This document shows, one piece after another, positions 1-41,492 of a stretch of DNA of 41,492 bases (positions are counted from its first letter, which is position 1; each line of letters begins with the position of its first letter). Under the pieces are notes generated by a model. The model was not told the DNA's origin and made no database searches. It saw only the letters and a program-made list of their open reading frames with translations. The position numbers were made by a program, and so were the translations under genes. The DNA comes from Flavobacteriales bacterium (GTDB lineage Bacteria; Bacteroidota; Bacteroidia; Flavobacteriales_F; PHOS-HE28): assembly GCA_020848295.1 (NCBI GenBank), contig JADLAI010000100.1, forward strand, positions 1 to 41,492, written 5' to 3'.

Positions 1-180
1 GCAGAAGCCGACCGCATCGTCGGCGAGATCGAATACGCACGGCGCGAAAGCACGATGCAGTTCCTGCTGGCTCAAGGAGTTGAGGCGGCGCGTGTGCGCT
101 ACCGCGATGGAACTGCGGAGGAACTGGCCGGGCAGCGCGGAGTGCCGGGGTATCGGTTCGTGTATGATGTGGGGGAGTGA
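1..180 (+). CDS. C-terminal fragment of an unidentified protein (OmpA-like end possible)
   Basis: Frame 1 is open from the window edge to a TGA at 178-180 and gives 59 residues; the start lies outside the window. The segment reading ARRESTMQFLLAQGVEAARV resembles the helix of OmpA-like peptidoglycan-binding domains, where a run of small and Arg residues precedes a short strand. However, the usual closing NRRVE motif is absent and the protein instead ends YRFVYDVGE. The frame is also plausible by its codon use. I cannot name a function; the OmpA resemblance is an inference from a short stretch. Confidence 0.4.
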   Translation, partial: AEADRIVGEIEYARRESTMQFLLAQGVEAARVRYRDGTAEELAGQRGVPGYRFVYDVGE

Positions 181-311
181 AGCTTCGCCTGTATCAGTTC
201 TGCACGGAGGGCCAGCGTGGAGAAGGTCCCCTGGTAAGCAGCTTTGGGCGGCACCTTCCCGAATTCCCGACGCAATAGGGTTGAGCGAAGGAGGGGGGAC
301 TTACGCAATGG

Positions 312-343
312 TTTGGTGGATCCCCATGATCCTCCTACTTTTG
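312..343 (+). promoter_or_regulatory. Bacteroidota sigma-A promoter of tRNA-Asn
   Basis: TTTG at 312-315 is followed after 20 nt by TACTTTTG at 336-343. This matches the Bacteroidota -33 TTTG / -7 TAnnTTTG promoter in both elements and spacing. The tRNA begins 22 nt downstream, leaving room for a short 5' leader. It is the only promoter in the window where I find both boxes in perfect form. Confidence 0.75.
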
Positions 344-365
344 CCGTCCCTTAACGGGGGTACCT

Positions 366-439
366 TCCCTGGTAGCTCAGCTGGTTAGAGCACATGACTG
401 TTAATCATGGGGTCGCTGGTTCAAGTCCAGCCCGGGGAG
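366..439 (+). tRNA. tRNA-Asn (anticodon GTT)
   Basis: A full cloverleaf can be drawn by hand. The acceptor stem TCCCTGG (366-372) pairs with CCGGGGA (432-438) with one G-U. The D arm is GCTC...GAGC, the anticodon stem CATGA/TCATG carries the loop CTGTTAA, and the T arm is GCTGG-TTCAAGT-CCAGC. The anticodon GTT reads Asn codons AAC and AAU. The discriminator base is G and no CCA is encoded after it. A promoter lies directly upstream and a terminator directly downstream, so the gene is probably transcribed alone. Confidence 0.95.
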
Positions 440-447
440 CGAACGAA

Positions 448-473
448 GCCTCAGCATAGTGCTGGGGCTTTTT
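448..473 (+). terminator. Rho-independent terminator after tRNA-Asn
   Basis: GCCTCAGCA pairs with TGCTGGGGC (one G-U) around a three-base loop TAG, followed by a run of five T. It begins eight bases after the tRNA 3' end. Confidence 0.8.
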
Positions 474-512
474 CGTGGCCGGATCGGCCATGGATCGGCG
501 ACCAAACCAACG

Positions 513-542
513 AAAAGGGGCCGTCCCTTTCGAGACGGCCCC
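513..542 (-). terminator. Rho-independent terminator of the T9SS-protein gene
   Basis: A perfect 9-bp stem GGGGCCGTC/GACGGCCCC (517-525 and 534-542) encloses an 8-nt loop. On the minus strand it is followed by TTTT (513-516). It lies about 20 nt beyond the stop of the minus-strand gene at 564-1787. Confidence 0.8.
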
Positions 543-563
543 TCCGCATAAGTTAGGATCCGA

Positions 564-1787
564 TCAACGGCCCATGAGCACCAGCTTCGAACGAAGCACT
601 TGCCCATTGCTGCTCACGCGTACCATGTAGGTTCCTTCAGCTTGTGCGCTGAGGTCCAACGTGGCGGCGGTGCTGTTGATGCCCATGTTGGTGTTGAGCA
701 CCACGCGGCCGCTCATGTCCAGTACGTCCACGATGGCCTTGCTGCCGAGCTCCTTGGGCAGGCTCAGGGTAAAGATGCCGCTGGTCGGGTTGGGGAACAT
801 GTTCAAACTCGCCATGTTGCCACGATCGGCAATGGCATCGGCTCCGCAGAGGGCGCCACTTACACACGTAATGGCTGGGAAGCCGTTGGCCACCGCGGCG
901 TTCGTGCTCGTGCCACAAGCGCCCACTTCGCTCACCACGATCAGGTACGTTCCTGCCTCACTCGCGGTCCAGGTGAGTTCGCAGGTGGAGCCCGCATTAA
1001 CACCGAAGGCATCCACGGTTCCGCTCGGGGCGATGATCGTGAACTCCATGTTCCAGGCTGTTCCGCCAGTACCGTTGCAGGCGCTGAAGGTGTAGGTGCC
1101 GCCCTGGATCACATTGTCCATGGCATAGGCCTCGTCGGCGAAGACCTCGAAATCAGTGATCTCGTTGAAGGGGCAGCCACTGCCATCATCGCAGGGTGCG
1201 CCTCCGAAATTGGAGTTGAAATCCGACCAGCCAGTGGTGGGAGAAGGATTCACCCAGGTGGTGCAACCGGGCTGCGGTTCAGGGCAGGTCGCACCGCTCA
1301 CACAGGTGATCGCAGGGAAGCCGTTGGCAACAGCCGCATTGGTGCTGGTGCCGCACGCACCAGCCTCACTCACCACGATGAGGTAGGTTCCCGCTTCCGA
1401 GGCGGTCCATGTCAGCTCGCAGATCGAACCCGCGTTCAGACCGGAAGCGTCCACGGCGCCGCTTGGGGCGATGATCGTGTATTCGATGTTCCAAGCCGTG
1501 CCGCCGGTACCGTTGCAGGCGCTGAAGGTGTAGGTGCCGCCCTGGATCACGTTGTCCATGCGGTATGCCTCGTCGGCGAAGATCTCGAAATCGGTGATCT
1601 CGTTGAAGGGGCAGCCAGAGCCATCATCACACGGCGCACCGCCGAAATTGTTATTGAAATCAACCCAGCCAGTGGTGGGCGATGGATTCACCCAAGTGGT
1701 GCATTGCGACCGAGCGCCCGTCGAAGCAGAGAGCAGGACCCCCACAGCGAGGACCTTGGTCATGAATGAAAGCGTAGTGTGGTTCAT
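564..1787 (-). CDS. T9SS-exported protein with two tandem ~146-residue domains and type A sorting domain
   Basis: The 407-residue product starts with a signal peptide (about residues 1-28, ending ASTGARSQ). Two near-identical domains follow, residues 29-174 and 175-314, each with six or seven cysteines, an N-terminal CTTWVNPSPTTGW motif and a central GGTYTFSACNGTGGTAWN motif. Residues about 326-407 form a Por-secretion/T9SS C-terminal sorting domain: FPNPTSGIF, then VLDMSGRVV, then EGTYMVRV, ending KLVLMGR. It is therefore expected to cross the outer membrane by T9SS and be anchored or released at the surface. The function of the repeated domain is unknown to me; the cysteines suggest disulphides. 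Met9 is an alternative start. The gene has its own promoter and terminator and looks monocistronic. Confidence 0.9.
   Translation of the reverse strand: MNHTTLSFMTKVLAVGVLLSASTGARSQCTTWVNPSPTTGWVDFNNNFGGAPCDDGSGCPFNEITDFEIFADEAYRMDNVIQGGTYTFSACNGTGGTAWNIEYTIIAPSGAVDASGLNAGSICELTWTASEAGTYLIVVSEAGACGTSTNAAVANGFPAITCVSGATCPEPQPGCTTWVNPSPTTGWSDFNSNFGGAPCDDGSGCPFNEITDFEVFADEAYAMDNVIQGGTYTFSACNGTGGTAWNMEFTIIAPSGTVDAFGVNAGSTCELTWTASEAGTYLIVVSEVGACGTSTNAAVANGFPAITCVSGALCGADAIADRGNMASLNMFPNPTSGIFTLSLPKELGSKAIVDVLDMSGRVVLNTNMGINSTAATLDLSAQAEGTYMVRVSSNGQVLRSKLVLMGR
846..1703 (-). repeat. Intragenic tandem duplication (two ~438/420-nt units)
   Basis: Unit 1 is 1266-1703 and unit 2 is 846-1265 within the T9SS-protein gene. 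The protein copies are almost identical. The DNA differs mostly at wobble positions, apart from blocks of near-perfect identity such as the stretch around GCTGAAGGTGTAGGTGCCGC. This implies an older duplication kept under purifying selection rather than a recent copy or assembly artefact. Confidence 0.85.
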
Positions 1788-2133
1788 TTAGGTGTGTTTG
1801 GTGCGGGACGAATGTAACCATTGTCCGTTAGTGCGGGCTTTCACTATGGGCCATCCACTCCGTAGCGCACCATATCGACGTACCTCCGGGTACCTGGCCG
1901 TACGATGCCGGGAGCGGGGTCAGGAGATGCCCAGGCCCTCAAGCTGAACGGAGTGGAGACCCCAAACGCATGAAAAAGCGAGATCAACGCCCCCTATGGA
2001 TGGCGCGGTCGTAGGCGTGCCAGTGAACGTGCGCCAAGTGGGGCTGTACTCCTGGAATTATGGTCGGGGGCCATTGGGTGGATCGGGGTGTTCCTTGGCG
2101 ATGTATCACCTTTGCCCCCTTACACCACGCCCC
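1788..2133. other. Intergenic region between divergent genes
   Basis: These 346 nt lie between the T9SS-protein gene (minus) and the PfkB kinase (plus). I see the minus-strand -7 element at 1809-1816 and a segment at 1841-1905 that weakly resembles the intergenic repeat found at 13283 and 19712: it shares CACTAT, then a GGCC-centred palindrome, then TCCACT, and later CTCCGTAG and CGCACC. The plus-strand frame runs open from 1996 into the kinase, but it lacks family similarity there and I do not call it coding. Confidence 0.5.
1809..1816 (-). promoter_or_regulatory. Probable -7 element of the T9SS-protein gene
   Basis: The minus strand reads TACATTCG here, one base from TAnnTTTG, 21 nt upstream of the ATG at 1787. 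No TTTG box was found at the expected -33 distance. Confidence 0.45.
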
Positions 2134-3063
2134 ATGCAACTCATCACCGTTGGAACAGTCGCCTTCGACCGCATCGAAACCCCCTTTGGCCTGGCCGAGA
2201 AGACCGTGGGCGGTGCGGCCACCTACATCTCCTTGGCGGCCTCGGTCTTCCTGGAGAAGATGGGCCTGGTGAGTGTGGTTGGCGATGATTTTCCTGAACC
2301 CGTGATGCAACAGCTTCGCGATCGTGGAGTGAACCTGGACGGGTTGGAGATCCTGAAGGGAAAGGAGAGCTTCTTCTGGGCGGGCCGGTACCACTACGAC
2401 ATGAACAGCCGGGACACGTTGGAGACCCGCCTGAATGTGTTGCTGGAGTTGGACCCGAAACTGCCTGCTGCCTACCGCAAGGCGCCATATGTGATGCTCG
2501 GTAATTTGGATCCAACGGTTCAAGGCAAGGTACTGGATCAGATGGAACAGCGCCCGGCCCTGGTGGTGATGGATACCATGAATTTCTGGATGGACCGCGC
2601 GCTGGATGAATTGAAGAAGGTGATCGCCCGTGTGGACATCCTCACGATCAACGATGCCGAAGCACGGCAGTTGAGCGGCGAGCACAGCCTGGTGAAGGCG
2701 GCATCGAAGATCCTCGCCATGGGTCCCAAGTACCTGGTGGTGAAGAAGGGCGAGCACGGTGCATTGCTCTTCGGACAGGGGCGTGTGTTCTTTGCTCCTG
2801 CACTACCGCTGGAAGATGTGATCGATCCGACCGGTGCCGGCGACACGTTCGCCGGGGGCTTCATGGGTTACCTGGCCCGCACCCAGGACCATAGTTTCGA
2901 CAATCTGAAGCGCGCCATCATCGTGGGTAGCGCCATGGCCAGCTTCACCTGCGAGAAGTTCGGCATCGAACGCCTGCTCGAAGTGAGTCGCGAGGACATC
3001 GATGAGCGTATCCAGCAATTCGTGGAATTGGTGGACTTCGATATCGAGCTGGTGGAGGGCTGA
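2134..3063 (+). CDS. PfkB-family carbohydrate kinase
   Basis: The 309-residue product is a ribokinase-fold sugar or nucleoside kinase, phosphorylating its substrate with ATP in the cytoplasm. The N-terminal glycine motif VGGAATYISLAA (about 25-36) forms part of the substrate site. PfkB signature 2, DPTGAGDTFAGGF, contains the catalytic base Asp237 and the anion hole. Length fits the family. I take ATG 2134 as start because the family homology begins at MQLITVGTVAFD; the open frame extends to 1996 without similarity. The stop abuts the stop of the convergent superoxide dismutase gene with no spacer. The exact substrate cannot be told from sequence. Confidence 0.9.
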   Translation: MQLITVGTVAFDRIETPFGLAEKTVGGAATYISLAASVFLEKMGLVSVVGDDFPEPVMQQLRDRGVNLDGLEILKGKESFFWAGRYHYDMNSRDTLETRLNVLLELDPKLPAAYRKAPYVMLGNLDPTVQGKVLDQMEQRPALVVMDTMNFWMDRALDELKKVIARVDILTINDAEARQLSGEHSLVKAASKILAMGPKYLVVKKGEHGALLFGQGRVFFAPALPLEDVIDPTGAGDTFAGGFMGYLARTQDHSFDNLKRAIIVGSAMASFTCEKFGIERLLEVSREDIDERIQQFVELVDFDIELVEG

Positions 3064-3822
3064 TCAGCCCAACCGCTTCGCCACCTCGTCCCAGTTCACC
3101 ACCTGCCACCAGTTGGCCACGTATTCGTTGCGCTTGTTCTGGTAGTGCAGGTAGTAGGCGTGCTCCCACACGTCCAACGCGAGCAGGGGCCTGCCCTTCA
3201 GCTCGCTCACATCCATCAGTGGGCAATCCTGGTTCGGGGTGGAGCCGATCGCCAACTGTCCATTACGCTCCACGAGCCAGGCCCAGCCACTACCGAAACG
3301 TTTCATGGCCGCTTCGGTGAACTGCTCCTTGAACTTCTCAAACGTGCCGAAACCTGCGCTCAACGCATCGAGCACTTTCCCGTCGGGCGTGCCTTTACCC
3401 CCGGGACCCATGATCTGCCAGAAGAAGTTGTGGTTCCAGGTGCCCCCGGCATTGTTGCGCACCTTGGTGCTGAACGTGCCGATGCGTGCGAGCAGGTCGG
3501 CCTCATCCGTGGCCTGCACCCCCTCTGCAGTGATGGCCTCGTTCACGTTCTTCACGTATCCCGCATGATGCTTGGTGTAGTGGATCTCCATCGTGCGCGC
3601 ATCGATGGACGGCTCCAATGCGGAATAGCCGTAGGGCAACGAGACCTGGGAAAGCTGCAACACGGGCGTTGTCGCGGCGCCGGGTGTGGTCTCCACTGAT
3701 CCGTTCGATGCGTCACTGCTCCCCGATGGGCTACAGGAACTGGTACTGGCCAGTATCGGTCCAGCGACCAACGCACCCACGGAGGCCTTTAGGGAACGGG
3801 AAAGGAATTGTTTGCGGTCCAT
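3064..3822 (-). CDS. sodA: Exported Fe/Mn-family superoxide dismutase, probable lipoprotein
   Basis: The enzyme dismutates superoxide. Metal ligands are visible as His81 (MEIHYTKHH), His131 (TWNHNFFW), Asp217 and His221 (DVWEHAYY), and Tyr89 is the second-sphere tyrosine. Gly127 and Gln198 (NQD) are the Mn-type signature positions, so Mn or cambialistic use is more likely than Fe only. Unusually, about 55 residues precede the enzyme. MDRKQFLSRS resembles a Tat-type start, followed by a hydrophobic stretch and Cys30 in LASTSSC, then a Ser/Gly/Thr-rich linker to about residue 56. I infer export and possibly lipid anchoring, though the lipobox (T-S-S-C) is not canonical. It converges on the kinase gene. 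Confidence 0.9.
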   Translation of the reverse strand: MDRKQFLSRSLKASVGALVAGPILASTSSCSPSGSSDASNGSVETTPGAATTPVLQLSQVSLPYGYSALEPSIDARTMEIHYTKHHAGYVKNVNEAITAEGVQATDEADLLARIGTFSTKVRNNAGGTWNHNFFWQIMGPGGKGTPDGKVLDALSAGFGTFEKFKEQFTEAAMKRFGSGWAWLVERNGQLAIGSTPNQDCPLMDVSELKGRPLLALDVWEHAYYLHYQNKRNEYVANWWQVVNWDEVAKRLG

Positions 3823-3886
3823 GGCGCTAAGGTAGTGCGTGTGCCATGGAGGTTTGAAGCCGGGTCCCGGACCCCTACCGGCTGGG

Positions 3887-4396
3887 CTATCCGAAACTCA
3901 CCAAGAGCTGGCCCTTTTCCACGGCCTTGCCCTTTTCGGCATGGACGGTGCTCACCGTGGCATCGCCCGGAGCCTTGATCAGGTTCTCCATCTTCATCGC
4001 TTCAAGCACCAGGATGGGGTCATTCTTCTTCACCGCATCTCCGGGCTTCACCAGGATGTTCAGCACCATGCCAGGCATGGGGGCCTTGATCTCCTTCACT
4101 TGGGCGGTGGCCTTGTCCAGGCCGAGGGTCTGCATCAGTTTGGTGCGGTCGTCCTGGAGCTGCACGGTGTAGGTGCGTGCGCCGACCCGCAGGCGCACGG
4201 TTCCGTTCTCCTTGTCCTCTTTCAGGATCAACACCCGGTGGCTTCGGCCTTGGCGCACCAGGCTGAAGGTGAAGGGTCCGGTGCGGACCAGGTCGGCCGC
4301 GTGCTCACCGGCGGGGACCCATGGCGCGCTGGGCGAAGGACGTTCCAATACGACGACATCCTTGCGGTCGTTGATGGTGGCGTAGAGCTTGGCCAT
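3887..4396 (-). CDS. Biotin carboxyl carrier protein of an acyl-CoA carboxylase
   Basis: The C-terminal 70 residues (about 101-169) are a biotinyl/lipoyl-attachment domain with the canonical EAMKM motif, so Lys135 should be biotinylated, and the preceding APMPGMV hairpin. The N-terminal 100 residues are the BT-like linker region found in the biotin subunit of propionyl/acetyl-CoA carboxylases. It should carry carboxybiotin between a biotin carboxylase and a carboxyltransferase, neither of which is in this window. At 169 residues it matches free-standing Bacteroidota biotin subunits. A candidate promoter lies 20 nt upstream, so it can be transcribed separately from rnhA. Confidence 0.88.
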   Translation of the reverse strand: MAKLYATINDRKDVVVLERPSPSAPWVPAGEHAADLVRTGPFTFSLVRQGRSHRVLILKEDKENGTVRLRVGARTYTVQLQDDRTKLMQTLGLDKATAQVKEIKAPMPGMVLNILVKPGDAVKKNDPILVLEAMKMENLIKAPGDATVSTVHAEKGKAVEKGQLLVSFG

Positions 4397-4415
4397 GGCG
4401 TTCCGTTGGGGTGAG

Positions 4416-4423
4416 CGAAGATA
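4416..4423 (-). promoter_or_regulatory. Probable -7 element of the biotin carrier gene
   Basis: The minus strand reads TATCTTCG, close to TAnnTTTG, and sits in the 36-nt gap between the rnhA stop and the carrier-protein ATG, 19 nt before that ATG. TATCTTCG recurs before the genes at 23720 and 28118. Confidence 0.5.
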
Positions 4424-4432
4424 GGGGACGGT

Positions 4433-4900
4433 TCAGAGCAGCGTGTCGGGCTGGCTCTCATAACCTTCATCCACCGCGAGCTGGGCCTGGTTGCGTGCGG
4501 CCACCGCGAGCTTGTCGCAGAGTTCATTGAGGGGATGTCCATTGTGCCCTCGGATCCATTCGAATCGCACCTTGTGTTCGCGGAAGACCCTCAGGAAACG
4601 CTTCCAGAGGTCGGGATTCTTCACCTTGGCCCAACGCTTCCTTTCCCAATCGAAGAGCCAGCCTTGTTCCACAGCATCCACCACGTATTTGCTGTCGCTC
4701 ACCACCGTCACGTCCATGCCGGGGCTTTTCAGGGCTTCCAACGCAGCGATCACCGCCATCAGCTCCATACGGTTGTTGGTGGTGAGCCGGTAGCCACCCC
4801 ACAACTCCTTGCGATGGTTGCCGCTCTCCAGCACGGCACCATAGCCACCAGGACCTGGATTGCCGCTGGCAGCGCCGTCGGTGTGAATGGTGATCTTCAT
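4433..4900 (-). CDS. rnhA: Ribonuclease HI
   Basis: The enzyme cleaves the RNA strand of RNA-DNA hybrids during replication and R-loop removal. Numbering from the ATG at 4900, the acidic active site is Asp8 ([13 protein letters not shown]), Glu46 (NNRMELMA), Asp69 (VVSDSKYV) and Asp129 (NELCDKLA). His119 (IRGHNGHP) is the mobile catalytic histidine. The length of 155 residues equals the E. coli enzyme. The frame extends to a TTG at 4912 but the ATG at 4900 starts exactly at the family N-terminus. It is followed by the carrier-protein gene on the same strand. Confidence 0.95.
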
Positions 4901-4942
4901 ACGACCCGTCAAGTGGGCAAAGAACGAATACGTTCCCTTTTT

Positions 4943-5554
4943 TCAGGAATGGGGGAATAGTTGGGTGATGTTGGCAGCGAAGAGCTTCACTGAGATCGCG
5001 AGCACGATCACACCGAACGCCTTCTTGATCACAATGAGGCCCAACCGGCCCAGGAACCGTTCAATGCGAGCAGTGAGGAGCAACACCAAGGTCACCGGGA
5101 TCATGTTGAGCAGGATGGCGATGAGGATGTTGATGCTTTCGAACTCCGCGCGGAGGGACAGGATGGTGGTGATGCTGCCCGCACCCGCGATCACAGGGAA
5201 GGCGAGGGGCACCACACTGTACACCTTGTTGTCGTCCTTCCCGTCGGTAAGGCCGGGTGCTGAAAGGTCCTCCTTGAACAGGCGCACCCCCAGGATCATC
5301 TCCAGGGCGATGAAGAAGAGCACGAGCGCACCTGCTACGGCGAAGGAGCGTACGTCGATGCCCAGTAGCTTCAGGATGCCCTCGCCCAGGAATAGGAAGG
5401 TGACCAGGATGCCCAGGCTCACCAGTACCGCCCGTAACGGATAGATCTTCCCGGCCTTCTCACGCACTTGCAGCACGATCGGTATGCTTCCCACCACGTC
5501 GATCACTGCAAACAGGATCAGGAAGGCCTTGCCGATCTGTGCCAGGTCGATCAT
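4943..5554 (-). CDS. MarC-family integral membrane protein
   Basis: The 203-residue protein has six predicted membrane segments and the MarC family pattern: an N-terminal helix with FAVIDVVGSIPI, an inner segment FAVAGALVLFFIALEMILG, then PLAFPVIAGAGSITTIL in the second half. Bacteroidota homologues have the same length. Despite the name, the family has no proven role in antibiotic resistance and its substrate is unknown. The minus strand reads GACCTTTG at 5559-5566, just before the ATG, which may be a -7 element of a nearly leaderless transcript. Confidence 0.88.
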   Translation of the reverse strand: MIDLAQIGKAFLILFAVIDVVGSIPIVLQVREKAGKIYPLRAVLVSLGILVTFLFLGEGILKLLGIDVRSFAVAGALVLFFIALEMILGVRLFKEDLSAPGLTDGKDDNKVYSVVPLAFPVIAGAGSITTILSLRAEFESINILIAILLNMIPVTLVLLLTARIERFLGRLGLIVIKKAFGVIVLAISVKLFAANITQLFPHS

Positions 5555-5611
5555 GGCACAAAGGTCGCACTGCGAATGCAGGCGGCAATACCATCAGCGT
5601 GCAAGGTTCTG

Positions 5612-8035
5612 CTAGCGTTGGATCACCACTCGTTCGGTAAAGGCCATACCTCCAGCGACTACGCGAACGATATAGGTTCCTGAGGACAATGCGGGATCGA
5701 TAGGGATGATGAACCGTTCAGCGCCCGACGGTATCTGGAGCGTGTGGATCAACCTGCCTGTCGCATCCAAGACCTCCAGCGCCCGCGAGCCGTGTTGCGG
5801 ATCGATCACGCTGAGATCGATGCGTAGCTCTTCACCATTGCCCGGATTGGGAGATACGCGTAGCACACCTTGCCGCAGGACCTCATTGACCGCCGTGCCG
5901 TCGGTGCTCGTGAACAAGGCAAGGAAGGCATCTGTACCACCACCAAGGGTGTTCGAGTGTCCACCTTCGGCCATGGCGGCGGTGGATCTCGTTGTGCCGA
6001 CGATCAGCACGTGGCCTGCCGGGGTCGTCGCGCAATCATTGGCGTATTCTCCGAGGTCCGCTCCGTAGTAGGTGCCCCAAACGCGGACTCCTCCGCTCGT
6101 GAATTTCGCTAGGAAAGCGTCCGACATGGGGACGGAGGTCCCGCCGAACGTGTTCTGATAGCCGTTGCTGGCGATCGCGGTGGATGAGCCGGTGCCACCG
6201 GCGAGGTACACATTACCGGTGGCATCCACGGCACAGCCCAAGGCGTAGTCGCCTTGATTTCCTCCGTAGTATGTTCCCCATGAACGCGTACCATCGGCGT
6301 TGAACTTGGCCAGGAACGCGTCCGTCCCTCCGTAACCGAAAGTGTTCTGGTGTCCGTTCGCAGAGATCGATCCGCTGGAGAACGTGGTGCCAGCCAGATA
6401 GACCGAACCGTCCGAGCTCGTCGCCAGGCCGTGTGCATAGTCGTTGTTCATTCCGCCGTAGTAGGTGGACCAAAGCCGGGTACCGGCAGCATCGTACTTC
6501 ACCAGGAAAGCATCGCCGAACGTTGCTCCGTCAATGGTTGTCTGGTGCGCACCGGTCGTCGCGATGCCGGAAGGGGAGCGTGTAAGCCCTGTCAAGAACA
6601 CCGCCCCATCGGACGCGGACGCGCATTTGAACCCCTCGTCAGAGCCGGCCGCTCCGAAATAGGTGCCCCAGAGCCGGGTACCCGCAGCGTTGAACTTTAC
6701 GAGGAACGCATCGCCCGCCTGCCCTCCTGCATAGGTGTTCTGGAAGCCCCCTTCGGCGATCGCGCTCGGAGACCGCGTTGTTCCCGCAAGCAGCACGTTG
6801 CCCGATGCATCCACCGAACAGGAGTTGCCCTGATCGCCTTGGGCGCCGCCGTAGTAGGTTGACCAGATGCGCGTGCCGTCTGGGGCGAATTTGACCAGGA
6901 ACGCATCCGAGAAGCCAGCGCTACCCAACGCACCTTGGTGGCCGTTGCTGGAAATGCCGTTCGTTGAGAACGTAGTGCCCGAGAGATACACCGAACCGTC
7001 GGCAGCCACGGCACAAGCACGGCCTGTGTCCAACGTATCGCCGCCGTAGTACGTCGCCCATTGGCGTACACCTTCGGCATTGAACTTCACCAGGAAGGCA
7101 TCGCTATCGCCACCACCATAGCTGGTTTGGTGCCCACCTGCTGCGATCGCGGCAGGGGACGGTGTGGTCCCAGCGAGGAAGACATTCCCATTCGCATCCA
7201 CCGCACATGAACGCCCCTCCTCATCACCGGCGCCGCCGTAGTAGCTGGCCCAGATGCGCGCTGGATCGATGACGAGTGTCCGGCTCCGGTCGTAACCATC
7301 AACGGCGAAACGCAGCAGGTCACCATCCAGAACGAAACGTGTCGGAACGGTTCGTGTGCCTTGATAACTGACCGGTCGACCCTCCGTGAAGCTTCCCAAG
7401 CGATTGCCGTGGAACAGGCCTCCGCTTCCATCGAGGAACAACTCTTCGTGATGCTTGAAGCGTAGACGGATCTTGTCGGGGTCGGCTCCAGGGTGCACGA
7501 TAAAGTCGTACTTGACTCCTTCTTCCGTACCGTAGATCACCCAATCAATGCCAGGATAAACCTCATGGTAGGTGATGCGCTTGTAGCTATGTACATCAGG
7601 CGCATCGTGCGTGTAGTAGTGGGCTTGGTCGATACTTCGACCTTCGGTGCTCACGTGCCGCCGAGGGGCAGCCCCCTCAAGGACCATGTCCATACGGAAG
7701 GTCTCGGTCCGGATGTCCTTGCGAAGAGCGTCGAGCGCCTCTTTCTTCATCGGGTCGAGCATAACTTCCTCTGCAAGAGCTGTATATCCTTCCGGAAGGT
7801 GCTTGCGCGTGAATTGGTACGCAATGCCATTGTCCAATAGGAAGATGGACACATCGCTATGCACTAGGCGGAAACGAACGAGATCGGCTGCGGCCCCGTT
7901 CATCTGCCGCACCTGACCCTTGTTCTCCTCGAAACGATGGGGTGGCCGGACAGGATCCTTCGCCTGCGTAGCCAGAACGACCAACAATAATGGGACAGCC
8001 GAAAATGAGCGGGAAAGGGTAGTGAAAAGGTTCAT
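5612..8035 (-). CDS. T9SS-exported SBBP beta-propeller-like repeat protein (DUF7948 plus sorting domain)
   Basis: The 807-residue product has a signal peptide (about 1-25). An N-terminal domain of about 35-260, beginning HRFEENKGQ and containing YPGIDWVIYG, matches the DUF7948 type that precedes SBBP repeats. Seven SBBP repeats of about 60 residues follow from residue 262 to about 700, each opening W(A/S/G)TYYGG and containing VYLAGTT-like and DAFLVKF-like motifs. A type A T9SS sorting domain closes the protein (about 723-807: VSPNPGNGEEL, LDATGRLIH, SGTYIVRVV). It is a large secreted or cell-surface protein; ligands are unknown. No clear -7 element lies upstream. It ends close to the MarC gene. 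Confidence 0.92.
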   Translation of the reverse strand: MNLFTTLSRSFSAVPLLLVVLATQAKDPVRPPHRFEENKGQVRQMNGAAADLVRFRLVHSDVSIFLLDNGIAYQFTRKHLPEGYTALAEEVMLDPMKKEALDALRKDIRTETFRMDMVLEGAAPRRHVSTEGRSIDQAHYYTHDAPDVHSYKRITYHEVYPGIDWVIYGTEEGVKYDFIVHPGADPDKIRLRFKHHEELFLDGSGGLFHGNRLGSFTEGRPVSYQGTRTVPTRFVLDGDLLRFAVDGYDRSRTLVIDPARIWASYYGGAGDEEGRSCAVDANGNVFLAGTTPSPAAIAAGGHQTSYGGGDSDAFLVKFNAEGVRQWATYYGGDTLDTGRACAVAADGSVYLSGTTFSTNGISSNGHQGALGSAGFSDAFLVKFAPDGTRIWSTYYGGAQGDQGNSCSVDASGNVLLAGTTRSPSAIAEGGFQNTYAGGQAGDAFLVKFNAAGTRLWGTYFGAAGSDEGFKCASASDGAVFLTGLTRSPSGIATTGAHQTTIDGATFGDAFLVKYDAAGTRLWSTYYGGMNNDYAHGLATSSDGSVYLAGTTFSSGSISANGHQNTFGYGGTDAFLAKFNADGTRSWGTYYGGNQGDYALGCAVDATGNVYLAGGTGSSTAIASNGYQNTFGGTSVPMSDAFLAKFTSGGVRVWGTYYGADLGEYANDCATTPAGHVLIVGTTRSTAAMAEGGHSNTLGGGTDAFLALFTSTDGTAVNEVLRQGVLRVSPNPGNGEELRIDLSVIDPQHGSRALEVLDATGRLIHTLQIPSGAERFIIPIDPALSSGTYIVRVVAGGMAFTERVVIQR

Positions 8036-8098
8036 GGTGATCGGTTTGGGTTCAGAACAATGGAGAACCCAACTGTGCGAAGGTCTGCGCTCACGCCA

Positions 8099-8674
8099 TC
8101 ACTGGCAACGCAGCCCCTTCGCGACCGCTTCTACCACCTCCGGGAACTTGGCATGTTCCAGTCTGTGGATACGGCCAGCAAGGCTTTCCACTGTTTCATC
8201 GGGCTCCAGCTGAAATGTGAACACCGCGATGTGCTCCCCCTCGTCGAACCGCTCGTTCACATAGTGGATGGTGATCCCGCTTTCGGCCTCCTTCGCTGCG
8301 ATCACCGCCTGATGGACGTGCATCCCGTACATCCCCTTGCCCCCGAACCTGGGCAACAAGGCGGGGTGTACATTGATGATGCGCTTGGGAAGGGCCTCTA
8401 CCAGGTGGGTGGGGATCAGGCGCAGGAAACCCGCCAATACCACCAGGTCGATCCGTTGGCACTGTAGTTCCCGCAGCACCTCGCCGGACCGCAGTTGGGC
8501 ACCACTGAAAAGGTAGAGCGGAACGCCAAGGTCCCAGGCGCGTTGCAGCACACCAGCGCCCGGCTGGTCGCAACCGATCAACGCGACCTGCGCTCGCGGA
8601 TGGGCCTTGAAGTGCTCGACCAGCCGTTGGGCATTGCTCCCATTGCCCGATGCGAGGATGGCGATCCGTACCAT
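8099..8674 (-). CDS. purN: Phosphoribosylglycinamide formyltransferase
   Basis: This folate-dependent transformylase carries out step 3 of purine synthesis, converting GAR to formyl-GAR with 10-formyl-THF. The phosphate-binding loop ASGNGSN lies near residue 10. LAGFLRLIP precedes the catalytic region NVHPALLPRFGGKGMYG, whose Asn and His are the conserved catalytic pair, and a downstream FDEGEHI supplies the catalytic Asp region. The usual D-x-G-P is D-E-G-E here. The ATG at 8674 is preferred; the frame reaches a TTG at 8683. No other purine gene is adjacent. The 191-residue length fits. Confidence 0.93.
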   Translation of the reverse strand: MVRIAILASGNGSNAQRLVEHFKAHPRAQVALIGCDQPGAGVLQRAWDLGVPLYLFSGAQLRSGEVLRELQCQRIDLVVLAGFLRLIPTHLVEALPKRIINVHPALLPRFGGKGMYGMHVHQAVIAAKEAESGITIHYVNERFDEGEHIAVFTFQLEPDETVESLAGRIHRLEHAKFPEVVEAVAKGLRCQ

Positions 8675-8686
8675 TTTCAACAAGGA

Positions 8687-8694
8687 CGAAGATC
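8687..8694 (-). promoter_or_regulatory. Possible -7 element of purN
   Basis: The minus strand reads GATCTTCG, one base from the recurrent TATCTTCG, 12 nt before the purN ATG. No -33 box is visible. Confidence 0.3.
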
Positions 8695-8796
8695 GGGATG
8701 CCGGACCACATCTGGTGCGTGGCCTATTGTTACCCGCTGAGAATCAGGAGGGATCCCGTGCTCGGCAATATCCTGGATCCATGATCAACACCCCTC

Positions 8797-8825
8797 TTGC
8801 GCATGTGGAAAATGTCTTTCCTTTG
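8797..8825 (+). promoter_or_regulatory. Probable promoter of the acpP-fabF-rnc operon
   Basis: TTG at 8797-8799, then 18 nt, then TTCCTTTG at 8818-8825, a variant of TAnnTTTG. The acpP ATG follows after 28 nt. Confidence 0.5.
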
Positions 8826-8853
8826 CACCCTGTTCAACCAATAACGCACGGAC

Positions 8854-9090
8854 ATGTCGGATATCAAGTCAAGGGTCATCGCCATCATCGTGGACAAGCT
8901 CGGAGTGGATCAGGGCGAAGTCACGCCTGAAGCGAGCTTCACGAACGACCTTGGCGCTGACAGCCTCGATACCGTCGAACTCATCATGGAGTTCGAGAAG
9001 GAGTTCAACATCGCAATCCCCGACGACCAGGCCGAGAAGATCCAGACCGTGGGTCAGGCCGTGGATTACGTGGAGAAGAACGCGAAGTAA
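8854..9090 (+). CDS. acpP: Acyl carrier protein
   Basis: The 78-residue acidic four-helix protein carries growing fatty acyl chains as thioesters. Ser37 in [15 protein letters not shown] is the 4'-phosphopantetheine attachment site, and helix II after it has the typical acidic face that docks fatty acid synthase enzymes. Length and sequence are classical. The gene is followed after 12 nt by fabF and then rnc, the standard arrangement in many bacteria. It probably opens an operon from the promoter at 8797-8825. Confidence 0.97.
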
Positions 9091-9102
9091 TCTCGGCACT
9101 GC

Positions 9103-10353
9103 ATGCAGCTCAGACGTGTGGTCGTCACCGGTCTGGGCGCGCTCACTCCCCTCGGGAACACCCACAAAGAGTACTGGGAGGGCCTGGTGAGCGGCCGTAG
9201 CGGAGCTGTGCCCATCACCCGCTTCGACGCCAGCAAATTCAAGACCCGCTTCGCCTGTGAGGTGAAGGGCTTCAACCCGGAGGATTTCATCGACCGCAAG
9301 GAGGCCCGCAAGATGGACCCCTACACCCAGTTCGCGGTGGTGGCGGCGGATGAGGCCATCAAGGATGCGGGCCTGGACCTGGACAAGGTGGATCGGGAAC
9401 GCATCGGGGTGATCTGGGGAAGCGGGATCGGTGGGCTGAAGACCTTCCAGGATGAGTGTATCGCCTTCGGCAAAGGAGACGGGACACCACGCTTCAATCC
9501 GTTCTTCATCCCCAAGATGATCGCGGACAGCGCAGCGGGCCTCATCAGCATGCGTCACGTGCTGCGCGGTCCGAGCTACGTCACGGCCAGTGCCTGCGCA
9601 AGCAGCAACAACTCCATGATCGATGCCTTCAACTACATCCGTCTCGGCACCTGTGTGGCCGTCGTGACGGGTGGAAGTGAGGCGGCGATCTATGAGGCAG
9701 GTGTTGGCGGATTCAACGCCCTGCACGCAATGAGCACGCGCAACGACGACCCGGCGACGGCTTCTCGGCCCTACGACAAGGACCGTGATGGTTTCGTGCT
9801 CGGCGAGGGTGGTGCGGCCATCATCCTGGAGGATCTGGAACATGCGTTGGCACGTGGCGCGAGGATCTATGCCGAGGTGCTCGGAGGAGGCATGAGCAGC
9901 GACGCTTACCACATCACCGCACCGCACCCGGAAGGATTGGGTGCGGAGTTGTGCATGAAGCATGCCTTGCACGATGCCGGCCTGCAGCCCACGGACATCG
10001 ACTACATCAACACGCACGGCACCAGCACGCCCATCGGCGATCCGCAGGAGGTGAAGGCCATCCAGCGCCTTTTCGGCGAGCATGCATACAAGCTGAACAT
10101 CAGTGCCACCAAGAGCATGACCGGGCACCTGCTCGGCGGTGCAGGCGCCGTGGAGGGGCTGGCAGCGATCATGTCCGTGTACTCGGATGTCGTACCCCCC
10201 ACGATAAACCATTTCACGGACGATCCCGAGATCGATCCGAAGTTGAACTTCACGTTCAACACCGCGCAGAAACGGACCGTGAATGCGGCCATGAGCAACA
10301 CCTTCGGGTTCGGCGGGCACAACACGGCCGTGATCTTCCGTAAGTACCGGTAG
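9103..10353 (+). CDS. fabF: 3-oxoacyl-ACP synthase II
   Basis: This thiolase-fold condensing enzyme elongates acyl-ACP with malonyl-ACP. The Cys-His-His triad is visible: Cys165 (TASACASSNNS), His305 (INTHGTSTPIGD) and His342 (KSMTGHLLGGAGA). The FGFGGHN motif is close to the C-terminus. At 416 residues it has the usual length. It starts 12 nt after acpP and ends 9 nt before rnc, so the three are almost certainly co-transcribed. Confidence 0.97.
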   Translation: MQLRRVVVTGLGALTPLGNTHKEYWEGLVSGRSGAVPITRFDASKFKTRFACEVKGFNPEDFIDRKEARKMDPYTQFAVVAADEAIKDAGLDLDKVDRERIGVIWGSGIGGLKTFQDECIAFGKGDGTPRFNPFFIPKMIADSAAGLISMRHVLRGPSYVTASACASSNNSMIDAFNYIRLGTCVAVVTGGSEAAIYEAGVGGFNALHAMSTRNDDPATASRPYDKDRDGFVLGEGGAAIILEDLEHALARGARIYAEVLGGGMSSDAYHITAPHPEGLGAELCMKHALHDAGLQPTDIDYINTHGTSTPIGDPQEVKAIQRLFGEHAYKLNISATKSMTGHLLGGAGAVEGLAAIMSVYSDVVPPTINHFTDDPEIDPKLNFTFNTAQKRTVNAAMSNTFGFGGHNTAVIFRKYR

Positions 10354-10362
10354 TCCCTTCGC

Positions 10363-11181
10363 GTGATCCGCAGTCTCTTCTCCCGCACACGCGACCCCGA
10401 GGAGCGGCGTGTGCGTGCTTGGTGCCGAAAGACCCTGGGTCTCACGCCAGGGGATATCGCGCTGTACCGCCAGGCGTTGCGCCATGTGAGCGCAGTGGCT
10501 GAGGACCGCCCGGATCTTCCGGACAATGAACGCCTGGAGTTCCTGGGTGATGCGGTGCTCGATGCCATCGTGGGCGATCTGTTGTTCACCACCTACCCGG
10601 ATAAGGGCGAAGGGTTCCTGACCCGGATGCGCAGTAAGCTGGTGAGCCGGCAACAACTCAATATGCTGGCCAAGCGCATTGAGATCGAACGTGTGATCGA
10701 AAGCAATCTGGCCCGTTCGCAGGAGTCATCGGTGCCTGGGAATGCGTTGGAGGCGCTGATCGGCGCCCTTTTCCTTGACCGGGGTTTCGATCGAACCCGC
10801 AAAGTGGTGGTGCGACTGGTGCATACCCATTTCGACCTGCGGGAGATCGAAAAGGAGGACCGTGATGGCAAGAGCCGTCTGCTCGAATGGGGGCAGAAAC
10901 GGAGGAAGAAGGTGGAGTTCGTGGTACGCGAGGAGGGCGGCAATGGACGCGGCAAGCACTATGTGGCCGAGGTGCGGATCAATGGGGATGTGCGCGGCAC
11001 TGGGCATGGGGCCAGCAAGAAGGTGGCCGAACAGGATGCCGCGCAGAGCGCATTCCGCAGCATGCGCTCGCGCAGACCACGGCCATCGGAACAGGCACAG
11101 GACGAGGCGCCCGCCCGGATGGATGGAACGGGGCGGATCGCCACGCCACGACGGGCGACCAAGCCCAAGATGAACGACTGA
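10363..11181 (+). CDS. rnc: Ribonuclease III
   Basis: The enzyme cleaves double-stranded RNA in rRNA maturation and mRNA turnover. The RNase III signature NERLEFLGDAVLD gives Glu56, Glu59 and Asp63. The second acidic motif is GNALEALIGALFLD, with Asn where E. coli has Asp, a variant I believe is common in Bacteroidota. A double-stranded RNA-binding domain (about residues 165-232) ends with GASKKVAEQDAA. A basic, proline-rich tail of about 40 residues follows. The start is GTG at 10363, nine bases after the fabF stop. Confidence 0.95.
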   Translation: MIRSLFSRTRDPEERRVRAWCRKTLGLTPGDIALYRQALRHVSAVAEDRPDLPDNERLEFLGDAVLDAIVGDLLFTTYPDKGEGFLTRMRSKLVSRQQLNMLAKRIEIERVIESNLARSQESSVPGNALEALIGALFLDRGFDRTRKVVVRLVHTHFDLREIEKEDRDGKSRLLEWGQKRRKKVEFVVREEGGNGRGKHYVAEVRINGDVRGTGHGASKKVAEQDAAQSAFRSMRSRRPRPSEQAQDEAPARMDGTGRIATPRRATKPKMND

Positions 11182-11243
11182 ACCCCCGCTCGGTCAGTGA
11201 CCCTTCCTGTTCGCCATCAACCACTGCCGGCGGGTATCGTGGC

Positions 11244-11251
11244 TACATTTG
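11244..11251 (+). promoter_or_regulatory. Probable -7 element upstream of the IPExxxVDY gene and pyk
   Basis: TACATTTG is a perfect match to TAnnTTTG, in the 117-nt gap after rnc and about 47 nt before the next ATG. No TTTG was found at the -33 distance. It suggests that the IPExxxVDY gene and pyk can be transcribed apart from the fatty acid genes. Confidence 0.55.
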
Positions 11252-11298
11252 GCCGACCCTTCAACGCCCCTTGACCGACCGGCGTGGTAGGTGTCGCC

Positions 11299-11712
11299 AT
11301 GGCCAAACACAAGCTCGACCTCGATCCCGACCCCGAAGTGACGGTGATCGGGATCAGCAGCCATGTCAACGATCATCGGCTCTGCTGGTCCATCAATCGA
11401 AGCGCGGACCTCGAACTGACACGTCGGCGAACGGACATCACCGATGAGACCAACGGTATACAGGCACGGTACTCCGCATACGACCACGTGGACGAACCCA
11501 CAGGAACACGCCTCACCCTTGTGAACAACCACAGTGGTGATGGTATTCTGTTGAAGGAGCAGCGCCAGGCCGATTATTTCCTGGTCGTGGACAATGAACT
11601 GGCCGAACTTCGCCCCGAACTATTGGAATGCGTCCGAAGGGCGGATCACGTGCTCGCGGCCTTCCTGCTTCCGTACGACCAACTCAAGTCGGGGCACAAG
11701 TTGTTGCTCTGA
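11299..11712 (+). CDS. IPExxxVDY-family protein of unknown function
   Basis: The 137-residue product matches a family restricted, to my knowledge, to Bacteroidota. The N-terminal core VTVIGISSHVNDHRLCWSIN is characteristic, and the signature from which the family takes its name appears in degenerate form as LKEQRQADYFLVV. No catalytic motif is visible and no membrane segment is present. The ATG at 11299 is chosen because the homology begins with MAKHKLDLD; the frame extends 15 nt further upstream. Its position between rnc and pyk is a synteny I recall from other Flavobacteriia. It ends 8 nt before pyk, so the pair is likely co-transcribed. Confidence 0.8.
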   Translation: MAKHKLDLDPDPEVTVIGISSHVNDHRLCWSINRSADLELTRRRTDITDETNGIQARYSAYDHVDEPTGTRLTLVNNHSGDGILLKEQRQADYFLVVDNELAELRPELLECVRRADHVLAAFLLPYDQLKSGHKLLL

Positions 11713-11720
11713 ATCCGAAC

Positions 11721-13142
11721 ATGAAGTACCCGAAGACCAAGATCGTCGCCACCATTGGACCAGCTTCCGCCGACAAGGAGGTGCTGCGCGAAATGATGCT
11801 GAACGGCGTGGATGTGTGCCGCCTGAATTTCTCGCATGGGAGCTACCAGTTCTATGCCAACCTCATCGGCACCATTCGCGAACTCAACCACGAACTGGAC
11901 CGGAACACCGCGATCCTGGCCGATCTGCAGGGCCCCAAGATGCGCATCGGCGAAATGGCGAACGGCCCCATCGAACTGGTGAACGGGAGCGAGCTTGTGA
12001 TCACCACCGAACCGATCAAGGGCCGCTCCGGGATCGTGAGCACCAGCTACGCCCAGTTCCCCAAGGACGTGGAGGTCGGGGAGCTCGTCCTGCTCGATGA
12101 TGGGAAGCTGCGCCTGGAGGTGATGGCAACGGACAATGCGACCACCGTGACCACACGGGTGATCCATGGTGGCCTGCTGAGCGCGAACAAAGGCCTGAAC
12201 CTGCCCAATACGAGGATCAGCCTGCCGAGCCTGACCGAGAAGGACCGCCAGGACCTCGACTTCGCATTGGATCATGAGGTGGATTGGATCGGCCTGAGCT
12301 TCGTGCGCGGCGCACGTGATATCATCGAACTCAAGCACATCATCATGCAGCGGGAGAAGAGCGCCCGCGTGATCGCCAAGATCGAGAAGCCGGAAGCCCT
12401 CCGCGAGATCGATGACATCATCCGCGAATCGGATGCGCTCATGGTGGCCCGGGGCGACCTGGGCGTGGAGATACCGATGGAGAAGGTGCCGTTGGTTCAG
12501 AAGGACATCATCAAACGCTGCCTGGCCCAACACCGCCCAGTGATCGTGGCCACCCAGATGATGGAAAGCATGATCAGTAACATCACACCCACACGCGCCG
12601 AGGTGAATGATGTGGCCAATGCGGTGTTGGATCACACCGATGCGGTGATGCTGAGCGCGGAGACCAGTGTTGGGAAGTTCCCGGTGGAAGTGGTGAAGGC
12701 CATGAACCGGATCCTGGTCGAGATGGAGACCTGCGAGGCCATGTTCAATGTGGACCAGCCCGATCTGGAGAACAACGATCGCATGGTGACCGATGCGATC
12801 TGCATGGCCAGTGTGCGTATGGCCGCAGCCATGGACATCAGAGCGATCGTGACCATGACGCACAGTGGATACACCGCGTACAAGATCAGCAGCATGCGGC
12901 CCAGGGCGCATATCTTCGCATTCACCAGCAACCGAGCGATCCTGGGCACCCTGAACCTGGTGTGGGGTGTGCGTGCCCAGTTCTATGACAAGACGGTGAG
13001 CACCGACCACACCATCGCCGATATCAAACACATCCTGCGCACGAAGAAGCTCGTGCAGAAGGGTGACATGGTGATCAACACCGCGAGCATGCCGATCGCC
13101 GAGCAGGGCATGTCGAACATGCTGAAATTGAGTCCGGTCTAA
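11721..13142 (+). CDS. pyk: Pyruvate kinase
   Basis: The enzyme makes pyruvate and ATP from phosphoenolpyruvate and ADP in the last step of glycolysis. MKYPKTKIVATIGPAS is the classic N-terminus. The active-site stretch IAKIEKPEAL supplies the catalytic Lys, and the MVARGDLGVEIPMEKVP loop binds Mg and substrate. The C-terminal allosteric-type domain is present, and 473 residues is standard. ATG at 11721 is 8 nt after the IPExxxVDY stop. Together with pgk at 21128-22318, the window holds two lower-glycolysis enzymes. Confidence 0.97.
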   Translation: MKYPKTKIVATIGPASADKEVLREMMLNGVDVCRLNFSHGSYQFYANLIGTIRELNHELDRNTAILADLQGPKMRIGEMANGPIELVNGSELVITTEPIKGRSGIVSTSYAQFPKDVEVGELVLLDDGKLRLEVMATDNATTVTTRVIHGGLLSANKGLNLPNTRISLPSLTEKDRQDLDFALDHEVDWIGLSFVRGARDIIELKHIIMQREKSARVIAKIEKPEALREIDDIIRESDALMVARGDLGVEIPMEKVPLVQKDIIKRCLAQHRPVIVATQMMESMISNITPTRAEVNDVANAVLDHTDAVMLSAETSVGKFPVEVVKAMNRILVEMETCEAMFNVDQPDLENNDRMVTDAICMASVRMAAAMDIRAIVTMTHSGYTAYKISSMRPRAHIFAFTSNRAILGTLNLVWGVRAQFYDKTVSTDHTIADIKHILRTKKLVQKGDMVINTASMPIAEQGMSNMLKLSPV

Positions 13143-13468
13143 CGCAGGGCCTACTGAAATGCCCACGCGCCACTGATCACAGGGGTATGGGGATGACTTG
13201 ATCCTGCACCTGTGCAAGGAAATGGACCCGTTGCTGGCGAAAGGCCTGCACGACGACCCGTTATACCATCCACGCGTTCACTATCGGCCGATCCACTTGC
13301 CCTCTTTCCGGATGACCACTCCGCAGAACAGATCCCGTAGGCCCCGATACGCAACCTGCTCCGCGTATCGTACTCCGAAGGGATCGTGGCGCATCCCTTG
13401 GCCGACCTTGAATCCGTAACTGGCATTAAACCGACCGGATCGGCGTGTGCCGCCCAGCGGACAGGCGC
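13143..13468. other. Intergenic region between convergent pyk and the AEC transporter gene
   Basis: The 326 nt contain no recognisable gene. Positions 13283-13402 are copy A of a repeat shared with 19712-19831. Within copy A a perfect inverted repeat CGATACGC/GCGTATCG could form a hairpin, but it is not conserved in the other copy. I see no classical terminator for either flanking gene. Confidence 0.6.
13283..13402 (-). repeat. Intergenic repeat, copy A (120 nt)
   Basis: Aligned without gaps to copy B at 19712-19831, about 83 of 120 positions are identical by hand count. The best-conserved parts are the palindrome ATCGGCCGAT, CTCCGCAGA, CCGTAGGCCCCG and CGTATCG. On the minus strand one frame gives conserved peptide pieces: DTR, LR, GAYG, SAE and GKRASGSAD. 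In the last of these, five consecutive codons differ only by synonymous third bases. I strand it minus for that reason. No complete gene is evident. Confidence 0.6.
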
Positions 13469-14380
13469 TCAGTACCACTCAAGCACCAGGTACCACAGCA
13501 CCATCGTCAACAGCGACACCGGGATCCCCACGCCCACCATCATGTTGGCCAGGCGGGGTTTCAATCCGTGCGATGTGGCCAGGATGGCCGCGGTGATCAT
13601 CGGGGCCATGGCGCTCTCCATCACCGATACGCGCACCGCGGTGCCCGATCCGCCCAGGATCACCACATAGAGCAGGAAGATCAGTGCCGGGGCCAGCAGC
13701 AACTTGAAGACGAGGCCAAGGCCCAGGAAGCCCCAGTGTTTGCTGCGCTTCTTGAACCGCAACTGCAATCCTACCGCAAGCAGTGCCACAGGGGTCACCG
13801 AATTGCCAATGCGCAGCAGACCGCCGCGTACCCCGTCGCCGAAGTGCAGGTCGAACACATTCATGAGCACAGCCACCATGAAGCCGATGAATGGTGGGAA
13901 GAGCAGGATCTTGCGTGCCATGGTGATCGCATCGGCACGCTGGCGCGAGTAGATCGTGGCCACCACCAGGCCCAGCGTGGAAAGCACCACGAACGAGCCC
14001 GGCTGGTCAACGAGCAGTGCCGTGCCCAGGGCCTCCCTGCCATAGGCCGCCTCAATGACAGGGAAACCGATGAAGGAGGTGTTGCCCAGGCCCGCGCACA
14101 GTACCAAGCAGCCGGTGAGCTTATGCGACCAACCGAAGATGCGGCGTAGTGATCCGAAGAAGAGCCAGGATACCAGGAAGCAGATCCAGGCCACGGCGAT
14201 CGGATACAGCAATTCGGGGCCGCCACTGATCTCCGGTATGTGGTACAGCGCTAACGCGGGCAGCGGTGCATAAAGCACATACTGGTTCAAGGTGTGTGCC
14301 GCGTTCGCTGGGAAGGCGGGAACACGCTGGAGCAGCACCCCGGCGAGGAGGCAGAACACGAGGAGATAGAGGCTGTCCAT
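13469..14380 (-). CDS. AEC-family (auxin efflux carrier-like) transporter
   Basis: The 303-residue hydrophobic protein has about ten membrane segments and the two-half layout of the AEC/bile-acid-transporter-like superfamily. The first half contains GLGNTSFIGFPVIEAAYG, the family's crossover motif. The second half contains ESAMAPMITAAILA, the matching crossover in the repeat. Members export or import small carboxylates such as malate; the substrate here is unknown. I start at the ATG at 14380 (MDSLYLLVFCLLAG), since the preceding 37 residues in the open frame are hydrophilic and unlike the family. TTCCTTTG on the minus strand at 14388-14395 may be a -7 element. Confidence 0.85.
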   Translation of the reverse strand: MDSLYLLVFCLLAGVLLQRVPAFPANAAHTLNQYVLYAPLPALALYHIPEISGGPELLYPIAVAWICFLVSWLFFGSLRRIFGWSHKLTGCLVLCAGLGNTSFIGFPVIEAAYGREALGTALLVDQPGSFVVLSTLGLVVATIYSRQRADAITMARKILLFPPFIGFMVAVLMNVFDLHFGDGVRGGLLRIGNSVTPVALLAVGLQLRFKKRSKHWGFLGLGLVFKLLLAPALIFLLYVVILGGSGTAVRVSVMESAMAPMITAAILATSHGLKPRLANMMVGVGIPVSLLTMVLWYLVLEWY

Positions 14381-14561
14381 CGGGCCGCAAAGGAAATCCC
14401 CCGCGACCACAGTTGCCGGATCAACCAACGATCGTGGAAACCGGATCGTATGATGGTCCTCCATCATGTCCGCTGGCGAGTACCTTGCCATTCCACATAC
14501 GAACCGCAGCAGCGCGAACCGTTACCCTCCCCATCCTGCGCTGCGGCACAATACGCAATGC

Positions 14562-15305
14562 ATGAACGAACAGGATTGGGATCATGTGGCGGAGACCTTC
14601 GAAGAGGAGATCTTCAACGTTCCGGCGAACGATACGAAAGGGATCATTGAGGGCTGGGTGGAGCGGTTGGCAGCACCGGACCGCACAGCCACCGACCTGG
14701 GATGCGGTGTGGGGCGCACCCTGCCCATGCTCGCTGATCGGTACACCACGGTGTATGCGGTTGATGTGAGCAGCCAATGCCTGAGTATTGCCGAGAGGAA
14801 TTGTACGGATCACTCGAACATCCGTTATGTACATGCCGACCTGAGCAAGGACCGGAACGGGTACCCGGCCACCGATGTGGTGTTGTGCATCAATACGTTG
14901 TTGAATGCGGCGATCGAGGTGCGGGAGCCGCTGATCGCTCGAACCGTGCGAAGTGTGAAGCGGGGTGGCCACCTGTTGATGGTGGTGCCCTCTCTGAACT
15001 CGGTATTGCTCACCGCTTACCGGCACCTCCAGTGGAATCTGCGTAACGGCATGGATCCGAGGGAGGCACAACGCGCGGCGGCATTGAATTCCAAAGGACT
15101 CGAACACGGTACCGTGCTGATCGATGATGTGCCCACCAAGCATTACTTGAAGGAAGAGATCGAGGTGCTGCTCGACACGCACGGATTCAACGTACAGGCG
15201 ATCGAGAAGCTCGAGTATCCCTGGTCCACCGAGTTCGATTCGCCACCCCGTTGGATGAAAGCGCCCTATCCATGGGACTGGTTCGTCGCCGCACAACGGC
15301 GCTGA
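14562..15305 (+). CDS. Class I SAM-dependent methyltransferase
   Basis: The 247-residue product has motif I ATDLGCGVGRTLP (about residues 43-55), which binds S-adenosylmethionine. An acidic residue at the end of strand 2 (YAVDVS) and a motif IV-like DVVLCINTLLNA follow. The fold is a complete Rossmann-like methyltransferase with an N-terminal helix. Substrate is unknown. The open frame extends to 14466, but the ATG at 14562 starts the recognisable domain. It is divergent from the AEC transporter across 181 nt and convergent with the reductase gene, 4 nt away. Confidence 0.82.
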   Translation: MNEQDWDHVAETFEEEIFNVPANDTKGIIEGWVERLAAPDRTATDLGCGVGRTLPMLADRYTTVYAVDVSSQCLSIAERNCTDHSNIRYVHADLSKDRNGYPATDVVLCINTLLNAAIEVREPLIARTVRSVKRGGHLLMVVPSLNSVLLTAYRHLQWNLRNGMDPREAQRAAALNSKGLEHGTVLIDDVPTKHYLKEEIEVLLDTHGFNVQAIEKLEYPWSTEFDSPPRWMKAPYPWDWFVAAQRR

Positions 15306-15309
15306 ACGA

Positions 15310-16569
15310 TCATTGCTTCGGTGTGCGGCCGAGGAGGAGGTCCATGTAGAAACCCGGCTTCCGAAGCCTTTCGCGCAGGTCCAGGTCGGTGAACATGCTG
15401 CTGATCATATCGGCAAGCGCCGGATTCCGGACGGCCCGGTCCACCACGAAGTCGAACAACCAGGCTTTGTCGGCCATCCGTTGAAGGCGTGTACTGATCG
15501 CGAGCTCCTTGCCCAGACGGTTCCACACGCGACGGTCGTATTCTCTTGCGGTGCGGGCGTCCATCAGGCCGCTGCGGATCATCATTTGTGCCACATCCGC
15601 CGCATGGATGCCGCTGATCATGGCATGGCTGATCCCTTCGCCAGTGAAGGGATCGATCAAATGCCCCGCATCGCCCACGAGCAGATACCCCACCCCGCTC
15701 AACGCACAACGTTGGCTGGCAAGAGGCAGGCCCATGCCCTGCACAGGTCCTTCCTGTCGGGCATGTGCGAATCGTTCCCTCAGTCGTGGATGGGTGGAAA
15801 GGAGGGCGGTCAGCAACGCTTTGAGATCCACGCGCCGGCTCCTGACCACATCGCTCCGCAGCCCAAGGCCCACATTGGCCCGGCCGCCAGGAAGTGGGAA
15901 GATCCACAGGTAGCCGGGCAGGAGATCCTTCATGAATTGCAGCTCGATGAAGCCCTGCGGATCGAGCCCATTGACCCCTGTGAAGTAGGCGCGCACCCCA
16001 GCCGCGTGGTGCATGGGCGACATGGACTGCCCAGCGATCTTGCGTGCGAAGGTGGAATTTGCACCGGAAGCATCGATGATCAGCCGGGCCTGGATCGTGC
16101 GCCCATCGGCCAACCCGATATGCCAACCTTCCGGTATCCGTTCGTATGTGCGGGTGGCGACACCTTCGTACACCGTGATCCCGGCCAGCCCGCGCACATG
16201 CTGGAAGAGCAGATCGTCGAACCGCAGGCGGGGCATGATGAGGCCAGGCGCCTCACCAAGTCCTGTGGTCCGTGAGAACGGTACGCGCAGCTCCCTGCCG
16301 CTCGGTGCCACGAAGGTGACCCCCCAGCTGGGCAATGCGGCCGCTTCGGTCTTCGTGCGGGCAGCAAGCACGGGGTCCAACCGCTCCAAGCTGCGCATGA
16401 CCTTGCCGCTTAATGCATCGCCACAGACCTTGTCGCGTGGGAACCGGGCCTGCTCCACCAGCACGGCACCGATCCCGTGGCGTGCCAGTTGGATGGCCGC
16501 TGCGCAGCCTCCAGGGCCGCCACCGATGATACAGACGTCCGTGCGCGGTGCGCTGATCATCCCGCTCAC
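15310..16569 (-). CDS. FAD-dependent oxidoreductase, geranylgeranyl reductase family
   Basis: The 419-residue flavoprotein has an N-terminal dinucleotide-binding motif DVCIIGGGPGGCAAA (about 11-25), an acidic ribose-binding end at LVEQARFPRDKVCGD, and the C-terminal FAD motif GDAGHLIDPFTGEGISHAM. The PRDKVCGD and GEGI features are typical of the geranylgeranyl reductase family, which saturates isoprenoid chains of lipids, quinones or carotenoids; the substrate here is not determinable. Start is GTG at 16569, overlapping the pheS stop as GTGA; an ATG three codons later is an alternative. It is the last gene of a three-gene overlapped unit. Confidence 0.85.
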   Translation of the reverse strand: MSGMISAPRTDVCIIGGGPGGCAAAIQLARHGIGAVLVEQARFPRDKVCGDALSGKVMRSLERLDPVLAARTKTEAAALPSWGVTFVAPSGRELRVPFSRTTGLGEAPGLIMPRLRFDDLLFQHVRGLAGITVYEGVATRTYERIPEGWHIGLADGRTIQARLIIDASGANSTFARKIAGQSMSPMHHAAGVRAYFTGVNGLDPQGFIELQFMKDLLPGYLWIFPLPGGRANVGLGLRSDVVRSRRVDLKALLTALLSTHPRLRERFAHARQEGPVQGMGLPLASQRCALSGVGYLLVGDAGHLIDPFTGEGISHAMISGIHAADVAQMMIRSGLMDARTAREYDRRVWNRLGKELAISTRLQRMADKAWLFDFVVDRAVRNPALADMISSMFTDLDLRERLRKPGFYMDLLLGRTPKQ

Positions 16570-17603
16570 CGTTGCACCGCTGCCCCGGTGAACTGGTCCA
16601 GGAACCGCACATCATTCTCCCAGTACAGTCGTAGGTCCGGTACGCGGTACAGCAATTGGGCGATACGCTCCACACCCATACCGAAAGCGAAGCCGCTGTA
16701 CAATTCCGGGTCGATCCCGCAAATGGCCAGGACCGCAGGGTCCACCATGCCGCAACCCATGATCTCCACCCACCCACTGTGTTTGCAGATGTTGCAGCCC
16801 TGGCCGCCACAGATGCTACAGCTCATGTCCACCTCGGCACTGGGTTCGGTGAAGGGGAAATAACTCGGCCGCATACGGATGGTGACCTCCGGACCGAACA
16901 GGCTTTTGGTGAAATGGTCCAAGGTCCCTTTGAGGTCGGCGAAGCTCACCTCCTTATCCACATACAGGCCCTCCACCTGGTGGAACATGCAATGTGCGCG
17001 TGCACTGATCGCCTCGTTGCGGTACACGCGTCCGGGCGAGATCGTGCGGATCGGGGGCTTGCTGTTCTCCATCACCCGCACCTGCACGCTACTGGTATGG
17101 GTGCGCAAGGCGCGGTCCCCTCCATCCACGAAGAAGGTGTCCTGCATGTCACGAGCAGGGTGATCGGGCGGAAAGTTCAACGCGCCGAAGTTGTGGTGGT
17201 CGTCCTCCACTTCGGGGCCATGGCTCACGTTGAAGCCGATGCGGCTGAAGATCCCTACGATGCGGTCCATGACGATGGGGATCGGATGGTGGCCTCCAAA
17301 GGGGTCGATGCGGGCGGGTGCGCTCAGGTCGATCAATGGCCCGGAGGTCTCCGACCCACTGGCCTGCACGGCATCGCGCAACGCATCCACCCGGCCCTGG
17401 GCGCTCTGCTTCAAAAGGTTCATGCGCAGGCCCAAGGCACGTTTCTCCTCGGCGGATACAGTGCGGAACGCCTCGAAGAGTTCCGTCACTGCGCCATTGC
17501 GACCCAGCATGGCCACACGGAATCTCTCCACATCCTCGGCCGTTCCGGCGGTGGCGCGTTCCAAGGCCTCCTCAATGGCGGCGATCCGTTCGGTCAAGCT
17601 CAT
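16566..17603 (-). CDS. pheS: Phenylalanyl-tRNA synthetase alpha subunit
   Basis: The catalytic subunit of the (alpha-beta)2 class II enzyme charges tRNA-Phe. An N-terminal coiled-coil (about 1-85) contacts tRNA. The catalytic core includes HPIPIVMDRIVGIF, the motif 2 region TISPGRVYRNE, FHQVEGLYVD, and motif 3 GFAFGMGVERIAQL near the end. A Cys-rich stretch CSICGGQGCNICKHSGW before motif 3 is a metal-site-like insertion seen in many bacterial PheS. The 345 residues are normal. Its ATG overlaps the cyclophilin stop (ATGA at 17600-17603). No pheT is adjacent. Confidence 0.95.
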   Translation of the reverse strand: MSLTERIAAIEEALERATAGTAEDVERFRVAMLGRNGAVTELFEAFRTVSAEEKRALGLRMNLLKQSAQGRVDALRDAVQASGSETSGPLIDLSAPARIDPFGGHHPIPIVMDRIVGIFSRIGFNVSHGPEVEDDHHNFGALNFPPDHPARDMQDTFFVDGGDRALRTHTSSVQVRVMENSKPPIRTISPGRVYRNEAISARAHCMFHQVEGLYVDKEVSFADLKGTLDHFTKSLFGPEVTIRMRPSYFPFTEPSAEVDMSCSICGGQGCNICKHSGWVEIMGCGMVDPAVLAICGIDPELYSGFAFGMGVERIAQLLYRVPDLRLYWENDVRFLDQFTGAAVQR

Positions 17604-18283
17604 GGTAGAATGCGTGTAAAGATCGGAATGTCCTCGATCGGCCTGTCCCAGGTATTGCAGGGGGTTCGTGCGATCGCATCCAGCACCTCCAACCCGTGGA
17701 CCACCTCACCAAAGACGGTACAACGACCATCCAGGTGGGGTGTGCCGCCGACCGTGGCATAGATACGGCGGTCTTCCTCGGTATAGGTGATCCTGGCGGT
17801 ATCCGGTCCAGGATGTGCATGCAGGGCTTCCAGCTCCCGCGCGGAGTACGGCACACCAAGAACGATGAAGAACCGATCCCGATGCACACGTCCGGTCAGT
17901 GTTGTCGTGTCGCCAGGAGGTGATGCGGATAGAACCCCCAGGCGGTGGATACGACCATGTTCCACCGGCGTTGGGAACCCGATGGTATCCGGATCGAGGC
18001 CAAGGGGAATGCCGGCCGGGGCGTTCTTGGAGGCGGGATCCCCGCCCTCGATCGCGAATCCGGGGACCACCCGATGGAGCAGCGTGCTGTCGATGGAGTG
18101 GTCCAACACCCTGGAAATGAACCTATCACGAAGCATCGGGGTTTCGTTGTGGAGCGCCACGACCATGGTGCCCAAACGCGTGCGCACCTCCACGAGGGTG
18201 CGTTCCGGGGTGGTGATGTCCTGTGCGGGACCAGGCAACCCCAGGGCGACCAGCAGTGTCATCAGCACAAGATGCCGGTACAT
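17600..18283 (-). CDS. Exported cyclophilin-type peptidylprolyl isomerase
   Basis: The 227-residue protein has a signal peptide (MYRHLVLMTLLVALGLPGPAQ) and a cyclophilin domain from about residue 27. The core motif appears as LLHRVVPGFAIEGGDP, close to the consensus FHRVI-GFMIQGGDP with Glu in place of the usual Gln. TVFGEVVHGLEVLDAI matches the conserved C-terminal part. It probably assists folding of periplasmic proteins. The ATG at 18283 is chosen because it starts the signal peptide; the frame extends to 18322. The stop overlaps pheS by 4 nt, an odd partnership of a periplasmic folding factor with a cytoplasmic synthetase. Confidence 0.87.
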   Translation of the reverse strand: MYRHLVLMTLLVALGLPGPAQDITTPERTLVEVRTRLGTMVVALHNETPMLRDRFISRVLDHSIDSTLLHRVVPGFAIEGGDPASKNAPAGIPLGLDPDTIGFPTPVEHGRIHRLGVLSASPPGDTTTLTGRVHRDRFFIVLGVPYSARELEALHAHPGPDTARITYTEEDRRIYATVGGTPHLDGRCTVFGEVVHGLEVLDAIARTPCNTWDRPIEDIPIFTRILP

Positions 18284-18304
18284 GTGCGGCGTGTCGGACT
18301 TGTT

Positions 18305-18312
18305 TATCTTTG
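18305..18312 (+). promoter_or_regulatory. Probable -7 element of the lipoprotein gene
   Basis: TATCTTTG is a perfect TAnnTTTG match, 49 nt before the ATG at 18362. It lies inside the leader of the divergent cyclophilin transcript. Confidence 0.6.
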
Positions 18313-18348
18313 GCATTCCCACAAAAGTCCTTGATCCTCAAAGGCCCA

Positions 18349-18356
18349 CAAAAGTA
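18349..18356 (-). promoter_or_regulatory. Probable -7 element of the cyclophilin-pheS unit
   Basis: The minus strand reads TACTTTTG, a perfect match, 65 nt before the cyclophilin ATG at 18283. The surrounding 11-mer CCCACAAAAGT (plus strand 18345-18355) is also present at 18318-18328, where the minus strand gives GACTTTTG. The two copies may be alternative promoters or a repeated operator. Confidence 0.55.
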
Positions 18357-18361
18357 ACCTC

Positions 18362-18757
18362 ATGGCCACTTCCTATTTCCGTCACTTGACCCGATCCCTT
18401 TTGGTCGGCGTGCTGGCATTCGGAGCCACGGCGTGCAACAAGGAAAAGCCCACCACGGTGGTGATCACGGTGAAGGATGCCGAAGGGCGATTGGTCCCTG
18501 AGGCACATGTGAAACTCTTTGCCAATCCGGCCGTGCCACAGAAACCGGACCTGACCCGGCTGCTCCAGGAAGGGGACACCAAGGGGAATGGCACGGTGGA
18601 GTTCGACTACTCCGGCCTGTACGAACAGGGCCAGGCAGGTTTCGCGGTGCTTGATATCCTGGTGGAGAAGGATACCCTGTACGCAGAAGGGATCATCAAG
18701 GTGCTTGAAGAGGAGACGAACGAGCAGACCCTCATCCTTGAGGAAATGCCCGACTGA
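18362..18757 (+). CDS. Small lipoprotein with an Ig-like/carboxypeptidase-regulatory-like fold
   Basis: The 131-residue product has a lipoprotein signal (about 1-24) with Cys25 in GATAC, so it should be lipidated and anchored on the periplasmic side. The rest (KPTTVVITVKDAEGRLVPEA and onward) has the strand pattern of a carboxypeptidase-regulatory-like or prealbumin-like beta-sandwich, with the typical D-x-x-G-x-x-V/P turn. No catalytic motif is visible; its binding role is unknown. It is followed within 7 nt by the convergent small gene at 18764. Confidence 0.75.
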   Translation: MATSYFRHLTRSLLVGVLAFGATACNKEKPTTVVITVKDAEGRLVPEAHVKLFANPAVPQKPDLTRLLQEGDTKGNGTVEFDYSGLYEQGQAGFAVLDILVEKDTLYAEGIIKVLEEETNEQTLILEEMPD

Positions 18758-18763
18758 GCCGGG

Positions 18764-19096
18764 TCATTCCTCGAAGTAGTTCAACACGGCCTCTTTCATC
18801 AACCGCTCCTGCTCTCCGGGTCCGAGGAGGGGCAGTTCCTTCACGCGCTCAAAGTGGGGCCAGCCGTCGGCATCGCGACCCACTTCCTTATAGTAACCGA
18901 ATGGTAGCAGGACCACGCAGATGGCGATGTGCATGAGCGCTATCTTCTCGTCCTTCTTGAATTCACGTGCATGCTGACCGAGCTCCTGTACACCGATCAG
19001 GAAGAGCAAGGCGTTGAGGTCGAGTGTGCCGGCGTTGAAGTGCTTGGAGTGCTTGGCGATCAGGTCGCGCCAACGTTTTTCAAAGGTCAGGTCCAC
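18764..19096 (-). CDS. Conserved hypothetical protein
   Basis: The 110-residue product contains TLDLNALLFLIGVQELGQ and KDEKIALMHIAICVVLLPFGYY, a pattern I recall from uncharacterised Flavobacteriales proteins of this size. One hydrophobic helix (about residues 65-80) is visible but charged residues flank and interrupt it, so membrane insertion is uncertain. I choose GTG at 19096 as start because a -7-like CATCTTTG sits at 19119-19126, which excludes the longer open frame up to 19180. No function can be proposed. Confidence 0.65.
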   Translation of the reverse strand: MDLTFEKRWRDLIAKHSKHFNAGTLDLNALLFLIGVQELGQHAREFKKDEKIALMHIAICVVLLPFGYYKEVGRDADGWPHFERVKELPLLGPGEQERLMKEAVLNYFEE

Positions 19097-19118
19097 GTTC
19101 GTCCGTTTCGGTACGCTG

Positions 19119-19126
19119 CAAAGATG
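19119..19126 (-). promoter_or_regulatory. Possible -7 element of the hypothetical gene
   Basis: The minus strand reads CATCTTTG, one base from TAnnTTTG, 22 nt before the proposed GTG start at 19096. Confidence 0.45.
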
Positions 19127-19149
19127 ATGTTCCCGATCTTCAGCGCCGC

Positions 19150-19674
19150 ATGAACTGGTTGGACTGGACCCTCCTTGCACTCGTTGCTTACGCTGGGGTG
19201 AGGGGCTTAATGCGGGGCTTCATCGTGGAGTTGGCCTCCTTGGTGGCACTGATCGCGGCGATCTGGGCGGGCACCCACCTGAGCGAACGCATCGCCACGG
19301 TCATTGGCCTGGATACAGGGAACGCCGCGCTCGCCTTCCTGGTCACCTTCATGCTTGTTCTAATGGGGGTGCATCTATTGGGTCGTTCCCTCACGGCGGT
19401 GGTGGATATCGCACAATTGAGCCTGCCGAACAAGGTGGCCGGCCTCTTCTTCAGTGCCTTACGATCGGTCTTCATCCTCAGCGTGATCCTGAACATGCTG
19501 ATGGGATATTCGGGAGGTGCGATACCGCCAGCAGAGGCACGTGCGGGGTCCATGCTGATGGCACCGGTGCAGGCCGTGGCCCCGATGTTGGTGCCGGCCC
19601 TGGAGGGAACCAAGTGGGTGCGACGCGCCGTGGAGGAGGTCAAGCAGGGCGTGGATCAGGTGGTAGGGGAGTGA
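19150..19674 (+). CDS. CvpA-family membrane protein
   Basis: The 174-residue protein has four predicted membrane segments and a family-typical N-terminus: WLDWTLLALVAYAGVRGLMRGF followed by ASLVALIAAIWAG. (The first motif spans residues 3-24.) CvpA proteins were first linked to colicin V production and have since been tied to envelope homeostasis and bile resistance; the mechanism is unknown. A short amphipathic C-terminal tail remains after residue 140. The gene is divergent from the hypothetical gene and followed by a 287-nt spacer with repeat copy B. Confidence 0.85.
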   Translation: MNWLDWTLLALVAYAGVRGLMRGFIVELASLVALIAAIWAGTHLSERIATVIGLDTGNAALAFLVTFMLVLMGVHLLGRSLTAVVDIAQLSLPNKVAGLFFSALRSVFILSVILNMLMGYSGGAIPPAEARAGSMLMAPVQAVAPMLVPALEGTKWVRRAVEEVKQGVDQVVGE

Positions 19675-19700
19675 TGCCCTCCTCGCATTCATGACCATTC

Positions 19701-19924
19701 ATGCATTCATGATCGGCCGATCCGCTGGCTCTTTTCCCGCATGACATCTCCGCAGAGGCCGCTCCGTAGGCCCCGCTGCGCAACCACACCCTCGTATCGC
19801 CCTCCAACAGATCAGCAGCGCATCAGTGAGCGACCCTCTATACGCGAAATGGTATGAATGATCTGCTCCGTCCCCACCCCCAGCCGGTCGCTGACCCTGT
19901 GTGTGCGCTGGATGCATTCATGAT
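19701..19924. repeat. 13-bp direct repeats flanking repeat copy B
   Basis: ATGCATTCATGAT occurs exactly at 19701-19713 and again at 19912-19924, bracketing copy B. The left copy sits at the end of a local run of ATTCATG units (19687-19710). The arrangement resembles a footprint of insertion or a duplication boundary, but no transposase lies between. Confidence 0.5.
19712..19831 (-). repeat. Intergenic repeat, copy B (120 nt)
   Basis: This is the second copy of the repeat at 13283-13402, again in an intergenic spacer and in the same orientation. It shares the ATCGGCCGAT palindrome at the same end. The minus-strand frame with GAYG, SAE and GKRASGSAD is open here from a TGA at about 19824 and runs on into the antisense of cvpA. 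The hairpin present in copy A is absent. Confidence 0.6.
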
Positions 19925-19961
19925 GGTCGCCCGCAAGGATCGTTCTCCGATGTGTTGGTGA

Positions 19962-20495
19962 TCAGGCCTTGTTCAACAGGGCGAACACATCCAAGCTGAT
20001 GCTGCGGCCATCCTTCCATTCGCATTCATGAAGCGTGCCTTCGTGCGTGAACCCAGCGAATGACAACGCCTTGGCACTTGCCGGATTGTCCGTCTCCACC
20101 TCGGCCATGATCCTGTGAAGGCCGAGGGTGCCGAATGCATATTCGATGACCATTGGAAGCACTTCGCGGATGATGCCCTTGCGCCAGTGCTCCGGCAGCA
20201 ACCAGAAACCCACCTCACAACGGCGATGCTTCCGGTCGATGCTGCTGAGGCCGATGGCACCGAGGAAGACCGCCTCTTCCGTTGAGCGGATCGTCCACCA
20301 TTGACCCGTACCGTTCCGCTGGAGGTCGGAGTACCAGTCCATCTGTTCCTGCGTGGCTTCAAGGGTCGGGAAGCTCACCGCGTAATGCTTGATCACCTCG
20401 GGGTGGGATAGCCCGCAATGAATGAAGGGCTTGTCCTCGGCCTGTACAGGACGCAGCTGGAAACGCCCCGATGGGCATATCATAGCGGGTATCAT
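19962..20495 (-). CDS. GNAT-family N-acetyltransferase (RimJ/RimL type)
   Basis: The product of about 177 residues transfers an acetyl group from acetyl-CoA. The order is typical of RimJ/RimL-like enzymes: an N-terminal LRPVQAEDKPFI strand-helix, the CEVGFWLLPEHWRKGIIREV motif A region with an acetyl-CoA pyrophosphate loop, LGLHRIMAEVETDNPASAKA, and the C-terminal FAGFTHEGTL. The substrate may be a protein N-terminus or a small molecule. Start is uncertain between ATGs at 20495 and 20483; the frame extends to 20546 over the end of the upstream gene. It follows the cold-shock-domain gene by about 35 nt and may be co-transcribed. Confidence 0.85.
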   Translation of the reverse strand: MIPAMICPSGRFQLRPVQAEDKPFIHCGLSHPEVIKHYAVSFPTLEATQEQMDWYSDLQRNGTGQWWTIRSTEEAVFLGAIGLSSIDRKHRRCEVGFWLLPEHWRKGIIREVLPMVIEYAFGTLGLHRIMAEVETDNPASAKALSFAGFTHEGTLHECEWKDGRSISLDVFALLNKA

Positions 20496-20529
20496 CCGAA
20501 TGCATTCAGGTCGCACGAGCGACCCCGGA

Positions 20530-20994
20530 TCATGCCTTGCGCACACGCACCGCGTTCATGCCGCGCGGGCCGCGTTCGGTCTCGAAGCTCACTTTGTCGT
20601 TGGCTTGCACCTCTTCCAACAAGCCACTGATATGGACGAAGTAACGCTCCTGTGTTCCCTCCTCCTTGATGAATCCGAAACCCTTCGAGGTATCAAAGAA
20701 GTCGATGCGGCCGATGCGGTCGTTGGATATTTCCTCGTGCGTTCGGCGGGGCACGCCGATCTCGATATCCTCCAAGGCGATCTCCTTACGCTTGGTGGGG
20801 TCCGGTGGTGTGCTTGTGATCTGGCCGTTCTCGTCCACATAGGCCAGCATGCTATCGAGGCCGCCACCGCCGGAGTTGGCCCTGCGCTCTTCCTTGCGGC
20901 GTTCTTTTTCCTCTTGTTTCTGCTGGCGCTTCTTTTCCTTCTCGCGCTTGTTGAATGTTCCTGATGCTGCCAAGGTGATGGGTGGTTCGTTCAA
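20530..20994 (-). CDS. Cold-shock-domain RNA-binding protein with charged N-terminal extension
   Basis: Residues 93-152 of 154 form a cold-shock domain. The RNP1-like motif KGFGFI and RNP2-like motif YFVHIS are both present, so it should bind single-stranded RNA or DNA as a chaperone. The first 40 residues after a short lead are almost entirely Lys, Arg, Glu and Gln (about 16-38), likely a long charged helix, followed by a glycine linker SGGGG. This extended form differs from the 65-70-residue Csp proteins. A -7-like TATCTTTA lies 44 nt upstream. Confidence 0.88.
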   Translation of the reverse strand: MNEPPITLAASGTFNKREKEKKRQQKQEEKERRKEERRANSGGGGLDSMLAYVDENGQITSTPPDPTKRKEIALEDIEIGVPRRTHEEISNDRIGRIDFFDTSKGFGFIKEEGTQERYFVHISGLLEEVQANDKVSFETERGPRGMNAVRVRKA

Positions 20995-21037
20995 TGCCCC
21001 CGACCCCAGGGTAGGATGGAGGGACGGGAATGCAAGC

Positions 21038-21045
21038 TAAAGATA
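21038..21045 (-). promoter_or_regulatory. Probable -7 element of the cold-shock-domain gene
   Basis: The minus strand reads TATCTTTA, one base from TAnnTTTG, 43 nt before the ATG at 20994. That gives a leader of roughly 35 nt, long enough for post-transcriptional control, though I see no specific structure. Confidence 0.5.
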
Positions 21046-21127
21046 CGGGATCCACGCGGCACCTTGGACCAGTGGGAGCAAAGCATGGATCCTGACCGGT
21101 AGGACGCGCGATCACCTGGCGGGTGCG

Positions 21128-22318
21128 CTATCCCCGCACGGCCGCGATCCCCGGAAGCACCTTGCCTTCGAGGTATTCCAGCATCGCGCCGCCACCGGTA
21201 CTCACATAACTGATCCTGTCGGCCAACTGGAATTGGTTCACGGCTGCTACACTGTCGCCACCGCCCACGAGCGAGAACGCGCCCTTGCTGGTGGCCTCGG
21301 CCACGGCCTGTGCGATCGCTACCGTACCCTGTTGGAAGGGCTTCATCTCGAACACGCCCATGGGTCCGTTCCAGAGCAAAGTCCTGCTCCGCAACACGGC
21401 GGCACGGAAGGTTTCAATGGTCTTCGGGCCGATGTCCAGGGCCATCCAGCCATCCGGCACGGCGTCGGCCGCGCATTGGTCGGTGTTCGCCCCCTCGGCG
21501 AAGGCATCGGCCACCACCGCATCGGCGGGGATGTGCAACTTCACACCCCTCGCTGTCGCCTCCTTGATGATGGTGCGTGCGGTGTCGAGCAGGTCATCCT
21601 CCACCAAGGAGGCCCCGGTCTGTCCGCCTTGTGCTTTCACGAAGGTGTTGGCCATGCCACCACCGATGATCAGCTCGTCGCACTTGCCGATGAGGTTACG
21701 GAGCACCTCGATCTTGCTGCTCACCTTGCTGCCACCCACGATGGCGGTCATGGGCCGCTGTGGGTTTCCGAGGACCTTACCGACGCTGTCGATCTCAGCT
21801 TGCATCAAGGAGCCGAAAAGCTTGTCGTTCGGGAAGAACTTCGCCACGATGGTGGTGCTGGCGTGCGCGCGGTGGGCTGTGCCGAAGGCGTCGTTCACAT
21901 ACACGTCACCCAGTTCGCTCAGTGTTCTGCTGAAAGCCTCATCACCGGTCTCCTCCTCGTTATGGAAGCGCAGGTTCTCCAGGAGGAGCACTTCGCCTGG
22001 CTTCAATGCAGCGGCCTTGGCCTTGGCGTCCGGCCCCACGCAGTCCGTGGCGAAGATCACCGGCCGGCCCAGCAGTGTGCTTAAGTGTTCGCCTACGGGC
22101 CTAAGGCTCATGGCGGGGTTCACCTTGCCCTTCGGGCGGCCCAGGTGGCTCATCAGGATCGCACTGCCACCATCCTTCAGGATCCTGCTCACCGTGGGTA
22201 CGATCGCCCGGGCCCGTGTGTCGTCCGTTACATGCCCCTGTGCGTCCTGTGGCACGTTCAGGTCCACACGCACGAGCGCCTTCTTGCCCGCGAAGGAATA
22301 GGTGTTCATCAGCTGCAT
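21128..22318 (-). CDS. pgk: Phosphoglycerate kinase
   Basis: This glycolytic enzyme transfers phosphate from 1,3-bisphosphoglycerate to ADP. The N-terminal signature [11 protein letters not shown] and the substrate loop [11 protein letters not shown] are present. The nucleotide-binding C-terminal half includes [15 protein letters not shown] and the glycine-rich [13 protein letters not shown] with the final [13 protein letters not shown]. At 396 residues from the ATG at 22318 it has the normal length; the frame extends to 22387 without similarity. It is divergent from holB across a palindrome-rich spacer. Confidence 0.97.
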
Positions 22319-22342
22319 GGCCGCGAAACTACCAAGGGATGA

Positions 22343-22440
22343 TCCACATGTGGACATTTGTTCATGTGGTCCGGTGGACGTGAGCACGGCTGCGGCATTT
22401 CATGCGCACCCGGGGTATTGGCACGCGCGTGGACCACATG
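22343..22440. promoter_or_regulatory. Palindrome cluster between divergent pgk and holB
   Basis: TCCACATGTGGA at 22343-22354 is a perfect 12-bp palindrome. CATGTGGTCC at 22363-22372 and its exact inverse GGACCACATG at 22431-22440 lie nearby. All three share a CACATG/CATGTG core, as operator sites for one dimeric regulator would. No regulator gene is adjacent, so this is a pattern only. Confidence 0.35.
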
Positions 22441-22464
22441 TCCCCATGGCCTTTCTTTGCGGTC

Positions 22465-23592
22465 GTGTTGTTCTCCAAAGTGATCGGCCACGCAGCGCTC
22501 AAGGCGAAGCTCATCGGGAACATCCGGGAGGGGCGCGTGGCACATGCGCAACTCCTCATTGGTCCGCGGGGTTGTGGCGGACTGCCCATAGCGCTGGCCT
22601 ATGCGCAGTATCTGCTTTGCCAGGAACCGGATGAGGCCGACTCCTGCGGGAAGTGTCCGTCGTGCCTCCAAATGGGCAAGCTGGAACACCCCGATGTACA
22701 CTTGATCTTCCCGGTCTTCTTCTCGGAGAAGGTGAAGGTGTGTGAACCGTTCACGGCGCAATGGCGACAGGCCGTGCTCCAGAACCCTTACATGGACGTG
22801 GAGCAGTGGCGCGACCAACTGGAGAGCGAGAACAAGCAGCTGCGCATGGGGGTGGATATCGCACAGGAGATCCAACGCAAGCTGAGCCTGCGCTCCTTTC
22901 TGGGCGGTTACAAGGTGATGATGATCTGGCTGCCGGAATTGATGGACGCTGCGGCCGCGAACAAGTTGTTGAAAGTGCTGGAGGAGCCAGCGCCGAATAC
23001 CGTGTTCCTGTTGGTGAGCGTGGATCCGGAACAACTCCTGGCCACCATCCTGAGCCGGGCCCAGCAAGTGAAAGTCCCGGCATTGCGTCCCGCTGACCTT
23101 GCGGACGCACTGCGCGATCGGTTCCCGGAACTCGCCGGGGACGAGGCCATGGCGATCGCGCTGCGGAGCGAAGGGGACCTACTGGAGGCGGTGGACATGG
23201 CCAACAATAGCGAGGAGGAATTGTTCGTCTTCTTCAGGGATTGGCTGCGCGCTTGTTACCGACGCGAGGTGGGCTTGGTCCTGGAGTTCGGGGAGGCTTT
23301 CCAGAAGATGGGCCGGGAGCGGCAGAAATCGTTATTGCGTTACGGCCTCTATATGATCCGCCAGTGTTCGCTGCAATGGCAAAACGTGCCTGAATTGGTG
23401 CGTGTGCTGGGCCAGGAGCACGAGTTCGTGCTGAACTTCAGCAAACTGCTGAATGACAGCAATGCAGAGGGTATTCGACGCGAACTGGAGGCCGCGCATT
23501 ACCACGTGGAACGCAACGCCAACCCCAAGATCCTCTTCACGGACCTGAGTTATCGGCTTACCGGGCTGCTGCGCATGACCGCCACGGCCTGA
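22465..23592 (+). CDS. holB: DNA polymerase III delta' subunit
   Basis: The clamp-loader subunit is an AAA+ protein. The conserved start VLFSKVIGHAALKAKLIG, the AHAQLLIGPRGCGG Walker A region and the CGKCPSC zinc-binding cluster are visible, then the ATNKLLKVLEEP-like AAANKLLKVLEEPAPNTVF and the sensor-like LATILSRAQQV. Delta' normally keeps the fold but need not hydrolyse ATP; the Walker A here ends GGLP rather than GKT, consistent with that. I choose GTG at 22465 since homology begins there; ATG at 22438 is the alternative. Length 375 residues fits Bacteroidota. Confidence 0.9.
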   Translation: MLFSKVIGHAALKAKLIGNIREGRVAHAQLLIGPRGCGGLPIALAYAQYLLCQEPDEADSCGKCPSCLQMGKLEHPDVHLIFPVFFSEKVKVCEPFTAQWRQAVLQNPYMDVEQWRDQLESENKQLRMGVDIAQEIQRKLSLRSFLGGYKVMMIWLPELMDAAAANKLLKVLEEPAPNTVFLLVSVDPEQLLATILSRAQQVKVPALRPADLADALRDRFPELAGDEAMAIALRSEGDLLEAVDMANNSEEELFVFFRDWLRACYRREVGLVLEFGEAFQKMGRERQKSLLRYGLYMIRQCSLQWQNVPELVRVLGQEHEFVLNFSKLLNDSNAEGIRRELEAAHYHVERNANPKILFTDLSYRLTGLLRMTATA

Positions 23593-23671
23593 TCCGATAA
23601 GGAGGCTACGCCTACCGTCCACTCCCTTGGTAACTTGTTCCGGAGCGGGTCCTGACCCCGTGCCACATGTT

Positions 23672-23679
23672 TATCTTCG
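23672..23679 (+). promoter_or_regulatory. Probable -7 element of the ricT-gldH unit
   Basis: TATCTTCG lies in the 127-nt gap after holB, 40 nt before the ricT ATG. The same octamer precedes the CoA-transferase operon and, on the minus strand, the biotin carrier gene. Confidence 0.5.
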
Positions 23680-23719
23680 TCCCGTGTGGCCCGTGTAGAA
23701 AGGGCTGGAACTGAGCGAA

Positions 23720-25072
23720 ATGGGGTGTGAAGGATGTGGCCGAAGTGGACCCGACGGTAAGCCGGCCGGGTGCAAGAACAACGGGTATTGCAGCACCAGT
23801 GGCTGTAACAAATTGGGTGTGTTCGACTGGCTCACCGGGGTGCCATTGGCCAGCGGGCAGCAGCCTTTCGACGGCGTGGAGGTGCGCTTCAAGAACACCC
23901 GCAAGGCCTTTTACCGCAATGTGAACGGGCTGCAATTGATGCCTGGTGACCTGGTGGCCGTGGATGCCTCACCCGGGCACGATATCGGCATGGTGAGCCT
24001 GACCGGCGAGTTGGTTCGTGCCCAGATGGAGCGGAAGAAGGTGACCGGCGAGACCTACGAACTGCGCAAGGTGTTGCGCAAGGCCACACAAGAGGACATT
24101 GATCGTTGGCACTTGGCCCGGAAACAGGAGGATGATACGATGTTCGCCAGCCGACGGATGGTGGCCGATGCGCGCCTGGACATGAAGGTGACCGATGTGG
24201 AATACCAAGGGGATGGCACCAAGGCGATCGTGTACTACACCGCCGAGGACAGGATCGATTTCCGCGGGATCGTGCGTACGATGAGCGACCGGTTCAAGGT
24301 GCGGGTGGAGATGAAGCAGATCGGCGTACGACAGGAGGCGGGGCGCATCGGCGGCATCGGTAGCTGCGGCCGTGAGTTGTGCTGCAGCACCTGGCTCACC
24401 GATTTCCGCAGCGTGACCACCAGTGCCGCACGTTACCAGCAGCTTGCGCTGAACCCGCAGAAGCTGGCGGGCCAGTGCGGCAAACTGAAGTGCTGCCTCA
24501 ATTACGAACTGGACATGTACATCGAGGCGGTGAAGAGCTACCCCTCACAGAACGCCAAGCTCAAGACCCAGCAGGGCACGGGCACGCACATGAAGACGGA
24601 CATCTTCTCCGGGAAGATGTGGTACGGGTTCAAGAAACCGGGCGAGGCCTTCGTGATGGCCGGGTTCCCGGTGGAAGTGGTGCGCGATATCCTGGCACAG
24701 AACAAGCAGGGTCTTGAACCCAGTGTGGACCTGCACATGGCCGACGAGGTGGCCGAGAAACCGAAGACGCCGGATTATGAGAACGTGGTGGGCCAGGACG
24801 ACCTGACCCGTTTCGATAACAAGAGCAAGGGAGGCAAGAAGCGAGGCGGAGGTAGGGATCGGCGCGATAGGCAGCGACCCGGAGGCCAAAGAACAGCGAG
24901 CCAGGCACCGCTGCGGAAGGATGGAGAAAGTGCGAAAGGAACAGCGCCAGGACCCGTATCGGAGCGTACCGCCCAACCCGGCGGGCAGGGCGGCCAGCGC
25001 CGTCGGAACCGCAACCGTGGCCGTGGGGACCGACCAGGTCCTGGAGCACCTCCCAAACCTCCAGTAGCGTGA
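23720..25072 (+). CDS. ricT: RicT/YaaT-type PSP1-domain protein with basic C-terminal tail
   Basis: The 450-residue product has an N-terminal cysteine cluster (Cys3, 6, 18, 24, 29) and a PSP1 core. The two motifs GSCGRELCCSTWL (Cys216, 221, 222) and GQCGKLKCCLNYE (Cys253, 258, 259) correspond to the Fe-S-ligating cysteines known in Bacillus RicT, which with RicA and RicF controls RNase Y processing. In Bacteroidota the partners are unclear, so the function here is inferred only for the domain. Residues about 375-450 form a Gly/Arg/Pro/Gln-rich, strongly basic tail, likely disordered and RNA-binding. The stop overlaps gldH as GTGA. Confidence 0.88.
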   Translation: MGCEGCGRSGPDGKPAGCKNNGYCSTSGCNKLGVFDWLTGVPLASGQQPFDGVEVRFKNTRKAFYRNVNGLQLMPGDLVAVDASPGHDIGMVSLTGELVRAQMERKKVTGETYELRKVLRKATQEDIDRWHLARKQEDDTMFASRRMVADARLDMKVTDVEYQGDGTKAIVYYTAEDRIDFRGIVRTMSDRFKVRVEMKQIGVRQEAGRIGGIGSCGRELCCSTWLTDFRSVTTSAARYQQLALNPQKLAGQCGKLKCCLNYELDMYIEAVKSYPSQNAKLKTQQGTGTHMKTDIFSGKMWYGFKKPGEAFVMAGFPVEVVRDILAQNKQGLEPSVDLHMADEVAEKPKTPDYENVVGQDDLTRFDNKSKGGKKRGGGRDRRDRQRPGGQRTASQAPLRKDGESAKGTAPGPVSERTAQPGGQGGQRRRNRNRGRGDRPGPGAPPKPPVA

Positions 25073-25548
25073 GGCCGTTCGGGCTATTCGTCCTTGCGGC
25101 CGCATCCTTGTTCATCGGTTGCGCTGAACCACCGGTGTTCCAAGCCGATCTTCCCATTCCCACAGGTGCCTGGGACAGGACCTTCAAGCCGAGCTTCACC
25201 TTCGAGGTGCAGGACACCCTCGCCAAGCACGACGTGTTCATCGATGTGCGCCATACCGGCGACTATCCCTTCAGCGACCTCTACCTGTTCGTGGACCTCG
25301 CCGGACCAGGTGGACGACATGCCCGCGATACCGTACAGTGCCTGCTGGCGGACCCCTCCGGTGTCTGGTTCGGCAAGGGACAGGGCTTCATCTTCGCCGA
25401 TCGCTACGAAGCCCACGTGCTCTACAAGCTGGGCAACCGGTTTCCCGTGAGCGGCACTTATACGATCACCATGGAACAGGCCATGCGCACTGAAAAGCTC
25501 ATCGGCGTGCTGGATGTAGGCCTGAGTGTGATGCGCTCCAAGCCTTAA
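25069..25548 (+). CDS. gldH: Gliding motility lipoprotein GldH
   Basis: The 159-residue lipoprotein starts at GTG 25069, overlapping the ricT stop by four bases. The signal ends LFIGC with the lipidated Cys18. The body has the GldH strand pattern: FTFEVQDTLAKHDVFIDVRHTGDYPFSDLYLFV (motif over about residues 43-76) and a C-terminal Y-T-I-T-M-E-Q-A-M-R segment. GldH is required for gliding in Flavobacterium and is part of the T9SS/gliding set; lineages without visible gliding also keep it. The ricT-gldH-PBP1A order agrees with what I recall from Flavobacteriia. Confidence 0.88.
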   Translation: MRPFGLFVLAAASLFIGCAEPPVFQADLPIPTGAWDRTFKPSFTFEVQDTLAKHDVFIDVRHTGDYPFSDLYLFVDLAGPGGRHARDTVQCLLADPSGVWFGKGQGFIFADRYEAHVLYKLGNRFPVSGTYTITMEQAMRTEKLIGVLDVGLSVMRSKP

Positions 25549-25646
25549 CGTACCGGTTCGTGGACCGGCCGAGGCATGGAGCTGCCCGTCCGGAAGGATA
25601 AATTCGGCCACCCAACGACCAGCCTCGCACCACCGTTCTCCTGCGA

Positions 25647-28058
25647 ATGCCCGCCCCAACACCCCTCCGATCGAAGAGTCGCCGTTTGCTGTGGTGGGCC
25701 GTGGTGCTCTCACCGGTGTTGGGCCTGCTGTTCATGCTCTTCCTGGCGGCGAACAGCGATCTGCCAAGCACGGAGGACCTGGAGGATCCGCGCAGCGACC
25801 TGGCCACCGCGATCCTTTTCAGCGATGGGAGCCAGATGGGCCAGTACTACCGCGAGAACCGGATCCCGGTGGACTACGCACGGATCAGCCCGAACGTGGT
25901 GAACGCGTTGATCGCCACGGAGGATGAACGCTTCCGCCAGCACAGTGGAGTGGACCTGCGTGGTACGATCAGGGCGGCCGTATTCCTGGGGAACAAGGGA
26001 GGGGCCAGTACCATCACCCAACAGCTGGCCAAGATGCTCTTCACGGAACGTGCGGAGAACCCCTTCGAGCGTGTGTTCCAGAAATTCCAGGAATGGATCA
26101 TCAGCGCCCGACTGGAACGCCAATACACCAAGGATGAGATCATCGCCATGTACCTGAACCGTTTCGACTGGATCAACCAGGCGGTGGGGATCAACAGCGC
26201 GGCCCGGGTGTACTTCAGCACCACACCGGACTCATTGAAGGTGGAAGAGGCGGCCATGCTCGTGGGCATGCTGAAGAATCCGGCGCTCTTCAACCCGAAC
26301 CGTGCGAGCCGGACGGATACGGTGCTGCACCGCCGCATGGTGGTGCTGGACCAGATGCGCCGCAACGGCTCCCTAACCACCGCGCAGTACGATTCGTTGC
26401 GGGCACTACCGCTGGGCCTACGATTCCAGCGGGTGGACCATGCGGAAGGTCCCGCGCCCTATTTCCGCGAGGTACTGCGTGCCAAGCTACAGGAGCTGTT
26501 GAACACCACGAACGCCGACGGTACGCTGAAGTATGCGAAAGCGGACGGCACGGCCTACGACGTGTATACCGATGGCCTCAAGGTGTACACCACGATCGAT
26601 CGGAACATGCAGCAGTATGGGGAGTACGCGGTGCGCGAACACCTCAGCACCGAGCTGCAGCCCGACTTCTTCAAGGACCTGGCCCGCAAGAAGAACAGAC
26701 CATTCGACTTCCGGGTGAGCCAGGAGGAGATCGACGGGATCCTGAACACGGCCATGAAACGCAGCGTGCGGTACAAGGTGATCACCGGTAAGGAATGCGG
26801 GAACTGCGAGCGACCGGCGAAGTACATCGAGAAGGTGAAACACGACGGCAGCCCGCATTGGCATTGTCGCCCCGACCTCGGTGGCTGCGACTCCTATTGG
26901 CCGGTGGTGAATGAGGCCGACATCCCGAAGGTCTTCGATACGCCGGTGGCCATGCGTGTGTTCAGTTGGAAGGGCGAGATCGACACGACGATGAGCCCGA
27001 TGGACTCCATCCGTTACTACAAGAGCTTCCTGCAGAGCGGCCTGCTGAGCATGGATCCGCACACCGGCTTCGTGAAGGCCTGGGTGGGAGGCATCGACTT
27101 CAAGAATTTCCAGTACGACCACGTGGAGCAGGCACGCCGCCAGGTGGGGTCCACATTCAAACCCTTCGTGTACGCCACCGCGATCCGCGAAGGCATGGAA
27201 CCCTGTCGCGAAGTACCCAACCAGAAGGTCTGTTTCGAGATGCCCCCCGGACAACCGGATTGGTGCCCGGAGAACAGCGATGCCGTGTACGGGGGCATGG
27301 TCACCGTGGAATATGCCCTGGCCAATTCCATGAACACGGTGACCGCCTGGCTGATGAAACAATATGGCCCGCAGGCGGTGACCGTGCTCGCACGCCACAT
27401 GGGGGTCAAGAGTCCGCTGGAACCGGTGCCCTCGTTGTGCCTCGGTGTGGCCGACCTCACCCTGATGGAGATCACCGGGGCCTTCAGTTCGTTCGCCAAC
27501 CAGGGCGTATACATCGAACCGATCACCTTCACTCGCATCGAGGATAAGAATGGCAATACGATCCATGATGTACTGCCGAAGACCGATGAGGCACTGGATG
27601 AACGCACGGCCTACATCATGCTGGACATGCTGAAGGGGGTGACCGATGGGGCCTACAATCCGAGCACTGGCAAGGTGGTGGGCACGGGCCTGCGGTTGCG
27701 CACCAGCTGGGGCAACCGCCAGAAGTACGCGAACATCAAATTCCCCACGGCGGGCAAGACCGGCACCACACAGAACAACAGCGATGGCTGGTTCATCGGC
27801 ATCACCCCCGATCTGGTGACCGGTGTGTGGACAGGCGCCGATGATCGCAGTGTGCGTTTCGCGAGCACCGATAAGGGACAAGGAGCCAACATGGCCCTGC
27901 CCATCTATGGCTATTACATGAACAAGGTGTACGCCGACCCTGGGATCGAGATCAGCACCGGTGATTTCGAACGGCCAACCGGGGACCTTGGCGTGGAGAT
28001 CGATTGCCGCAAGAAGACCGGCACGGTGAATGGCCAGCAGAAACCAACCTGGGACTGA
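25647..28058 (+). CDS. Bifunctional penicillin-binding protein 1A
   Basis: This class A PBP polymerises and cross-links peptidoglycan. After a cytoplasmic N-terminus and one membrane helix (about 14-35), the GT51 domain has the catalytic Glu92 in ATEDERFRQHSGVD and GGASTITQQLAKMLF. The transpeptidase domain has the acylated Ser502 in GSTFKPF, the SMN motif at 561-563 and KTGTT at 704-708. An insert at about 379-420 carries four cysteines (384, 387, 407, 414) with two histidines near Cys407, resembling a zinc ribbon. At 803 residues it is slightly long. It follows gldH by 98 nt. Confidence 0.95.
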   Translation: MPAPTPLRSKSRRLLWWAVVLSPVLGLLFMLFLAANSDLPSTEDLEDPRSDLATAILFSDGSQMGQYYRENRIPVDYARISPNVVNALIATEDERFRQHSGVDLRGTIRAAVFLGNKGGASTITQQLAKMLFTERAENPFERVFQKFQEWIISARLERQYTKDEIIAMYLNRFDWINQAVGINSAARVYFSTTPDSLKVEEAAMLVGMLKNPALFNPNRASRTDTVLHRRMVVLDQMRRNGSLTTAQYDSLRALPLGLRFQRVDHAEGPAPYFREVLRAKLQELLNTTNADGTLKYAKADGTAYDVYTDGLKVYTTIDRNMQQYGEYAVREHLSTELQPDFFKDLARKKNRPFDFRVSQEEIDGILNTAMKRSVRYKVITGKECGNCERPAKYIEKVKHDGSPHWHCRPDLGGCDSYWPVVNEADIPKVFDTPVAMRVFSWKGEIDTTMSPMDSIRYYKSFLQSGLLSMDPHTGFVKAWVGGIDFKNFQYDHVEQARRQVGSTFKPFVYATAIREGMEPCREVPNQKVCFEMPPGQPDWCPENSDAVYGGMVTVEYALANSMNTVTAWLMKQYGPQAVTVLARHMGVKSPLEPVPSLCLGVADLTLMEITGAFSSFANQGVYIEPITFTRIEDKNGNTIHDVLPKTDEALDERTAYIMLDMLKGVTDGAYNPSTGKVVGTGLRLRTSWGNRQKYANIKFPTAGKTGTTQNNSDGWFIGITPDLVTGVWTGADDRSVRFASTDKGQGANMALPIYGYYMNKVYADPGIEISTGDFERPTGDLGVEIDCRKKTGTVNGQQKPTWD

Positions 28059-28091
28059 GCACGTGCTGGGCACGGGTTCGGCCCACCCCGC

Positions 28092-28099
28092 TATCTTCG
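28092..28099 (+). promoter_or_regulatory. Probable -7 element of the CoA-transferase operon
   Basis: TATCTTCG sits 18 nt before the ATG at 28118, within the 59-nt gap after the PBP gene. No -33 box is seen. Confidence 0.5.
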
Positions 28100-28117
28100 T
28101 CACCTTAGCTGTACGGC

Positions 28118-28816
28118 ATGAACAAGATCGTGAAGTCCGCCGATGAGGCCCTCGATGGGTTGCGGGATGGTATGACGTTGATGGTGGGCGGCTTCGGCCT
28201 ATGTGGGATCCCCGAAAAGAGCATCGCAGCGCTGGTGCGCAAAGGAGTGAAGGGCCTTACCTGCATCAGCAACAATGCGGGCGTGGACGATTTCGGCCTG
28301 GGCCTGCTGCTCCAGACCCGCCAGATCAAGAAGATGATCAGCAGCTACGTGGGAGAGAACGCGGAGTTCGAACGGCAACTTCTGAGCGGCGAACTACAGG
28401 TGGACCTGGTGCCACAAGGCACATTGGCCGAACGCTGCCGTGCCGGGGGAGCAGGTATCCCCGCCTTCTTCACCCCGGCAGGTTATGGCACCGAGGTCGC
28501 CGAAGGCAAAGAGACCCGCGAGTTCAACGGCAAGATGTACGTACTGGAGGAATGGCTGCGTGCCGACTTCGCATTGGTGAAGGCCTGGAAGGGCGATCGT
28601 TTCGGCAACCTGGTGTACAAACGCACCGCCCGCAACTTCAACCCCATGATGGCCATGGCCGGCAAGATCACCGTGGCCGAAGTGGAGCAACTGGTGGACC
28701 CGAGCGAACTCGATCCCGACGAGATCCACACCCCGGGCATCTTCGTGAACCGGATCTTCCAAGGCACCGATTACGAGAAGCGCATTGAACAACGAACCAC
28801 GCGCAAACGCAACTGA
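28118..28816 (+). CDS. scoA: 3-oxoacid CoA-transferase subunit A
   Basis: The 232-residue alpha subunit of a family I CoA-transferase moves CoA from succinyl-CoA (or acetyl-CoA) to acetoacetate or related 3-oxoacids. The N-terminal glycine motif [12 protein letters not shown] binds Co[16 protein letters not shown] is diagnostic for the SCOT alpha subunit, and [16 protein letters not shown] follows. Subunit B begins 2 nt downstream. It would serve ketone-body or leucine/butanoate degradation. No thiolase or HMG-CoA lyase gene is nearby. Confidence 0.92.
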
Positions 28817-28818
28817 CC

Positions 28819-29475
28819 ATGGCGCTAACGAAGGAACAGATGGCGCAGCGGATCGCGCGCGAATTGAAGGACGGCTACTATGTGAACCTGGGCATCGGTA
28901 TTCCTACGCTGGTGGCGAACTACGTGCCCAAGGGGATGAACGTGGTGTTCCAGAGCGAGAACGGGATCCTGGGCATGGGACCTTTCCCGTACGAGGGAGA
29001 GGAGGATGCCGACCTGATCAATGCGGGCAAGCAGACCGTGACCCTGCTGCCCGGTAGCAGCATCTTCGACAGCAGCACCAGCTTCGCCATGATCCGTGGG
29101 CAGCACGTGCAGCTCACGGTGCTCGGTGCCATGGAGGTGACCGATACCGGTGACATCGCCAATTGGAAGATCCCGGGCAAGATGGTGAAGGGCATGGGTG
29201 GTGCCATGGACCTGGTGGCCAGTGCCGAGAACATCATCGTGGCCATGATGCATGCGAACAAGGCCGGCGAGAGCAAATTGTTGAAGCATTGCACCTTGCC
29301 GCTCACCGGCGTGCGTTGCGTGAAGAAGGTGGTGACCGACCTCGGTGCCTTCGACATCACCCCGGAAGGGTTCCGGCTCTTGGAGCGTGCACCGGGCGTG
29401 ACCGTGGAGGAGATCAAAGCCAGGACGGAAGGAAGGTTGGTGGTGGGGGGGGAGGTCCCGGAAATGGTGGTGTGA
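28819..29475 (+). CDS. scoB: 3-oxoacid CoA-transferase subunit B
   Basis: The 218-residue beta subunit supplies the catalytic glutamate, Glu47 in QSENGILGMGP, which forms the glutamyl-CoA thioester intermediate. The N-terminal NLGIGIPTLVANYV and the FDITPEGFRLLERAPGVTVEE tail match the family. A run of eight G at 29445-29452 lies near the 3' end but the frame is intact. It is translationally adjacent to scoA (2-nt gap). Confidence 0.93.
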   Translation: MALTKEQMAQRIARELKDGYYVNLGIGIPTLVANYVPKGMNVVFQSENGILGMGPFPYEGEEDADLINAGKQTVTLLPGSSIFDSSTSFAMIRGQHVQLTVLGAMEVTDTGDIANWKIPGKMVKGMGGAMDLVASAENIIVAMMHANKAGESKLLKHCTLPLTGVRCVKKVVTDLGAFDITPEGFRLLERAPGVTVEEIKARTEGRLVVGGEVPEMVV

Positions 29476-29594
29476 TCGATCCGGGGTCCGCAGGATGCTG
29501 CTGAGCCGGACCTCACGACCAGCCCACGGTGGCGGGTAGCGATGATGACCCGCGCTTGCGGACCATGCCGCTCCTCATGAACAGGGGCGCCGGT

Positions 29595-29602
29595 TACATT
29601 TG
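29595..29602 (+). promoter_or_regulatory. Probable -7 element of the first glycosyltransferase operon
   Basis: TACATTTG is a perfect TAnnTTTG match in the 169-nt gap after scoB. The ATG at 29645 is 42 nt downstream, and this element excludes the TTG/ATG codons at 29600-29605 as starts. A 6-bp inverted repeat GGTCCG/CGGACC (29485-29512) lies upstream but has no T tract. Confidence 0.55.
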
Positions 29603-29644
29603 ATGCCCTTGAACGGGGCGGGGCTTCGGGCCCCACGTACCACC

Positions 29645-31279
29645 ATGGGAATTCGCAACCTCACCCAGCGGCTCGCCCGCATCGATCACCGTTGGTGGTT
29701 CCTGGCGGGCTTCGTGCTGATGTGCAGCGCGTATGAGTATGGACGGGTGCTGCATTTACGCCCCCAACCGCACCACATCATGCGGCAGTGCGATTGCCTC
29801 GGGCCCACCTACAACTACTTCTACGGCGACCCGAACATCCTGCATCCGTGGATGTGCAACCTGCATGCGGATCATGACACGAGCGGGGAGAGCGCTGGCG
29901 AGTTCCCCGGGATCTACTGGATCATGGGGATGCTGTGGCGGGTGATCGGGCAGAGCGAGTTCGCCTACCGCCTCTTCGGTCTGCTCCTGCACGCGCTGGG
30001 ATCATGGGCGCTCTATCGAACGTCGACGCGCATTCTGGGGTCCGGATTCTGGGGGGCCTGGCTGTCCCTGCTCTTCTTCACCTCGCCGGTGGTGGCCTAT
30101 TTCGCGGTCTCCTTCTTGCCGGATGTGCCGGCCTTCGACCTCGCGATACTGGGCTGGTGGTGTTTCGTGACCTACCACGACCGCAAGCGGAAACGATGGC
30201 TAATAGGCATGTTCCTGTTGATGGCCTTGGGTACGCTGCTCAAGGTCACCGCCGGGATGAGCGTGCTCGCCCTGTTGGGTGTGCTGGTCGTGGAATCGGT
30301 GGTACCGGATCGGCTCTTGCCGAAGTGGCGCGCGTTCCCCCAACGGGGCTGGGCCTGGCTCGGTTTCCTGCTCCTGTTCGCCATGGTCTTCTCCTGGTAC
30401 ATGTACGCGGCGTGGTATAATGGACTGCACGGAGCGGGTTATACTCCGAACAGTTTTTGGCCGCTGTGGGAGACCACCCCGGAAGTGTATGCCTTCGCGG
30501 TGTGGTTCGGGCTCAACATCCTGGTGTACGAGCTTTTCGCGGCACCGATGTGGATCCTGCTCTTCGCTGGTATGGCCGTCTTCTTCGTTGCCATCCGCCG
30601 CTTCCCCCTCCAAGTGGTCCTGGTGAACATCGCGCTGCTCTGTGGGGTGATCCTGTTCACCATCGGCTGGTTCAAGGCGCTGGAGAACCACGACTACTAC
30701 TTCATCAATCCGCAGATCATGGCGGTCGTGATGATCCTCACCGCCTTGTGGTATGTGGGGCGCCGCCATCCCCAGGTACTGCGGAGCCCATGGGCCAAAG
30801 GGGTTGCCATGGCTCTGTTGACCTACAGTACGGTGTACACCATGTTCGATATGCGCCTGCGCACCCGCGGCGGAACACCGCTTTCGGATGAGCAACGCCC
30901 ACCCTTGCTCAACGAAGCCCAGATCGACCATTGGAGGGAGACCCAGTTCTGGAGCTTCCGGGGCCTGATGACGATCACCCCCTACGCCCGTTCGCTCGGC
31001 ATCACACCCGATGACCGTGTGATCACGGTGCGTGACCGGTCCTGGCAGAATGCTTTGTACGTGATCGGTCAGCGGGGCTGGAATGATGGTAACCTGGGCC
31101 TGGAGGACACCGCCTCCTTCGAGCACTGCCTGCGGAATGGGGCGAGGTATCTGTTCGTGAACGAGTCGGATTGGCTCCAACGGCCCTACATGCAGCGGTA
31201 TCTTCAGCATCCCATCGGTGAATACGAAGGGGTCCACATCTTCGACCTTCGCCCCCTTAGCCCACTACCGACACCGTGA
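29645..31279 (+). CDS. GT39/PMT-like polytopic membrane glycosyltransferase
   Basis: The 544-residue protein has about 11 membrane segments and the GT-C layout. The first periplasmic loop begins [20 protein letters not shown], with the acidic residue position expected for the catalytic Asp of Dol-P-Man/ArnT-type enzymes, and a second acidic site is [10 protein letters not shown] soluble C-terminal part follows from about residue 420. Such enzymes take a sugar from a polyprenyl-phosphate donor. The next gene encodes a DPM1-like donor synthase and overlaps by 4 nt, which supports this. Acceptor unknown: glycolipid, glycan or secreted protein. Confidence 0.78.
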
Positions 31280-31980
31280 AGCTCTCCATCATCATCCCCG
31301 CTTACAACGAGGAGCGCACGATCCACCTGATCCTGGACAAGGTGCAGGCGGTGGTGTTGCGTGAAGGGATCAACAAAGAGGTCATCATCGTGAACGACGG
31401 TTCGAAGGACGGTACCGTGCAGGCGGTTGAGCGGTACATCGCTGAGAATCCCTCCGTTCCGATCAAGTTCTTCCAACAACCGAAGAACATGGGTAAGGGT
31501 GCCGCGATCCATCGGGGGATCAAGGAGGCCACCGGCGAATACCTGATCGTGCAGGATGCCGACCTGGAGTATGATCCCCGCGAGTACAACGACCTGTTGC
31601 GACCGGTGTGCGAAGGCTTCGCCGATGTGGTCTTCGGCTCGCGTTTCATGGGCCACCACCCGCACCGCATCCTCTTCTTCTGGCATAGCATCGGCAACAA
31701 GTTCCTCACCCATCTATCCAACGCGTTCAACAATTTGAACCTGACGGACATGGAGACCTGCTATAAGTTGATGCGGAGCGACATCGCCAAGGGCTTGGAC
31801 CTTCGCGAACGTCGTTTCGGCTTCGAGCCGGAGGTGACGGCGAAGCTTGCTCGTGTGAAAGGCGTTCGGATCTATGAGGTCGGCATCAGCTATTACGGCC
31901 GTACCTACGCCGAGGGTAAGAAGATCGGGTGGAAGGACGGCTTCCGGGCCATCTGGTGCATCATCAAATACGGGTTCTGA
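31276..31980 (+). CDS. GT2 glycosyltransferase, DPM1-like polyprenyl-phosphate sugar synthase
   Basis: The 234-residue cytoplasmic enzyme has the DPM1 pattern: [14 protein letters not shown] at the start, [10 protein letters not shown] (about 38-47), and the metal-binding DADLEYDP with Asp94 and Asp96. GSRF precedes an acceptor-site region, and ETCYKLMR and [13 protein letters not shown] follow. There is no membrane helix, as in soluble DPM1-type enzymes. It would charge a polyprenyl phosphate with mannose or glucose from a nucleotide sugar. Start GTG overlaps the previous stop as GTGA. Confidence 0.85.
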
Positions 31981-31982
31981 AT

Positions 31983-33791
31983 ATGGAGAAGGACGCACCG
32001 CGAGCGGATGACCGTCCGGACATGCGGATAGCCTTGGTGGTGGCCACCGGTGTGCTTGGTGTGCTTGGCGTGTTCGCGTGGCGCTATTACCTGGAGCGCA
32101 CGGCCTGTTTCGATAGTGCTTTCTTCTCCTGGCTCATGCTCGAAGCCGGACATCCGATCAGCGTGCTGGGCCGATATGGCTCATGGATCGCGCAGGTCCT
32201 GCCGGTGTTGATGATGAAGATCGGAGCTTCACTGGAGGTGGTACTGCGCAGCTACTCCCTCGCCTTCATCCTGGTGCACGCCCTTGTGCTCTATCTCGTT
32301 GCCTTCCGGCTGAAAGAGCGGCGTGCGGTAGTGGCTCTGGCGCTCACGCTCACGACGGGCTTTCATTACATGTTCTACTACGGCATCAGCGAGTTGTACC
32401 AGGGCCTGTCCCTCACCGTGCTGTTGTGGGTGCTCATCCGCAGGGCGTGGTCGGCCGCATCGCCGACCGGATGGGTGGTCGCGGCCGTGGCGCTGAACGT
32501 GGTGATCTCATTCTTCCATCAGTTGCTCGTGCTCCCGCTCGTTTTCATCCTGGTGTTCGAGGCATTGGAGGAACAACGTTGGCGTAAGCGAGGCACTTGG
32601 TTGCTGGGTATCGTGCTGGTGGCTTGGTATGTGGCGCGCATCACCCTGATGGCCAAGTCGACCTACGAGGAATCGCGCATGCCACACGCATCCGATCTGG
32701 TCACCTACCTCTTCCGTCTTGGTGAACTGAACAGTACGGCGTACCTGCTCATGGTCTGGACCAAGTTCAAGGCCCTCTTGTTGGTGATCGCGGTGGGCAC
32801 GTGCTTGTTGGTCTGGCAGCGATCCTGGCTGCGGCTCGCCTGGACCTTGGTCTTCAGCACGGCCTTCCTCACCCTCATCCTCATCGTGGATCGCGATGGC
32901 ATGGCCCCGGTGATCTACGAGAATTACTATCCGGTGATCGGCATGGTCTGGGCCATCGCCTTCGCCAGCGAGTTGGATCGGATCTCCGGACTTCTGCGCA
33001 AGATGATGCACGGGGTCTTTGTCGTGGCTTGTGCGCTCGGTCTTCTTCAGATCCATCGTGCGCATTATCGCCTTACGGAGCGGGTGAACTATTTACAACG
33101 CATCACGGACTATCAAGCGGAGCTTGGGATCCGAAAGGGATTGGTGCGGTTCGACAACTTCCCTTGGTCGTACACACTGGTGCATTGGGCAGTAGGGATG
33201 GAAAGCGCGTTGGTTTCGGCGGTCAAGGCGCCGGACGAGGCTTCGACCATCTTCATATCGGACGATTTGGCTCGGGTTGCAGAACTGGCTCCCCTACCAC
33301 ATCAATTCCTGGGACCGTCGTGGGCGCCGAATTGGTTCCCAATGGAGGTGCTGGACACCGATTACTTCCGATTCCCCGAGGATGTCGGTTACACCTGGAT
33401 ATGCGGAACGGATCCTGTTCATGCCATGGACCGTTTGCGCATCCTTCCCCCGGAGGAGCCTTATCGATTGGTCCCTGACCGCTTCACCGTTGTTCCGATC
33501 CGGTTGGAGAATACAGGACAGGAGCGGTTCGCTTCCTGCGCAGCGAACGGAAAGCCGTTGCAGTTCTTGTATCAGCTGTTGCGTGAGGATGGCACCATCT
33601 ATCAGGAGAGCGCACATTGCAGCTCCATGGAGGTGGACATAGCACCGGGAACAGCCTATATGCAAGGTCTCGTGTTGGAGCGACCGGTGGACAACGGCCG
33701 GTATACGGTGCGTTCTTGGCTGTCTGTGGAAGGCAGACCGTTAGGCGAAGCGTTCCAATTCGAGGTCGTGGCGGATAGCTGGCCTTTCTGA
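31983..33791 (+). CDS. Polytopic membrane protein, GT-C-like, with a C-terminal beta-rich domain
   Basis: The 602-residue product has about ten membrane segments in the first 400 residues. The C-terminal ~110 residues are soluble and beta-rich: VVPIRLENTGQERF, then QFLYQLLREDGTI, then NGRYTVRSWLSVEG, a pattern I associate with carbohydrate-linked accessory domains. An acidic pair (CFDSAFFSW) in the first loop could be catalytic. The start is ATG at 31983, two nucleotides after the GT2 stop. Its position in an operon with a GT39-like and a DPM1-like enzyme suggests a glycosyltransferase or flippase role, not proven by sequence. Confidence 0.65.
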   Translation: MEKDAPRADDRPDMRIALVVATGVLGVLGVFAWRYYLERTACFDSAFFSWLMLEAGHPISVLGRYGSWIAQVLPVLMMKIGASLEVVLRSYSLAFILVHALVLYLVAFRLKERRAVVALALTLTTGFHYMFYYGISELYQGLSLTVLLWVLIRRAWSAASPTGWVVAAVALNVVISFFHQLLVLPLVFILVFEALEEQRWRKRGTWLLGIVLVAWYVARITLMAKSTYEESRMPHASDLVTYLFRLGELNSTAYLLMVWTKFKALLLVIAVGTCLLVWQRSWLRLAWTLVFSTAFLTLILIVDRDGMAPVIYENYYPVIGMVWAIAFASELDRISGLLRKMMHGVFVVACALGLLQIHRAHYRLTERVNYLQRITDYQAELGIRKGLVRFDNFPWSYTLVHWAVGMESALVSAVKAPDEASTIFISDDLARVAELAPLPHQFLGPSWAPNWFPMEVLDTDYFRFPEDVGYTWICGTDPVHAMDRLRILPPEEPYRLVPDRFTVVPIRLENTGQERFASCAANGKPLQFLYQLLREDGTIYQESAHCSSMEVDIAPGTAYMQGLVLERPVDNGRYTVRSWLSVEGRPLGEAFQFEVVADSWPF

Positions 33792-33817
33792 AGTGGGATA
33801 GTGGGTGACGCCGGGGC

Positions 33818-33825
33818 TACTTTTG
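33818..33825 (+). promoter_or_regulatory. Probable -7 element of the second GT2 gene
   Basis: TACTTTTG is a perfect TAnnTTTG match in the 65-nt gap after the membrane protein gene. Downstream, AGGAGG (33840-33845) and GGAGG (33851-33855) precede the ATG at 33857, a rare strong Shine-Dalgarno-like sequence in this window. Confidence 0.55.
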
Positions 33826-33856
33826 GCGGCCCACTGTACAGGAGGTGGTCGGAGGC

Positions 33857-34612
33857 ATGTCGCGGAACGTTCACTTGGTCATCCCTTGTTACAACGAGGA
33901 GCGGCGGCTGCCCTTCGCGGAGATCGACGCACTGCTGCAACGGGAACCGGGGCTGTACCTGACCTTTTCGGACGACGGTAGCACCGATGGCACGGCGGCG
34001 CGTTGCACGGAATTGGCGCGGAACCATCCGGAGCGGGTACTGGTGCATGTGGCACCGAAGAACGGAGGAAAGGGTGAAGCGGTGCGCCGAGGGATGTTGG
34101 CCGCGTTGGAGCGCTGGCCCAACGCCAACTACATCGGGTACTTCGATGCCGACCTCGCTACCCCATTGACCGAGGCCTTTCACCTGTTGGCCAACGGCGC
34201 TTCGGCCCGCCCCACGATCATCATGGGAAGCCGGATACAACTCCTGGGTAGCACGGACATCCGGCGCTCGATCGCCCGACACTACATGGGCCGGGTGTTC
34301 GCCACGATGGTGAGCATGCAGCTGGATGTGCCGGTGTACGACACCCAGTGTGGGGCCAAGTTGATCCGTGCGGACCGGGTGCAGGAACTGTTCACCGAGC
34401 CCTTCCTTACCCGTTGGTTGTTCGATGTGGAGCTGCTGTGGCGCTGCATGGCCATCACCGGTCGGGTCCGCCTGGGCGAACAGGTGAAGGAAGTGCCCTT
34501 GACCACCTGGCACGAGGTGCGCGGATCCAAGGTGAAGCTCTCGGATGGGATCAAGGTACCGCTTGCCTTGCTGCGCGTGGCGCGCCACTACCGGGGCCGC
34601 GTGAGGAGCTGA
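33857..34612 (+). CDS. GT2 glycosyltransferase, ALG5-like polyprenyl-phosphate sugar synthase
   Basis: The 251-residue enzyme has VHLVIPCYNEERRLP at the N-terminus, SDDGSTDGT (about 38-46) and the metal-binding GYFDADLATPLTE with Asp97 and Asp99. The DADLATP form resembles ALG5-type dolichyl-phosphate glucosyltransferases more than DPM1. There is no clear membrane segment. It would load a second sugar on a lipid carrier. ATG at 33857 is chosen because of the Shine-Dalgarno-like GGAGG two bases before it; the frame extends to a GTG at 33845. The 3' end overlaps the convergent membrane protein gene by 25 nt. Confidence 0.82.
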   Translation: MSRNVHLVIPCYNEERRLPFAEIDALLQREPGLYLTFSDDGSTDGTAARCTELARNHPERVLVHVAPKNGGKGEAVRRGMLAALERWPNANYIGYFDADLATPLTEAFHLLANGASARPTIIMGSRIQLLGSTDIRRSIARHYMGRVFATMVSMQLDVPVYDTQCGAKLIRADRVQELFTEPFLTRWLFDVELLWRCMAITGRVRLGEQVKEVPLTTWHEVRGSKVKLSDGIKVPLALLRVARHYRGRVRS

Positions 34613-36936
34613 CCGTTGAAGAACACCTTCGTGATGCGGCCGTCGGTGCGTTCGAGCACGTTGAAGGTGTGCGCGTAAGCGGGCCGTACCATCACCTCGT
34701 CGCACCAGATCGTATCGCGATACGACTTGCGGCCTTCCACGAAGATGCGGTATTCATCCGATGCCTTGTTCGCCGTGAACGGTAGTTCCACCAGCGACCA
34801 ATCGCCGTTGATGATCCGTGCGAAGCGCATGTCCCCGCAGTTGATCCAATCCTCCCGCCCGCTATGAGGGTCGCGCTGGGCCACGCACGTGAGCGCGTGG
34901 TTGCGAAGGTGCCCCTTGGTATAGGTCCAGTAGCTGGCCACGTAACGTTCGCCCTCGGTCAGGCTGTTCGCCGGCACGGTGAGCAGCGTGTTCACGTTCC
35001 GTTTCAACCCACTGTATGCGCCTGTTCCTGCATAGGCATGTTCGGCCGGGCGGTCATCGAACGAGTTGTATTGGACGCGCTCACCGGGGCGCGTGGTGAT
35101 CCAACCGTCGCTGAGGCTGTCACCTGCGAGGCGGTCGATCGCTGCGAAGAGTTCCGTGCGCCGGTCCTTGAACAGATCGGCCGCAGTGATCTTCAAGAGC
35201 CGTACATCGCCGTGCGCTGCGACCGGTGTGGCCAGGGACAGGTAGCGGGCCTCGGCCTCATTCGCGGGTGGCATTGTATTGACCAACAGGAACACATCGT
35301 CCGGGGCGAACCGCTGCGCGATCGGACGGGGATACCACGGGGAGTTCAACAAGCCGAGCTGTTCCTTGGTCTCGCTCACACTCGTTCGTGCCAGCGAGTA
35401 GGCGGTCATCGGCAGGCCTTTCCAATAGCTCAGGATCATGGCCAGCTGCATGGTGCGATCGTCGGGCAGGATCAAGAGCTCATCCGAACCAGCGAGGAAA
35501 TTCGGGATCGGGAGGATGGCGCGGTAACGCGTCGCATCGATGCTTTTGATCAAGGACCGCTCCTGCTCGGTGAGCCCTTCGGCACGCAACACATTGCGGT
35601 TGTGGGCGCTCTCCTCGGCCAGGACAACGTGCATGGCACGCGCCTCGTGCAGGTAGGCCAATGGAAGCGCCACGCAGAGCACCGTGGCAGCGCAGCGCCC
35701 ATAGCCCGTGGCCCGCTGGCGCATCCAGTACGCGCCATACAGGGCGGTGAGCCCAAGGGCATAATACGCTGGCCAAGCGAAGCGCCCCGGTGAACGGAAC
35801 TGACCGATCAATGGGAAGGACCAGGGATACGGACCGTGTTTCTCGTTGAACGGGAACCCGAAGGCGAATGCGAGCAAGGGGAGCGCTGCGAGCACCAAGG
35901 CGGTGAGTGCGAAAGGCCAGGCATTCGTACCTGGACCAGGAGTGCGATGGCGCGCCCATGCGATGCCTGCCATCAGGAAAAGAATGAGCACACCGACCAG
36001 GGTCGCGATGCCCAAGTAGGCTGTTGCTTCGAACTCCTGCGGCATGTTCATGGGGAACACCCACCAACTGAGCGAACTGCGATACGCGGATGGTGGTGAC
36101 AGCACCCCGCTCCAGTCGGTCTTGTACTCGAAGAAGCCGAGTGGCCGCACGGTACGCCCAACATGGTGATCGGTCAATGACTGGATCGCAAGGAAGAGGG
36201 CCACGGGTACCACCACCATCGCTGCGGTAAGGGCCAGGCGCATCCATTCTTTCCGCCGGAAGAAGGGGTAGGCCATGAAGAGGAGATAGAAACCCATCCA
36301 GGACGCAGCGATCATGCCCGTATACGGATGCAGGTGGAAACCGACGAAGGTGATCGCGGCCCCGAGCAGTGCCCAGGGCAAGGGTCTTGCGGCGGACAGG
36401 CAGCGGATCGCGAAATAGGCGGGCAGGGTGATGAGCCAGCCGTAGCTGAGGGCGTGGTGGCCCGCGGCGATGCGTGGGGTTTGTGGCGAGAGTGCGGCGA
36501 GGGCGATGGCGCATACGGCCGCGAAGAACCAGCCCGTGCCGAAGTGTCGCAGCAAGAGGTAGAGGGAATAGGCGGTGAGCACCATGCTGAGCAGGGCGGC
36601 CAGGTTGATGATCGCGGCGGCGCGATCTTCGAGGCCGGGAAGCAACAGGGCCAGGAGCTTGGTGGTATTGGCCAATGCAGGCTGTGCATCCGGGTAACCG
36701 ATCTGCTCACCAAAAGGATGGTTCATGCCCTCGAACTGCATGAGTGAGGAGTCGTGCGCCACGTGGTAGGCGAAGGCGTAGTAATTCTTCAGCCCATCAC
36801 CGGTGCCGTTGAACAGGGTGCTGTTGGGCGCACGCAGGATCGCACCATATTGCAGCCAGAGCATCGCGAAAGCCATCAGGAGCATGGCCGTGGTACGGCC
36901 CCAAGGCTTCCGTAAGAGCTGCTCCAGGCGCTTCAT
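34588..36936 (-). CDS. Large polytopic membrane protein, possible GT-C glycosyltransferase
   Basis: The 782-residue product has about 12 membrane segments in its first 440 residues and a soluble C-terminal half of about 340 residues. The first loop, LFNGTGDGLKNYYAFAYH, has the Asp-containing motif often seen at the catalytic site of bacterial GT-C proteins, and NHPFGEQIGYPDAQP follows. The C-terminal half contains a beta-rich domain (roughly 620-782). I do not recognise a named family. It overlaps the upstream gene by ATGA (36933-36936) and converges on the ALG5-like gene with a 25-nt coding overlap. Confidence 0.7.
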   Translation of the reverse strand: MKRLEQLLRKPWGRTTAMLLMAFAMLWLQYGAILRAPNSTLFNGTGDGLKNYYAFAYHVAHDSSLMQFEGMNHPFGEQIGYPDAQPALANTTKLLALLLPGLEDRAAAIINLAALLSMVLTAYSLYLLLRHFGTGWFFAAVCAIALAALSPQTPRIAAGHHALSYGWLITLPAYFAIRCLSAARPLPWALLGAAITFVGFHLHPYTGMIAASWMGFYLLFMAYPFFRRKEWMRLALTAAMVVVPVALFLAIQSLTDHHVGRTVRPLGFFEYKTDWSGVLSPPSAYRSSLSWWVFPMNMPQEFEATAYLGIATLVGVLILFLMAGIAWARHRTPGPGTNAWPFALTALVLAALPLLAFAFGFPFNEKHGPYPWSFPLIGQFRSPGRFAWPAYYALGLTALYGAYWMRQRATGYGRCAATVLCVALPLAYLHEARAMHVVLAEESAHNRNVLRAEGLTEQERSLIKSIDATRYRAILPIPNFLAGSDELLILPDDRTMQLAMILSYWKGLPMTAYSLARTSVSETKEQLGLLNSPWYPRPIAQRFAPDDVFLLVNTMPPANEAEARYLSLATPVAAHGDVRLLKITAADLFKDRRTELFAAIDRLAGDSLSDGWITTRPGERVQYNSFDDRPAEHAYAGTGAYSGLKRNVNTLLTVPANSLTEGERYVASYWTYTKGHLRNHALTCVAQRDPHSGREDWINCGDMRFARIINGDWSLVELPFTANKASDEYRIFVEGRKSYRDTIWCDEVMVRPAYAHTFNVLERTDGRITKVFFNGQLLTRPR

Positions 36937-38231
36937 TGGTAGAAGGCATCACCCCAGAAGGTGATGAGCGAGTCCCAGGTCCACGTGGGGCCATCCATGG
37001 GCGAGAAGGCCAGGTGGCTCATGCGGATGTTGAGGAAAATGAGGAAGACCGCGGGTACCAGGAGCAACCATTTGAAGCGCCGGCTCCAGTTGATCAAGGC
37101 ATCCACGCAGGCGGCCAGCGGCAGGACGAGGAAAGCGTAATGCTCCACGAAACCGCGATGGCCGAAGGAGCCGCCGAGCCACCAGTTCCACCAGCTTGCA
37201 TAGAGGTACCAGGCTACGCTCCACACCAGCAGGATCGCCCGCCAGTCGGCCATTGGGGGCTTACCCGAACAGGCTCCGCGCAAGAGCATCACCATGGCAC
37301 CGATCATCAACGGATGGTACAACAACCAGCCGCCCTGGTGGCTGAAGAGGATATCCCACAGGTGTGGCGACCACCAGAAGAAGCCTTCGCCTTTGGCACC
37401 GTACGTGAAGACGAGGTAGGAGCCGGTCTGCGCCTTCCAATAAAGTAGCTGCGGAAGGATCAACACCAGGGCCACACCAAAACCCGCCAGCGTCCATGCC
37501 GGGAACCGAGTGAACCAATGCAACCGATCCTTCAGCGCATCACGCCAGGGGATTCCATAGAACAACGGTAGGAGCAGGGCGATGCCGTTGAGCGGCCGCA
37601 CAAGAATGATCAGGGTGCCACATACGAACAACCCGAACAAACTTCGCCCATTGGGGCGGACGACCATGGTCAGGGTGAGGTGAAGGAGCCAGGCGAAGAG
37701 GAAGAAGCTGTACACATGGGACATGCCGCCGTCGTGTACGGTATAGTAATAGAGGTTCGTGGCGAAGATCAACAGCCCGCAGGTGACCCAGCCGACGGTC
37801 GCGGACCAATAGCGCCGCAGGGTGTGAAAACTGAGGGCGATGGCGACCGCCCCATAGAACCCCGTGGCCATCAAACGCGTGAATACGAACGGGAGCTCGT
37901 AACCCGTGGGGGTGATCCCGGTGATCGTGCAATAGAGCAGTGCGAGCAGGAAGAAGGGCGCTTGCAGCAAGGCGACCCCGAAGGTGAACAGGTTCAGTCC
38001 TTTTCCGCTCTCGAGGTAGTGGACGTAACGGAACGAATCGGGGTCGTGCTGCAGGATGATGCCCGGTAACCATTGGTAATAGCCCAAGGGGTCGCTCGTG
38101 CTGGTCAACACAAAGCCCATCCGGTGGGCATTCGTGTTCCATGCCAGCCAGGTGAGCAGGGTGGTCAGGAGTGCGATGCCGAGGATGTACGACCAATTCG
38201 CTCCTTGAGGGAGCCTGGAGGAAGCATTCAT
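36933..38231 (-). CDS. Polytopic GT-C-like membrane protein (intact paralogue of the split gene)
   Basis: The 432-residue protein has about 11 membrane segments. The first loop has STSDPLGYYQWLP, the counterpart of GWDSFGYYLYLP in the frameshifted gene at 38288-40161. A later stretch matches the paralogue in order: YWK, then GSYLV, GEG, PH, LFS, GW, Y-PLM; after it ASWWNWWLGGSFGHR matches SSWTCWWYADSYGAR. This intact gene is a template for judging the split one. The ATG at 38231 is preferred; the frame extends to 38273. The catalytic role is inferred from the fold and context only. Confidence 0.72.
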   Translation of the reverse strand: MNASSRLPQGANWSYILGIALLTTLLTWLAWNTNAHRMGFVLTSTSDPLGYYQWLPGIILQHDPDSFRYVHYLESGKGLNLFTFGVALLQAPFFLLALLYCTITGITPTGYELPFVFTRLMATGFYGAVAIALSFHTLRRYWSATVGWVTCGLLIFATNLYYYTVHDGGMSHVYSFFLFAWLLHLTLTMVVRPNGRSLFGLFVCGTLIILVRPLNGIALLLPLFYGIPWRDALKDRLHWFTRFPAWTLAGFGVALVLILPQLLYWKAQTGSYLVFTYGAKGEGFFWWSPHLWDILFSHQGGWLLYHPLMIGAMVMLLRGACSGKPPMADWRAILLVWSVAWYLYASWWNWWLGGSFGHRGFVEHYAFLVLPLAACVDALINWSRRFKWLLLVPAVFLIFLNIRMSHLAFSPMDGPTWTWDSLITFWGDAFYQ

Positions 38232-38238
38232 CTGGACG

Positions 38239-38246
38239 CAAAGATG
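38239..38246 (-). promoter_or_regulatory. Possible -7 element upstream of the GT-C pair
   Basis: The minus strand reads CATCTTTG only 7 nt before the ATG at 38231. If real, the transcript would be nearly leaderless or the true start would lie further downstream. Confidence 0.3.
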
Positions 38247-38287
38247 ATCCGAACAAAGGCATCGGACCCCCAATGGTCACCGACCGG

Positions 38288-39211
38288 TCAAGGACCGGCC
38301 TGGATGCCTGTGGCCTCGTGGACCAGGATCAACGGTCCGATCACCTCCATGGGCTTTCCTTGTGTTGACCAAGCATAGGCCGCGAATTGATCCGAGCGGC
38401 TTCGCACTTCGGGGGTCAAGTACCACTGACGGATCAGCGTCCATTCGCTGTGGTGCGCTCCCAGGTCCAACACGTCATTCGTCTGGTAGGCGTAAGAGCC
38501 ATCATGGTCGAAGGTGTTCACAAGCACATTGCCCGAGGTCTCGCTGCTCGTGTGTACGAGCCAACGCAGTTCTAACCAGGCGTGATCCTGAGCAGTGAGG
38601 TCCGAGAACCTTGCTTTGAAGGCCGCGCTGAACGGCCTCTCGGGATCGATATGCTCGGAGCGGCAAGGTGCAGTGATACTGTCCTGCATTGGGCCAGGTG
38701 TGTTCAGTAAGGAGGAGCAAGTAAAGTCCCCCAGGACCTTGATGACCGCGTATTCCCCTGTCGGCTCAATGGGTGGCTTAGGGGCTGAACGATCCACCAG
38801 TAGAAGGCGATCGGTTCCAACCGGCGGTGCGGTCTTTGCGAAAGAAGCGAAATAGGCCGCTGCGGTCATTCGGGACGCGTGGATCAGCCCTTTATTGAAC
38901 TGCCAGTATTGGAACAGGTTGAGAACAACGCATAACACCAGGATCGCGGCGCCGGCATACCGATACCCCAAGGACCAAGTGCGCATCCGGTTGATCAAGA
39001 AGGCCAGCGGGATCGCCATCACCGGATAGGACCCCACCATGGCCCTGGCCCCGTAACTATCCGCATACCACCAACACGTCCAGCTCGATACGACATACAG
39101 ATCCACCAGGAAGAATACGGTGATCGGGACAGTGGGGGCGGGGGGGGGGGGCTCCAAAGCAGCAGGATGGCCCCGGTCGCAATAAGCATCAGGGGTGTAT
39201 ACACGTACCAC
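38288..39211 (-). CDS. C-terminal part of a frameshifted GT-C-like membrane protein
   Basis: The 307-residue open frame starts at an ATG at 39211, but its first ~25 residues are the wrong-frame reading of the upstream gene. True homology begins after the proline run, at APTVPITVFFLVDLY (about 39139 downward). SSWTCWWYADSYGARAMVGSYPVMAIPLAFLI corresponds to the same region of the intact paralogue (motif spans about residues 41-72). Two further membrane helices and a soluble tail of about 190 residues follow. Together with 39019-40161 it would form one protein of about 624 residues if the C run had 13 or 10 bases. Whether it is ever translated alone is unknown. Confidence 0.65.
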   Translation of the reverse strand: MVRVYTPDAYCDRGHPAALEPPPPAPTVPITVFFLVDLYVVSSWTCWWYADSYGARAMVGSYPVMAIPLAFLINRMRTWSLGYRYAGAAILVLCVVLNLFQYWQFNKGLIHASRMTAAAYFASFAKTAPPVGTDRLLLVDRSAPKPPIEPTGEYAVIKVLGDFTCSSLLNTPGPMQDSITAPCRSEHIDPERPFSAAFKARFSDLTAQDHAWLELRWLVHTSSETSGNVLVNTFDHDGSYAYQTNDVLDLGAHHSEWTLIRQWYLTPEVRSRSDQFAAYAWSTQGKPMEVIGPLILVHEATGIQAGP

Positions 39212-40161
39212 CCTTTCCGGAAGCTGAACAGGAAGTCCACGGTATGTGGAGCAAGGAGGTCAAGCCCCTCTCCGGGATTCGCGTACGAGTCGATGAGCCA
39301 GGATCCGCAGGCCAGTTTCCAATAGGTGAATTGGATCATCCCGATCAAGACCAGTACCGCAGCCATCACGACCCAGGTGCGCCTTTGTTGCCAGAGCTGG
39401 GCCAACCAGCGTGTGCTTGCCGATCCGGGCCAGAACAAGGGGATCAGAATGCATACGATCTCAGTCGGCCGGATCAACGCCCCGATCCCGATGACCACTG
39501 CAAGAAGGATCGCATCGCGTAATGCATTGGTTCGCCGCCAGCGGATGGTACACCACAAGACCGCAGCGTATACGGTGAACAGGGGGAGGTGCGGCATGGT
39601 TTGTCCGGTAAGGCTTTGGTCCAGGAGATTGGTGCCAAGGACCACAAGACCCACGGTGAATAACGCCGCCCGCGCATCATAAGTTCGGTGCAGTACATCG
39701 TACAGGAGAAGTAGGCCAAGCAGGAAGTACAACATCACACCGGCCGATAGGGCAAGCTGATATGGAAGGGAGAAGCCATCCTGTGCGTACCCCAACCATC
39801 CGGCCGTAAAGTGTCCGACCCCGAACCAAGGCAACCAGATCACAGCCAGGCCGATCGGATAGCGGATCACAAGCGGGCCATTCGTCGGCTTGGAGAACTG
39901 ATAGAGGGTGGTGGAGACCTGGTACTTGGCATTTACGTCCTCCACCCAGCTCATGTTACGCACGAGTGGGTCGTTATGAATGAAGGTGGCCGGTAGATAG
40001 AGGTAATAGCCGAACGAGTCCCAGCCAAGTTGAAAGGAGGGACGGTTGATGAATGCGTAGAACGAGAGAATAGCCCAAAGACCGATGACCAGGAATCGAG
40101 GCCGGGAGTACAGGACTGCTGAACTCATTTGGGAAGGAACGCTCAGTGGATGACGAACCAT
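39019..40161 (-). CDS. N-terminal part of a frameshifted GT-C-like membrane protein
   Basis: The 380-residue frame is homologous to the intact paralogue up to Ser337 at 39151-39153: GWDSFGYYLYLP in the first loop (catalytic-type Asp48), GQTMPHLPLFTVYA, ALIRPTEIV, and YWKLACGSWLIDSYANPGEGL to GWYVYTPLM. After the poly-C tract the frame reads 6 prolines and then unrelated sequence to a stop at 39019, so the last ~37 residues are not genuine. About eight membrane segments are present. ATG at 40161 or 40128 could start it. Seven nucleotides separate it from the upstream gene. Confidence 0.72.
   Translation of the reverse strand: MVRHPLSVPSQMSSAVLYSRPRFLVIGLWAILSFYAFINRPSFQLGWDSFGYYLYLPATFIHNDPLVRNMSWVEDVNAKYQVSTTLYQFSKPTNGPLVIRYPIGLAVIWLPWFGVGHFTAGWLGYAQDGFSLPYQLALSAGVMLYFLLGLLLLYDVLHRTYDARAALFTVGLVVLGTNLLDQSLTGQTMPHLPLFTVYAAVLWCTIRWRRTNALRDAILLAVVIGIGALIRPTEIVCILIPLFWPGSASTRWLAQLWQQRRTWVVMAAVLVLIGMIQFTYWKLACGSWLIDSYANPGEGLDLLAPHTVDFLFSFRKGWYVYTPLMLIATGAILLLWSPPPPPPLSRSPYSSWWICMSYRAGRVGGMRIVTGPGPWWGPIR
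39140..39151. repeat. 12-nt homopolymeric G tract (C on the coding strand) at the frameshift
   Basis: Twelve consecutive G at 39140-39151 are preceded by GGGGGC (39134-39139). On the coding (minus) strand this is poly-C inside a proline stretch. With 12 C the upstream frame continues PPPPPP-LSRSP and leaves homology; with 13 or 10 it reads PPPP-APTVP or PPP-APTVP and joins the downstream frame. Such tracts change length by slipped-strand mispairing and are also prone to sequencing error. Confidence 0.85.
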
Positions 40162-40168
40162 TGGTGGA

Positions 40169-40573
40169 TCACTCGATCAACACCCCACGGGCCCCCATCA
40201 AGGGGATGGTGGTGCAGTGGTGCTCTTCGATACTCCCGGCCAGGAAGATGTACTTGCGGTCGTAAAGCCGCTGGCCCACGTAATAACTGAGCCAGTATTG
40301 GTTGCTGAGCACGAGCACCTCGTCCACGATCCGCTCGATCCGCGCCCAGCTTCGGGGACCCAGGTGCTCGAGGTGGTGCCGTAGTTCACTGGTGCGGCGG
40401 CTCTCCCCTTCGATCTCGCCGTAGCCGCGAGAACTCACCAGCACGTTCTCCAGCGCGTGTGCGTTCTGATTGATCAGGTAAACGAACCAGGCATCCTCGG
40501 CATCCTCGTCCTTTTCGCGCACCACGGCCATGGCCACGCCCTCTACTTTGGGTGGGTGAATGTCCTTCCGCAT
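40169..40573 (-). CDS. Conserved hypothetical protein of Bacteroidota
   Basis: The 134-residue protein starts at the ATG at 40573 (MRKDIHPPKVEGVAMAVVRE). The pattern AWFVYLINQNAHALENVLVSS, RHHLEHLGPRSWARIE, and the final MGARGVLIE matches a small Bacteroidota family. I recall its members sometimes being labelled, apparently wrongly, as phenylalanyl-tRNA synthetase subunits; it shares nothing with pheS here. No membrane helix or catalytic motif is evident. The open frame reaches 40651 over the end of the upstream hydrolase, which argues for the shorter start. Function unknown. Confidence 0.75.
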   Translation of the reverse strand: MRKDIHPPKVEGVAMAVVREKDEDAEDAWFVYLINQNAHALENVLVSSRGYGEIEGESRRTSELRHHLEHLGPRSWARIERIVDEVLVLSNQYWLSYYVGQRLYDRKYIFLAGSIEEHHCTTIPLMGARGVLIE

Positions 40574-40589
40574 GGGGTCAAGGTCGGTG

Positions 40590-41492
40590 CTACACGGGTT
40601 GGGCCGTACGCGAGGCCAGTTCACGTGCGATGCCGATCCATTCGAACACATCCTTGGGGTGGCCGGCGCCGTTCACCTCCTCGCGCTTCATCCCGGTGCG
40701 CACCATCACCAGGTCCAGGTCGGGCATCACCACCACGTATTCCCCGTGGAAGCCGCGGCAATACCAGATCGGGTTGCCATCCAGTTCGGCCAGCCACCAG
40801 AAATACCCATAGCGTTGGTTCGGTGATCCGCGGTCGTCGAGTGCGGCCGGTGTGATGCTTGCCTTCCAGTATTCCTCGTCGATGATCCGTGTGCCCTTCC
40901 ATTTCCCGCTGTCCAGGTACAGTTGCCCGATGCGGCCGAAGTCGCGCGCGGTGGCGTAGAGGCAGCAGAAGGCCTTGAAGTCGCCATCCTCGGTGTCCTT
41001 GCCCCAATAGGCATCGTGCTCACAACCAAGCGGTCCCCACACTTTCTCGCGCACCAGTTCGTCCAACGGTCTGCCATAGGCGGCCTCCAGCACTTCGGCC
41101 ATGATCTGCGTGCTGCCGCTGATGTAGTCGAAGGACTTCCCCGGTTCGTCGCGGCAGGGTTGGTTCAAGCTGATCCCCCGTACATCGCTGCCGTAGTAGC
41201 CTTTCGCATTGTCACTGAAGGGATCGGCACCGCTTTCGCTCCAGTCCAGGCCGGTGCTCATGGTGAGCAGGTGATACAGGTTGATCTTCGTATAACAACC
41301 CTCCTTGTACAGCGGAATGAAGTCGCCTACCGGCTGGAAGACATCCTTGATCACGCCCTCTTTCATGGCGATGCCAGTGAGCAGGCTGATGTAGCTCTTC
41401 GCCACGCTGAAGCTGTTGCTCACGCTATCGGCGTCCCAGCCGTTCCAGTACTGTTCGAAGATGAGGCTGTCGTGCTGGAACAACGCGAATCC
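40590..41492 (-). CDS. Beta-lactamase-family serine hydrolase (5' end cut by window edge)
   Basis: The frame is open to the window edge at 41492, so the N-terminus is missing. The visible 300 residues are a class C beta-lactamase/esterase-like domain: the SxxK motif SVAKS (about 26-30) with the nucleophile Ser and Lys, YHLLTMSTGLDW downstream, DYISGSTQIMAEVL as the Y-x-S/N motif, and GFHGEYVVV as the HxG motif near the end. Family members are D-aminopeptidases, esterases or penicillin-binding proteins rather than necessarily resistance enzymes. The substrate is unknown. The next gene begins 16 nt after its stop. Confidence 0.85.
   Translation of the reverse strand, partial: GFALFQHDSLIFEQYWNGWDADSVSNSFSVAKSYISLLTGIAMKEGVIKDVFQPVGDFIPLYKEGCYTKINLYHLLTMSTGLDWSESGADPFSDNAKGYYGSDVRGISLNQPCRDEPGKSFDYISGSTQIMAEVLEAAYGRPLDELVREKVWGPLGCEHDAYWGKDTEDGDFKAFCCLYATARDFGRIGQLYLDSGKWKGTRIIDEEYWKASITPAALDDRGSPNQRYGYFWWLAELDGNPIWYCRGFHGEYVVVMPDLDLVMVRTGMKREEVNGAGHPKDVFEWIGIARELASRTAQPV

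Follow-up and report, generated by a model that had tools for sequence, protein, structure and literature searches.

The window, by which is meant the whole stretch of 41,492 nucleotides that was analysed, belongs to a draft genome of 2.59 Mb (254 contigs, 66% complete, 60% GC), and the features considered here are listed in Table 1. The most prominent of these is a single gene for a membrane glycosyltransferase of the GT-C type, which is encoded in two reading frames that meet at a run of twelve C residues. The first-frame product ends in SPPPPPPLSRSP... and is then closed by a stop codon, while the overlapping second open reading frame (38288-39211, minus strand) encodes the remainder of the gene and carries on as ...PPPPAPTVPITVFFLVDLYVVSSWTCWWYADSYGARA...; on the plus strand the tract reads as G12 and is preceded by GTGGGGGC.

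Table 1. Features of the split gene and its neighbourhood (positions in the window).
Feature	Position	Strand	Remarks
GT-C-type membrane glycosyltransferase gene, frame broken inside	38288-40161	-	~624 codons as a single protein
C12 tract (G12 on +), site of the frame break	39140-39151	-	sequence, alignment
Second short run, C5, one G away from C12	39134-39138	-	sequence
Upstream frame, ORF of 380 aa; last ~43 residues are an out-of-frame tail	39019-40161	-
Downstream frame: W-rich motif VSSWTCWWYADSYGARA, remaining TM helices, C-terminal beta-sandwich domain	38288-39139	-
Intact paralogous GT-C-like gene, 432 aa	36933-38231	-	syntenic homologue in L139, 46% identity
Further polytopic membrane protein of the same variable block	34588-36936	-
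Conserved flank protein	40593-41492	-	88% identical in G041:C54, 72% in G048:C371

The first-pass annotation had proposed that one gene is split exactly at this tract, and the comparison with relatives, in which the homologues were found by querying with the first half and both halves were then compared with every open frame, bears this out. The two halves are collinear within a single uninterrupted open reading frame in about 35 homologues, mostly of about 600-680 amino acids, and the best of these are found in G041 (L101; 56% and 45% identity to the first and second half, respectively) and G048 (L102; 52% and 47%). A codon-usage model places the switch of coding frame exactly at C12 (scores of +25.4 and +23.9, in different frames), and the GC content by codon position agrees between the two halves. 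The alignment to the intact paralogue that had been called for was also carried out, and matches both the first half (27% over 286 amino acids, E=1e-19) and the second (30% over 64 amino acids, E=8e-8). The frame requires a change of one or two bases to be restored, in agreement with the earlier statement that a run of 13 or 10 C would yield one protein of about 624 residues. In a nucleotide comparison that covered 45 genomes of the genus, one per species, the best match is 68% over 635 bases, and only short pieces exceed 68%.

The surroundings of the gene, as judged from the comparison with its relatives, appear to form a hypervariable, fast-diverging GT-C block set between conserved genes. 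When the region 28109-41492 is compared with its counterpart in a close relative (L139, G041:C54), three flanking genes are 88-92% identical, the two GT-C genes are only 56% and 46% identical, and the gene content differs, the polytopic membrane protein of the block having no counterpart in either of the syntenic regions L139 and L140. The flank protein, which reads as a putative beta-lactamase-family protein (serine hydrolase), has homologues in G041:C54 and G048:C371 that adjoin the homologous GT-C gene. The block probably serves surface glycans, and its variability would be as expected of surface-glycan loci.

The assignment to the GT-C superfamily follows from a profile match and a predicted multi-pass fold. 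The split gene matches the Pfam family PMT_2 (E=1.3e-7, 32.4 bits against a cut-off of 26.1), and an AlphaFold model of its closest homologue L101, computed from an alignment of 29 homologues headed by L101, shows a GT-C fold with a mean pLDDT of 87.8. The best Foldseek matches of this model, at moderate query TM-scores of about 0.3-0.4, are the arabinosyltransferases EmbA/B/C and AftA, ALG12, ArnT and oligosaccharyltransferases. The predicted fold is shared with GT-C enzymes (the Emb and AftA arabinosyltransferases, ArnT, PMT and ALG12), although the sequence identity is only 12-17%. The model also resembles the Emb proteins in having a C-terminal beta-sandwich, which gives weaker structural matches that include carbohydrate-binding modules. 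The residues W47, D48, G51, Y52 and D64 are conserved in at least 90% of the homologues and are present in the window gene; they fall in what we take to be the first periplasmic loop of GT-C enzymes. Searches of PHROGs and NCBIfam with the gene gave no match, a sequence-profile search of the PDB gave no relative of the GT-C-type protein, and no RNA families were found near the split gene. Since the frame of the C12 allele leaves out the W-rich motif along with the last helices and C-terminal domain, the product of the assembled frame is presumably inactive.

Apart from the frame break, the gene seems to bear no sign of decay. At the columns conserved in at least 90% of the 31 full-length homologues it retains 49 of 52 residues before the break and 20 of 21 after it, and across its roughly 624 codons no stop or indel was detected other than the break at C12. 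Because both sides are conserved and there is no further lesion, the break is likely to be recent, merely apparent or reversible. The short loop in which the tract lies is a different matter. It corresponds to residues 344-351 of L101, between predicted helices 330-344 and 350-365, which are taken to be transmembrane, and it contains one to four lysine or arginine residues in all 31 full-length homologues and none in the window gene, where the codons of the C run occupy the place of this conserved basic loop.

The evaluation of the tract itself requires that its length be separated from what the base composition of the genome would produce and that its position be compared with related genes. 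About 2.2 runs of at least 12 C or G are expected in 2.59 Mb from base composition and three are present, and C12 is accordingly no longer or more frequent than composition explains. It is the sole C or G run of more than eight bases in the window, and what is unusual about it is its location inside a conserved reading frame together with its coincidence with the frame break. Its repeat unit, lying in a coding sequence and not divisible by three, has the property expected of a contingency locus, in that the gain or loss of one unit shifts the frame. The repeat of a contingency locus is also expected to be shared by related genes at the corresponding site (the GeneTack scheme asks for at least five frameshifted genes in one cluster; PMC3711429), and here none of the 31 full-length homologues, the syntenic gene of a close relative among them, carries a run at the C12 position, which rules out a tract conserved in orthologues. 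The tract is apparently private to this lineage, and its lineage-specificity and its replacement of a conserved basic loop speak against an old, selected switch. The chance-level length, the absence of the run from the homologues and the loss of the basic residues point instead to an incidental hypermutable tract rather than a conserved contingency locus. The first-pass annotation had offered slippage and indel error as the two readings of a split at a homopolymer, which holds as far as it goes; its suggestion of a classical contingency locus is not supported for the split gene, and the observation that it had itself named as telling against a switch, namely homologues that lack the run, is the one made among the 31.

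Whether the tract could be an artefact may be judged from the behaviour of other long runs. Seven coding runs of 9-10 bases elsewhere in this genome, none reaching 12, read as in frame (L065, L078, L085, L092, L094 and L097 as called by codon scores, and L099 by its start codon), so that at 9-10 bases a general homopolymer error in the assembly is not evident. Runs of 12-13 that lie within genes of other species of the genus are likewise in frame (L125, L143, L174). Elsewhere in the genus many clusters of runs are found at the ends of contigs or beside N gaps (L110, L164, L177, L178) and resemble read-end artefacts, and the long G/C runs that adjoin N gaps in other drafts (L110, L164, L112, L135) are probably read-end artefacts at scaffold joins. 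A poly-G read-end artefact is less likely for C12, unlike for those runs, because the contig continues beyond it in sequence homologous to relatives. The tract is therefore probably real, and its exact length may differ from the assembled one.

The explanation preferred here, which is given about an even chance of being correct, is that an incidental hypermutable C12 tract makes the GT-C gene phase-variable in effect. The tract would have arisen incidentally and recently within the loop between the two predicted transmembrane helices. At the assembled length the gene is off, with a stop about 43 residues past the break and everything lost from the W-rich motif through the last helices to the C-terminal domain. 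Twelve identical bases should slip often through strand mispairing during replication, so the cells of a population would probably differ in tract length, and such a mixture of lengths would probably render the gene phase-variable in practice. The sequences show one gene, a frame break at the tract, intact homologues and conservation of both halves; we infer that the tract is real, slips and switches reversibly.

The undamaged state of the gene, with nearly all conserved residues kept on either side of the break, would also be expected if the gene were intact in the cells, with an in-frame run whose length the draft misstates by one or two bases. A consensus error of this kind is somewhat unlikely. 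In its favour, the genome is a fragmented draft, the in-frame runs of 12-13 in other genomes indicate that long genic runs are normally held in frame, and a loop without lysine or arginine would fit a locally unreliable consensus. The in-frame coding runs of 9-10 in the same genome argue against it, however, as does a contig that is clean and continuous on both sides of the tract. The missing basic residues, together with relatives that lack the tract, can also be read as marks of plain inactivation, that is, of a real frameshift which has been fixed in the lineage and has left a young pseudogene among exchangeable glycosyltransferase genes. Such genes do decay, as is indicated by a GT-C-like gene of another family (L248, G027:C87) which is split over two frames with no homopolymer at the break, but in the present gene there is no second lesion across about 624 codons and the out-of-frame half keeps its codon usage and its conserved positions, and plain inactivation is considered unlikely. 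Four further candidates for split GT-C relatives (L249-L252) are partial matches near contig ends with no tract at the frame switch.

It is also conceivable that the C12 allele still gives a certain amount of full-length protein, through programmed frameshifting or through transcriptional slippage in the run. Long homopolymers can cause slippage of RNA polymerase or the ribosome, a behaviour described mostly for A/T runs (PMC3711429), and in Vibrio wbeL a short poly-A tract has been reported to be bypassed in part (PMC3441752). Recoding is nevertheless very improbable here, since the window tract consists of G/C and programmed frameshifting is expected to use a conserved site (PMC3711429), of which the homologues have none.

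Among known systems, poly-G/C contingency loci in surface and glycan genes produce translational phase variation in Neisseria and Campylobacter, while DNA inversion is the familiar switch in the Bacteroidota. The window gene shares with the former loci a G/C homopolymer in a surface-related coding sequence, its frame being off as assembled, but their tracts are switchable in length, whereas the window tract is absent from orthologues and known from one assembled length. A further likeness is to the genes wbeL and manA of Vibrio cholerae O1, where the homopolymer also lies inside a surface-polysaccharide gene and poly-A slippage truncates the protein (PMC3441752). Among the strains examined, the wbeL and manA tracts are conserved (two strains have a manA variant) and variants have been isolated, against a single assembly for the window; irreversible hypermutation is also raised for these tracts, as an alternative, by the authors (PMC3441752). 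If reads were to show mixed lengths, C12 would be one more slippage-switchable glycan gene, in this case in the Bacteroidota.

A survey of runs of at least 12 in the 45 genomes of the genus presents a different picture, in that many of them lie directly behind the start codon of secreted-protein genes, in particular those of a family that contains SprB repeats (Pfam PF13573, E=6e-19). The family was gathered by protein similarity, irrespective of repeats, and the 5' end was readable in 49 of its members. Of these, 32 carry a repeat close to the start codon or within the codons for the signal peptide, comprising G runs in 15, C runs in 13, (AC)10, and the heptamers GCACGCC (in two members) and GCACACG (in one); the corresponding frequency in control genes of the same genus is one G/C run of at least eight in 124 genes (Fisher p of about 6e-18 for G/C runs). 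Read from the closest start codon ahead of the repeat, the mature protein is in frame in 8 cases and out of frame in 20, a ratio of about one third to two thirds, as random slippage predicts. Of two paralogues in one genome, L176 carries G13 and is in frame, and L179 carries G12 and is out of frame. Within-genome paralogues also differ in tract length in L170, L171 and L222 (C16, C12 and C10), and members in other species include L192 and L202 (GCACGCC five times in each), L209 (GCACACG four times) and L193 (AC ten times).

The genome of the window has such genes of its own. C14 at 2204-2217 of G000:C76 (L002:1501-1514), G10 in G000:C98 (L232) and G8 in G000:C124 (L231) are located at the start codon or signal peptide, and in all three the likely start does not share the frame of the mature protein; in a fourth gene (G000:C146, L233) a G9 run lies upstream of the start. 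The survey takes the nearest ATG before the run; in L232 a more distant ATG is the better start, and the call therefore changes from in frame to out of frame. It should be read alongside a codon-model survey of the runs of at least 12 in the genus, which, since many of these runs lie at gene starts, called most of them non-coding or uncertain. Several of the repeat loci are found in assemblies of only four to nine contigs (G003, G054, G059), and for the AC and heptamer repeats we know of no read artefact of that kind.

The 5' repeats of the SprB family thus recur at the same place in related genes, as the window tract does not, and the genus looks likely, from these sequence patterns, to carry real contingency loci in this family. 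The window gene is not itself a member, being a GT-C gene with its tract about 338 codons from the start. The two cases have in common the G/C tracts, and in the SprB-repeat genes of the same genome and genus the frames are consistent with slippage; they differ in that the SprB-family tracts recur, lie close to the start codon or in the signal peptide and include several unit types, whereas the window tract is single and mid-gene. The contingency-locus reading is consequently weak for the GT-C gene and reasonable for the genus, and the earlier idea that the organism uses homopolymer switches finds support elsewhere in its genome and genus, in the SprB-repeat secreted proteins.

In a second secreted family (P0006, AQDNLWVNG...LLDF) the 5' end was readable in six members, and five of these have C tracts; the tracts in L238, L239, L241, L242 and L247 are of about 10-15 bases in signal-peptide codons, and that of L246 is interrupted. 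The wider pattern carries more weight than the single tract: within one secreted family several kinds of slippage repeat occupy the same place, with frames as random slippage predicts, and no description of this multi-kind pattern was found in the literature searched. It may tentatively be suggested, as a rather unlikely extension, that this apparently uncultured genus has repeat-driven on/off genes in the SprB and second families, that the GT-C gene is a recent recruit, and that both kinds of gene switch randomly; secreted proteins and surface glycans would in that event both vary at random. In the genome of the window, a G10 run that lies in frame within the signal-peptide codons of a TPR protein (L099:1229-1276, G000:C201; MKRIVHILLCALLGGGMTFGQ) is a possible further switch.
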